A program made the position numbers and the translations under genes. 64,000 nt of DNA, from NCBI GenBank assembly GCA_947359465.1, contig OX375876.1, positions 78,886,359-78,950,358 of the forward strand, in the 5' to 3' direction. Below, in pieces: positions 1 to 64,000 of the stretch; positions within the stretch are counted from its first letter, which is position 1, and the number at the start of each line of letters is the position of its first letter. The notes beneath the pieces were generated by a model. That model saw nothing but the letters and a program-made list of their open reading frames with translations, was not told the DNA's origin and ran no database searches. Source of the DNA: Metellina segmentata (lineage: Eukaryota; Arthropoda; Arachnida; Araneae; Tetragnathidae).

Positions 1-754
1 ATGAGCGGTGGCAACGAACTTGGCGATTTTTTGGCGAACTTCTAAAGTTACCAAGGAGAAAATTATTTCAAAACTATTTTTCTTTCAAAAATAATTTTCT
101 CTTTAGAACGGAAAATGAAAGCGTGCACATATATTTGAGAACGTCTTGAAAAGTATATTTTTAAAAACATTTGTGAACCAGCAGTAAAACTAAGCTGCGA
201 ATGTTGGGTAAGAATACCCTGAAACTTATCAATTACACTAAATACAACAGCGTGTTTGAAAAAAAAACAAATTTTTATTTTTTTTAAAGAAAAAAGCAAG
301 AAATAATACAACCTGATACGTCAGAACTGTTCCGGGAAAAAATAATAAAAAACGAAAATTCCACAAATGGCCAAAAAACAAAACTCTTAAACGTTTGGTG
401 AAAAATAGACAGCAAAATAAAAATTCCACAACTGTTATAATACAAATAAACGAACCAATGGTATCACAGAAAAAAAAATTTAAAAGGACCAATGCAATCA
501 AAGGCTATTTTAAAATCAAAGCAACCAATGGAAGCAAAGAAAAAATTTCAAATGAACCAATGAAATCAAACGACTTTAACGGATTTTGGAAGAATTTTCT
601 AGAATATTCAAAATGAAAATTAAAAGTTACCGTTTGCCGAGGTTGCCATGAAAACCACAATTACCGTAAAGACAGATGGTTTGCCTTAATGTACCGTAAC
701 TCGTTACTAGAAGTGCGCCCAAAAAAAAAATTCAAGGCCGTTGCCTCCGCTCAT
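1..754. mobile_element. TIR-edged element, left end at or beyond window start
   Basis: The first ~22 bases (atgagcggtggcaacg...) recur in inverted, diverged form at about 733-754 (right end reads ...cgttgcctccgctcat), with about 17 of 22 positions matching. The interior is AT-rich and holds four CCAAT-type motifs between 452 and 565 and no convincing coding region. This fits a non-autonomous DNA transposon of about 750 bp whose left flank is cut by the window, so its target duplication cannot be tested. Confidence 0.4.
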
Positions 755-919
755 AAACGTAGAGTGTAGCTGTACCAGCAATTGAAGTCACAACAGAAAA
801 TAAGGAGAACCCAGTACTAAAAAACATTCAAAATTACACCAGCCGAATAAGAATGTAGAAAAAAATCAATTTACAAACCAGAACTACGAGGGCGAAGTTT
901 CTAGCCTCCGAATAGGTAT

Positions 920-955
920 ATACTGATCACCTCCAAGCGAGGAGGTGATCAGTAT
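920..955. repeat. Perfect 15-bp stem hairpin
   Basis: Left arm 920-934 (atactgatcacctcc), 6-base loop aagcga, right arm 941-955 is the exact reverse complement. It sits in otherwise unremarkable sequence (755-1120) and belongs to no element I could delimit. Confidence 0.8.
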
Positions 956-1120
956 CCATCGATTTCCAGCTGGTAGAGGGAACCAAGCGGGACTTCAAAA
1001 TTCCAAATCCATTTAGATGGACGTCTATGTATTCGTGTCCCATCGCTAGTCTACAAGTCAATCACAGCGCTTTCTATTGTGCGATCAGTGAGTTGAAGGA
1101 TATTATCTCCATGATTTGTT

Positions 1121-1320
1121 TTGGTTGGATTTTATGGCGCAAGGGCCATATTCGGCAAAAATTCGCCAAACACAAAACAGAAAAACGTCAAGTACATCGA
1201 CGCACAAGAAAAGTTTTATTATAACAGAAGATAGAAATATACCCCGGGAGGAATCGAACTCGACTTGCCTGCAACTTGCAGGTTGCTAGCGCAGAGGATA
1301 CGCCCACTGAGCCACGGCGT
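1121..1320 (-). mobile_element. tRNA-derived SINE, family S1
   Basis: Read on the minus strand it starts with a tRNA-like head: box A-like GGCTCAGTGGG near 1303-1315 and box B-like GAGTTCGATTCC near 1251-1262. It ends in a body whose plus-strand form reads ttggttggattttatggcgc, a signature shared by many copies here (25.76, 30.19, 31.53 and 51.8 kb). tRNA-like folding is not preserved, so this is a SINE head rather than a tRNA gene. Family S1 is my label. Confidence 0.7.
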
Positions 1321-1344
1321 CCAAGGGTGAAGGGTCTGAAAAGA

Positions 1345-1608
1345 AGGGATGCGACATCGATGTTTCCAAACATTGATGTTTTATAAAAAAACATCGATGC
1401 ATTGGAACCAATGTCGCCTCACTAGTTGCTAAACCAGTTTTAAGAAATGGGGAAAAAAGTTTAAATTTACTGAATTTTAAAAACATCCGATAGTTTGGGG
1501 GCGATGCATTATCAACTTCGATATTTTAATTTTGAACATCAAAGTTTCAAAACATCGATGTTTTGCTGTCGATGTCGCATCACTAGTTGCTAAACCAGTT
1601 TTAAGAAA
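1345..1608. repeat. 161-bp CGATGT-rich tandem repeat, left part
   Basis: Two head-to-tail copies (the actagttgct landmark falls at 1421 and 1582, period 161) rich in acatcgatgt. The second copy is interrupted by the Helitron at 1609-2254 and resumes at 2255. A related single copy lies in opposite orientation at 13667-13855. Confidence 0.7.
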
Positions 1609-2254
1609 CTAGGGGGCCCGCCCCCTGCTCGCCAACCTCCGGAGGATTGCTTCGCAATCCTCATTGGTTCGCTGCGCGAAAATATGCTCGCTTCACTCGC
1701 ATCAATGAAGACATGTGTCCTAGCATAAAAAATGTTTACAAAAGAAGATATATATTCCAAAAAAAATATTTTTCAAATCTAAATTATTTTGCTGTTTTTC
1801 AGAAAATATATATACAGTACCTATAGAATCAGAATTCAAATGAATACTTTGAGCAAATTTGGCTCGAAATGTAAGCGCTGATTTGGAAATTGAATACCCA
1901 GCATGTTGTTTGTGTGTTCATTTACCCCTCGAACCACCCACGCCTTTTTATTGAGTTTGTTGTCGAAAGTTGTAGTGCAAGCGTCTTGTTGAACTATAAT
2001 AGTTGGCACTGAAAAGGACATTTTTTTTTAAATGGCCCTGAAAAGATCCTACGCTTTCTTTGATTTCTATTATTAACTGCAACAGCTCGACTAAAATTAA
2101 TTTTTTTTTTTGCAATAAAATTTCATCCTATAACGCTATAAATTCAATGGAAGCGCGAGGCTTCGTGATAAACAAACAATCATACAATGTGGCCAAAACG
2201 CGATTACAAATAACGTCTTTTTTGCGTGCCACGTAAGAGAATTATATATATAGA
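1609..2254 (-). mobile_element. Non-autonomous Helitron, copy H1
   Basis: On the minus strand the element begins TC (complement of 2253-2254, tctatatatataattctctt) and ends CTAG (1609-1612). It is flanked by A and T exactly as Helitrons insert into AT. It shares both ends and most of its interior with copies at 7052-7586 and 57726-58524. The 3' region carries the GC-rich short palindromes (gcgagcgaagcga, ttcgctgcgcgaa) expected of a Helitron terminal hairpin region. No Rep/helicase coding is present, and the ~61-codon ORF inside is not recognisable. Confidence 0.8.
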
Positions 2255-2368
2255 TGGGGGGGGGTTTAAATACACTGAATTTTAAAAACATTGATGTTTG
2301 GGGCGATGTATTATCAACAGCGACGTTTTAATTTTGAACACCGATGTTTCAAAACATCGATGTTTTGC
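2255..2368. repeat. 161-bp CGATGT-rich tandem repeat, right part
   Basis: Continues the repeat unit interrupted by Helitron H1: tgggg...gtttaaatacactgaattttaaa matches 1446-1480 of the uninterrupted first unit. Confidence 0.65.
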
Positions 2369-2369
2369 A

Positions 2370-2544
2370 GCCTAGTTCACACGAGGCGATAAAAACGCGC
2401 GTTTGGCGAGGCTATCAGTGCCCCTTTCTTCAAGGTCGCAAAGACAGATACTTGAATTAGACGAATAAATAAAACATAATTTAATAGCGGGATATTGCTA
2501 GCCACGCCATACGCGCGTTCAAACGCCTCATGTGAACGGGGCCT
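2370..2544. mobile_element. Short TIR MITE
   Basis: Left end gcctagttcacacgaggcg and right end cgcctcatgtgaacggggcc are imperfect inverted repeats. Inside is a second inverted motif, cgcgcgtttggcgaggc / gccacgccatacgcgcg. A diverged partial copy is found at about 61985-62098. Superfamily not determined; the target duplication is not clear. Confidence 0.55.
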
Positions 2545-2689
2545 AACCATGCTATTCTTTTTCGTAAACCCTCCCCAAACTCCGGACTTTTTCGAACCCA
2601 TGCGCAAAATTCCATCTGAACTTGACACTAAAAAAAAAAAACCCGCAAGTAATGACAATAATCCAAACACCCTCATTCATTAATCTCAC

Positions 2690-3060
2690 CCCCTCCCCTT
2701 CAAATCCAATGTGCTTCGCGGCTCGAACTCGTTCGTCGCCGGCGCCGCGGGGCGAAAAAGCCGCCATAAAACGCTCCGAGGCTCCTCTTTGTCTACCTCC
2801 GACAATTACGAGTCAAGAATTATTCAGGAAAAGGCATTGTTTCGCCCGCGAGACCGTTTATCGATTAATCAATCCCTGGACCGACAGTAATTTGCGTCGC
2901 TCGCACTCGGGCCAGAAGAGGTGGGCAGAGACACCAGCTTCCATGACACCATTAAGTCCGCTTAATGCCCCAGTGGCTCGCGAACCTTTTGGCTGTCTTC
3001 TCAACCCAGAACACCCCCTCTCGAAATTGAGGGCCTTAAAGCCCTTTTTTGATGTCTGAA
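2690..3060. other. CpG-rich unique patch
   Basis: A GC- and CpG-rich stretch (ggcgccgcgg, cgctcgcactcg) in AT-rich surroundings. Open frames on both strands probably reflect composition. It could be a promoter, an old exon or a conserved noncoding element; nothing in the translation is recognisable. 2545-2689 and 3061-3235 hold nothing I can name. Confidence 0.35.
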
Positions 3061-3235
3061 ACATCCTCACTCTTTTTTTTTTTATTTACTGTCGAGAAGA
3101 TGTCGCTTCTTGTCTTTATTGGATTTTGTTTATTAAGGTTCGTTCCCTTATAAGCATATACATGAATTTAGAAAAGGCTGAATCCGGAGTTTCTGATGTA
3201 TTTTTTTCCTGTCAGTTTTGGGTTTCTTTCTCGTC

Positions 3236-5975
3236 AGTCCTTTAGGTACGTTGGTTGGGTTCTTATGGCGCATGTCTTCAAGTAGCGGATATTCACATAC
3301 ATGATAACTTTTATCGCAGAGGAGATAAATACATCCAAGGCTTTTAGGTACGTTGGTTGGGTTCTTATGGCGCATGTCTTCAAGAACCGGATATTCAAAT
3401 ACATGAGAACTTTTATCGCAGAGGAGAGAAATACATCCAAGGCCTTTAGGTACGTTGGTTGAGTTCTTATTCACATGTCTTCAAGTACCGGATATTCACA
3501 TACACGAGAACTTTTATCGCAGAAGAGTAAAAAAAAAGGCCTTTAGGTACGTTGGTTGGGACCTTATGGCGCATGTCTTCAAGTAGCGGATATTCACATA
3601 CATGAGAACTTTTATCGCAGAGGAGATAAATACATCCAAGGCTTTTAGGTACGTTGGTTGGGTTCTTATGGCGCATGTCTTCAAGAACCGGATATTCACA
3701 TACACGAGAACTTTTATCGCAGAAGAGTAAAAAAAAAAGGCCTTTAGGTACGTTGGTTGGGACCTTATGGCGCATGTCTTCAAGTAACGGATATTCACAT
3801 ACATGGTAACTTTTATCGCAGAGGAGATAAATACATCCAAGGCTTTTAGGTACGTTGGTTGGGTTCTTATGGCGCATGTCTTCAAGAACCGGATATTCAA
3901 ATACATGAGAACTTTTATCGCAGAGGAGAGAAATACATCCAAGGCCTTTAGGTACGTTGGTTGAGTTCTTATTCACATGTTTTCAAGTACCGGATATTCA
4001 CATACACGAGAACTTTTATCGCAGAAGAGTAAAAAAAAAGGCCTTTAGGTACGTTGGTTGGGACCTTATGGCGCATGTCTTCAAGTAGCGGATATTCACA
4101 TACATGAGAACTTTTATCGCAGAGGAGAGAAATACATCCAAGGCCATTAGGTACGTTGGTTGGGTTCTTATGGCGCATGTCTTCAAAGCAATGGATATTC
4201 ACATACATGAGAACTGATATCGCAGAGGAAAGAAATACATCCAAGGCCTTTAAGGTACGTTGGTTGGGTTCTTATGGCGCATGTCTTCAAGTAGCGGATA
4301 TTCACATACATGAGAACTTTTATCGCAGAGGAGATAAATACATCCAAGGCTTTTAGGTACGTTGGTTGGGTTCTTATGGCGCATGTCTTCAAGAACCGGA
4401 TATTCACATACACGAGAACTTTTATCGCAGAAGAGTAAAAAAAAAAGGCCTTTAGGTACGTTGGTTGGGACCTTATGGCGCATGTCTTCAAGTACCGGAT
4501 ATTCACATACATGATAACTTTTATCGCAGAGGAGATAAATACATCCAAGGCTTTTAGGTACGTTGGTTGGGTTCTTATGGCGCATGTCTTCAAGAACCGG
4601 ATATTCAAATACATGAGAACTTTTATCGCAGAGGAGAGAAATACATCCAAGGCCTTTAGGTACGTTGGTTGAGTTCTTATTCACATGTTTTCAAGTACCG
4701 GATATTCACATACACGAGAACTTTTATCGCAGAAGAGTAAAAAAAAAGGCCTTTAGGTACGTTGGTTGGGACCTTATGGCGCATGTCTTCAAGTAGCGGA
4801 TATTCACATACATGAGAACTTTTATCGCAGAGGAGAGAAATACATCCAAGGCCATTAGGTACGTTGGTTGGGTTCTTATGGCGCATGTCTTCAAAGCAAT
4901 GGATATTCACATACATGAGAACTGATATCGCAGAGGAAAGAAATACATCCAAGGCCTTTAAGGTACGTTGGTTGGGTTCTTATGGCGCATGTCTTCAAGT
5001 AGAGGATATTCACATACATGAGAACTTTTATCGCAGAGGAGAGAAATACATCCAAGGCCATTAGGTACGTTGGTTGGGTTCTTATGGCGCATGTCTTCAA
5101 AGCAATGGATATTCACATACATGAGAACTGATATCGCAGAGGAAAGAAATACATCCAAGGCCTTTAAGGTACGTTGGTTGGGTTCTTATGGCGCATGTCT
5201 TCAAGTAGCGGATATTCACATACATGAGAACTTTTATCGCAGAGGAGATAAATACATCCAAGGCTTTTAGGTACGTTGGTTGGGTTCTTATGGCGCATGT
5301 CTTCAAGAACCGGATATTCACATACACGAGAACTTTTATCGCAGAAGAGTAAAAAAAAAGGCCTTTAGGTACGTTGGTTGGGACCTTATGGCGCATGTCT
5401 TCAAGTAACGGATATTCACATACATGATAACTTTTATCGCAGAGGAGATAAATACATCCAAGGCTTTTAGGTACGTTGGTTGGGTTCTTATGGCGCATGT
5501 CTTCAAGAACCGGATATTCAAATACATGAGAACTTTTATCGCAGAGGAGAGAAATACATCCAAGGCCTTTAGGTACGTTGGTTGAGTTCTTATTCACATG
5601 TTTTCAAGTACCGGATATTCACATACACGAGAACTTTTATCGCAGAAGAGTAAAAAAAAAGGCCTTTAGGTACGTTGGTTGGGACCTTATGGCGCATGTC
5701 TTCAAGTAGCGGATATTCACATACATGAGAACTTTTATCGCAGAGGAGAGAAATACATCCAAGGCCATTAGGTACGTTGGTTGGGTTCTTATGGCGCATG
5801 TCTTCAAAGCAATGGATATTCACATACATGAGAACTGATATCGCAGAGGAAAGAAATACATCCAAGGCCTTTAAGGTACGTTGGTTGGGTTCTTATGGCG
5901 CATGTCTTCAAGTAGCGGATATTCACATACATGAGAACTTTTATCGCAGAGGAGAAAAATACAACCAAGGCGGAA
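3236..5975. repeat. 102-bp satellite array with higher-order repeats
   Basis: About 27 tandem monomers (first at 3241, next at 3343) built around tttaggtacgttggttggg, atgtcttcaag and gaacttttatcgcaga. Monomer variants recur in order. One marker block starts (complement) at 3474, 3976, 4684 and 5597, giving higher-order units of 502, 708 and 913 bp (about 5, 7 and 9 monomers). The increments match 0, 1 and 2 copies of a ~206-bp dimer marked by aagcaatgg (4190; 4898 and 5104; again 5811 in the last partial unit). Long ORFs on both strands are by-products of the repeat. The monomer resembles part of SINE S1. Confidence 0.95.
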
Positions 5976-5989
5976 CAGTCATAATTTTA

Positions 5990-7050
5990 AGAAGGTATCG
6001 TAACTCAGTCGGAACAGCAGTTACTAAGATGCAGATATCTCGTCACAAGATTATGTTTTCAGTTAAACACAAATTCTAAAAATATTTATTATCTCCTAAG
6101 CGATAAAATATACATGTAGAATGACGCAATCTATGCACCTATCCCCTTAAAGAAATGATGGAAGTGGGAAACATATCGACAAATTAAATCAATATTCGGC
6201 TTTAAAACCAACCCAACTTTAACAAGTCTGTTTCTTAAAAACATTATGCATTTGGGTGTCAAAAAAAAAAAAGTCTTCTGATCTGAACAATACATGCGCG
6301 CGTATTCACAAAAATGGCCAAATCGCTTCCGTTGTTATGGTGACAATATCACGTAATTTATGTAATTAGTTAAATATGGATAATGTCACACCAAATTTTT
6401 TGTGGCGCCATCTAGTAGGTAGATTAGTTCTCTCCCTCTTCAGTTAGATTTAAAAACTGTGATGCGGGGATTTAAATAAATAACTTTCGTGTATTATAAA
6501 TAATCAAAATCGAAACAGAGAATTTCTTGTTATTATTCACGTTTTTGAGGAGTTCGAAGTAAATTCACGGAATCATCCAGCTCAGAAACCTTGAAAATAT
6601 AATTTTCTTTCAAGGAGTTTCCAGAAGGTATATAAACCCCTTTAGCTAGTAAATAATTTCATTTAAATTTTTCAATGAATGCTTTTTCATTCCCAATAAA
6701 CTCCTAATTAAAGAAATATAATAAAATAAACTTTTACCATAAATATTTGTGAATCTCGATAACTAAATTCAGTGGTTTTTAAAGTAATTACTGCAATACT
6801 TAACAGCTTAAATGGAAAGAAAAAAACTACACTCGTTAGACAAAAATGCCGAGTTTCACAAAACTTAGGTTTAATTACCGAGAAAGAAACTAGTTTTGTG
6901 AAGTTTGAGGTTTCATAGAGTTCAATTGTTGTTTTGAGAAATACCCACACAACAAAGAAAAAATCATACCATCTGTAAAATTACAAAATGTAGAAATATA
7001 ATGAACAAAACTTAAGAAATTCTTCATTGTTTGAATGCTTCATTTCCAGC
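5990..7050. other. AT-rich unique sequence
   Basis: No gene, repeat unit or clear regulatory signal identified. Small ORFs here lack any recognisable motif. Confidence 0.6.
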
Positions 7051-7051
7051 A

Positions 7052-7586
7052 TCTGTATATATATATATATAATTATCTTACGTGGGACACAAAAAAGACG
7101 TTATTTTTATCGCGTTTTGGCAACACTGTACGATTGTTTGTTTACCACTAAGCCTCGCGCCTCAATTGAATTTAGCGTTATCGGATGAAATTTTATTGGG
7201 AAAAAAAATGTATATTAGTCGAGCTGTTGCAACTTACAAACAACATGCTGGGTGTTCGATTTCGAAAGCAGCGCTCACATTTCGAGACATAATTTGCTCA
7301 AAGTTTTCATTTGAATACCAAATTGCTCGAGTTCTGATTCCAGAGGTACTGTATAACTTTTCTGTAGCACAACAAATTTATATTAGAAATTTTTTTTTTC
7401 TAATATATATTAGTAAGATTTAAAAAAATTTGAAATATCATATTTTGTAAACAATTCCTTCTGCTGGAACACATGTCCTTATTGATGCGAGCGAAGCGAG
7501 AAAGGTTCGCGCAGCGAACCAATGAGGATTACAAAGCAATTGTCAGGGGTTGGCGACCGTTAGCGAACAGGGGGTGGGTCTTGTAG
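7052..7586 (+). mobile_element. Non-autonomous Helitron, copy H2
   Basis: Begins TC at 7052 after an A (tctgtatatatata...aattatcttacgtgg). It ends ...gggtcttgtag followed by T, where the other copies end CTAG, so the 3' terminal tetranucleotide has changed to GTAG. It keeps the gatgcgagcgaagcgag and ttcgcgcagcgaacc 3' palindromic region. The 113-codon ORF at 7082-7423 is this element's noncoding body and matches no known protein. Confidence 0.75.
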
Positions 7587-7689
7587 TTTTATTTGAATCC
7601 CATTATGAATGAATTCCATTGCTATAAGCATATGCAAAAGTATGTAATAAAAATAGATATAAGTGCAGAGTTCACAGTAAAAGAAATTT

Positions 7690-8340
7690 AAGTATAATGT
7701 GGCAGATTTCACGTATATTGTAAAAAATTATTCAAAGATGTAGATATTTAGCAACTATGATTCCAATAAACTTTCACGAGTTCACGAATTCACAATAGTT
7801 CACGAAGGAGATCAAAAATTATTTTGGAGCAAAGAAAAGACGCTTTTAAAAAGATAGAAATCCATCCATTTCTAAAGAAGTGGTTGGTTTTGAGTTTTAC
7901 GGCGAAGGACCCTATTTGACCAATCTAACGCAGTAATAAGCCCGATAAGAACCCTTCCATAGAAATCAAACGAAATGGAAAAAGAAAAACAGTACTTAAA
8001 AACTGATTACAGCTTGAATATTTCAAAAATAAGCATTCAAATTTTATGTGAATCCCATCGCATAAAGAATCATAGAAGCAGAATCCGCAGAAGAAATAAA
8101 GGTATATGATTTCACATGCAGCATAAAAATATTATCCAACCATAATATTTACGTACACATTAAGCAACAACCTATGATTCCAATAAACTTCAGAGGTAAC
8201 AAATGAGACTAAAAAAATATTTTGGAGCAAAGAAAAAAAGGTTTTAGAAAGATCAAAATCCGTCCATTTCCAATGGAGTGATAAGCCCAGCCCGAAAAGA
8301 ACTATTTCCATAGAAATGAAACGAAATGGGAAGATACGCG
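7690..8340. repeat. Diverged local duplication, one copy with SINE piece
   Basis: Two related segments (about 7690-8030 and 8095-8340) share ctatgattccaataaactt and ttttggagcaaagaaaa. Copy 1 has about 55 extra bases (ggttggttttgagttttacg...ctatttgac) near 7888-7945 that look like SINE S1; copy 2 lacks them. Confidence 0.6.
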
Positions 8341-8627
8341 AATGCTTGGAATCGATATGAAAGACTGCATCACGAAGGCCGAGATATTAATTGAAAGGAA
8401 AAAAAATTCTAAAGGCGAGTGGGGGAAAAAAAAGTTTTAAATTGAGGGGATGACAAAAATACATTCAACAGCTTTGAAATTTGAAGCTTTCAAGGGTGTT
8501 AAGGAGCAAGGACAAGAAATGTAGTACCCAATTACAGGGAGCGGGAGCCATAAATTACGAACTAATTATTTCTCTCTTGGGTAAAAATGTCACATTCAAG
8601 TACCTACGACATAAAAATAAATATAAA

Positions 8628-9355
8628 AAGAGGACATAGATTGCTTTCTTTCGAATTTCAAATAGAGCACATAACATGAGTAATTTGCGTAAAATATTGC
8701 AGTAATATTGCAAAAAATATTGAAAATTATATCGGGGAATTTGCAGAGTCGTTCGGCAGTCTACAAGTGAACAACCAAACGTCGTTAATTACTACGTGTT
8801 AACGAATACTTATTTTCCGAGATTACTGTTCAATAAAATTGACATGGTCGTTAAAGAAATTTGATTAAAATAGTGGTGAAAATATTGACACTTTTTGAAT
8901 AGTCAGGTACTCCCTAACACAACCGCAATGATGGTAACATGTACCAGGATCGACGCACCGTAGTTGTATCACCACTTCAGTTAAGGTAAGTTATTTTTAA
9001 AAGAGGATATAGATTGTTTTCTTTCGAATTTCAAATAGAGCACAATACATGAGTAATTTGCGTAAAATATTGAAAATTATATCGGGGATTTTGCAGAGTC
9101 GTTCGCGGTCTACAAGTAAACAACCAAAAGTCATTAATTACTATTTTTACGAATACTTATATTTTCAAGATTACTGTTCAATAAAATTGACGTGATCATT
9201 AAAGAAATTTGATTAAAATAGTGGTGGAAATATTGACACTGTATACTACACATCACTTTTAAATAGTCAGGCACTCCCTAACTAACCGTAATGATAACAT
9301 GTACCGGGATCGACGCGCCATATTTGTATCACCACTTCAGTTAAGGTAAGTCATT
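8628..9355. repeat. 373-bp tandem duplication
   Basis: Copy 1 8628-9000 and copy 2 9001-9355 share landmarks in order: aagagga.atagattg, atatcggg.attttgcagag, ttactgttcaataaaattga, gtatcaccacttcagttaag. Each copy ends in the same gttaaggtaagt, a splice-donor-like string. No reading frame is conserved. Confidence 0.8.
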
Positions 9356-10128
9356 CTAGTGGGTAAAGGTGAAACCCAGACACATAGCAGAAGTGGGTTT
9401 GGTTTAGGTTTATAGCTAAGCTACGCAAAGCACAATGTAATAGAAACGACAAGCACGCCATAGCTTAAAAATTAAATGTCCTTTACATGTTAAGTTGTAA
9501 AAACCAATGTCTAAGAAGCGAAGTGTAAAAAGTGATCTCGGCATTTGAACGGCGGGGGCTCCGTGGTGACGGCAGAGGGAAGAATGCAGAGATTGTGAAT
9601 TTCAGAAAGTCTATTTTCAAATGGACTAGAATAGGAAAATCGCTCGAAAGAAGGAGGATTTTAGTATTATGGAATATTTAATTCCATATGAATGAATACA
9701 ACGACTTTGATATTCAAGTTATTTATTACAATTATCCGTTTTGACACCTTGCATTCCTTAATGCCTGGAACGAATATAATTTCTGTTGGTGAAGTATCTC
9801 TGTTCTTTTTATATTAATTATTAATTTACTGAACCACTACTTCCGTTCAGTTCACAGTTACGTTTTTACATATCGCTTCACAGCAGAGACTCCACTACAG
9901 AAACTTCACACAGAGATCTCACCACAGTATCAAAGATTGAAAAGTACATTTTTGCAACAGTGCTCCTTGAATAGTGATGAGTATGTCAACCGAAATACCT
10001 TCTTTCAGCTAAAGGTCGCTATACACGTTGATAAACTGCTTTCTTTGTTTTGTCGGTACTATATTTCACACACCGTACACATAATATTGACGATATATTC
10101 GGTATTTCATGTGATGGATAATTTTCAT
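9356..10128. other. Unique sequence, nothing recognised
   Basis: A mixed-composition stretch including a GC-richer patch near 9540-9590. The small ORF at 9937-10254 has no identifiable domain and runs into SINE sequence. Confidence 0.5.
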
Positions 10129-10129
10129 G

Positions 10130-10405
10130 GTTGGTTGTTTGGCATTTTACGACGCAATGACCCTATTTGGTCAAATGACCATATTGCGCCAAATACAAGA
10201 CAACGTCAAGTAAAAGATGTCGTGCAAGGGGAAAAGAGGCATAGGGGAACATAGTAAAAGGATGAAAGAAAAAACAAATCGCTTGGGTATCCCGGGAACG
10301 GGACCCCCATGTTTACTAAAGACAGTAAACCCCATAGGAAAAAAAGATACCAAGTCCGTGAAACCCGTACACAACTACAGGAGATATGCCACTGAGGGCT
10401 AATCA
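10130..10405 (-). mobile_element. SINE S1-related copy, diverged
   Basis: Contains ttacgacgcaatgaccctat, gcgccaaatacaagacaacg and tcaagtaaaagatg, matching the S1 body also seen near 21.6 and 22.5 kb. It ends gccactgagggct where S1 has gccactgagccacg. ORFs on both strands are shadows. Confidence 0.5.
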
Positions 10406-10409
10406 TCAT

Positions 10410-10860
10410 GGCTGATACTGATTTTAATAACAGTATTTCTGTACATATACTACATATTTATGGTTTTCATAGTATGTTTTTTTAAAGAGCGACCACTAGC
10501 CTCTCTTCGGAGTTATCAATGTACTACAAGGAGCGAAGTTGCGCAGATTTGTAAAGAGATCCTTCAGTGGGTGAGCCGCTGTTGTTATTTTGGCCACGGA
10601 AAATCGCCAACATTTATGCGCTTACAAACCTGGATTAGATTGTTAAACTACAGAACTTTAATTATTAAAATGCAATCAGCTAGTTTTGCACACTGGTTAA
10701 ACTTAAGTCGAAATAGCACAAGAGCATACACTGAGCGGCGACTTTATAATGACCACCTAACCGTTTTCAGCAAATAACCTATTGCGTCACAATGTTTCCG
10801 CTAGAGGGCTAGGGTAATATAAAAGAAAAAAAAGCTGCGTTCCTGAGACAGTTGTTGTTG
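10410..10860. other. Unclassified, ORF of 105 codons
   Basis: A plus-strand ORF at 10460-10777 has no domain, signal peptide or compositional bias that would support coding. I see no splice signals that extend it. Treated as noncoding. Confidence 0.4.
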
Positions 10861-11045
10861 TCGTGCGGGCCATAAATGGCCCAATTGGGGGTGCCATTGC
10901 CCCGGAGGCATACTCGGAAACCCTCACGCTTTCAGCACCTCTTGGCGAGTTGGCGATAGAAAGAGCTTTGAGAACCGAAGACTGGGGAAATTGGCAATCC
11001 TTCTCAATTTCTCAAGCAACCCTACTACGTTGTAAAAAAGATCGC
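10861..11045 (+). repeat. Dispersed repeat with shared 75-bp module
   Basis: The stretch at about 10903-10977 (cccggaggcatactcgg, aaccctcacgctttcagcac, cttggcgagttggcgatag) recurs in opposite orientation at about 19417-19480 with very few differences. The flanks differ, so the module moves or is shared between otherwise distinct repeats. Confidence 0.65.
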
Positions 11046-11779
11046 CATTTTTTTTTATCGCTGAGTGCTATGATTTTCCGTATGATTTTTTTTGTGGATA
11101 TTCTAAATATATGTTGACATTCAATATTGTAATGTATAGATTTTTTTTTTTGTAATTCGTTAACTGTCTGTATTGTAACTACTTTGAAGAATTGGTTGAT
11201 GCAAGAAGCAGGCGGCAAAAACGTACCCCCATGTAAACAAATTATATATGTTTACAATTATTTGAAATTTAGTCAACAATTGCCTTTTGTTATGATTTTT
11301 ACAATATAAAATGATCACTGACTCTAAAACTCGTCAAATAGAAAGAATTGATGAGAATGTATTTGTTTTTTGTGGAACTTATTCGTCCTTATAACCTACA
11401 CAGTGTTTGTATTTTCATAATATAGTTTCTTATGAATCAAATCTCTTGTTTGATCGTCTACCTGATATAATCTCACCACTGTTTGTTGAGACAACTAGTA
11501 GTAAATATAAACTTAGTAAAAGCAGTTATCAATAATAAGTATTAAGATTTAAGCAAAGTAATTTTTTGTAAACAAATACACTTCTCGATTTGTTTCACTC
11601 ATTTCAGCTCAAGATAACAACAAAATTTAAATTGAAAAAATATTCCATTTTGACTGTTTTCAATAGCTTTCTTTAAACAAAGTTTTTTCTATCTCATATC
11701 CTATAATTATAGCACTTGCATTTGGGCTGCTATGGAGGCAGAATTTTTTTACACGCATTACCATTTTAAGCCTTAACGG
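11046..11779. other. AT-rich unique sequence
   Basis: No coding or repeat signal found. Confidence 0.5.
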
Positions 11780-11912
11780 TCATTAGTCACCTCTCACATA
11801 ACAACAGTACTATGTCTCTGTGGTCGTAAGTCACCTCTCACGTGACGACAACAGTGCTTTGTCTCTGAAGTCGTGTCTCACCTAACAACATTACTTTGTC
11901 GCTGCAGTCAAT
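11780..11912. repeat. Three-copy ~45-bp minisatellite
   Basis: Three imperfect tandem units with landmarks gtcacctctcac.taac and ctttgtctctg, starting near 11780, 11824 and 11869. Confidence 0.65.
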
Positions 11913-11967
11913 ATGTCACATGGGTGGTGATAAGACTGATCCTGTCAAAATTCGCTGTCTGTGAAAT

Positions 11968-12385
11968 GTGGGCACAATTGCCTTGTCAATTAAAATTCTC
12001 AAGATCCTTATGAAGTTGTGGGAACTACGATGGAGTAGAGATACAATATGTAGAAGAATGCACAAGTTTTTTCCCACTCCAGATGTTAGTCAATACGTGT
12101 ACCACCCCATTAAATCCCAGCTACTCGCAGGCCATGGTTGCTTTCCCGAATACTTTTTTAAAAACTTTTTTTTCTTCAGAAACCAAGTTTCTGATCTGTG
12201 TCAGTGTGGAGAGATTGGCGACTCACCATTACATCTTCCACTGTAAACTCATGGAACACCTTAGGGGTGATCTCCTTTTCCTAAAAGAGGCTACCAAAAC
12301 TTACTCGCAACACCCTCAGTGTCACCAGGCCCTCCTGGCCTTGGACAGATTTGTGACTGTCAAACTTATGCCTCGTTTACCCTAA
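11968..12385 (+). pseudogene. Non-LTR retrotransposon C-terminal fragment
   Basis: Frame 1 (11968-12246) reads LWELRWSR..., then PTPDVSQYV and LLAGHGCFPEYF, then a cysteine/histidine cluster DLCQCGEIGDSPLH. Frame 2 (to 12385) continues with HCKLMEHLRGDL. This order (conserved GHGCF block, then a CxC...H...C cluster) is typical of the region after the reverse transcriptase/RNase H part of arthropod Jockey/R1/I-type elements. The shift between frames marks a decayed copy. No endonuclease or RT core is visible upstream, so only the 3' end is present, as with 5'-truncated insertions. Clade assignment is uncertain. Confidence 0.65.
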
Positions 12386-12449
12386 CTCTTCAAACCTCCC
12401 ATTCTTCACAGCATAGGTAAGTTGGTAGGTATTTTGAGTAGTAGTGTGA

Positions 12450-13606
12450 TGAACCGTTTACTGTTCATGGTTTTCACGCCTTTGTCCAAAAAAAATTCAA
12501 GGACTTTTCAGAACCAAAAATATTTTTTTCAAGGACCTAAAGTTTTTTATAGCGACCTAAAACAAAGCACGTGCAAAAATTGTCAATTTAAAAAAATGTG
12601 AAAAATATTTATTAAAAAAAAAACATTTTTTAATTCCTTTTTAAACTACTGACAGTCAAAGAAAAGAGGAAAGGTTGTCATAAATTTTGGTTATAGTTTG
12701 GATTTTCTTTTATCACAGAACCTGTGAACTTTTTTGCAAAGTGGGCTTCACGTCTCAATGCTAACTATCAGGCTATTTGCACACATATCAATTTCGGTCG
12801 TGAGGTAAAATATCGTACGATAAATTCTTTGGTGGCACGAAGAAGAGTATGGGAGCTTGCACATGGTTTGATCGACACAATCTCCGTTTTCATTTTGCTC
12901 TCGCCCACGGCCACTACAGCAGATGGCTGTCGTGGTTTATTTTGTTTGAGAAACAAAACAAATCCAAAGTTTTGACTGCAGTGTCAAAAGTTGTTCTCTG
13001 GTCACAATCGTTAAAGATAGTAAAAATTTCAACGGATTTGAAATCTGTAGAAAATTTTACAAGAATACCTTAAATGTGCTTTTCTGTAAATAAATAATTT
13101 TGCAATTGCAACTTTTATATTTTCTCAATACGAATTCGGCGTTTTACGAAAACGGATAATGCAGTGTCCTAAACTGTTAAGTTTTCATTCTTGAACGTAC
13201 GACTTGACAGTTACCCCCTTCAAAAACCTTAATATTTTCTTTGTATTTCTTCATCAATCCCTGAGACAATTTTAAGAAATGTTCAAAGAGGCGGAACTCT
13301 TTCATGTTTGAATGCAAAAAAGCGATGGGATGACGCGTCAATGAAACATGGTGTATGACCTTGTGTGTTCATGTATACATCACCCATTATGGTTGTTCAT
13401 ATATATAAAACGTGGTGTCAAAACACGTAACACTTCAGAATGACGCTCAAATTGCGCACCTGCCGTGAAGGAAACTAGTTTGGACACAAATTCCAACGCA
13501 ATTATGTACTAGTCCAAAAAAAAGCAAGGACTTTTTACCAAGTTTCGTAATTTTCAAGGGCCCCTAGTTAGGAAAACAAAATTCAAGGACCGTGGGAACC
13601 CTGCTG
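12450..13606. mobile_element. Possible decayed hAT-like region
   Basis: Two direct, similar segments (about 12480-12560 and 13500-13606) share tccaaaaaaaa and caaggactttt. The second ends ccgtgggaaccctg, which on the complement reads cagggttcccacgg, a start common to hAT-type ends. No matching inverted left end and no TSD were found, and ORFs between are unrecognised. Weak call. Confidence 0.25.
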
Positions 13607-13666
13607 TTGGCTTGAGAAAGTCTTTGCTAGAGGCCCGCAAAGTAACACGATGTATACTGTGCGGTT

Positions 13667-13855
13667 TCGGATGCAACAACGACAGCTAAACATCAATGTT
13701 GATAATACATCGATGTTCTTAAAATTCAGTGTATTTAAACTTTTTTACCCCATTTCATAACACTGGTTTAGCAACTAGTGATGCTACATCGGCTTCAATA
13801 CATTAATGTTTTGAAAATATCGACATTGATGTCGCATCCCTACTTTTCAGACCCT
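13667..13855. mobile_element. CGATGT-rich repeat, single inverted copy
   Basis: The reverse complement matches the 1345-1600 repeat (gctaaaccagt, ttaaattcactg landmarks) and its edge gatgtcgcatcccta. Flanking cttttcagacccttgg also matches next to the first copy (1321-1345), so the duplicated unit is larger than the core. A small nonautonomous DNA element is likely. Confidence 0.55.
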
Positions 13856-13927
13856 TGGCCCCACTTTGGTCTAAAAGTAAGTTCAATTTGGCGATTATGA
13901 AAATTATGCTACTTGGTTATTTTTATA

Positions 13928-14143
13928 ACCCCAAAGGGAAAAATAAAGACACAATATAATTTTGAATCATTTTTAAATAACGAGGCAACACCCAAGCTGG
14001 CACTCCAAACTTACACACCACGCTAATGTAAGAACACAATATATTTAACATGCACCAGCCCCCTTTCTACACGACGGTCTTTGGCAGGATTCGAACTCCC
14101 AACCCTCCGGTTGCTAGTCCATTACTCTTCCAACCATGGCACC
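13928..14143 (-). mobile_element. tRNA-derived SINE, family S2
   Basis: The minus-strand head has box B GAGTTCGAATCC (near 14090-14101). The body has the family signature cacgacggtctttggcagg and taattttgaatca. The head is cut at ccatggcacc. Family S2 is my label. Confidence 0.65.
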
Positions 14144-14446
14144 TGTTATAGTTGTAGTTTTTTAGTTCATCAGATGTCAGTTTCGTATGCCAAAAAATAC
14201 ATAACCTATGATTAAATATATAATTTTTCACTGCTATGAGGCAAGATATATATAATTTTTCTTATTATGAACAGAAGAAAAGTAATATTTGTTTTATAAT
14301 AAAATTACAATATTAATCTGAGCAATATTATTCGTTTAATTACTAAGTGTGCAATAATTTATTCACAAGACCTTTTAGGAGTTATAACATGCTACTGATT
14401 AGTCTAAAACCAACATTTTGATGAAATGTGGTATTTCTAATGGTAT

Positions 14447-14638
14447 TTTTATTTAACGTCTCTCCCCACTGGAGCAACACAATGGGCTATTTGTGACGAT
14501 CCTGGATCAACCCCAAAGGGAAAGATTAAGACAACATAATTTTGAATCATGGTCATATAGCGAGGCAACACAACAGATTTAACAGCCCCCTTCTACATGA
14601 CGGTCTTTGGCTGGATTCGAACTTCCAACCACGGCACC
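14447..14638 (-). mobile_element. SINE S2 copy, internally deleted
   Basis: Starts tttaacgtctctccccactg and ends ccaaccacggcacc. Shares ggagcaacacaatgggctat and gacggtctttggctggattc with other S2 copies but lacks part of the body. Confidence 0.65.
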
Positions 14639-14639
14639 T

Positions 14640-15995
14640 GTTATATTAGCATGATGCTGATTTAATTAATTTTTCAAAAGGTCTATTCAAAAATTATTTT
14701 ATCTAAAATTTTCATGTCCTGATCAGGACAGATGTTGAGTGAGTTAAATATATGGAGATAGCATGAGCACATTTTTATAAGTTTCACAGAAGCCTACTTT
14801 GAACAAGTTTAGCTGACTCATGGTTCTAGATAAGCTTTGAATGCAAATCGGACTAAAGCCAATATTGCTAAAGCTGCAAGAATCAGAATGTATAGCTACA
14901 GAAAATTTTACGACTTGAAAATATTTACCAACCAAAATATTGGTTTACAATTTCTTCAGTTGTTATGCAGGATGTTTACATAGGACATCATTTTGTTTTG
15001 GAATAACTTTTAAATAAAACATTTATAATTTCATTGTGCACTCAATGATTGACATTATTCATTGAATTTAATATCAGTCAAATGACTGCCAGCACTGCAT
15101 ATTTAGTCTTCCATCCACATGATTTCTTAAGACCATTTTGCTCTACAGCTTTTGATTGTCATTTATTTAGGAAGCTGATCTAGGTTAGTGAGTGTGAATC
15201 TCAGCACATTTTAGCAAAATATTTAATCAAAATGAATTCTCTATGATGGAGACTTCTAGAAAATTGTAAAATTACTTTGGGTTACATCGTGTGCCTTCAA
15301 AACAAATATGTGTAAAAAAAAAATTTCAAAACACTGTTCTCTGACCGACTTCTTACAGAAAGTTCCCAAGAAAACATTGATACTGTATGATATATAGTGT
15401 TATTGAAAAACAAGGGACCTCTGTTGACATTACACATAAGTAGGCTTTCTCCAAACACAATATGGGAAAAATTTGGATTTTCATCGAAGCTCTAAATGTT
15501 ATTATGCATGCAATTCTCTTGGTCCATATTATATTCCACATATAAGTATAATTATTTCAGTTCTAAAGTTCAATTTAAATTACATTCCAAAACAGTTCAA
15601 TCCAGAAAAAAATTACTAGGTTAACAATACTTGCGTGTACCAGACAACATTGGCAATCTTGAATAATTATGAAAATCAGAACAAAATATAAATCTTTTAG
15701 TACAAATTGTAAGCAACATTTAATGTATTCAGAATGATTTATTGAGACTGATTCTGACATTGCAAGATATTTTTGTAAACAAACACATGAAGGTAAACAA
15801 AAAGAAGTGTTTCAGTTACAGTGAATATATGTACTTCAATTCATTATAGAAGGTATTTTTTAATTAATGTCTTACAAGAAAAACAAAGAAACAAATGGTA
15901 CATAAAAACTTTTATTTTCATTTCAATAAACTTTAAATATCAAGTAATTTAGTCATACATTACAAAATTCATTTTTCTGTAAATGAAAATGAAAT
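14640..15995. other. AT-rich unique sequence
   Basis: No gene or repeat recognised. Small minus-strand ORFs (14744, 15353, 15575) have no motif and are expected by chance. Confidence 0.5.
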
Positions 15996-15997
15996 AA

Positions 15998-16603
15998 TGG
16001 GTGAGCCGGAGAACTTAGGCCGAAGGCCTTCTATCTCCCTCAGAAAGTAGTTGGGAACTGAGCAGGTTTTGAAGTTCACTGAAATATGTAAGGTAGAGTG
16101 AGTGCAGTTGGTTGTCCAATGAAAACAGGTGGCTTAGAAATTGGGCAGATCAAGGACGAGTCCAATTGGAACAGTACATAAGATGACAAGGAAGGCTTAA
16201 GAATTATTAAATTAAAGAAAAAATAAAAGCAGGAGATTTAAATAGTAAGAACATTAAGGATTAAGAATGACTCTGGGTCTTTTATTATATTCGGGTTGAC
16301 GAGGGTCATATCTGGGATACACTGGATGGCAGGGTTATCAATTAATTCAAGATTAGCATAAAAATTAGTAGCAAGTTTACTGAAGTAAGTTTTAAGTTCG
16401 GTAATTTCAAGATCTTCGCAAATTTTAGCGTTTCGGTAGTACCAGGGGTAACCACTGATAATACGTAGAGTAGAATTTTGAAGAGATTCAAGTTTTCGCT
16501 GCGTATCCGAATTTTCTGTAAATATAATTAACCATACAAGACTCAAAAAGAAACTTTTTGCATGAAAATTTAACTTATGACCATTAAGTGTAGAATTATT
16601 CAA
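15998..16603 (-). pseudogene. Jockey-type non-LTR retrotransposon 3' fragment
   Basis: The minus-strand ORF 16238-16603 (121 codons) contains LESLQNSTLRIISGYPWYYR followed by NAKICEDLEITELKTYFSKL. This matches the C-terminal block of Jockey-clade polymerases (LQNK.LR.I...PW..RN...H.DL.I). The part downstream on the minus strand (16237 to about 15998) looks like its 3' UTR, ending near cggctcaccc. RT catalytic motifs are absent, so the copy is 5'-truncated and inactive. Confidence 0.75.
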
Positions 16604-16905
16604 ATTTAAGTATTTCCAATCTTAAATTTTTTTTTTATCTTGAAACTTTTTTTTTTATAGAGAAAATGTTTATTTTTGTAAAAAATTGGGTAATTTAAAA
16701 AATTACTTAACATTTTGGCAATAACTGCTATCACAAAAACACCTGCTTCAAGAAATAAAAACAAAACCACATAGAAACACATTTTGATAATAGAAATTAC
16801 AAAAACATAAATACAAGTAAGGGATAGTTAAAAATCTGAAGGATGAGGAACCTGAAAATATAAAGTGTGCACATCAGTACAATACAAATGAGATCACAAA
16901 CTCAC

Positions 16906-17324
16906 CTTTTCGAGTCAACACTAATGTACACCTAATTCTGTTTGGACGAGCATGAGTATCATCTTGTGCGAATGTTTCAACAGTTTTACGAACAAATTCA
17001 GTTATTAATTGTTGTGTTTTGGTAAGGCCATTATATAATTATCTGTAAGAGGCTACCAAGAACTTCAGTTCACGTTGAAATTTCCTAGCGCGTTTTTCAT
17101 TAGGGTCATGTTTGACAAAATGATTACCCAATTTTCAGGTCAGTTCCAGACATTCTTTTACTAAACCTGCATTTAGAACAAGATCCTATTGTTCATTATC
17201 ACTACATTCTGTGGGATTAGGAGTCTCAAAGCCAACCTCTTCTAATAATTCATCTTTGCTTACGGCTTTCTCGAATGATTCATGAATATCTTCAAATGAT
17301 AGATCACTGAATCCTCCAGTTGCG
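16906..17324 (-). pseudogene. Decayed coding remnant with splice-donor end
   Basis: One minus-strand frame reads as protein-like sequence for about 140 codons, broken only by three stops (TAG near 17190, TGA near 17137, TAA near 17039). Segments include GFSDLSFEDIHESFEKAVSK, DELLEEVGFETPNP, NHFVKHDPNEKRARKFQREL and NGLTKTQQLITEFVRKTVET. It ends CGAAAAG|GTGAGT, a consensus donor (intron side 16900-16905). The charge pattern is like the C-terminal regions of some DNA-transposon-derived proteins, but I do not recognise the family. No single piece is long enough to stand out as an ORF. Confidence 0.5.
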
Positions 17325-17484
17325 TGTCATTGTAATGATGTTGGGAATACAGTCGTGTTAGTTACCAAATACAATTAGAAAATTGTAGATACATACATTG
17401 GTAAATGAAAACATGTATTCCAAAATGCATACACTACATGTTATGCAATCTATTTGTGGGTGCAATATAACTGACTAACCACTG

Positions 17485-17562
17485 CATTGCCCGTGATAGT
17501 TCTTTTCATGGGGTCAGGTGTGACCACTGCTTGCTAACCCCCAGTAATTGCTACGAATACCC
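17485..17562 (+). repeat. Fragment of CRE-bearing dispersed repeat (family D)
   Basis: accactgcattgcccgtgat, ggggtcaggtgtgaccactg and ctaacccccagt match the first ~100 bases of the repeats at 23645 and 63098. Confidence 0.65.
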
Positions 17563-17689
17563 ATGTAGTTTAACAGATGATACTACTATGCCACAAATAG
17601 AAGAAAAAAAAATTCAAACTGACTGGAGTAAATAGAGAATGAAATATTTATTTTGAATCTGAGTAAAAAAAAAAGTTTGTGCAAAAACA

Positions 17690-17830
17690 GAATTAGGTGT
17701 GCGTATACAAACAGGAAATGTTCGACGCAAAAAAATAAATACGCTCAGGGTAGTCACATGAATTGAACCTATGTCATCTACAGCTTGCAAGCTATTAACA
17801 ATGAGAAACCCACTGAACCACCAGCAAGTT
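17690..17830 (-). mobile_element. Possible diverged S1-like SINE
   Basis: The end cccactgaaccaccagcaag and box B-like gaattgaacctatg resemble the S1 head in minus orientation; the body is too diverged to align by eye. Confidence 0.35.
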
Positions 17831-17870
17831 GCTTTCCCACTCCTTGTACTCAGTAATGATACTATTCCCT

Positions 17871-18158
17871 CTACACCTCACCTCCCCTTTCCGCTTGTGT
17901 ATCAATAGAATAGCACAAAATCATTAGTACTACCCAAATTTTGTTCAACAGAGGTTTTGGAAAACCAAATCGACATATTACATTGTTTATTTCAACATAC
18001 CTATATGAGAACTTAAGTCTGTTAGCACAAATGCACTTGTGATGGGTAATGCCTTCTATGAGGTACTCTCGATACACCCTTGACAATGTTAAGCTTATGC
18101 GTTTAGCTTTAACTATCCTTTCACGTTCAAACTCGGTTAATTCTTGGCAGGTCGACAT
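17871..18158 (-). pseudogene. Tc1-like transposase N-terminal fragment
   Basis: A minus-strand ORF begins MSTCQELTEFERERIVKAKR and ISLTLSRVYREYL, the typical first helix-turn-helix of Tc1-type transposases (ELTEFERG.I.GL...). After about residue 33 the similarity is lost and no DDE region follows. A short dead fragment; ends not located. Confidence 0.5.
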
Positions 18159-18159
18159 T

Positions 18160-19400
18160 CAAGAGTTTAACAGACAGCACTGATAACTATCTGACTCTTT
18201 ATACTCTTTTAATGCAATGTGAGCACTAGTAAATTTGCATACTGCTATCCCATGACTTTTAGCACATCAGTGTTCGGTGTATGGAAGTTATATAAAATTA
18301 ATAATGCAAAAGTTTTGGTACAGGCATATGAGGGGTCAAAAAATAATACTTAATATAAGATTTTGCAAATGAAAGCACATAAAAAAATAGCTGCAGAGAT
18401 TAGGAAAAAGCATGTGTTTCTAATTTGAATTAATGGGGTCGCACTGGCCCTGGAACTTTTTTAGGTATAATGCTTGAGTAAATATATTAAGTGAATCTTC
18501 ACCCATCATATGAAGAAGAATGATTCAAAATTGCCCATTGGATTTATAGTCACAAGGAATGTTTTAAACAAAACCTATGCTGATGAACAGGCTTGTGAGT
18601 GACATATGTTCAATGGCCCAAAAGGGAAAGAGTTGTCTTGTAATTATGATCCCTATCAAAAAAGGTTATGTAGTGCTTCAAAGGAAGGCTGATTTAATAT
18701 TCAACTAACTTCAATAAAATAGCATGTCTCTTCTTCATAGTTATTTCATTTTCAATATTATTACACATAAAACAGAAAGGAAATGAAATCAAAATTCTTA
18801 TTTAAATCACTGATTTTTAAAAATAATCACTTAATTTTAAATTTGCATTCCCTGTAACAATCTAAAAATCGAAAGAAATGGTCCGTTTTGATAGAATCAG
18901 ATGTATTCAATTTGTGGACTTTCATATAATGTAATCTCAAAAACTAGATTACATCTAATTATAAATCAAAAATTAAAACTACTGATCGCAGAAAGAACAA
19001 TCTCAGTGCCTCTACTAAAATACTAAGATTACACTTCACAAATATAATTAAACGCAATAGCATAAAACAATTCAAAATCAAAGCTGAAACAAATTTTTCT
19101 TGCATCTCTAAAGCATTAAATAAACACATTTGAAAATTGAAGGAGATTGGATGTATAACTGAAAAGTAAATACAATCTTTCAAAAGAATACGCCTAAAGA
19201 CAAATTAACTTTTCCTAATCAAATTATTCCGCTTTCAATACAAAAACCGTTGAAAAACATGAGCTCCTCACACATTCTCAAAAGCATAAACAAAACAGAA
19301 TGCATTCAACATCAGAACAGCGCGCGATTTTTCAACCGCCGACAGAACTAATACGCCTTCTAGCGGCAATTCCTCTAAGTTTTAACATTAGGATTATCGT
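18160..19400. other. AT-rich unique sequence
   Basis: No coding, repeat or regulatory signal recognised. Confidence 0.5.
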
Positions 19401-19815
19401 AGTTGGCGATACAGGCATCTATCGCCAACTCGCCAAGGGGTGCTGAAAGCGTGAGGGTTTCCGAGTATGCGCCCCGGAGGGTTGGACTTCTTCATACATG
19501 ACACATCCGTTTTACAGGAAGGTCCCTTTCACACATCCATTCACTCACACATATCGTAATTTAGATCCCAATCAGAGGCCGATAACCCCCTGATCAGGTA
19601 CCCCCAGAGGTATTGATTTGGTATGGTAACATGGGGGACTTTGTGACCACGACCTATTTAATGTGCCCCAACCACCATTAGCGAACGTGATGGTCTTTAG
19701 CCAGGTCTAAGAGCCGATCTCGCAACCATCAGAATTGCAGGCTCCGTCGAGGACAGAACCCACAACCCTTCCTATGCTAGCCCGACGCTCTACTGACTGA
19801 GCTACCGCGGCTCTC
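19400..19815 (-). mobile_element. tRNA-derived SINE, family S3
   Basis: The minus-strand head GCCGCGGTAGCTCAGTCAGT (about 19792-19812) carries a near-perfect A box and a paired D stem (GCTC/GAGC), with a weaker B box (gggttctgtcc). The anticodon and acceptor stems do not pair, so it is not a functional tRNA. The distal part holds the 75-bp module shared with 10903-10977. Confidence 0.6.
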
Positions 19816-19837
19816 CTGAGACAGTAGTATAGGTGAA

Positions 19838-21006
19838 TTGTCTGTGAACATATGGGGGAAAAAACTAGATTTGACTGTCTTTGAACATGGGTTGATAGTA
19901 AGAGTTCGGAGGCATGGGGCGAGTATTATCGACACCGCTGCATTTGTGAAATGTTCACGAGTAGCTGTAGTGAAAGTACATCAAGACTGGAATGTCAGGC
20001 AAAAAACTGTGTCTGAACGTGCAAATTGTGGTCGTCACTGAGTGGTGAATGATCGGGCGGAGCGGGGAGTCTCCCGAATTGAAAAAGAGAACAGGACGGT
20101 AACAGTGCAGCAGATCTTATTCAAGGATCATCTCAAAGTATCTCTGAGGGCACTGTTTGCCGTACCTTGCATCGTATGGGCTGTGGAAGCCGAAGTCTAA
20201 AGCAAACACTGTTGCTCTCAGCAACAAACAAGATAAAACGTCTCAAATTCGCTTAGGCACACAAGGATTGGACAGTGGACAATTGGAAAAATGTACTGAG
20301 GTCCGATGAATCCCATTTTAAATTACACCATGCAGAGATGGGAGAGTTAGAGTTTAGCGGAAACAGCACGAAAGCATGGACTCTAAGTGCATTGCTACAA
20401 CCGTTCTAGCTGGTGGAGGCAATGTGATGATTAGGGGAATGTTTTCGTGGCATGCTTTGGGCTCTTTATTTCATGTGCATGGAAGTCTCTGACTCAGACA
20501 TCATACCTAAACATCATTACTGACCAAGTGCATCCTGTAATGCTGATGGTTTATCGCAATGGCGATGGGTAATTTTAACAGGACATCATACCTAAACATC
20601 ATTACTGACCAAGTGCATCCTGTAATGCTGATAGTTTATCGCAATGGCGATGGAGACTTTTAACAGGATAATGCGTCCTGAAATAGGGCTGGTATTGTAT
20701 AGGGATTGGTTTGAGGAACGTGAAAGAGAAGTCACGTTGTTCAGGTGGCCCTAACAATCCCCAGAACACAATCATATTGAGCATTTGTGAGATGAAGTTG
20801 AAAGAGCCATTATACATCTAGATAACAACCATCCAATCTCTCACTATTAAACAGTGCCATTCTTCCCAGCATGGACTCTAGATTTCACAAACGACCTATC
20901 AACATCTCGTAGAGTCCATGCCAAGAAGAATCAACGTTGTATTAAAAGCAAAAGGTGGCCCAACGACATATTGATGGAGTAGTCATAACAAAGTGGCCTC
21001 ACACTG
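19838..21006 (+). pseudogene. Tc1-like transposon, inactivated
   Basis: N-terminal reading GKKLDLTVFEHGLIVRVRRH is the Tc1 helix-turn-helix start; this frame stops at 20041. Further Tc1 blocks appear in broken frames: a RSDESHF catalytic block near 20303-20323, SGNSTKAW near 20358, and a C-terminal QSPEHNHIEHL region near 20756-20788. The right end reads ctcacactg followed by TA at 21007-21008, typical of Tc1/mariner; the left TIR is degenerate. An 85-bp stretch inside is duplicated (20497-20581 and 20582-20666). Many stops and shifts: dead copy. Confidence 0.75.
20497..20666. repeat. 85-bp tandem duplication inside Tc1 copy
   Basis: gacatcatacctaaacatca repeats exactly 85 bases later (20497, 20582), and the copies differ at few positions. 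It lies in the transposase catalytic region and adds to its disruption. Confidence 0.85.
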
Positions 21007-21052
21007 TATGGTATCGAAGGATTTTTTGTTGTTTACCTCACTCGGGTTGGTT

Positions 21053-21484
21053 GGGTTTTATGGCGCTCCGCCGCAATGGCCATAGGTGACCTTTTTGTTT
21101 TTGATCTTTATCAGTCGTTGTTTTCAAGAGCCAATTTGTTTGTGTGACTTTCGGAACTGACAACTTGACGTTTCCATCCTGACTGTAGCTGTAGGCGGGT
21201 TTTATGGCGCTCCGCCGCAATGGCCATAGGTGACCTTTTTGTTTTTGATCTTTATCAGTCGTTGTTTTCAAGAGCCAATTTGTTTGTGTGACTTTCGGAA
21301 CTGACAACTGGACGTTTCCATCCTGACTGTAGCTGTAGGCGGGTTTTATGGCGCTCCGCCGCAATGGCCATAGGTGACCTTTTTGTTTTTGATCTTTATC
21401 AGTCGTTGTTTTCAAGAGCCAATTTGTTTGTGTGACTTTCGGAACTGACAACTGGACGTTTCCATCCTGACTGTAGCTGTAGGC
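21053..21484. repeat. 144-bp x3 SINE-derived tandem repeat
   Basis: Three near-identical units start at 21053, 21197 and 21341 (gggttttatggcgctccgcc). Because 144 is divisible by 3, a minus-strand frame stays open as three 48-residue repeats (ORF 21038-21451); this is not evidence for a protein. The unit start matches the S1 signature ttggttgggttttatggcgc. Confidence 0.9.
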
Positions 21485-21880
21485 GGCGCAGGTTTGATTT
21501 TTGTAACTTTTACCCTGTGTATAGTTCTCATTTCTACGCCAGTAAAATTTTCCTTCTGAGGCATGTCCATTACTTGACGTTTTCTGTCTTGTGTTTGGCC
21601 AAATATGACCCTCCGGTACAAAACGAAACCAGCCATCCTCAATGCCAAGCGAAACATTTATCTGGAATTTTAAAGAAATAACGCAATCAAATCGGCGCGA
21701 TAAATTGACGTGTCTACCCTTTATGTCGTTGTAGGCGGCGCAAGTTCGATTTCTATAATTTACCGTGTATTTCTTTCTTCTGAGCCAGTAAAATTTTCAT
21801 TGTGTGGCATGTCCATTACTTGACATTGCTCATCTTGTGCTTGGCCAAATATTGTCCTTGCGCTATAGAACTCAACCTGC
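21485..21880 (+). mobile_element. SINE S1-type pieces in plus orientation
   Basis: Two related segments (about 21486-21660 and 21731-21880) each run from a box B-like ggttcgatttct/ggtttgatttttg to ccagtaaaattttc, catgtccattacttgac and ttggccaaatat. Reverse-complemented these match the S1 body seen at 10.1 kb. Confidence 0.5.
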
Positions 21881-21884
21881 CATT

Positions 21885-22400
21885 CAATGTCTAGCGAACA
21901 TTTATCTCGAATTTTAAAGACATAACAAAATCCAGTTACGCGAGTGACGTTTCCATCCTCATTGCCTATGGGACATTTATCTCGAATTTTAAAGAGATAA
22001 CAAAATACAGTCACGCGAGTGGCGTTTCCATTCTCAATGTCTAGCGAACATTTATCTCGAATTTTAAAGAGATAACAAAATACAGTCACGCGAGTGGCGT
22101 TTCCATTCTCAATGTCTAGCGAACATTTATCTCGAATTTTAAAGAGATAACAAAATCCAGTCACGCGAGTGGCGTTTCCATTCTCAATGTCTAGCGAACA
22201 TTTATCTCGAATTTTAAAGAGATAACAAAATCCAGTCACGCGAGTGACGTTTCCATCCTCAAAGTCTAGCGAACATTTATCTCGAATTTTAAAGAGATAA
22301 CAAAATTTAGTCACGCGAATGACATTTCTATCCTTAATGTCTAACGAACATTTATATCGAATTTTACAGAGATAACAAAATTCAGTCATGCGAGTGACGT
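21885..22400. repeat. 75-bp tandem array
   Basis: About seven units carrying tctagcgaacatttatctcg, aattttaaagagataacaaa and cacgcgagtg, spaced 75 bp (for example 22114, 22189, 22264). Each has a small palindrome (tatctc...gagata). A 209-codon minus-strand ORF (21760-22389) is open only because 75 is a multiple of 3; its 25-residue repeat is not a known domain. Confidence 0.9.
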
Positions 22401-22404
22401 TTCC

Positions 22405-22640
22405 ATCCTCAATGTCATAGGCTACGCAGGTTCGATTCCTGTAATTTACCGTATATTTCTCTCTTTTGCGTCAGTAAAACTTTCCTAGTGTGGAATGTTC
22501 ATGAATGGACACTGTCTTGTGTATAGTCAAATATGGACCAACCCGCCACCCTCAATGCTTGTCGAACATTTATCTGAAATTTTAAAGAGAAAACTTAATC
22601 GAATCGCGTGTGATGCAATATCCAGTCAATATCCTTAATG
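22405..22640 (+). mobile_element. SINE S1-type piece after the 75-bp array
   Basis: gcaggttcgattcctgtaat (good box B), then gcgtcagtaaaactttcc and tgtatagtcaaatatgg: the same module as at 21486 and 21731. The 75-bp array therefore lies between copies of this module. Confidence 0.5.
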
Positions 22641-23644
22641 CAATATCCAATCCATCCAGCCTTCCGTCAACTAAACATGAATGTTGAAAGCAGAAGAAAA
22701 ATGACGCCGAACATCGACACCAACTGGAGCGGTTAAGTCAACAAAGATGATCCCCCGTCCAACTTATTAAAATCTTCCATCATAATTAAACGCGGCACGA
22801 GGACTGAACTTTTGTCAGTTTATCCGAAAATAGATCTTGATGCCAATCCATCATGAAACTTCCACGGAATTCCTCGTGCGAGAATCTCAATTTCTCTAAG
22901 CAGCTGATCGCATTGGATATTCTTTGAAAGAACAGGAGCAAAAACTGTGTGAATCTCGTCGAAAAATAGAATTTGTTGTGATCTGAAATGACAACAGTTC
23001 TGAAATTTGATTTTTTTTAAAATTCCATTACGCTAATTTTATGTTTTACAAAAATAGTTTTATTACTCTAATATTTTTAATTTGAGATATTTTTATTATT
23101 CGAAAATGTTAACACAATTTGCATCGAAATTTAATCGATTTTGAATGCTAAGAACGGATTTTGGAATAATTCAAAACTTGAAATCATGGGACACTTGCAT
23201 ACTGGGTTTTTTAACTTTAAAAGAAAATCTGATTTTTATTAGAATGATATGTCGTAAATCATCCTCATTAAAATAAAATCGAAACAGGTCTTGTAAAAAG
23301 AAAGTTAGAATTGTCAGATTTTAAATAATTGGTTCGTCGAACATTTAGGATAACCCTCAGCATAATGGCAAACGAAAGCTAAGAAATCATATACACATAA
23401 CAATAACTTTGTTGGTAAACTAAGAAAAGGCGAATTATTTTAAAATGAATAACTTAGTACTGCCGTTAAAATTTCCTAGAATACTATTTTACAGTTAACC
23501 CTCTCTGAGGGGTTCATACGAATATAGCCATTCTGCAACCTGCAGTCTCTCTGGCATGGCTTTTAACCGGTTTTGACTCAACTCCTCCCCTTGTGACCAA
23601 TAGATTCTTTCTTGGGACTCTTTCCCAATCAATGGGTTTTTAGT
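22641..23644. other. Unique sequence, nothing recognised
   Basis: Moderate to AT-rich, no supported feature. Confidence 0.5.
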
Positions 23645-24047
23645 AGTTACTGGCCACTGCGTGGCCAGCACGGCGTTACCCGTGACAGTTCTTTTCGGTT
23701 CACGGCGTTACCCGTTCTTTTCGTGGGGTCAGGTATGACCACTGCTCGCTAACCCCCGGTGATTGCAACGAATTCCCACTCGCAAACTAAATCGGAATTT
23801 GAAGACTATTTGGATAACAGCCATAACGGAGTTACCCGTGGTTGTTGGCTTGCGGCGTGACGTCACAATCTCTTGCGAAATTATAAATATTTAATTGAGA
23901 AATTATTTATTAAAAGAAAATCAAACGTATAAGATAGCTTATCTGGCGTCAAATTTTCTGCAGATTTTTTTCATCCGTTGAAATTTTCAATCTTATCTTT
24001 AACGATCCCGATTTTACAAAAGAGAACTAAACAATGGCAGCCAAAAT

Positions 24048-24090
<43 letters not shown>

Positions 24091-24600
24091 CTTTTCTTCA
24101 CTGAGCGCAGGAAATGTAATTTGTTTATTTTTTGAATGCGAAGGTTGACGTGACGTCACAATCTCTTGCAAAAAATATAAAAGATATTCAATAAAACTTT
24201 TTTATTTGTTTAAAGAAGATCATATTTTTAGGTATCGATCTAATGTGAAGTTTTCCGCAGATTTCAAATCCGTTGAAATTTTCACTCTATTTTTAACGAT
24301 CTAGGAGACAAAAAAAAGAACTACATAACTCAAGTTAAAACTTTTTATTTGTTTTGTTCTTCGGCTGAAAGCGCTCAAACGGAAAAAAGGGAAAACATAA
24401 ATTTAGAATATCATATCTTTAAGCTATTGCCATTCTAAAGAAAACAATAATAATTAAAATGTCATTAAATTCATTTTAAAATGTTCTAGATTGAATTTTA
24501 AAATTAGGAGCGACCCAAAACTTCAAAAAATTTGGACTATTTGAGTGCCAAATCCCATTACTGTAAGTGCCATAGATTCGTCAGGACTTTGCGTGCAGAA
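23645..24600 (+). repeat. CRE-bearing dispersed repeat, family D copy 1
   Basis: Starts ccactgcgtggccagcacgg and ends near ccatagattcgtcaggac; a second copy fills 63098-64000. It has an internal ~290-bp duplication, each half opening with gtgacgtcacaatctcttgc, which contains the full palindromic CRE TGACGTCA (23858-23865, 24151-24158). It also has cacggcgttacccgtg palindromes at its head. No coding; element class unknown. Confidence 0.7.
24047..24087. repeat. (TA)n microsatellite
   Basis: About 20 uninterrupted TA dinucleotides within family D copy 1. Confidence 0.95.
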
Positions 24601-24646
24601 GAAAAACAAGAGAATCACTTCCTTTCAAAATAGTAGAGACGTATGC

Positions 24647-24793
24647 CAGGGCTCGAAATACCCGGGTGCACAGGTGCACATAAAAATATAATTGTGCACC
24701 TAATTTTTTCCCACTAGGTGGACTCAGTGCACCTAATTTAAAAACTTAGGTGCACAAGGTGCACCTGTATTAAAAAATCTATTTCGAGGCCTG
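24647..24793. mobile_element. hAT-like MITE, 147-bp short form
   Basis: Ends cagggctcgaaata and tatttcgaggcctg are inverted repeats. The flanks carry a perfect 8-bp target duplication acgtatgc (24639-24646 and 24794-24801), as expected for hAT insertions. The interior is built of gtgcac palindromes. A 500-bp relative with its own 8-bp TSD is at 51861-52360. Confidence 0.85.
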
Positions 24794-24801
24794 ACGTATG
24801 C

Positions 24802-25757
24802 TGTGACGAAGAAGCAACTACACTATTTAAAAATACCTGGGCGCTCAAAGGGTTAAAATTTATCTGAAAATTGTTTTCTGCCTATTTTGGTTAGGTGACA
24901 AAATTATTTTTTCCAATTATTTGATATACTTTTATTGGACGTGACGGAATTCATGAAATAAAAAGTCAAACTTGTTAAAACTTTATTTCTCCTACGGCAC
25001 AAAAAAAAATCATTTTTAAGTACGCAATGCTGGAAAAAAATGTTGCAAAAGCTAACTAGTAAAATGCGCGAACTGCAGTATTTGAAGAGACTAACCAGAT
25101 TACAAGCTGAATAAAAGTACTAAAGGTTAAATCCCTTACATAGCAACCATCAAAATAATGACTTCTATCAGCAATTAAGGGAAACGCGCAGTAAAGGAAT
25201 CGAAAAGAAAATTGCAATTGTCAGGAAAACTATTTTCAGAAAACTTGAATACCAAGTACTCGAAAACCATGAACCCTTCAGTATCTGTTTTGCCATCGTT
25301 CGTAATTGCACATGACTTCAAATAAACAAATAATCAGAGGAATGGGTGCTTTATAAACAAATAAATTTATTATTAGGTCAAAGAAATGCTCTAGAAGGAA
25401 TAACGCCGTTTGCATTAGTTATTTACGCTTTACGCCTTGGGGTAACAGTGCAGAAACCGACAGCCAGAACAGCGTTAAAAGGGATCTCCTTTACTTTCCC
25501 TACAAGACGTCTTCAATAATTCTGCAAGGATGATACTCATTAAGCAAGGAGCCCGAAATGCTACAGAGGCGCCTTCCTATCAAAAAAAGCACTAAACGGT
25601 AAGACAAAATGATCGATTTTGTGCTTTAGCTGCGAGAGCCACAGCAGTAAAATAGGACAGGGGTTTCCGAACTGCAGGTGAGGAAATGTTGACCATAAAT
25701 ATTTTCAGAGTTTTATTTCTCGGTCCACACACAAAGCCCAACAAAAGCACACAGAAA
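24802..25757. other. Unique sequence, nothing recognised
   Basis: No supported feature. Confidence 0.5.
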
Positions 25758-25925
25758 GGGTTGGTTCGTTTTTATGGTGCAAAGGTCATATTTGGCCAAG
25801 CTGCGCTCCAGTAATGAACACACAACGAACGTTTTGCTGGCAGAATAAAGAAACGCGCCAAGGGAGAAATCGAACTTGTGCCTAGTGAACTTAGTGCAGT
25901 GGACAAACCAACTGCGACACGCCGG
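25758..25925 (-). mobile_element. SINE S1 copy
   Basis: ttggttcgtttttatggtgc, catatttggccaagctgcgc and gggagaaatcgaacttgtgc follow the S1 order, ending with a degenerate head near caaccaactgcgacacg. It directly abuts an S2 piece. Confidence 0.65.
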
Positions 25926-25938
25926 ACCGACACAAAAC

Positions 25939-26090
25939 CGGAAGGTAGTTAAATTAACGTCGCTCTGGAACAACACACCGGGTAACAAACGACGATCCAG
26001 GATCAATCCCGAAGGGAAGGACGCGAGGACAATACATCGTAATTTTGAATCATGGTCAGATGACGAGGTCAAAACCTGAGCTGAGAAGAT
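25939..26090 (-). mobile_element. SINE S2 distal fragment
   Basis: ggaaggtagttaaattaacg, gatcaatcccgaagggaagg and cgtaattttgaatcatggtc match the S2 body; the tRNA-like head is missing. Confidence 0.65.
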
Positions 26091-26507
26091 TAAGTCACAC
26101 ATGAGGAATCCCAACTCAAAATGAACTGTAGACAAATATTTTTGGACTAAACTTTTAGGCTGCTAGAAAACAGTTCATTTTAAAAGTTTTTAAGTTGGCG
26201 ACCCCGAGAGAAGTAGTTCCCAGTATTTATTTCGACGGCTAAAAAATCTTCAAAATACCTTTTGACTACGGTTATAGATGTAACAAGCGTGATTCTGTCT
26301 TGGCGCGATTCTTATAACTTTCACAAGGTATTACAACTGCAGTCTAAATTTTTTTTTTTGGCGCAATCATGGTATTACTGCTGTACTACGGCCGTAGCTT
26401 ACAGGTTCAATGCGTAAGTTTCCAAGTTATCACTAAATACGCCAATGTAACGAACTTGAATACATTTTTATGAATTACCTTAGAAAATAAGGACCATTTC
26501 TATGGGT

Positions 26508-26780
26508 AGGTAGGTATTTAACTAACGTCCCACTGGAGCAACATAACGGGCTATTTCCACGGGAACACAGGTAGGTTGTCCGAATGGGTTTAGTGGTTCA
26601 AAGGCAATATTGGCCAAGCTACGTCAAACAATATCTAGTACATTGACATACACAGAAAGATAGCTTTAATGACGCAGGAGAAACACATCCAGATAGGAAT
26701 CAACCCCGACAGAAATCGAAGCTGTTCACTTGCCGATTCCACAGTGGGCAAAACACAGTCACACAATGCAGTGGGGAAAT
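26508..26780 (-). mobile_element. S2 fragment joined to S1 copy
   Basis: 26508-26570 is the S2 distal end (ggtaggtatttaactaacgt, ggagcaacataacgggctat). 26576-26775 is S1 (aatattggccaagctacgtc, acgcaggagaaacacatcc, cacagtgggcaaaacac). Confidence 0.6.
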
Positions 26781-28565
26781 CCACTTGAACAGGCAGAAGA
26801 TTAAGTATTCGGAGCAGTTCTCGTGGGTAGACAGAGAATAATTAGTCTAGCATCGTACGACAAAAACAGATATTTTTGTTCCTTTTCATGGGTGCAGTTG
26901 TAACAAAGGTGATTAGGAAATCATCATCACCAGAGGGCGTTCTGGAGATGCAGTTTTCTAACGGGTTCAATTAGAGTGTTAAGTGAAGGAATTAGCGGTT
27001 TTCTTATTTCAGTAATCTCGTATCACGATTCAACAGTATTCCACAAACATAGTTAAGATTCATCAGGTATAACGATCAAATCCATCAATGGAGACGTGCT
27101 ATTGTTTCAGACAACAAAGAGTTCCAGTCAACCGAAAAGGGAAAGGTTCTTGCTGCAGAAGTTAATCCTCCTTGAAGTTCTCGAGATGACTAAACAAAGT
27201 TAATTAAAACCCGGATTTAAGGAGGCTTCCGTTCAAATATTAGACCGAGCGCAAAATTTATTCTCGCCGCTCGAAAAACTACAGCAGATGGGTACTTTTT
27301 GACCTGCGAGACGATTCGGAAGTTCGTTAACAGACATGACAAATGGCACGTTTACTTCGAATTTTTTTTTACCGACCAATTAAGAATAAGTGCTTTTCTT
27401 TTTAAACTATTACGACAACTCGTGCGACACATTCGAGGTGGTTGTCTTTTTTCGCATTCTTTTTGTTAAACAAGATTTCCCCTTTTAAATATATACTACC
27501 AACAGGTAGCGATCGATAATCGTATTTTGTACTTGTCCTTTAAAATTATTTAGACGAACGATTTTAAGCCCAGTCATCATTTTTGAAGCCTGTTTCCTGA
27601 ATATTTTCGCTGGTATGATGCAATCGGTTTTTTTTTCAACAATCTGCAAAACAATGAAAAGCAAACAAAAAAAGTATTTAGAGGTACAAAAAAATGACCT
27701 CAAATGCAAATAACATGTCAAAGCACGCTTTCGCAACTCAGGTTTTGTGATGCATTGTCGATTGTATCGTAGCGGCCAGTAGAAAAATACTGACCAATCT
27801 GCCAAAATACTGCCACAGTCTAAGCATTTGTCAAATAGTAGCATTAGAAGCATAAATCTTACAACCAAAAAGCCACCTCTTAACCTTATTTTAGTAACAA
27901 TTTTAGTTGCTCAGATGCAGAATGAATCGGCTAAAACACAATATGTGCATTTAAGTATGAAAAAGACGTTGAAAATATAGTCAAGAAATTTAAATTTTAA
28001 AATTAAGAAATTAAACATTTTCTTTATCCGGTTTTCATGATAATCTAGGAACTAGATTTTCCTATGTCTTTCATGGTTGCCACGGTTTGGCGACAAAGCT
28101 TCGAAACAGGCGTCCCTTAGAAAATTTTGCCACAAAGAAAAATCCGAAAAATATTTTTTATCCAGACGCTATCTCTCTGTATTAAAAAAATGTTACAGCC
28201 GCCGCAGGATTGAAAACTGTGTTGTTTAGCTCGATTCTTAGACGGTTTCCCGAGAAAGTACTGATCGGAAAAAACATGGTTTGTTCTTCATCGTATTCCC
28301 TGGACAATTATTAAGATTTTTTTCCGATGCGGCTATTAGTTTAGGGTTTATTCAGTGTCAAAATTTAAGAAGCGAAATTTCTTCCGCGAGTGAGCAAAAC
28401 ACATACAAATTTTCAGTTTTGAGTCGTGAGTTTTTTTTAAGAGTACCTCTCAACGTAAATTTTTGCAGCTGGTCAAGTTTTTTTTTTAAATTTCAATTTG
28501 GTTCTTGATAATATATTTTTGAAATTCGGGAAAAATCGGGACATTTTTGTTACTTTTTTTTAAAC
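26781..28565. other. Mostly unique sequence
   Basis: No repeat recognised. The only coding hint is the possible exon at 27500-27643. ORF 28281-28508 is phenylalanine-rich and looks like AT-rich chance sequence. Confidence 0.45.
27500..27643 (-). CDS. Possible internal exon, unidentified
   Basis: On the minus strand a pyrimidine-rich tract (tttttttgt...ttcattgttttgcag) ends in CAG. It is followed by 48 open codons (start IVEKKTDCIIPAKIF, end NTIIDRYLL) and a GT (ggtagtat). The acceptor is good and the donor only fair. The peptide is lysine/isoleucine-rich and I do not recognise it. It could be chance, given an open frame of 127 codons across it (27485-27868). Confidence 0.2.
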
Positions 28566-29077
28566 TGCCGTATCTATATCTTATTACTATTAGTTTTTAA
28601 TTTTTAAAATATCTCAGTATACCTCAGAATGTACTCTTTCTTACGGTACTATTATTTTTGAAATCGATTAATAATTAAATTGGATGCGATCAAAAGTTGG
28701 TCATCCAAAATTCGGAATCTTTGTGGATATTTTCGCTACTTTCTGCTAAAACCGTTATATCTACAGCAAAAAAACATTATTTTTTAAATTTGAGAACATC
28801 ATTGAATACATTACATTACACTCTTTCTTATGGTACAATTATTTTTCAAATTGGTTAATAAATAAAATCAATGCAATTAAAAGTGGGTCATACAATTTTC
28901 GGAACTTTCAGATCGTAATTTCCGATACAAAACTAAAACTGTCATATCTATATCGTATTACTATTAGTTTTTAATTTTGAAAATATCGCAGTATACCTCA
29001 GAATATACTCTTTCTTACGGTACAATTATTTTTAAAATTGGTTCATAAATACATTCGATGCAATCAAAATTTGCCGG
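28566..29077. repeat. ~188-bp tandem repeat, three copies
   Basis: Units start near 28566, 28753 and 28940 with shared atatctatat, cagtatacctcagaat, actctttcttacggta and gatgcaatcaaaa. The third unit is cut where mariner sequence starts. Confidence 0.75.
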
Positions 29078-29871
29078 TCAAAAAATTCTTTGTTTGAGCT
29101 GATGTGTGAGAGCTTGCATTATCGTGGTGAAGAATGATTCGACTCTTCTGCTTTTTTCGAATTTCTCCGATGACTTCTGGCAAACAAATAGTCGTGTACC
29201 ATTCAGAATTGACCTTCCTGTGTTGCTCTAACGCCACTGTCGCCACATGATCGTTAATGCCGAAGAAACAGGCAACCATTTGCTTCGATGTGCTTCTTCC
29301 GCGAACAACTTTTGTTGGATTTGGCTCGTCTTAGAAGACACATACAGTCAATTGCTGTTTTGTTTCGGGCTCATATGAATAGATCCATGATTCGTCACCT
29401 GTGTAGATGTTATACAGCCTTTGATGTACATTGACCGTATTTTTTCAACATTTCCTTGCACCAATCGACACGAGCCTACTTTTGAGCGTTTGTCAGATTA
29501 TGCGGGATCCAACGCGACCAAATCTTTTTTACGGCTAAATGTTCATGTAATATCTTATTGATACTTGTCATACTATTGCCCAAAGATGGCTCAATCTCAC
29601 GGTATGTCACATTACGATCTTGCTTTATCAGTTCATACACAGCATCGATATTTTCTGGCACAACAACCGATTTTGAACGACCTTCACTGAATTCGTCCTG
29701 GAGCGATTGTCGACCACGATTGAATTCGTTATACCAGTTTTTTACAGTGCTGTAGGATGGTGCTTTATCGCTGTATAAAGAATTAAGTTCATCGAAGCAC
29801 TCTTGTCTTGATGATCTACGTCGAAAGTTACGAAAAATAATCGCACGAAAATGTTTACGAGTCAATTCCAT
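29078..29871 (-). pseudogene. Mariner transposase, truncated and frameshifted
   Basis: N-terminal ORF 29476-29871 starts MELTRKHFRAIIFRNFRRRS and includes YSTVKNWYNEFNRGR and LHEHLAVKKIWSRWIPHNLT, the paired HTH and WVPHxL region of mariners. Another frame gives GDESWIYSYEPETKQQ (first catalytic Asp), then a stop. ORF 29064-29279 gives ILHHDNASSHTSAQ (second Asp). The SPDLxxxD block with the third Asp is missing because the copy ends at the 188-bp repeat. A non-functional 3'-truncated copy; the 5' untranslated part probably extends toward 30070. Confidence 0.85.
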
Positions 29872-29980
29872 TTTTTTACCCGAGATGAATTTTTCAATTT
29901 ACTGTAAACAACAGAAATCACGCTAAAATGACAAAGTTCTGAGGAAATTATGGTTAAAAATATTAAATTATCGTTTGCAA

Positions 29981-30036
29981 ACGTCAGCGGTTGCCTAGCA
30001 ACATTTACTGTTGCCAAGGCTAGAAATATAAATAGC
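29981..30036. promoter_or_regulatory. CRE half-site, RFX X-box and TATA-like cluster
   Basis: acgtcag (29981-29987) is followed at once by GTTGCC-T-AGCAAC (about 29990-30002), a near-perfect RFX X-box, and by an AT-rich atataaata about 25 bases on. It lies just upstream of the mariner coding start, so it may be that element's own 5' region or host sequence. Motif match only. Confidence 0.25.
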
Positions 30037-30189
30037 AACCCTCCTATCAGCGATCTCTCCTATCCTTATGGAGGGCCCGAACAACCCTTTTAACCTACTA
30101 TAAGGCGGGGAAAAAATAGGTGAATAGCACTGGTACATATGAGGTATACTTTTACATATGGGCTATACTGGTACATATTGGTACATATA

Positions 30190-30403
30190 TGGATTGGTTG
30201 ATTGTTTTTGTATGGTGCAAGAGCCAGATTTGAAGATGCGTCAACAAATTCTAACTCCTTTTCTTTTATTGGTGGACATACACACAGAAAGTTTTATTGA
30301 CACAAGAGATATATACACCAGGGGATTAAGATGAAATCGAATCAGCGCCGTCAACAGCTCGCATGCTGGATGTACAGTTGGCAAATCCACTGGGCCAGGG
30401 TAC
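30190..30403 (-). mobile_element. SINE S1 copy
   Basis: tggattggttgattgttttt, atggtgcaagagccagattt, ggacatacacacagaaagtt and cacaagagatatatacacca, ending ccactgggccaggg: complete S1 order with a degenerate head. Confidence 0.7.
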
Positions 30404-31534
30404 ATATGGGAGGCCAAGAAACTGATCATCAGAAGTTGTATTATTGGCCCGAGCTATACAGGAGACGGGGAATGGCAACATGCATATTTTAGTAGTTGAT
30501 TGCCGTGTTTTCTAACTTCAGAAAGTCATAAATGTTTTCATTATCTATGAAAAGTCGTATAAATATCAAAAGAGCAAGATAGCAGTTTATACATTTGCAT
30601 GTGTTAAGCGTCGAGTGTTTGGAAAACCGATCCTTACTTCATCCCGTCATCTAATCTGGTAGTACCAGGGCCTAGAATGCGAGGTACTGATCACTTCCAA
30701 CGGTGCGAGTTCACAAGAACCACACTGCAGAAACTCAAATTTAATAAACAAACTGCTTCCTGCACTTCCCATCCCTGTTTAATATGCACAAGAATATCAG
30801 CCGAATCTCCTCAAATTACTTTCCAAGCCATTACCACAAATCAAAAATATCCTTGACCTGAATCGATCACCCCAAGACAGCGGCGCGACAACGTGGTGAG
30901 AAATAGTCCACCAAGCACAACTCTCTCCCCATTCCGCGGACCAGAAATGCTTTTCTAACTGCGGGGAGAAGAGGTCATTTACATAATTTGACGATGGAGT
31001 TTCGTCTCGTTTCCCAAAGTGCAGCACGGGCAGAAAGTAGGAGGAAATCGATGCCATTGTTATGCAGGCCTTAACAATGATTAGCGCAATGGGGCGAAGC
31101 CTGTGACATTAGGGCAATAAGGCTGTCTTACGGCTGAACCGCCGTAGCTTACTCTGTTGGAAATGAGCGGCGGTTCCTTGTCTTTTAGACATACCTCACA
31201 TCGTTTCATGGGTGGGTTGGCCGGCTAGAGAAAACAAACCGTTCTGGAAAATAAACTTAAGAGTTAAACTGAAATTAATTACTTTTGCTGATTAGTGTTT
31301 TTATCTACACAGGTTAGAGTTCCAATTAAATTTGGATCATGAAGTTTCATTGCTCAAGCGAGACTACTTAAGAGCAGTGTTTTGAAAAGTAGGTTACACA
31401 AACCACTTCGAGTAGTAACTTATTCCGTCTTCAAGTAGTAGCTTATTTGAGCTTCCGTGTGCTTTTTAGGTAATTTTATTACGATTAACTATTTGAAGGG
31501 CACGGTGCTGAAAACATTTAGGGTTTGTACAGAA
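30404..31534. other. Unique sequence with one hairpin
   Basis: No gene recognised; the 30797-31057 ORF has no motif. gaaccgccg at 31136-31144 and its reverse complement at 31168-31176 flank tagcttactctgttgg, which is A-box-like, so this may be an old tRNA-like remnant. Confidence 0.4.
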
Positions 31535-31725
31535 GTTTTGTAAAGTTTTAAGGCTCAAGGGTTGTATTTGGCCAAACACATGACAGAGTAACAGACATGT
31601 AAACGCAAGCAAAGTTTGACTGACACAAAAGAGAAATGCACCCACGGTAAGTTAGAGAAATCGAACCTGGGCTGCCTACAGGTTGCTAGATGAGTGGGCA
31701 AACCTATCTGAGCGACAGTGACTCC
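31535..31725 (-). mobile_element. SINE S1 copy
   Basis: gtatttggccaaacacatga, cacaaaagagaaatgcaccc, gagaaatcgaacctgggctg (box B) and cctacaggttgctagatgag; the head end is degenerate (tctgagcgacagtgac). Confidence 0.65.
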
Positions 31726-32829
31726 CTAGGTTTTTTTTTATGAGTATGTGGGGTAGTCCCAATTATTTTCATAGACCAACTAAAGCATCATCTAGACCAT
31801 AATATCAAGCGAAATGATATTTACACACAGCAGCCTTAATGTACATAGAAAATTTATAAACCAAAGCCTTAGTCATTTCAATGAGGTTCCTTTCAAGTTC
31901 GTTCAACCCTTTCAGCAAGGTGGGGTAAGAAAAATGAGTCAAAAGAAGTATGAAAAACCACTGGATTGATGGAAGTAAAAAATAACTTGTGAAGACTCGA
32001 TGTAAAACTTTGAAGATTCAACAAGTGGGGAAATTTTCAGTTTGTTCCTCATCAATGTTGTAGTTTTTGTAATTAAGCTATTGATGTGACTCAAATTATT
32101 TGCTGCGGTTTAATATAAAATGGCGGTCAGCAGAGGAAACGGAAGCAAACAAGCTCACAAGGAACAGGAGACATTTTATTGCTCATACATTGAAAAGCGT
32201 AACTATATAAGTTCTAACATAAACGACATACCGGATCTTAAAAACGCTTTTCGGATACTTAAACACGAAGAAATGTGCCAGCATGTAGTAGACTATTTTT
32301 TCTAATTGACACTTATAGGACTTATCATTCCGACTAAAAACAATTCCCAAGTGTTTCAGCTGGGTATTTTCTCAACGTTTAAAATTGTCTTTTGAAACTT
32401 GAATTCAAAATATTAAGACTGCTTAAAAATTATCAAGGATTTAGCTTATACTCGTTAAAAGTATCTCAGGTTACACAACTCGTAAATTGTATACCAACTT
32501 TACTTATTTGTTTATCCGTAACTCAAGAAACTTAAAGGACTTCAAGTATCATGCTCTAGATCAGTTTTTACTAAAAGAAGGCTAATAATAAGATCAGAAC
32601 CTACAGCCTTAAGCGGATTACGAAAAACTAACATTTTTGGAGGGATTGCAATCAAACACAAGCGGAATCTAGATTTATTTTTGAAAAAAGATGGCAAATA
32701 AAAGATATTACAGAGCAGTAAGTCCATGAACAGCGGTATAAGCACTCTTCATTTCCTAGAATCTGAAATTTAAAATAGAATTTTTTTTTGTAACGAATTA
32801 TCAGAAATTATACGGCGTATTGTAGTAGT
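31726..32829. other. AT-rich unique sequence
   Basis: ORFs at 32120-32305 (+) and 32542-32745 (-) have no recognisable motif; no other signal. Confidence 0.5.
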
Positions 32830-33052
32830 TCGCGTAGTGGGCGTATTGTCGTAAGATCTCAGAAGTGTTGGTCATGTGACTTTGGGAATTTACTTCGGCT
32901 GATTGGATCGAAGAGCAATCTAGTGCAACATCATTGTTCACTAACTGCACTAACCAGTCAACAATAAGTACCATATTAGGATTAGTGCTTTCTCCCAACA
33001 GTACGTGATCTTCGCTCGGAGATCTTCAAACCGAGCAATCGGAAGAAATAAC
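32830..33052 (-). repeat. Dispersed repeat, family E copy 1
   Basis: agatctcagaagt, atgtgactttgggaattta, ccatattaggattagtgctt, ggagatcttcaaaccgagca and gaagaaataac match 57266-57471 in the same orientation. Both copies have a minus-strand open frame sharing VNSQSH/VNSQAH and TSEI, which could be relics of coding sequence. Confidence 0.7.
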
Positions 33053-33686
33053 ATGAATCTGCAGGCTCTGTCTATTTCATTAGAAGGTGGTTAATTAATA
33101 AGTACAATGCATAATACTAGATAACTCAACCAACTGTTGATTGAGTGTGTTCAGTTTTCTAGCATGAGGAATCGGATATATATAGTTTGCTAACAAAAAT
33201 ATAAAAGTAACTCTGAAGACAGAACTTGGAAATACTACCTTCTTCACTAGAACGGCAACGTATTGTAGGTATGCAATTAAAGGGGAAAGGAAACTAAGCG
33301 TTCGATTAAAAAAGAGCTGCTCGTTTTGTAACCGCTATCGTCGAACAAGCTTTTTTACAATCACCATTTAAAAACACTTCCACAAATTTTCCATCCACCC
33401 TGTTGCCCTTCCATTCCCAAAAATATCTAATACCTTAAAAGAAATCCTCGGAAACCACTAACAGAATAAAAGACTACGATTTTCTACCACGAACAATTCC
33501 GGCAGCAGCAAGAAATTTCAATTCGAGAAAGGACTTTCGGTTTGAGCCCCAGTAATAAAAACTGCAGGAAAAGGGGAAGATATCACGTTTTTTCGGCGGA
33601 GAAACTCAAAAGAAAGTGAAGGGGAAGAATAACTTTCATAAAGCCAAGAGATTTCGAGATATTGTTGGAAATGGAAGGATCTCATG
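33053..33686. other. Unique sequence, nothing recognised
   Basis: No supported feature. Confidence 0.5.
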
Positions 33687-34787
33687 TAACGCTGATCTAA
33701 ATGAAGTGCGTGACCTGGTTCCCGAACCGGCTAGACAAAGAATGTGCCGCACAAAACACAAAGGATTGAATGAATAAATGGAAAGCACATTCCTTAAACA
33801 AGGTTTTCCACAAGTTGCTCACAACGCCTCTTTTGCTGTAATGAAGAAATTACACCTCCTTTAAAAGATTAAATTAGAATAACTACTCCAAAGTTTACAG
33901 AAAATAGATGGAAAAAAAGCATTGATCAAATACTTAAAAGACTTAATTACAATATTTAAATCACGGAGTACATAATAGTGTTCAATTAAGAGTCTAAAAT
34001 TTAAATTAAGTAAGTAATGTGTCAAATTTAATCGTAACATAAAAGTGCGATTTCCATATACTGTCACTCATTACGAAAAACCAGCAATATTTACAAAAGC
34101 TTCACGGTAGGGAATAGCTGCAATATGGGCAGAGAAATATTTCTGTGTCGAACAGATTGAACCCAGTATTTTCAGGTTAGTTGGTTTTTATGGTGCATAT
34201 TTCGTCAAACTGCACCAAGCAAGACAACCACTAGAACGGTAACGCTGATCTAAATGAAGTGCGTGACCTGGTTCCCGAACCGGCTAGACAAAGAATGTGC
34301 CGCACAAAACACAAAGGATTGAATGAATAAATGGAAAGCACATTCCTTAAACAAGGTTTTCCACAAGTTGCTCACAACGCCTCTTTTGCTGTAATGAAGA
34401 AATTACACCTCCTTTAAAAGATTAAATTAGAATAACTACTCCAAAGTTTACAGAAAATAGATGGAAAAAAAGCATTGATCAAATACTTAAAAGACTTAAT
34501 TACAATATTTAAATCACGGAGTACATAATAGTGTTCAATTAAGAGTCTAAAATTTAAATTAAGTAAGTAATGTGTCAAATTTAATCGTAACATAAAAGTG
34601 CGATTTCCATATACTGTCACTCATTACGAAAAACCAGCAATATTTACAAAAGCTTCACGGTAGGGAATAGCTGCAATATGGGCAGAGAAATATTTCTGTG
34701 TCGAACAGATTGAACCCAGTATTTTCAGGTTAGTTGGTTTTTATGGTGCATATTTGGTCAAACTGCACCAAGCAAGACAACCACTAG
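33687..34787. repeat. 553-bp near-perfect tandem duplication
   Basis: 33687-34234 repeats at 34240-34787, with one substitution noticed (tttcgtca/tttggtca) and a 5-base filler aacgg between copies. Identical 68-codon minus-strand ORFs (33861-34067, 34414-34620) are by-products. Each copy ends in an S1 SINE fragment (ttggtttttatggtgcatat). Confidence 0.95.
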
Positions 34788-36572
34788 TAAAGAGAAGAGA
34801 CAACGACAACAAAATAAAATAAGAAAAATCAGTCGTATTCTTGAATTGCATTACTTCTCATGTTACGCTTAAGAGCGGTATTTAAGGCTTGTGAATGGTC
34901 CAGACGAGTTAAATCGAGTATCGTCCAAGATAGGGAGTAAGTTGCAAAGAATAGAACAAGGATTAAACATTAGCCGTCGTTAGTCGCAATTTGCTCCTTT
35001 AAATTTCGTTTTTGACAACCTTGAATTTGGATTCAGCGGTCATTTTTGACGCCGAAATTTACAGGGTTGTTTTCACTCGTCCGACCTAAATTCCAACAGA
35101 TCAACCGCTCTTCCTTCAAACAATCCATAATCTTTACTTTTAAATCCCTTCGGGCCAAACTCCCAAGCCCACTTATTTTTAAATAGGAGCATCAAATTCC
35201 GATGTTAGTCCTGCGCAGCCTACAACTTTCAGGTTGCAAGCGAGCCATTGGCAGCATCTTAACATCACCGAAAAGCAGATTCGCGTTCCATCGCGAACAT
35301 ATATCGAATATTGCTCCAAACCGGGGCAACCTTGACCAGTCCACGAAGCCTAACCACGAGAGACGGACAAAATCGAAACCCCAGGACTTTGCAAATGAAC
35401 GGAAATCCCGGAAAACGGTATCGAATTCCCATGACAAATGTAACTCGCGGATCAGAAGCATCATCAAATAAGATAAAAATTCAGACGGTAGTCATCCCAT
35501 GGCCCGGAGTGAGACAATCCGGAAAAATAAATTCCGAATAGTCGGAGTGAAAGGGAATGTGGAGATCAAATTTAGTAGTGGCAACAGTTCCCGTTCACCC
35601 CTTCCCCCCGGTTTTCCCCCGATGCGCAGAACAGTTCTAGCAGAGGCGACGTCTTGAGCCTGGAATCGATACTGTAGCAACTGACCCAGCGAAGCAACCG
35701 AAGGCGAAGCACCTAGACAGAGAATAAAAAACGGGATAAAGTTTCATTCTTTCTTCGTTTTTATTTTTTAAGTGGAAAAAGTTAATTGGTTGCAATGTCG
35801 CAGTTTTTTTTTCTCGCAGTACAATGGGTTTAAAGCGGAAAGAAATCGACTCGGTACTTAGAGGAAAATAACGAGGTCTTTTCAGCCTTCGAAAATGCAG
35901 TAAAAATATAAATGGAATATTATTTTCCGACTTCGTTTCGCCTATTCTCCAGCACACAAACACCATTGCACGGTTTTTTCTCAGTACAGAAGAATTGGAG
36001 TAATTAGTTCCAAAAATATAACCGAAGCTCTTGAAGTTGAAATCTAATTAGAAAACGACTGTAATCTCATCGGTCCACATGTTCACATGTGGACCTTAAG
36101 TTGTGCCACTTGAAACCCAACTCATGGCAAAATTCTTTACTGTCCACACGGATTTACACACTAATATGCTAAAAAAAAACCTGCATATATAAAAATGAAA
36201 TGTTTAATCTAGAATATTTCGACTTAATTATCTGCTTTGTGTCAATCGCAAAATGGTCCCACATCTACCTGTGTGTAAGAATACAATACATTGCTGAACA
36301 ACTGATTACATTGCTATGTATGTATATCTATATATATTGAATACTCTTATAACGTATTGTAGTCGAAGTCACGCAATGGAATTGAGGTGTGGAGGTTAAG
36401 AAAAAGCTTTAAACCATATTGAATCAACATTATAAAAGGTAAAGAGAAAACAGGCACGCAGCCAATGAGATGTCCATGATCGAAATTCAAGCCATCTCTT
36501 ATGTATAACTGGTTACTTATTGAAATTATTGTACTTAATAGATATCTGCAGAGTTAGTTGTAACTAAATATA
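34788..36572. other. Unique sequence with GC-richer patch 35200-35700
   Basis: The GC-richer part has open frames on both strands, none recognisable. A short hairpin ggtccacatg-ttca-catgtggacc lies at 36072-36095. ORF 35637-35966 has no motif. Confidence 0.4.
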
Positions 36573-36839
36573 TTGATTAGTAGTCGACCACCCGTGACTC
36601 GAATTTCTATTGCTGTTGTTGGCAATGATACTATCAAAAATGCGGCAAAACACCACAAGGAGATTAAGATAACTTCGCTTTATGATTTAAAAAAGTACCA
36701 ATATTCTCCATTGATTTACACAGTTGTACAAAGGGAAAAAACGAATTTGATGAATACGTGGATAACAAATCTAGCAGGTGTGGTTGGTGCTCCGGACTCA
36801 GGTCCAACAGGCTGTGTTAAAATCCTGGTTTTGACGTAG
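36573..36839 (+). other. 88-codon ORF, unrecognised
   Basis: Starts MISSRPPVTRISIAVVGNDT. No domain, signal peptide or flanking splice signals. Nothing marks it as a gene or a transposon piece; probably chance. Confidence 0.15.
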
Positions 36840-39261
36840 CTGTTTGAGGCGTAGGTCCTGGTCTAATTATTCCACGCGTAACAGAAGATAACCGCAAAGC
36901 AGCAGCAACAACAAAAAATGCGAGGAATGCTTTATTTCAGAAACATATAATAGGTAAATAAGAAACAATCTAATTTTTGAAATAAGCTTGTATCAATTAA
37001 AGCTAAATTATTTTAACCTAAATATTTAATCACCTATCTACTAAATGCGATAATTTAATACTTAAATAAGTCTCACTTAATTAATTTAATACTTAAATAA
37101 ATTATTCATAAGAGAAATGGCTTCAATTTCGGGTTAAATATGGTTTAAGACTTTATCTTAACCACCACACCTCAATTGAATTGCATAACTTTGCCTGCCT
37201 ATTCAATACGTTATGCTCAAGTATGTGACAATACTAACTTTCATGAAAACGTATTCAGTTGTGTTCTAACACAAACAAGACAGATACGGAAACATTAATT
37301 TCGCAATCGACACAAAACAGATAATTTTGTAGAAAACATTCTTTGAATAAACATTTCATTTTTATTTATAAAGACAAATCTTTAAACTTGCCAAAACGTG
37401 AATCCGTGGTAACAATAAATAATTTTAGTCCAAATTGTACCACTTCGCAAAGTCTTGCGGATTTAGAGATAAAGAGAAGATGGCATGAATTGAACAATAT
37501 ATTTCAAATAATGGAACAGGTACAAGTAGATAGAAGTACATGAAAAAGCTAAGTCTCGTTGAAAGGGTTTTTTAAAACACGATCAATAAAACAGTTAAAC
37601 ACGGCTTCCCATTAGACTTCAACTTCGAAAGAATTGATCGCAAGTATCTAGAGAGAAAGGATTTTGAGGGCAAAGATTTAAAGAGAAGGTGGTATGAATT
37701 GAACAATATATTTCGAATAATGAATAGGTACTCATAATAGATGGAAGTAGTCGGGACAGCTAACTCCTGTAAAATGGTATTTTCGCACGATCAATTAAAC
37801 AGATAAACACTGTTTCTCACCAGACCTCAACTTCGAGACGACTGATCGCAAGCAGAGTTGCCTTGAATAAAGAAAGTACCTACAGCATCAGAAATGCTGA
37901 ACACAAATCCATATACAGAGGAAAACAGGTCCGATAAGCTCACCCTCTCCTGTCGGATTTCCGAGGCGTTCTCTGAATTTCCGGAATGAAAAGCCTCTCC
38001 AGAATGCTGCTTTATTTGTTTTATTCATAGCTGAGCAGGAAAAGCGGTATCGTAGCCTCTCAAGAATTCCTGCTGCCCCATAAGAATCGATGCTTTCTGG
38101 AAGACGACAAGCCCCAGAATTAAATCAGCCACACAACTGATAATGATACATCCTATATGCATCAAGACCTGCTTTTACGCTTGGATAAGCGGATAACATT
38201 AACCATAAGCGTAACTAGGGTTGTTGAAAGAGGGGGGAGGGGGTCCTCCCGAAAATTATGGACTATACCCCAGGAAAATGGGGAAGATTGAATTAATGAT
38301 GTTAATACGCTTAATATACATTAATTATTAATTGATTATATTAATAAGCATTCATTAATTAACACTTGATTTTTTTTTAAATCATAAATTATTTAATTTA
38401 TAGGTACAATATTTACCAGATGACTATATGGTGAATTTTAAAACTTATAATACCATTTAAATTAGAAATTGAAGCGTCGATTTTTTCTTCTTTTTCTCTT
38501 TTCGACTTCTTCGATTTAAACTTGATTTGCTTGAACGACGTCGGTAAAAATTCCGATTCTGACTCTGCCGCCTGAGTGCTCATAATTTTTAAAAAGTGTA
38601 TTAACTATATACTTGTGAATAACTTCCTTCAACTGTAATATTAATGATGAGATTAAGACATGAAATTATTCATCTGTGTTGGTAGAAATTTAAATAGAGA
38701 TATCACTGTTATAATGTCAACAAGAAGAAAAATAACTTATACTTTTGACAGTAACATTTCTAGTGAATCTTTAAACCAAAAAAGTCATCTCCCGAAAGTA
38801 TTTTTTAAATTCTAACATAATTGCATTAAATATGACGTACCTTTAAACTGCAATAATGCTTTCGCAGTGTTATTTTTAACACTCAATCATTTGCTAAAGC
38901 AAAAGTACAGAAGATGTGCTGCGGACTCTTCTGTACTTTTGAAACAAAACGAATCAAGAATTCTTGAGCTGACACAAGGAATGCCATAATGCTTTTCTAA
39001 CACGTTTAATAAAGCTGAACAATTGCAGAACTAAATGGCTAGTGTGATTGCATTGTAATCAATCAAGTCGCTTTAAAGAGCCACTTAAGGAATTCAGACT
39101 TCTAATAATATGTAGGCTGTTTGTTACAAAACCGTGATTATAAAGTGAAACTAGTAGAATTTATTGAGAAATAAATAAATGTATAAAGGAAATAAACCAC
39201 CAAAGATCTCCCTATTTATTAACGAGAAAGTATTGAGAATTCGACCCTTGTAGTACTCAGA
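36840..39261. other. AT-rich sequence with weak local repeats
   Basis: 37463-37870 contains two imperfect ~212-bp tandem copies (gagaagatggcatgaattga / gagaaggtggtatgaattga). 38205-38285 (gcgtaactagggttg, ggactataccccagg) resembles the left end of the 39262-40185 element. No gene found. Confidence 0.45.
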
Positions 39262-40185
39262 GTCATAGGCGTGACAAGGGTTGATGAATGAGGGGGTCAG
39301 TCCCGAGAAGTATGGACTGTACACCAATAAAAAAGGTGTAGCATCCTGAGACCTCTCAGGAAAAGTTTTGAATTTTTCTGTAAAGAATCACATGATATAT
39401 TAATAAATTTTTCGCAGTTTCATTGATAAAATTATTAAATATTTTGCGTCTAACAAATGTTAGTCACTTTCATTTCAAAAAAAGCCATTTTAAACAATTT
39501 TGTTTTATTGTATCATATATGAGAAACACATTGTTTGGTTTAACAAATTATTTAAGGACAGTCTTGAATTACGCTAAAACCCTGCTAATTCAAACCCCCT
39601 CCCTATTAACCCGAACCATCTGTTTTTAAAATTAGTAAAACAAAATATACGTTAGAGGAAAAAAAACATCGTTGGTAAAAATGCATACTTTTAGATATTT
39701 AGATAATCATTAAATTAAAAAGAATGGAAAAATCGTCACTAGAACTTCCATGAATTATTACATTTAAATAAAATTAAACAGTTTTTGTTATGGTAAATAC
39801 ATCTAAAAAATTTTCTAGTGTTTCCACATATTCTAAGTTAAACGTAAAAATCAAGTGAATAAAAATTTCACTTATATGCTGTGCAATTACTGATATTATG
39901 AGTGTAAAAATATATATATATTTTTTGCATAATCTAGTTTAAATATCCGTTAAGCTTAAAGCTACGATTGCTGACCCCTCCCCCCAACTCCCCCTATGAA
40001 CTAATATACAATTGTTTCATTGATTACATTTATTACACAAGTAAAACATTAATTAAAATTAAGTTAATGAATAGTTTAAGTAGTTATTAATAAAGGATTA
40101 ATTTGTAAAAAAATCATTATATATATATATTTTTTTAAAAAACATTTCGCAACTGAACTACTCCCCCCATGGTTATGCCTATGAC
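39262..40185. mobile_element. Possible 924-bp TIR element
   Basis: The left end gtcataggcgtgac and the right end, whose complement reads gtcataggcataacc, form a short inverted repeat around AT-rich noncoding sequence. ggggtcagtcccgagaag near the left edge recurs at 38235-38270. No TSD established. Confidence 0.35.
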
Positions 40186-40704
40186 ATTGACAAATCAGCG
40201 ATTTTGTTGACATTCATTTTTGATTAGTTTATTTGTTCATAACTAAAGTGAGGCAGTGTTTTACAATCCAATAGTTTCGTTGGAGCAGATAAAAGGGAAT
40301 GAATTCATTACAAACGACAGCGATAATACGTTTAAAATAGCAGCTATACACATTTGAATGAAAAAATGGAAGTAACTTCAACGCAGAATATTTACCGAAA
40401 TTGAATGAAGCAGCAAAATTTATTTGTTTAAATTGCATTAAAAATTCCTTTTAAGTTTCAAATAATGTCAATAATAGCAGATATTCAGCTAGAATGGAGG
40501 TTTTTTCCTTATTGAATGAAATTGAATAAAATCTGTCTAATGATACTACACATAGATGGTGATCTGAGTCTTAAAGTGGATCTCCAGCGAGCATGGCACG
40601 TGAATCGAACCAGGACCTGTTCTGAGGGCCAGATATTAACCTTTTGACGGCTAATTCTTGATTATTAGTGTCGTGAACTATTCTGACGCATCGCATATCT
40701 TTTA
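40186..40704. other. AT-rich sequence with tRNA-like SINE remnant
   Basis: 40575-40645 on the complement carries a box B GGTTCGATTCACG and looks like a SINE head fragment. The rest is unremarkable. Confidence 0.4.
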
Positions 40705-40706
40705 TA

Positions 40707-42212
40707 CAGGGTGGTCCCGAATTCATGGTACAAACTTTAATGGTAGGTACAGGACATTGTAACAATGATTTATTGTATAGGAATGTATAGTCGCAAGTGA
40801 CGCGGTGAGGCGAAAACAGGGGAAATAACGGCCGAAAGGAAAAACAAAGATTTTATTGAAAGCGTTGTTGACAAGTGTCATGTTTACAGTAATTGTTCAA
40901 AATTGCGTCCACCAGTATCGATACATGCTTGACAGCGTCGGTGGAGCGATTGGCGTACACGTTCAAAGATGCCTGGTATTTCACGCACACCTGCAGCAGC
41001 TACAGATAAGCGAGCGACGAGATCCTCATCTGAGTCAACTGGAGTCTCATAAACAAGATGCTAAACAAGATGTCCCCATAAAAAGTAATCGAGGCTCGAT
41101 AAATCGGGAGATCGGGGTGGCCAAGGGACTGGTCCACCACGCCCAATCCATCGAGTACCAAACGTGGCATTCAGGTAATTCCGTACATCAATGCTGAAGT
41201 GTGCTGGCGCCCCATCGTGCTGAAACCACATGCGGTTACGAATGGCGATCGGAACATCATGCAGCAGTTGTGGTAACACTTCTTTCAGAAAAATAAGATA
41301 GCTTCCGCAAGTGAGCCGCGTGGGTAGTAAGTATGGGCCAATCAAAAAGTCGTTCACAATACCAGCCCACACATTAATACTGAAACGTTGTTGAAACGCA
41401 TGTCGACGCGTTGCATGTGGATTATCGGTTGCCCACACATGGGAATTGTGCGCATTAAAGACACCCTCGCGTGAAAATGTCGCTTCATCTGTAAATAGCA
41501 CATAATCTACGAAATCCGGCTGCAACGCACATTGCTGCATCACCCACAGGCAGAAGTTCACGCGGCGAGGATAATCTGCCGGATTCAATGCTTGTACTTT
41601 CTGAAAATGGAAGGGGTGTAAGCGATTTTCGTTTAACACTCTGCATACAGTCTGATGACTCACACCTACGTCACGCGCAACAGTTCTTGTGCTTGACTCG
41701 GGTCTATCAGCCACAATGTTCAAGATGCTTTCTTCCAGCCTTGGAGTGCGTACAGCTCTTACTCGACCAGCGCCATGTCTGTTGACGTCGAACGCACCTG
41801 TTTCACAAAGTTGACGATGTAACCGTTGAAAAATTCTATGATCCGGCATTCGTCGATCAGGATACTCCGCGCGATACATTCGTAACGCAGCTCTGCCGTT
41901 ACCATTTGCACGGCCGTACATGTAATGCATGTCTGCTTTTTCTGCATACGTAAAGTCACCCATCGTCTACGGCAGCACAATTGTGAATGGCGCTTTTCCC
42001 TACTGCGATGCATCATGTTCAACAGCGGCTAGACATCTACTGCCCTCTACCGGCAATGATACCAACCGATCACTCCATTTCTCTTTCCTTTTATTTCCCC
42101 TGTTTACGCCTCACCGCGTCACTTGCGACTATACATTCCTATACAATAAATCATTGTTACAATGTCCTGTACCTACCATTAAAGTTTGTACCATGAATTC
42201 GGGACCACCCTG
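40707..42212 (-). mobile_element. Tc1/mariner transposon, near-intact, 122-bp TIRs
   Basis: TIRs 40707-40828 and 42091-42212 (cagggtggtcccgaattcat start) match with a single difference (gaaaac/gtaaac). TA lies immediately outside both ends (40705-40706, 42213-42214), the expected target duplication. The 1506-bp element holds one minus-strand transposase gene. High TIR identity points to recent insertion. Confidence 0.95.
40884..41963 (-). pseudogene. Tc1/mariner transposase with one in-frame stop
   Basis: The ATG at 41961-41963 opens 300 codons starting MGDFTYAEKADMHYMYGRAN. Features in order: N-terminal DUF4817-like block, a helix-turn-helix region (STRTVARDVGVSHQTVCRVL), FTDEATFSREG (first Asp), WFQHDGAPAHF (second Asp), GRGGPVPWPPRSPDLSSLDY (third Asp in SSLD). 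By my count 42 residues lie between the second and third Asp, longer than the D34D of classical mariners. A TAG at about 41061-41063 interrupts the frame within a 12-bp direct duplication (catcttgtttag). The same frame then continues about 58 codons to TAA at 40884-40886. Apart from that stop the gene looks complete. Confidence 0.9.
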
Positions 42213-42234
42213 TAGTACTAAGCAACGTCCTAAT

Positions 42235-42540
42235 TTTTCAAAAATTACTGTTCAACACTTGCGTTTCCTGATTAAAATTCGTTAAACGATGGAAATGAAT
42301 CAACGCATTTAGTTCACTGAAAATCTATTCATTTTTATTTCTGTCACATTAATAAAGGAAAACTACACTAGTGCAGAGTTTAATTTTACAAAAATTACTG
42401 TTTTACACTTGCGTTTCCTGATTAAAATTCGTTAAAAGACGGAAATGAATCAACGTATTTAGAACACTGAAAATCTATTAATTTTTATCTCTACGTCACA
42501 TGAATGAAGGAAATCTACACTAGTGCAGAGTTTATTTTAT
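42235..42540. repeat. 150-bp tandem duplication
   Basis: aaaattactg...cacttgcgtttcctgatt occurs at 42241 and 42391, with ~90% similarity through ctacactagtgcagagttta. It starts just outside the transposon's right end, so it belongs to the host site. Confidence 0.85.
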
Positions 42541-42672
42541 CAAGAGCATAAGTTTACTGCATTGAATTTAAACGAATAAAATTACAGAAATCGAATTCAA
42601 AAGAATCAATTCAAAGTTTGAAAAAAGATACATTAATATTGGCTTAAAAACGGATATAATTGATATAATCAC

Positions 42673-42985
42673 GGTAGGTAGTTGAATTAACGTCGCACTC
42701 GAAGAACTAGACGGTCTATTGACAACAGTCAGCCATCAATCCCGAAATGAAAGATCCGAGGACAACACCTCGTAATTTTGAATCACGATCAGATCACGGA
42801 AGTCAATACCTGAGCTAGCACCTCACTATACAAATTGCTATTCTACGCCAACGTGAAGACATTTGAAGTCGTGGCAGATTTAACGTGCACCACCTCCCAC
42901 GTACATGGCGGTGTTTGGTTTTTCGAACTCGAAACTCTAATGTTACCAATCCGCTACTCTACCAACTAAGCTACCGCGGTCCCTA
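42673..42985 (-). mobile_element. SINE S2, full-length
   Basis: The minus-strand head has A box TAGCTTAGTTGG (about 42961-42973) and a B box-like gagttcgaaaaacc. The body passes aattttgaatcacgatcaga and ends ggtaggtagttgaattaacg. This is the best reference copy for the family in the window. Confidence 0.75.
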
Positions 42986-45900
42986 CGAATATAATGGAGT
43001 CATTCAATGTGAACGGACTGGCTCGTATAAGAAAGCATCGAATTTACGTACAAGAAAACATGACAATTTCACCAATCCTAAAATAATGTAGCAACACCTA
43101 AATGTATATTCGTAACAAAACATAAAACAGATAATTTTACTTTGACGCAGAACATAACTTAATAACATGCATGCAGTCATTGCCCCAGTCAATTCGAACA
43201 AATCTAAGCAAGAGATTTTTCCGCTCTCAAATAACATTTAGAATAGTTAAAAGAATATCTCATCGAATTTCCTAAGCTCCACCAGGAAGCAAAAAGAACG
43301 TACGCTTGGAATAATAGAATTTAACCACATCAGATCCATTTGATATTGCGGTTAGAATTCTAATCGTCACGCGGGAATACGCCTCACAATAGACTTAATA
43401 CTTTAAGGCTTCCATTTCATTGCTGCCTCCTCACTCTATTCCAAGAGGGCGAAGATTAAAATGAGAGGGGCCTCTCTTTAATTACAGATGAGATTAGATT
43501 TTGGAAGAAAAGTATTTTCCATTACTTACTTCAACGCATTCGGAAGAAAATTGTTTTGGGAGCGGATTCCGATCTTGGATTGAATTTAAATTAAAGATAC
43601 AAAAAGCGCAACTTATTTAAGCGCTTCACAAAATACAGCAATTCGATGGGTTTTACTTCTTTGTGAAGGGAAAGGCGGTGCTTTTTAATCAATTTTTATA
43701 ACGCATTCTGAGGTACGCACAGAATAAAACATAAATGATTTTGTTTATAGGAATATTTCAAGTTAAAAATTTTAACTTTACTTCGAAAAAGCTATACATT
43801 CCAATTGAGATTTTAGTGCATATAAACTACATTTTTATCACTTTTAACTGTGCTTATTAAAAGGTCTTGTTTTCTATATTTCCTTCAATAGAAATAAAGA
43901 TAACTAGCAGACCTGCGTATAGTTTCTAAAATGCTGTCTATTGCTGACACAATGATACCACATCTGGTACCAATTTATAAATTCATTTGTAATGAATGTA
44001 AGCAATTGATATGTTCATTTCGGCCATCCAAGTGAGCTAATATTAATCAAAAATATAAAGCTATGTCCTATACTTCTTACTAGCGTTTATTAATGTTTCA
44101 AATATCTGCACGGCTAAAGGAGCACACACGATAGTAGTGTTATCACAATTAGCTTCTAAACGTTCATTTCAATTGTATCTCATTCACTTGTTCGAAGGTG
44201 ATTGGGTTTGTTTTGACATCTACACCTGTTTTCGCGCAAGTTGACACTTCAAGACATGTTCTATGCCAGATTACACATTGCCTTCCGTAATTAAACTGCA
44301 GAAAAGTTTCTTTAAAAGCGAGTACTCTTTCGTGCAGTTACAGTAATTATGTGCAGTTCGAAATAAACCTGTGGGAATAAATGCCATAGTGGCTGAATTC
44401 AAATCCACCTTGCTTCACTACCTTGTTCAAATGAACTTCTCCAAGGTCATCTGTCTTATCACTGTGGAGTTGCCTGTATTTTAAATCGAAAAAGAAATAC
44501 GTGTAGTGAGTGATTCTTGTTTCTAAGTTCCTGATCAAGAGTAATTGAATGAAAAAAAAACTTTATAAAAGGGTAAAGGGTCGGTCAGTAGTGATTTCAA
44601 CCAGATCCATTTGCTGACTCCAATATATAAGCAGAATTATTATAATCTGGTTAAGATAGAAACTAGCTAATTTTCATATTTGAAACTCCGTAGCATGTTT
44701 ACAGTATTGGATATTCAGTCATGATTCCAATTTATTATTTTACGTTTAATCATTTTGCTCACGTAAGAAAATCAAACTAGTTTTTCAAACTCCAACGAAC
44801 CCTTTTTCATTAATTGTTTGCCAAGACAAAAACTTGGCACAAAAAAAGATACGAGCATGTCGTTCCACCAAAAAAAAAATAGTTCTGCTTATACTTACGA
44901 GTAATTAAAACATACACCTGAAATCAAATGATATTGTTCGGCAACAAAGTTTAAGTTAATTGAAACAACCACGAAAACAAGATACTTCATTATATTACGT
45001 GTGAGAAATGCAGAAATAATAGGTCGCTTGTAAAAAAAAACGATGTGTACAGCCAAAAGATAAGATGAATGGACCTAAATATACTAGCAGGTGTGTTTGC
45101 AAAGAGAGAAACAGCATGTTTTGAATTCACACAAACCGGATAGAAAGAGTACAACAGAAGAAGCAGCTGACTTAACACTATTGGGATTTGTTTTTAGAAA
45201 AGTACCATATGATCAACGGTGATGAAAAGACTGAGTCATGTTGGGATTATTGAGGTCCAAAAATCAGTAATGGAGACGAGTCGTTTCTAAAATCAAACAT
45301 GGGGAGGGATGCATTTTACGTAAAATTCAAAACCAAACGCAATGGCTTGGGAAGATGTTTGAATGCCATGATGAATTTCCAAGCCATTATCTTAGTCATG
45401 TCCATATCAAATTGCAAGTGAATTCGGTTTTAATCTGACGTGGAAACCGAACAATGATACTGCATGGCTGCCAAAAAGCACTTCTGAAATAGTAGCATTG
45501 GTAGAATAAATTTTTAAAATAGTAACATAAAGTCTAAAAATAGTTGTAGTGTAGTCTAAAAATAGAAATCGTTTAGTAGTAGCATAGTGCAGAAACAGTA
45601 ATCGTTTAGTAGTAAGAAAAATAGTAGTTAAAAAAGTCGATCCCAGAGACCCAGATTTAAAAATATCAATTTTTAGTGAATCTACATATTGTACAAGGAC
45701 TAGAACAGTAGCAGGAATCAAAAAATCACATTAAGATAAAAATGGGTTTAAAGAGTTATCATTACTATGGAAATGAACAGCATTCAACAAGACATTTTTG
45801 AATTCAAAGGTTCAGCATTGGAGAGATTTGACAGTTTGCTCCTAAAAAGAAAGTAACTTTTCACGTAGAGAGGAGTTCTTACTCCAAAATCACATTTTTG

Positions 45901-46504
45901 AGTTGTGCCCAATGAGCGATAGATAAAACCTTCAATTTTTGATGATATTTGATTTGTAGACCTCAAATATCAGAATCTTGATTATTAAACACAGGATAAA
46001 TAACAAATCCACTGTTCTTGTGTAAACAAACGCATGGAAATAAGCACTCTCAGCAAACAAAACTTTTTAAAAACATTTAATTTTAAAATAAAAAATCAGG
46101 CATTTTAAGAAATTTAGGAACTTTGACTAATTCACTAATTTTCTGTCAAGACAACCGCGCCTCTATACGTATAAATCTCTTTATTATGAGCATTCTATTC
46201 ATCCATTTAATTCTATCTCTACAGAAACACATCCAATTACAGAGAACAAAAAATTTTTGATCGAAAACACGCAAGAAAAGAGACATTCACAAATACAGAT
46301 AGACAAAAGAAAACACTTCATTGAAACCAATTTATTTTTTGAGTCGAAATAAAAAACTTCAACCTCGAAAAAAGTGATACAGCATAAAAAATCTATAGTA
46401 AAATGGTTATATACATTATTTTCAAAGGCAAAAAATAATTTAATGTTTCTGAAGATAGATACCTTTGGAGGTTAAAAGAAATTAAAAAGGGCGAATATAT
46501 CAAT
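42986..46504. other. Long unique stretch, no gene recognised
   Basis: About 3.5 kb without repeats I can name. 43260-43520 is less AT-rich and may be conserved noncoding. A possible 52-bp minus-strand exon (acceptor ...aaatacag, open QLHSDKTDDLGEVHLNK, donor AAG|GTAGTG) near 44428-44480 is too weak to call. Confidence 0.4.
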
Positions 46505-47515
46505 TTATTTATAAGTCTATCCATTTACTTATAGGACAGTCTAATCCTTTACCAATATGACAATTGAATCTGCATCTATTTACTAATGACAGTCTGTATC
46601 TATTTACTAATGACAGTCTGTATCCATTTACTAATGACAGTCTGTATCCATTAACTAATGACAGTCCGTATCCTTTTACTAATATGACAGTCCGTATCCA
46701 TTTAATAATATGACAGTCCGTATCCATTTACTGATATGACAGTCCGTATTCATTTACCGATATGACAGTCCGTATCCATTTACTAATATGACAGTCCGTA
46801 TCCATTTACTAATGGCAGTCTCTATCCTTTTACTAATATGACAGTCCGTATCCATTTACTAATATGACAGTCCGTATCCATTTACTAATATGACAGTCCG
46901 TATCCATTTACTAATATGACAGTCCGTATCCATTTACTAATATGACAGTCCGTATCCATTTACTGATATGACAGTCCGTATCCATTTACTGATATGACAG
47001 TCCGTATCCATTTACTGATATGACAGTCCGTATCCATTTACTAATATGACAGTCCGTATCCATTTACTGATATGACAGTCCGTATCCATTTACTGATATG
47101 ACAGTCCGTATCTATTTACTGATATGACAGTCCGTATCCATTTACTGATATGACAGTCCGTATCCATTTACTGATATGACAGTCCGTATCCATTACTGAT
47201 ATGACAGTCCGTATCCATTTACTAATATGACAGTCCGTATCCATTTACTAATGACAGTCTCTATCTTTTTACTAATATGACAGTCAGTATCCATTTACTA
47301 ATATGACAGTCGGAATCCATTTACTAATATGACAGTCCGTATCCATTTACTAATATGACAGTCGGAATCCATTTACTAATATGACAGTCGGAATCCATTT
47401 ACTAATATGACAGTCCGTATCCATTTACTAATGACAGTCTCTATCCTTTTACTAATATGACAGTCCGTATCCATTTACTAATATGACAGTCGGAATCCAT
47501 TTACTAATTACTGTC
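46505..47515. repeat. 26-bp minisatellite, about 38 units
   Basis: The unit tccatttactaatatgacag tccgta is repeated in tandem for about 1 kb. Variants include 23-bp units lacking tat (left edge), ctgatatg, and cggaatcc types clustered at the right end. A 72-codon minus-strand ORF at 46509-46727 is a by-product. Confidence 0.95.
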
Positions 47516-48947
47516 TATCCATCGAACTTTCAAAGTAATGATAACCTTCTCGTGTTCCTTAAATTCAATGTCTAATTACATATTGTAGATTGGATGCATA
47601 AAAGCATATTAAAATGTATAAATCGATTGTGCTACACAACCGGCTTCTATCGCGCCACTTTATAACGACACAACTAATACATAAATTTATAGTGATCAGG
47701 TGGGTGGGGAGATAATCATTAGGCTTTCACAAAGGATTACTTACACGTAACGAAAGGCTTACGGTTCGTTACTCTCAGGGTAAACACACCCACACCCGCC
47801 CACGTACACCCCACGGAAAGTATGGAAGCGTAACAATCCATTATCCTTCGCGCCAGCGGAAAAGAATGTCTTGTTTGCTCTGCAATAACATAACATGGCC
47901 TCCCAAATAACGCTTCAGTTATATACACATGCTCAAAAATTAAGGATAATACAATAAAATATGAATTCCGTGCCAAGTAATTTTGCAAAAGTATCGTGCG
48001 GATCCGACGAGAAGGCAGCTGACCTTGCATCAGTCTATTTTTGAAAAGGTGTGAAACTTTGAGAGAAGGCCGCCTTTGCAAAATCAGGAATGATGATCAT
48101 CGTGTCTATTTTCCTCTGCTAACTCACAATCAATGCTTTCGACACCGGGCAATAAATTAGAACCAGAATCCGCACTAAAGACGCCATTTGTGATGGCAAT
48201 TTGCCTACGTAACCACTCATACTATAATTTAACTAATAGACATGACATAAACGAAATGTCAAGTCTTCATTTGTTCACGATTAAGTTGAGATCAAATAAT
48301 TTTTTATCTGATGACAATGGAGACGTCGATTTTGTGTAGTGTTTCGGAGAAACTGAATGGAATTTGTGCAGTGGTATATTTAATTTAGTTTCTATTAAAA
48401 TTTAACGACAAATAATTCTTTACTAGTTCTAGACTAACAATTATTATGTTTACTTATTCAACATTCGATAATTTGTTGTTTTACAAAATTTTACTTAAAA
48501 TACGTAAAAACTTAGCTATATTTCATACAAATTTACTATTGAACACTAAAATATTTGCACAAATGCTTCAGTTTGAACTTTATTTGAAAAAATAAGTAGT
48601 GGTCAATTACTGGATGTGTAGAGGTCAATTATTCGTCCAACCACTATTTTGAAGTTTGAGATACAAATTCTAAGAAATTGTCACATTAAAAATAATAATC
48701 TTTACAAGATATCAAGTACAAAAATATTAAAAATTAAATTGCAGATTTTACCCTAAAAATGGACACGAACTGGTTAAATACTGTCCGGTTCTCCCACCGC
48801 GAATCTTTTCAATATACTTGATTTTTAAGTAGTTCAATACAAGTCTATATTGGGCTAAAGAAAAAATTCTTAACAAAAGGTTCACTAAAAAAATCCAAAA
48901 TAGAAAATTGTGTATTGCAATCATTGGGAGTTTTTTCAACTTGAGTA
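47516..48947. other. Unique sequence, ORFs unrecognised
   Basis: The minus-strand ORF 47737-48081 (114 codons) ends at a GTAAGT but has no recognisable domain. ORFs 48133-48339 and 48748-48939 likewise. Not called as genes. Confidence 0.4.
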
Positions 48948-49853
48948 GTTCTTCCTAAAGCCCTGGATCCGTAGCTTAAGTAGCGACAAGCTCAATCGTC
49001 CGCCATTTTGGGGACAAACGTAACTTTCTCCCAATGTTTCTAATGGGGAAAAACGGAGTTTCGCTTCTTGAATGTAGACTTTACAAATGTTTAAAGACTA
49101 TTAAATATATCCTTAAAAAATTAAATGCATACAAATACATTCTTTTAAAGCACAAAGAACTTTCTGACTGATTTTTGAAACTTGATTTGTAAGGAAGTAA
49201 AAAATCTCAAACTCTCGATTCTTAAATGGGTTCGTGTTTTGTAGCGTGTAGCAGCCAAAATGGTAGATTTGCATGTAAATTTAGCAATAATTGCATTTCT
49301 TTAATGCTGAGTAATACATTTTTAGCATGAATAATGCATTTCTTAAACCCCAAATAATATATTTTTACCATGAATAATTAAAATTTATACTGTTTAGTCA
49401 TGATTCTTTTTTAATTTACAATTATGTGCATCAAAATTATACCAACCTTCAAGTTTCTTTAAAATTAAAGTCATACATTCTAACACTAATTAAAAATTTC
49501 TAGTTAGACATTCTCTTGTAATAGATATTTATGATACCAGTAATGAATGCAATAACAAATCATCTATGAATCTAAATAAAGCCACAGAAACTATAAGAAA
49601 ATTTTCATATTTTATTTAATAATAATAATTGAAGAAACAAGTGCAAATTTTACAAATAATAATAATCCACAATACCTAAAAGCTATTAGCAAGCAAAATA
49701 CTTTGAAATTACTTAATCTCTGAAGTGGCAATTCTCATGCCAATGCTCTTGCTAGAACATTTCTAAAATTTTCTCTGTTGAATAGCTCTATTTTTCTTTT
49801 TATTTAATAAATGCACTCGATGATTAAAAAAAATATATTTACAATTTTAAACA

Positions 49854-49997
49854 TTAAGTTACAACATTGAGGGAAATTTTTAAAATGCTTGATTTTAAGG
49901 GAGGTCGATGGCTAAAAACTGAAGGAACTGCAGTTTGTTTCAGAAGGTGCCTGCTTTCAGCCCTATGATTTTCGAATTGATCTTCTGTAAAATGTAC
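49854..49997 (-). CDS. THAP domain, second exon (C-terminal half)
   Basis: One minus-strand frame reads VHFTEDQFENHRAESRHLLK, then QTAVPSVFSHRPPL, ending at TAA 49854-49856. HF...F and the AVPxxF motif are the diagnostic C-terminal part of the THAP finger; its His completes Cx2H with the LC of the upstream exon. The stretch ttttgaaag just before it can serve as acceptor, but the available GT-AG pairings do not restore the frame exactly. The gene is probably decayed or the true junction is unusual. It is too short to appear among long ORFs. Confidence 0.7.
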   Translation of the reverse strand, partial: VHFTEDQFENHRAESRHLLKQTAVPSVFSHRPPLKSSILKISLNVVT

Positions 49998-50832
49998 CTT
50001 TCAAAAATTAAAATTACGTTAGAGGAATAAAGTAAAAACAAATCAGTATCCAATTCAGCACGAACTACGTGGTTTTCTATTTTGATATCTTATAAATCAA
50101 CACAGCTTTTTCTAAATTTTTAAAAATTAAGTAATTTGATTTAAAAATAAAAATGTCTAAAAGTCTAAAGAAAAACAAATAAATAATGTTACTATAAATT
50201 ATGAAACAATTTATTGGTGATTCATAACATACTTTAAAACATTTTAACAAAATTTAGAATTGTTTAAAAATTCAGTTTTTTTTTTCATTTTAAATATGTA
50301 AAATTGCAAAGCCATCAATTAGTTTTACTATTTTCTTTACAAACATACAAACTTTAGGATAATACATATAAACATACACATAATATACTTATTTGTCTCT
50401 TTTTAATACATAAGAATATGAATGTACTTAATTAATATGATTGTAGAACTACATATTAACAGCCTTATTGTATTACTAACTATTTCTTAAAAATATAGTA
50501 ATTTTTTGCTCCTATGTATGAAACAGCTTTTAAGCGACTTCAAAATATCTCAAAACCATATCCTACATAGTTGAATTTAAAAAAATTAATTTAGAATCTA
50601 AAGTTCATAACGAAATAAATTAAACATTAATCACTTCAGCAGACTTAAATGAAAACATTTTGGTTTTTATTTAATAACCTATCATTATTTAAATTAAATT
50701 ACATGTTTGAAACTGGTAAATATTTTGACAGGTGTGCATATTAAAAGCGATAGGTTTGTACTTGCACAACATTACTCATAAAAGCGCTGTTAAGAAACTC
50801 GATTAAAAGTAAAAAATAAATTTCAAACTTCC

Positions 50833-51018
50833 TTTACACAATTTGGTGTTTACATTTGTAATCCATTTATCCCTTCCAATCCTATGCAACCACAGTTTCC
50901 TTCGTTCTTCATTTTGTTTTTCTACTGGTAAACGATACAATTTGAATCCGGTTTTTGAGCTATTCGCACAACCAAAAGCAGAACAAGTGTGCATCTTCGA
51001 TCTCAAATCATCCATCAA
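50833..51018 (-). CDS. THAP domain, first exon (N-terminal half)
   Basis: The minus-strand frame contains MHTCSAFGCANSSKTGFKLY, then RLPVEKQNEERRKLWLHRIG, RDKW and NTKLC. This gives Cx4C zinc ligands, the LYRLP and W...W spacing and the third Cys of a C2CH THAP finger. The start is M at 51018 or, more typically for THAP proteins, M at 50994, two residues before the first Cys. The sequence at the exon end (tgtaaaggaagttt) looks like a donor AAAG|GTAAGT that has lost one T. The completing half of the finger lies about 0.83 kb downstream. Confidence 0.75.
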
Positions 51019-51234
51019 ACGATATATTAAATATTTCGAAAATTAATATGCTAATGAAACGAAAGACCGCAGACTACCATTATATGTACATTGCACTCAT
51101 TCCGAGCTAATCCCCAAAATGGCGACTGTTTACACACGTGACTCTTGACGTCCAATCAAAAGCGAAAGCGGCACGAAAGCACCGGGGAAAAGGCTGTCGC
51201 TACTTAAGTCACTATCCAGGGCTTTAGTTCTTCC

Positions 51235-51805
51235 CACTGATACAAAACATTGGTTTGTATACAGTCCATATTTCCCGTAACATAAAGAACGATAAAAAAT
51301 AAAATCTCGAACAAGAGTCCCACTTGCTAAAAACAAAACCCACACCACGAAAAAAGAATTCAACTGATATCTAGAACATATCTAGATTCGAAACATTCGG
51401 GCTGATATATAAGATGACAAATTATTTCCCCATTCTACTGAAAGCCCATCGTGCTGATACGAGCAGAAAGAAAATAAGGATCTGACAATGCTAAAATCAC
51501 GAGATAAAAGAAATGGGGTGTTAGCTAGAAGTTCCAAAGTACAAAGAAAATATCAGCAAGATAAAAGCCAATTTTTTTACATTACTCCGGAAAATGAAAT
51601 CTAACAGTTAGGATTATTAGGAAAAAATTAGGTAGTCGTGTCACTGCAGTTATGTTTGAAATTAAGTAAAGTGGGACGTCTATTTAATGACAGTCTGTTT
51701 TACGAATTTTTCTTTGCACATTTCTAATGATGGACAGATGAAAAAATTGGTTCAAACAAAGCGAGAGAAGGATAAATAAAACAGGAAAAAAGGGAGAATA
51801 TTTTG
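51235..51805. other. Unique sequence
   Basis: No supported feature; ORF 51130-51363 crosses the P-like element end and is a shadow. Confidence 0.5.
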
Positions 51806-51860
51806 GGGAATGATGGTTGGATTTTATGGTGCATGAGGTATTTGCCATATTTGGTTAAGC

Positions 51861-52360
51861 CAGGGCTCGAAATACCCTGGTGCACTGTGCACATGAAAAT
51901 ACAATGGCGCACCTAATTTTTTCCTCCTAGGTGCACGCAATGCACCTAACGTTAAAAAAAAAACCATCTCGCTCTAAAGGAACGTAAATAAAATTACTAA
52001 ACACACACTGTGCGAAAACAAAATCGCTGGGCCATAAAGGGTTTATAGAGGAGGAAGGTTTACTTGTGCCATGCCACCAGAACTTTCCGATGATCGATAC
52101 ATTTTCCAGATAGCTCTGTTGAAATGACTGTCGCGACAGCCGTGCGACGGAGAAGGGAGAATTTAGATGTTTAAATATTTTTATTTGCTATCTACTACTA
52201 ACCTATCTAAACACACCCAACTAATAAAGTAGTTTACATTGCATTAATGCTCTTATATTGGTTTTTTTTTAAATATGCTCCTAAAATATAACCTGTGCAC
52301 CTTATTTAAAACTTAGATGTACAAGGTGCACCTGTAGTAAAAAATCTATTTCGAGGCCTG
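51861..52360. mobile_element. hAT-like MITE, 500-bp long form
   Basis: Ends cagggctcgaaataccc and tatttcgaggcctg equal those of the 147-bp element at 24647. A perfect 8-bp TSD ggttaagc flanks it (51853-51860, 52361-52368). The outer ~70 bases on each side match the short form; the ~340-bp middle is extra and noncoding. Confidence 0.9.
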
Positions 52361-52456
52361 GGTTAAGCTGTACCAAACAACCTCAGATAAATGGACGTGC
52401 TTAACTGACAAGCTAAATGGACAAGAATGCTTAACTGACACAGAATGGAGAAATAC

Positions 52457-52483
52457 ACTCAGAGAGAGAGAGAGAGAGAGAGA
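52457..52483. repeat. (GA)n microsatellite
   Basis: About a dozen GA dinucleotides inside the S1 copy. Confidence 0.9.
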
Positions 52484-52509
52484 GGAATCGAACCTGCACC
52501 ACATACAAC

Positions 52510-52562
52510 CGAGGCCGTGCGCAAAATAAACCAGAGCGACTGTTCATTTGCGCACGGCCTCG
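52510..52562. mobile_element. 53-bp hairpin insertion in SINE
   Basis: cgaggccgtgcgcaaa and its exact reverse complement enclose a loop of about 21 bases. tacaac occurs on both sides (52504-52509, 52564-52569), and other S1 copies lack the segment. It looks like a very small TIR insertion with a ~6-bp target duplication. Confidence 0.6.
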
Positions 52563-52879
52563 CTACAACTAGCAGGTTGTTAGAGCAATGGGTAAAACTA
52601 CTAATCCATGGTGACTATAATTATGGTGAAAGAAAATTAAAATGAAATTGTTGGATATTCTCCTGTTTTTTCACCTGTTTTAATGTAGCAAATATTTCAT
52701 GTGCAAATCTGGTCTGATTTGCATATGAAACGCCCATTTAATTTGATTGGTCAGAACTATATACATATAAGCGACGTTAGTTTATATTCTGATCTCTACG
52801 ATACAAATATTGGATATTTGTATGTTCTTTTATAACTTGCTGTTTTACTGTAAAGTTTACATTTTAAGAAACTTTTAAA

Positions 52880-53310
52880 GCCCGGTGCACACATCCTATT
52901 TTTCAACGTGCGGCGCCACTACGGCACCGAAGCTCAACCATGCACACATAACCGTGAAATGACGCACGAACTCATTTCGCGCCTTTTGCGATAAATATTC
53001 TATCGAAGAAAATGTGTCTATTTCGCTTACTTGGTGTAAAAAAAGTATATTTTGAAACAATATAGACGTTACTGGATACAACCATTTATTAATTATTATT
53101 ATTTATATTCCATTTGTTTATGAAAACAAGGTACTTCAGAACGGAGACTCATGTGCGGCGCCGTGGGGAACAGCGGTACAAATTGCACGCAAGTTGGACG
53201 AGCGTTGCCGGAGGCATGTGTGCATTGTTCCAATGAATAATGTATCTCAGACCGCACTTGCGTTGCCGCAGCGGCGCCGTGCGTTGAAAAAACGGATGTG
53301 TGCACCGAGC
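52880..53310. mobile_element. Long-TIR MITE, 431 bp
   Basis: The 38-bp ends (gcccggtgcacacatcct... and its complement at about 53273-53310) match at about 33 positions. Subterminal cggcgccg motifs repeat inside. ORFs over it are shadows. Target duplication not evident; superfamily unknown. Confidence 0.75.
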
Positions 53311-53311
53311 C

Positions 53312-55163
53312 AAGTCTCCCCTTGGCTGTCTATTTTTAAAACTGTGCATTATTATGTATCCTGCACTTTGCACCTTTGCTAGATTCTTAGCCCAGCCATT
53401 TATATAACAGAAATGTTTCTCATTGTTCATATAAATGAATAGGACTGGAACACATATTACAGTACTTTATTCCCATAAACAAAGTTTGAAAATAGTTTTT
53501 ATTTTTTTGCATTTTCTCAGCATAGTTATGAAATTCAAAGTAAAGGTTTTTCTTTTCAATTGGTATGAAGTCACGTGAATACTTTTGTGGCTTTCACTGT
53601 TCGGCAGCAACAATCGTAAATAATTTATTTTTTGAAAAATGAATAGATATCGACTTTTCTTTTGCAGTTTTAAGTGATGTCAAAAAGCAATTAAGGTATC
53701 CAAAATCTATATTTGTTGTTTCTAGAGAAGAATCAAAAAGTGTATGAAGAAATAAGCTTTGTAAATGTGATAGACATAAAATGAGAGTTTTTAAAATTTG
53801 TTAAAACATTTCAATTGAAAGCTCATTTGTATTCTTTAAAATAAAAAAAGGGAGCTTTCATTTAAATACTTATTTCATGTATTAATGACATTCAAATAAA
53901 AAAAAATTATACTTAATAATAAAGCAAAAAAAAAAAAAAAAAAAAGGCGTAATTTCTTACGTACCGAGTAACTTAAACAAATTCTTCTTGCGAGATCCTG
54001 CCAAGTTACTTTTGACAGTATTTTTATCACGAATTCTCAGATGGACTAGACAGGAACTAGATATTTTAAGATAAGAAGTACTATCGTTTTTGTTAATTTT
54101 CCCACTCCGATTTAGTATGAAACATTATTTTCAATCGACACAACATTTATTATTATTTAAACAAATAGAAGCTCGAGAATCAAACAACTTATTGAGAACA
54201 GATTTATATTTATTGAACTAAATATTTTATATAAGAAATGCAATATTGCTAAATTTCCCACTCCAATTTTATTTGACACAGAATGGTTTCAATTGACGCA
54301 AGGGCGAATTTTCTTTTCTAAAATTTAACAGAAAAGTTTAATTCTTAGAAGTTATATCCTAGGGTTGGAATTTTCAATCCAATTAGTGTATTTGTAATGT
54401 ATCTTCACAATTATGTTTAACATAATTTCGTTTATAATATTTCAGGTATTTGAATTTTTCAAGTAAAAACCTTCCGATTACCATATCAAAACGAACATAG
54501 GAGAGTTGAGTTTTGCGCAATGGCTACATGAATCCACGAGAGCAAGTCCCCAAGCCAGTCTGTAAATATTTATAGAATCTCCAGAATTCCAGATCGCAAA
54601 TAGGAGCACGAGGATCGAAACCAAACATCTCAAATTTCCACATTTGGCAAGCATCCAAGACGTGGGACTCTTACAGATCCCGCCGGGGAAGTAGCCGCTG
54701 ATGATACTTAAAAATCTTACAACTATTAACAATATTCTGTTCAAATGTCACGCAAGAATGCAATTAGTCACAGTTTAAAAACAAACGTGAAAGTTATCGC
54801 TTCTTGAAGAAGAAAATACGAAGTAGAATAATAGAAGGAAGCACCGCATCAATCAAATGAACAATTCCATCTCCAACTTGTGCAAAGGGGATGAGCGACA
54901 GTTTCAAAATCTATTTCTTGAGAAAAGAAAATGGATGTGTGGGAGGTGTGTGTGTTTTTCAAGTCGTTTAATAGCTGATAAACTGAGATCCGTCAGTGAT
55001 GAGAACCTTTCAGAAAACAGATCAGCAATTGACAGGCAAATACCTGAACCAACCATGCACGCTAGAAAGCAATTAATCTTAGAAATATTAATAGGAAATA
55101 AAGCAGAGGTAGATAGACAGTCGACTTAAAGAGATATCAGTGAAATCACTTCACCTCCTTTGT
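53312..55163. other. AT-rich sequence, no gene recognised
   Basis: Includes a poly(A) tract near 53923-53944. ORFs 54478-54744 (-) and 54857-55129 (+) have no recognisable domain and no convincing splice context. Confidence 0.45.
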
Positions 55164-55470
55164 GGCTGAGGTAAGGTAGATAGTTAAATAACGTCACAAC
55201 GGTCTATTGGCTACGGTCCGGGATCAATCACGAGGGAAAGATCGAAGGTCAACGCCTTGTAAATTTAAATCACGGTTAGATGACGAGAACAACGCCTGGG
55301 GCTGGCATCCCACTCATTAAACTTTCACATTAAACGAACGTGGGGACATTTTAGGTCACGATGGATTCAACGTGCATCAGCCACGACGGTCTTTGGTAGG
55401 AAACGTTTTGAATTCTCAAATCTCCAGATGCTATTCCGTTGCTTTTCCAACTGGGTTACTTTTGAGGCCC
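55164..55470 (-). mobile_element. SINE S2 copy
   Basis: ggtagatagttaaataacgt, cggtccgggatcaatcacga and cacgacggtctttggtagg follow the family order; head degenerate (ccaactgggttacttttg). Confidence 0.7.
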
Positions 55471-55501
55471 CCTTTGTGGTTGAGATGAAAGAGTAAGAGA
55501 A

Positions 55502-55806
55502 GGTAATGGTAATTTTAGTTAACGTAGTACTAGAGCAACACAACGGGCTATTGACAACGGTCCGGGATCAATCCCTTAAGGGAAAGATCCGAGGACAACA
55601 CCTCGTAATTTTGAACCACGGTCAGATGACGAAGCAACACCTGAGCTGGCGCCCCAATCTCCAAACTTCCACACCAACCCAACTTGAGATTTTAGGTGCA
55701 GCAGCCGCCTCTACACCATACGTTTACAAACATCCATGCCCGGACTCGGATTCGAACCAGGAACCTTCCGATCTAGAGGCTAACACCTTAATCACTATAC
55801 CGGTTG
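55502..55806 (-). mobile_element. SINE S2 body with a different tRNA-like head
   Basis: The body (acaacgggctattgacaacg, aattttgaaccacggtcaga) is S2. The head on the minus strand reads ACCGGTATAGTGATTAAGG, then GGTTCGAATCC, unlike the TAGCTTAGTTGG head at 42.97 kb. Possibly a subfamily with a swapped head. Confidence 0.65.
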
Positions 55807-56498
55807 ATCGGCAAAAGAGTAAGAGAAATGTCAATCATTTTTTTTTCCAGATTCAATTTGCAATCCATTATTTGGTGCACGTACTGTAGCAAAAAAAAAA
55901 AAAAAAAAAAAAAACCAGAAATCATTCACCAATAAGAGTGAACTTATCCATCTGACCAGATGGATATCAGATACAACGAGAGGACACAAAGCAAAAAAAA
56001 TAAGAAAACGCAAAGTAGATAATTTTTTTATGTAGTACATAAGATGGACGGAATTAATGATGAAATGTTTTGCGCTTCAAGAGAGCCAGTCATGAGAACA
56101 GGCAATTTTATTTAAAACTTTCGCGTCTGGAGTTCCAAAACCTAAAAATTACAAGCGGCTGTGCATAAGTAACTGAAAGCATGATTCCGTTCAGAGTTTT
56201 TAGCTATCGCAGCAAAATCATGCTTCAAAAATGAAAGTCAAGGAATGCAATCAATTTAATACTAAAAACAAGTGCTTGAAGTAGCAACTACTTAAATTCA
56301 TGTAAGCGCTTTGCAATTGAAATTTATGACAACAGCAGGGCATTGTAATTGATAGCTGTAGTTTGCATGTCATGAAGATGTAGACGATGAATCCTGGAGA
56401 CCTAGATAATACAAAACTTAACGAATCGTGTAGACCAAAGTGAAACAAAAACTTGATTAAACCTGTGAAGACCTTGAAAATACAAAAACTTAACTTAC
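55807..56498. other. Unique sequence, poly(A) tract at 55891
   Basis: A 22-base A run follows gtactgtagc at about 55891. Otherwise no feature; likely intron downstream of the exon at 56499. Confidence 0.5.
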
Positions 56499-56576
56499 CT
56501 CTGCAAAGAATTCTTCCATGAAACCACTCCCCCTAGTGTCTTCAACGCTGACCGCGACATCGTCATCCCCTTGGGC
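56499..56576 (-). CDS. Syx1A: Syntaxin-1-like exon, N-terminal acidic segment
   Basis: On the minus strand a pyrimidine/T-rich ctttaattttag acceptor precedes 26 in-frame codons, AQGDDDVAVSVEDTRGSG followed by FMEEFFAE, then a consensus donor GAG|GTAAGT. Syntaxin-1 proteins have an acidic run, VAV.V, then FM(D/E)(D/E)FF.(Q/E) leading into VEEIR; the exon ends just where VEEIR would follow, in phase 0. Syntaxin-1 is the plasma-membrane Q-SNARE of regulated exocytosis; this segment precedes the Habc domain. The initiator exon should lie at higher coordinates and the Habc exons at lower ones, but I found neither here. The short length is the main doubt; the paralogue is not certain. Confidence 0.8.
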
Positions 56577-57265
56577 CTAAAATTAAAGAAACAAATCAAT
56601 GGCATGTTCCGATACACACTATACAACAAACCAAAACTCGGATTCTTCCGAAAACTTCACATGATCAGTGCTTAATTGACTCAATTCAATAATCATAACA
56701 ACCACAACAGATAATTTTTTTTAATTATTCATAACATTACGGTATTTAGAAAAAGATCCCACCCTTTATTTCGATAACATTAGAAACGAGAGGAATGTTT
56801 TGAATCAAAACTCTTAGAAAACGTAGACAAACAATTAAGGAACTAGAAAATAAAAATGATACCTTCTTAAGTATAAAATTTAAAGGTGGAAACAAAAATA
56901 AGTAGCCTTGAGAAAAAGAAAATATTCCCCCCCCCAAAAAAAATATAAATATTTTTAAAATAAAAGCAAAATCTAAAATATAATACATGACTTTGGGAAG
57001 ATTAGTACTGGTTTCAATTATCAGTCTAAATTAAATTGCATATGAGAGTTGAAAGATCCAATACATAAAAATCTAAACTAACTTAAATTCTATATATACT
57101 TGAATCTTCCCTTTAAAAAAAAGGATTAACTTGGAAGTTGGAGTTTTGTTTTGGATCATTCTGAGTTCAGAAAGATGACTCACCAGTCCTAAGCGAATCT
57201 GAGGAATATTTTCCACGTAAAACCGTTATTCAATTTGATCCATCAACTCTATCTCATGAAATAGA
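56577..57265. other. AT-rich sequence, probable intron
   Basis: No coding or repeat signal; a C8/A run near 56926-56942. Confidence 0.5.
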
Positions 57266-57471
57266 CGTTGCGGAGTCGCTGTTGTACGATCTCAGAAGTA
57301 TAAGGCACATGAGCTTGGGAATTGACATGAACCGACAGACTTTCAAAGCACAAACTAGTATTTTTCATCATGCTCGTCAATTGTAAACCCACATTAGGAT
57401 TTGCAATTTCTTCCCATACCCACATGACTTTCACCCAGAGATCTTCAGATCGAGCAATCGGGAGAAATAAC
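57266..57471 (-). repeat. Dispersed repeat, family E copy 2
   Basis: acgatctcagaagta, cttgggaattgacatg, cacattaggatttgcaattt, agagatcttcagatcgagca and gagaaataac match 32830-33052. Confidence 0.7.
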
Positions 57472-57725
57472 GCTCCGGCTATTTATTTCACAAGGTCGAT
57501 GGTTTGATCTTAGATCATAATGAGTGAGTCTTGGCGGATATAATCCCAAATCACCAAAAAACAATGCTTCAAAAAATTTTAGTCCGAAAACTGAACGACC
57601 AATTTTACAGAATTGTATTTAAATGAGGAACGCCGATATTCTAGTCGGTAGGTCACTGATAATAACTCGGGAAGAGTGAAACATTTAATTTTGATCGTTG
57701 GATCTGTACGTTTGACAAGTATGAA

Positions 57726-58524
57726 TCTATATATATAATTCTCTTACGTGGCACGCAAAAAAGACGTTATTTGTTTTCGCGTTTTGGCAACATTGTACGA
57801 TTCTTTGTTTATCCCAAAGCCTCGCGCTTCAAATTAATTTATAGCGTTATCGGATGAAATTTTATTGAAAAAAAAATGAATTTTAGTCGAGCTGTTGCAG
57901 TAAATAATAGAAATCAAAGAAAACGGAGGATCTTTTCAGGGTCATTAAAAAAAATGGTCCGTTTCGGGGCAAACTATTATAGTTCAACAAGACGCTTGCA
58001 TTACATCTTTCGACAACAAACTCAATGACAAAGCGTGGGTGGCTCGAGTGCTGGGGAAATGTACACACAACCAACATGCTGGGTTTTCAATTTCCAAATC
58101 AACGCTCACATTTCGAGTCAAAATTTGCTCAAAGTTTCCATTTGAATTCTGATTTGAGGCACTGTATATATCTTTTCTGGGTGGAGTGGTCGTTCACGGT
58201 AAGTCGTTGGTCGCCAAATCAAGATGGCGGCCGAATTCCGTAACAGCAGATAGGGTTGCCATAACAAAATGGCAGATGTGAAGAAAATACGCAAAAGGTG
58301 AAGGTTACTAAATTTGGCGACAAATCGCCTTCTTACCGTGAACGACCACTCCACCCTTTTCTGCAAACAGCAAATTTAGATTAGGAAAAAAAAATGTTTT
58401 TATTATTATTTTTATTATTATTATTTTTTTAATATCATATTTTGTAAACAATCCCTTCTGCTAGGACACATGTCTTCATTGATGCGAGCGAAGCGAACCA
58501 GTGAGGATTGCAAAGGACCCCTAG
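57726..58524 (+). mobile_element. Non-autonomous Helitron, copy H3
   Basis: Begins TC at 57726 after A (tctatatatataattctctt) and ends CTAG at 58521-58524 before T. The body matches H1 and H2, including acgcaaaaaagacgttattt and the 3' gatgcgagcgaagcgaacca region. It is lengthened by a 178-bp MITE at 58179-58356. No Rep/helicase coding. Confidence 0.85.
58179..58356. mobile_element. 178-bp MITE nested in Helitron H3
   Basis: Perfect 25-bp TIRs (gggtggagtggtcgttcacg start). A direct duplication ttttct stands on both sides (58173-58178, 58357-58362). Helitrons H1 and H2 have the uninterrupted site with a single ttttct. The 6-bp TSD does not decide the superfamily by itself. ORFs 58025-58243 and 58118-58366 are shadows. 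Confidence 0.9.
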
Positions 58525-59663
58525 TATATTAATATTTCACTAACGTCGATCTCTTTTGACAGATGGAACAAACAGATGAACAATCTAAAATCAACACACT
58601 ACGGGATATTACCACTTAATTTAAATATGTACTGTTGGGACATAACTGAGGTGTGTACTTTTTCCATGCACTTTATTGGAAGCACAAGTCTGACCAGTAT
58701 ATACAAGAAATATTGCTTTATGTGATTGATTGGGTGTAAACATTCAAATCTACCTTTAACAGTACCCTATTTTTACAGGACGGAGTGAATTATTATTTGT
58801 ATATTAGTGAACATTTTTATTCAATAAAGATAAAAAAAATTATTAAAATTCTAGCTCATCGCCAGACCTGGCATGATTTTCAAATAAATTGCTCATATAT
58901 GTAGGTTGAAAGCACATTTATTAGCATCGACGTTATCAATTCCATCATAAATATTCGTTAATATAGGTTTATCGTGCGCGCGGACCATCTATTTTTATTG
59001 CAACGGAAAACTACTCTTCCCTAACACCGTCACTTTAAAGGGAATTTACCAGATAAGTATGAAAGGCTACCTGCTTGGTAAAAATCCTAAACTTTAGTTA
59101 ACAAATTAATTGTGAGTGCAAAATAAAACTTGTATGTTAAGTAGTGTGACAAAGATATTGCATGAAATCACCCCGAATAAAAATAAAATGACTTCATGAC
59201 AAATTTTCGAAATTATTGTGTGCCAACGTTTTCCAGTATTAGAGTTGTAAGTAGAAAATATTTTCCGGGACTAGCAAGTTCTCCATACATTAAAATTTGG
59301 AGAATATTTCGAGAATTTTCTATACGAAACCTCACATTTTCCAGGAAATTGTAATTTATTCATTGCAGACATGAACCGGAAGTTTCATGTTACTATTCAC
59401 AATACCTCTGTACATTGATAGAATAGAGACCAATGTCAAATATTGCTGATTTTGAGTAAGGTCTACAAATCACTTCAACTTAATTATGATAGAAGAAAAA
59501 AATTTTAATGTTCTCTTGTCAGTGAATTATGAATGAATTGAAACATCGGAATGTATTTTTTCTATGCAGTAAAACAAATGGAAGAAACAAAAATTACTAA
59601 ATAAACTGTTCCCTAAAACTTGCAAAATGGACATATGATTCTTTTATACCAATATAGATTGTA
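58525..59663. other. AT-rich unique sequence
   Basis: No supported feature. Confidence 0.5.
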
Positions 59664-61215
59664 CAGTGTGATTTTTAAAAGATGGGTAAAACTTTAAGAG
59701 GTGATAGTACACATCCAACAAACAACTTTCATCAAAGAATGCATGGTCGGAATTAAAATGCAAAGGTGCTAGAGGGCGCCGAAGTTGTTGTTGTAAAAGA
59801 GACATAAGCACACAAAGAGAGAATAAGTGACAAAAGCAAATTTAATGACGTGATTACAATAAGTGTTGAAAACAGTGACTGGCAGTGCTATACATGAGGT
59901 ACAACGGTGAAGAAAGGATTGGCGAACTTTCTGAAAAACGCCAGGCATATCGCGTACTTCCCCTGCAGCGGCCTAAAGTCTGGCGACGAGATCTTCTGCA
60001 GATTCAACGGGGGTTTCACACACACACAAGAGCCTTCAGCTGCCCCCACAAAAAGAAATCATTATATAAAAGATCTGGCGAGCGTGGTGGCCAAGCTACA
60101 GGACCACCTCGCCCAATCCATCGGTTCGGATTAGTTAAATCCAGACAGTTTCGCACCTCTTGTGCATAATGGGCTGGTGCTGCAGAATCGCATTACATTC
60201 TGGACGTGTGTCTGAACGTCCTTCAACATGTCTGGCAGCACCTGTTGCAGAAACGTGAGGTATTTTTCCCCGTCAAGGCGTTCTGGCAGAAGATAAGGTC
60301 CGAGTAGGTGGACTCCGATTATTCCTGCCCAAACATTGATAGAAAAGCACCGCTGATGAGCATGTAAATAAGTGACAAGTGGATTTACATCCGACCAAAC
60401 ATGTTGATTGTGGGTGTAAAATGCACCTTCACATGTAAATGTACATTCATCCGTGAAAAGCACTTGCCACAAAATCTGGATTTACTGTGCTCTTCTGCAG
60501 AAACCAGCGAGCGACTTCCACACGACGAAGATAATCGTTTCGAGTCAGTTCCTGAACTCGTTGAACATGGTTATGATGCAAACGTTCAGCCTTCAGTACT
60601 CGCCATGTCGTGGATTGTGATACATGTAACTGCCTAGCCACTGTTCGGGTGCTTGTACTTGGCTGATCAGCCACCATATCCAGAATGGCTTCTTCCACGA
60701 CTGACGTTCTGTCCGTCTTTGCACACCTGCACCCGACCGGAAAGCAAGAAAGGATCCCGTCTACCACAACTTTTGGTGCAGGCGGTCAAATGTTTTACGG
60801 TCGGGCAACAGCCTGTTGGGAAACCTGTCTCCGTACAATCGTTGAGTCTCTGAGCCATTGCCATTTGCAAGTCCGTAGATAAAATGCATATCAGCCTTTT
60901 CCTTATTGGTGAATGGCAATATCTTCCGATATATTCCTACCGCGATTGACAGTTGCACACTCGGATCAGCGGCTTTTATGTATTAATCGAGGCAAAAATT
61001 TGCATGCGAGTTCTTTTTCCCCCATATCATATTTGTATGCTATTACTGTCGTTCTTCTAGTAATAACTCTCAACAAGAATGGAGCTCTAACATTTGCAAG
61101 GATCAAGTTTTCAAATGCGCCAGCACCTTAGCGTTTTGTTTTTCAGACCATGCATTCTTTTTGTCTGTGTACTGTTACCTCTTAAAGTTTTGCCCATATT
61201 TTATGAATCACCCTG
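59664..61215 (-). mobile_element. Tc1/mariner transposon, older relative of 40.7 kb copy
   Basis: Ends cagtgtgattttta and (complement) cagggtgattcata are inverted and continue with aaaactttaagaggt; about 43 of the first 50 positions agree. TA flanks both ends (59662-59663, 61216-61217). Its dead transposase gene resembles that at 40884-41963. Confidence 0.9.
59960..60958 (-). pseudogene. Tc1/mariner transposase, multiple frameshifts
   Basis: N-terminal frame (60761-60958): FTNKEKADMHFIYGLANGNG. Middle frame (60447-60767): STRTVARQLHVSQSTTWRVL and NDYLRRVEVARWFLQ. Then a return to the first frame (60131-60472): LFTDECTFTCEGAFYTHNQH with the first Asp. After a further shift GRGGPVAWPPRSPDL is readable near 60085-60130. 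The HDGAPAH block of the second Asp is damaged (only APAH remains in an alternate frame) and the start Met is lost. Same family as the 41-kb gene, but long inactive. Confidence 0.85.
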
Positions 61216-63097
61216 TATAAGCACTGTTTGACAGAAATTATTTACAACTTTAGGTTTTATTGAAAATAATGATACATTTTGCACATATGCTGATCTCTAC
61301 TATTGTAAAAAGAAGTGTTTGTGTGTCTGTTAGAAGTCTGTCTAGACTTTATTTATTGGTTGAAGATATATTGAAACCAACTATTTATGTGAACTCGAAA
61401 AATAATTAACATATATTGTCAAAGTAAATAGTAACTCACACTCAGTACAAAAATTGTTGAAAAGCTCAGTGTATAGAAATCACTTACAGGTTTCAGATAA
61501 TATGTAATTTAAAATTAATGAAAAACTTATTATTTAATACATAAAATGCTTATACTCTACGGAGTTCAAAATAAAATTAAAAATTAACAGAAAACGTATT
61601 TTATGCAGATACTAAAAATTACGTAACAACTCTTCTAAAAAGCAAAATTCAACCGAGAAAAATTTCTTAATAAATTTGACAACGGACCCAGACTTCGATT
61701 TCGCACGATTATCACGTCGGTCGGATATAGAAAGCTTCTCTTCAACCACTAGAAAACGATCAAACAAAAAAATATTTTAAAATAGACTATGCTAGAGTTT
61801 TTCGGTGAGTTCATGTAGAATGACCTTAATAAAGCGGCTCGATGAATTTCGAGATCAAGCCAGACGATTGTTAGTAATTAGATTTGCAAATGCAAACTTG
61901 TGGTTTCCATACCCTCAAACTAAGTGTGAAATTTTCCACAGATTTCAAATTCGTTGAAATTTTCACTCTATCTTCAACGATCGCAAAGATAGAAACTTGA
62001 ATTAGAGGTATAATATAATTTAATGCTTACAAAAAGCGGACCTCGAAAGCCTCGCCAAACGCGCGTTAGAAATGCCTCATGTGAACAGGGCCTAACACAA
62101 AACTTAATGCAGCTAATTTTTAACTAATAAATATGCTTATAATTTAATTTTTTGGTAATAACCTTATGGAGGAAATTCTCCAAGAGGAGCATAATCGAGA
62201 ACTTCCCTCCTAAGGCACACAAAAAAAAAGTGCCATGCAATATATTTTGTATTTTTGATGAATGAATACATAAATGAAAAAAACTATTTTAGTTTAAAAT
62301 GTAGAACATCTGAGGCTAACATTAGAAATAAAGAGAAAAACATAAACATCTGTTATTTTTGTATTATGTTCTTTCCAATTTGCGATTTATTTACTTCTTT
62401 GACATCTTCTTTCTTACATGAAATAACAGTTCCTTTTTGGAATCAAATTGCAATTTACTGAAAAATGAGGTTTTAAATAGAAAATTCTGTAAATTTTAAT
62501 GCTTGGATTTATCTGCTAACTCTAGGTATGCTAATACGCAGTCACATATAAAATAAAAACTCTCTAATTTGCATGAAACAAAACTAAAAATAGTGTTTTT
62601 CCACAACAGATCGAGAAATGCAGTACAAATAGAATTTAATTAACTAATCATTCTTTTAATGATTTTCAAAACCTTTCACGAAAGAAAACTAACAGAATCT
62701 AACTAATGCATCCACATACACGAGCTATGAATATCTCACTTTTTTTAGTATTGCATGGTTAGAAACGTAATCATATTGATCTCAAGTGCGGTGCGCAGTC
62801 AGGATGAATTCCTTTCTTTCCGATACGAAAGGAATGATTGATCACCAAAGTATTGGAATGGTCTTTTACAGGATGCATAGAGAAATGGTGTCTGATAAAA
62901 AAAAAAGGCGAGATTTTGGGAAGCATAGGGAAGTAACAATTCCTTCACTGATCAAATGTACCAAAATTCTATTCAGCACCCCAAACAAATTAGTGCAATT
63001 TTTTCTGCTGATGTATAAAAACTTTTTCAATACTTATTTAACTTTAAAATTTTAACAAAACCCTATAAAACTTCAATGCTATTCTTTTTAAATACTA
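61216..63097. other. AT-rich sequence with small repeat fragments
   Basis: 61915-61985 resembles part of family D (ttccacagatttcaaattcg, ttgaaattttcactctat). 61985-62098 is a diverged part of the 2370-2544 MITE (gcctcgccaaacgcgcgtta, gcctcatgtgaacagggcct). ORFs 62255 and 62786 are unrecognised. Confidence 0.5.
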
Positions 63098-64000
63098 GCC
63101 ACTGCGTGTAGCACGGCGTAGCCCGGGACAGTTCTTGGGATCAGGTGTGTCCACTGCTCGCTAACCCCCAGAGATTGCTGCGAACTCTTATTTGGTTTGC
63201 TAATGGGAACAATTCGTAGCATATTGGATAATAGCCATCACGGCGTTGCCCGTGGCGGCCTCGTGAATATCAAATGCGGCCAAATTCGAAAAGATCCAAT
63301 CTGCGTGACGTCACAATCTATTGCGAAAATATAAATATTGAATTGAGAAATTATTTATTAAAAGAAAATCCAACGTATAAGGTATCTATCTGGTGTAAAA
63401 TTTTTCGCATATTTCAAATCCGTCAAAAATGTTATTCTATCTTTAACGATCACTGAGATAGAAAAAAGCACTGAAGAACGCCAGTCATAACTTTAATTAT
63501 TTCTTTTGCTTCGTTCGAATCCGTTTCTCAGGAAATCAAAATGAATTAATCTCGAATCAAACGAAGGTCGTTCTTCGCGGCGGCGTTCGTATTGAAAATA
63601 TATATAGATAAAAGTTTCAATTAAAATTTAAAAAAAAAATCATAATTTTAGGTCTTAAAAATTTTCGCAGATTTCGATTCCATTGAAATTTTTACTCTAT
63701 CCTTAACGATCTAGAAGATAGAACTACATAACTCCAGTTAAAACTTATCATTTGGTTTGTTCTTCGGATGAAAGCGTTCCAACGGGAAAAAATTAGAATC
63801 TGTGATCTTTAATGCTGTTGCCATTCTAAGGAAAACAATAATAATTAAATGTCAATAAATTAATTTTAAAATGTTCTAGATTGAATCTTAAAATTCGGGC
63901 TTCGTACAAAAAATGCAAAAAATTCGGATTACCAGTGTGCCAAATCCCATTACTGTGCCATAGATTCGTAAGGACAGTACACGCAATCCACAAACACTTT
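63098..64000 (+). repeat. CRE-bearing dispersed repeat, family D copy 2
   Basis: Starts ccactgcgtgtagcacggcg and follows copy 1 (23645-24600) through gcgtgacgtcacaatctatt (CRE at 63306-63313), the second half near 63540-63720, and the end ccatagattcgtaaggac; it reaches the window edge. Confidence 0.7.

Follow-up and report, generated by a model that had tools for sequence, protein, structure and literature searches.

A very probable internally deleted, non-autonomous member of the P superfamily with THAP exons in the spider Metellina segmentata

Inverted ends, a short direct duplication and two halves of a THAP domain, found side by side in spider DNA, raise the question of what kind of element they belong to and whether its THAP exons still encode a working product. 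The locus lies in a window of 64,000 nucleotides (the whole stretch of DNA analysed; Metellina segmentata, Tetragnathidae, contig OX375876.1), for which a preliminary description made from the letters alone had proposed a P element-like transposon with a split THAP finger and seemingly no transposase, either a THAP-only element or a decaying autonomous one. The reading preferred here, with a probability of roughly 0.93, is that the locus derives from a P-superfamily DNA transposon by internal deletion and is non-autonomous; as an element type, a non-autonomous P-superfamily element is ordinary.

The element with its inverted ends, the GTTCTTCC duplication and the subterminal inverted motifs could be confirmed to the base (Table 1). 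When the left terminal inverted repeat (TIR) is aligned to the reverse complement of the right one, 29 of 33 columns are identical, with 13 and 14 perfect pairs at the two sides, separated by three mismatches and a gap of 1 nt. The subterminal repeat CGCCATTTTGGGGA is unchanged in 24 of the 27 genome copies that have the left site and in 24 of the 26 that have the right site; it contains TTTGGGGA and presumably fits the fly P THAP site TNNGGGNW, a fit which alone carries little weight because octamers of this type are so common in the window (137, with six in the element). A 13-nt perfect inverted end combined with a perfect 8-bp direct repeat less than 6 kb apart is found twice in the window, in the element and in the 176-bp element of Table 1, while 30 Markov-1 shuffles of the window gave no pair with a 13-nt inverted end and an 8-bp duplication within 6 kb; chance inverted repeats were rejected as a reading of the element. 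Exact matches to the end motifs TAAAGCCCTGGAT and CTTAAGTAGCGACA are confined in the window to the two element ends; with up to three mismatches, TAAAGCCCTGGAT matches 31 times versus 16 expected, 19 of the 31 falling in the 102-bp satellite, and CTTAAGTAGCGACA four times versus 4.5 expected. BLAST found no second element copy in the window, and searches of the window with Rfam at gathering scores and with ARAGORN gave no matches.

Table 1. Coordinates of the element, its parts and neighbouring repeats in the window
Feature	Position	Strand	Remarks
P-like element	48956-51226		2,271 bp; inverted ends and 8-bp target-site duplication (TSD)
Left TSD GTTCTTCC	48948-48955	no strand	perfect 8 bp
Right TSD GTTCTTCC	51227-51234	no strand	perfect 8 bp
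Left TIR, 33 nt, gene 3' end	48956-48988	+	same end in other copies
Right TIR, 32 nt, gene 5' end	51195-51226	-	pairs with left TIR
Subterminal inverted repeat CGCCATTTTGGGGA, left copy	49001-49014	+	14 bp perfect, 12 nt inside TIR
Subterminal inverted repeat CGCCATTTTGGGGA, right copy	51111-51124	-	70 nt inside TIR
THAP exon 1 (MHTCSAFGC...NTKLCK)	50833-50994	-	Pfam THAP
THAP exon 2, part common to long copies (VHFTEDQF...SHRPPLK)	49889-49997	-	Pfam and alignment
Relic intron 1	49998-50832	-	AG acceptor kept at 49998-49999
First two bases of relic intron	50831-50832	-	GG; GT in two long copies
Internal-deletion junction, element 933/934	49888-49889	no strand	2 nt common to both sides
3' part of long type kept after deletion	48956-49888	-	alignment to long copies
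About 74 bp upstream of THAP start, element 2061-2134	51016-51089	no strand	missing in both long copies
Short element, ends CAGGGCTCGAAATA / ATTTCGAGGCCTG	51861-52360		8-bp duplication GGTTAAGC at 51853-51860 and 52361-52368
176-bp element	58180-58355		about 24-nt inverted ends (by eye), 8-bp direct repeat
Transposase-like frame, 301 aa, open	41061-41966	-	N-terminal DUF4817 helix-turn-helix
Fragment with Mos1-type HTH_48 domain	29476-29898	-	Pfam
Tandem array, 102-bp unit	3239-5971		
Tandem array, 144-bp unit	21053-21486		
Tandem array, 75-bp unit	21884-22416		
Tandem array, 26-bp unit, 38.6 copies	46518-47508		ends 1.4 kb from element

The window holds other repeats as well. The short element at 51861-52360, which looks hAT-like, has a shorter related copy at 24642-24804. 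Broken frames at 60131-60785 resemble by eye the open 301-aa frame, with no Pfam match at 60134-60481, and a frame that runs through the 75-bp array gives a Pfam match to DUF285 (1.7e-7), perhaps due only to the array repeats.

Searching the genome (1.665 Gb, 173 contigs) with the whole element gave at least 53 matching pieces, grouped by hand into at least 40 places including the window copy (40 of 76 candidates scored), and the 23 other longest copies are 89-99% identical to the window element. Equally, the left 120 bp recur with 97-100% identity at no fewer than 40 places (40 of 59 candidates scored), at least eight of which, including the window copy, reach 100% among the matches listed. 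Thirty loci were fetched, the window copy being L001; outside this set lie the whole-element places C4:104.7M, C9:121.6M, C2:101.9M and C2:23.6M, ten places from the left-end search only and four close transposase places on contig C11. Both ends are present, within the match or at most two bases from it, in 22 of the 30 loci (L004, L022 and L025-L030, whose matches are truncated on one side or on both, were left out of the TSD count). Identical 8-mers stand directly beside the match in 18 of these 22, a perfect ATCAAAAC adjoins the altered end bases of L008 on both sides, and the TSDs of L011, L014 and L021 have one mismatch each. As the flanks of L019, L020 and L026 are 99% alike, the 18 perfect TSDs represent 17 independent insertions; L002 is a 99.9% twin of the window copy. 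The joined flanks of L015 match uninterrupted at 96-97% at all 40 scored places (588 candidates), 38 matches spanning all 240 bases and the other two 239 and 238; these are paralogous empty sites, which fix the boundaries for the L015 copy. L011 and L015 occupy one site of a multi-copy repeat in opposite orientations. The copies in the genome thus share their boundaries, and the differing ones that the preliminary description had named as speaking against its reading were not seen.

A six-frame Pfam scan of the element gave THAP exon 1 only, with no transposase and no hAT family, as had been supposed for the rest of the element, and the transposase was found in longer relatives. P0005, a 753-aa Larinioides protein retrieved with the THAP query, begins with the THAP exon-2 half, which P-type domains follow, and with P0005 at least 67 matches were obtained in the genome (60 of 700 candidates scored). 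The best match among those listed, C5:851605-853446, falls within a stop-free frame of 798 aa at locus L031, a long copy of 4.47 kb comprising THAP exon 1, THAP exon 2 and the open transposase frame, with the boundaries of exons 2 and 3 read from splice signals. The exon-3 frame matches the Drosophila P transposase 6p5a (E 3.5e-34, 121.5 bits), and D230, D303 and E531 of the fly enzyme (residue numbers from the accessible part of PMC7776569) align to D, D and E as counted by eye. Pfam recognizes in this frame RNaseH_N (8e-28) and the GTP-binding domain GBD (4.4e-6), both above cut-off, RNaseH_C (3.9e-4) below its cut-off and no hAT family; THAP is found in exon 1 (E 7.8e-7) and in exon 2 (E 0.018 alone). 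The open frame of L031 is a putative P-type transposase. The flanks of L031 differ, with no matching 8-bp duplication (ACTGCACC / ACACTAGC); a second long copy, L032, has a perfect TSD GCCAACAC and a frame broken by stops and frame shifts. Together, copies that agree in their ends and differ in their TSDs, empty sites and a long copy with a P-type transposase bear out the P element-like transposon first proposed; of the two domains for which a profile search had been suggested, THAP is present in the joined product of the window copy and the transposase in L031, not in the window copy itself.

The THAP domain does lie in two exons: the Pfam E-value is 1.4e-6 for the exon-1 frame alone, 0.023 (below the Pfam cut-off) for the exon-2 frame alone and 4.3e-15 for the joined frame of 101 aa, with the domain at residues 4-82. 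Past the deletion junction, the exon-2 frame runs on for about a dozen codons to the stop at 49854-49856. Among solved structures, human THAP1 and THAP2 come closest in sequence, and the fly P THAP domain matches weakly (E 0.16). In L031 and L032, exon 1 ends with LCE followed by GTAAGT, exon 2 resumes after AG with VHF, and the predicted proteins P0001 (Araneus), P0004 (Larinioides) and P0006 (Oedothorax) read C-E-V-H-F across the intron. In the window copy, no GT-AG or GC-AG pair tried yields an in-frame C..HF product and the donor reads GG; the intron is therefore a relic. By comparison with these relatives, the predicted intron is real by ancestry and broken in the window copy, so that its boundaries as given in the preliminary description agree with the long copies and its splicing does not hold.

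The L031 frame lies between two pieces of the window element, 933-2271 corresponding to L031 2464-1199 and 1-934 to 5665-4749, with identities of 93-94% for element positions 933-2060 and 2135-2271 and 91% for 1-934. Accordingly, apart from the stretch of about 74 bp near the 5' end without counterpart in the two long copies, the window copy equals the long type after loss of about 2.28 kb, which start in the middle of exon 2 and extend past the catalytic domains, and dozens of places hold the 2.27-kb product together with 8-bp duplications of its own. The 5' end of both long copies is also different (TAAAGCCCTATATAGTG, TAAACCCCTATATAGTG), reading CCCTATATAGTG where short copies read CCCTGGATAGTG, and the short families carry the 74-bp stretch plus the GGATAGTG end. 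Therefore the deletion arose in another, related long copy, and L031 represents the type and not the actual copy from which the deletion family came; the suggested search for full-length copies with the same ends did uncover a long type, though with this other 5' end in both representatives. A second deletion class, in which long-type position 240 is joined to about 3196-3208 with both end regions kept, was seen in 8 of 8 loci (L033-L036 from partial whole-element matches, L037-L040 as four of 14 additional left-end places). These loci carry the extra 74 bp where visible, are 1.59-1.62 kb in size (five measured: L034, L035, L037, L038 and L040) and have a perfect TSD in three of five measured cases and one mismatch in two; L033 carries an insertion.

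Transposase from long copies would recognize the inverted ends and the subterminal sites common to the short copies and would mobilize the deleted ones in trans through a cut-and-paste mechanism. Gain in copy number would come from repair using the sister or homologous template, as in fly P biology. The THAP donor would have been lost already in, or early in, the amplifying lineage, which would make the THAP exons passengers. The initial choice between a THAP-only and a decaying autonomous element is thus best answered in between, by a deleted derivative that has spread as its own 2.27-kb family, in which the THAP exons seem to travel as passengers with the ancestral splice unusable.

On the other hand, deleted copies might be kept because they encode a 101-aa (if joined) THAP-only protein that represses transposition, with a precedent in fly KP, a repressor of 207 aa that an internally shortened P element encodes (in the accessible part of PMC7776569). 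The THAP domain of the joined frame and the window copy with its twin L002, which both retain the two THAP exons open, are in line with this possibility. However, the donor bases in the 30 loci are GG in 22 and AG in five, with the site missing in three, and the ancestral GT, present in both long copies, is gone in 27 of 27 short copies with the site; with no alternative splice pair restoring C..HF in the window, the deleted copy is not predicted to yield a truncated THAP protein. Furthermore, a stop lies within exon 1 in 19 of the 26 loci with most of this exon (the count leaves out L025, L028, L029 and L030, where much or all of exon 1 is missing in the match). Exon 1 is open over its 162 nt in L001, L002, L008 and L011 and open with deletions or altered stretches in L012, L013 and L027; a stop or shift affects exon 2 in L008, L011, L013 and L027, a stop in the case of L008 and L011. 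For codon positions 1, 2 and 3, departures from the majority base amount to 61/2491, 66/2492 and 39/2489 (2.45, 2.65 and 1.57%) versus 540/23843 (2.26%) in the intron, and private changes, counted over these same numbers of sites, to 17, 21 and 13 (0.68, 0.84 and 0.52%) versus 183 (0.77%), so that the THAP exons of the short copies show no third-position excess in what is a coarse test with few changes. With the donor lost, stops and no codon-position constraint, a working THAP-only gene was rejected and the repressor is very improbable; the THAP exons look like passengers with no sign of constraint.

The assignment to the P superfamily draws on the 8-bp TSDs counted above (18 perfect beside the match in 22 two-ended of 30 loci), the TIRs (13-31 bp in known members) with subterminal inverted repeats, the N-terminal THAP domain in the joined window frame and the L031 exons, and the D-D-E RNase H transposase with GTP-binding insertion found in L031 and absent from the window copy. 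Target sites were analysed with the 17 independent perfect TSDs on the element's strand, a set to which neither L032 nor the second deletion class contributed; the first base is G in 16 and the last base C in 13. Compared to the fly P insertion palindrome core GTCCGGAC / GGCCAGAC, taken from the accessible part of PMC10299278, the TSDs have on average 4.06 of 8 matches to GTCCGGAC versus 1.74 for flank octamers, and 4.35 to GGCCAGAC versus 2.29. For either motif, none of 5000 draws reached the TSD score, and the target sites resemble in their letters the fly P palindrome, with the preference expected for it. A hAT-superfamily element with a captured THAP exon would equally fit an 8-bp TSD, and T at position 2 (9 of 17) and A at position 7 (10 of 17) would fit the hAT preference for these bases, yet the domains encoded in the long copy are of P type, nothing but THAP came out of the six-frame element scan and the TSDs fit the P motifs; as no hAT family appeared when the element and the long-copy frame were scanned with Pfam and P-type domains did instead, hAT membership was rejected and retains a negligible probability. 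That a host THAP gene or pseudogene lies by chance between inverted repeats, which the short THAP protein records in spiders and ticks (P0001, P0002) might recall, is just as hard to credit and was rejected, contradicted by the empty sites and by copies scattered over the genome that share the ends and have TSDs of their own, so that the unique host gene considered at the outset did not materialize.

Among known systems (the papers are cited for their accessible parts), the P-superfamily element of the spider has in common with the fly P element and its deleted forms such as KP the 8-bp TSD, TIRs of about 31 bp, subterminal inverted repeats, a THAP and RNase H transposase with GTP-binding insertion and internally deleted copies, 0.5-2.8 kb in the fly (PMC7776569). 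It differs in the size of the long type (4.47 kb versus 2.9 kb for fly P) and in having an intron that interrupts the THAP domain after the third Cys and before the His, and, unlike in fly KP, the splice donor of the THAP exons is gone from the deleted family, leaving no KP-like product by that splice. Zebrafish Pdre2/THAP9 shares the THAP9-type transposase, 8-bp TSD, TIRs with subterminal repeats and internally deleted relatives, whereas its 13-bp TIR CATACCTGTCAAC and 12-bp subterminal repeat TGTTTAAACCAA are unlike those of the spider element (PMC10983969). The P subfamilies and P-MITEs of Anopheles gambiae equally have 27-31-bp TIRs, an 8-bp TSD and short and full families (full elements 4.2-7.5 kb) in one genome, but the central part of the MITEs is unrelated to P, while in the spider all of the short element but the roughly 74 bp can be aligned to the long type (PMC1562414).

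The closest proteins come from spiders and are uncharacterized, known from protein records only: P0004, P0005 and P0007 (Larinioides sclopetarius), P0006 (Oedothorax gibbosus) and P0001 and P0003 (Araneus ventricosus), with transposases 62-89% identical to the L031 frame and THAP pieces 60-81% identical to those of the window. The L031 transposase is 89% identical over 376 aa to P0006 of the linyphiid O. gibbosus, 70% over 623 aa to P0005 and 62% to P0007 of the araneid L. sclopetarius, versus 27-44% to tick, mosquito, fish and unnamed proteins; the closer linyphiid than araneid match may reflect horizontal transfer or old paralogous lineages. The genome also has, on many contigs, further P-type transposase matches at 25-42% identity, several in frames of 500-916 aa with no stops in the match, and several distinct putative P lineages coexist in it.

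No described spider P element was found in the titles and abstract starts of the open-licence literature, which, as this literature is open-licence only, is weak evidence of absence, and the accessible part of an arthropod survey (PMC6562904) names the P element only for Drosophila. The locus and its relatives assemble most of a P-element system in a spider, with an open-frame long copy, two deletion classes, ends and target sites, and make P-element target preference and end architecture comparable across a very large evolutionary distance. It is a tentative and rather doubtful proposition that the family is still or was very recently mobile, with long P copies driving in trans two deletion families of independent origin and the preference for palindromic targets around GTCCGGAC kept between fly and spider. 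If the family was recently mobile and the target preference kept, the 89% versus 70% identity would reflect horizontal spread among spiders.
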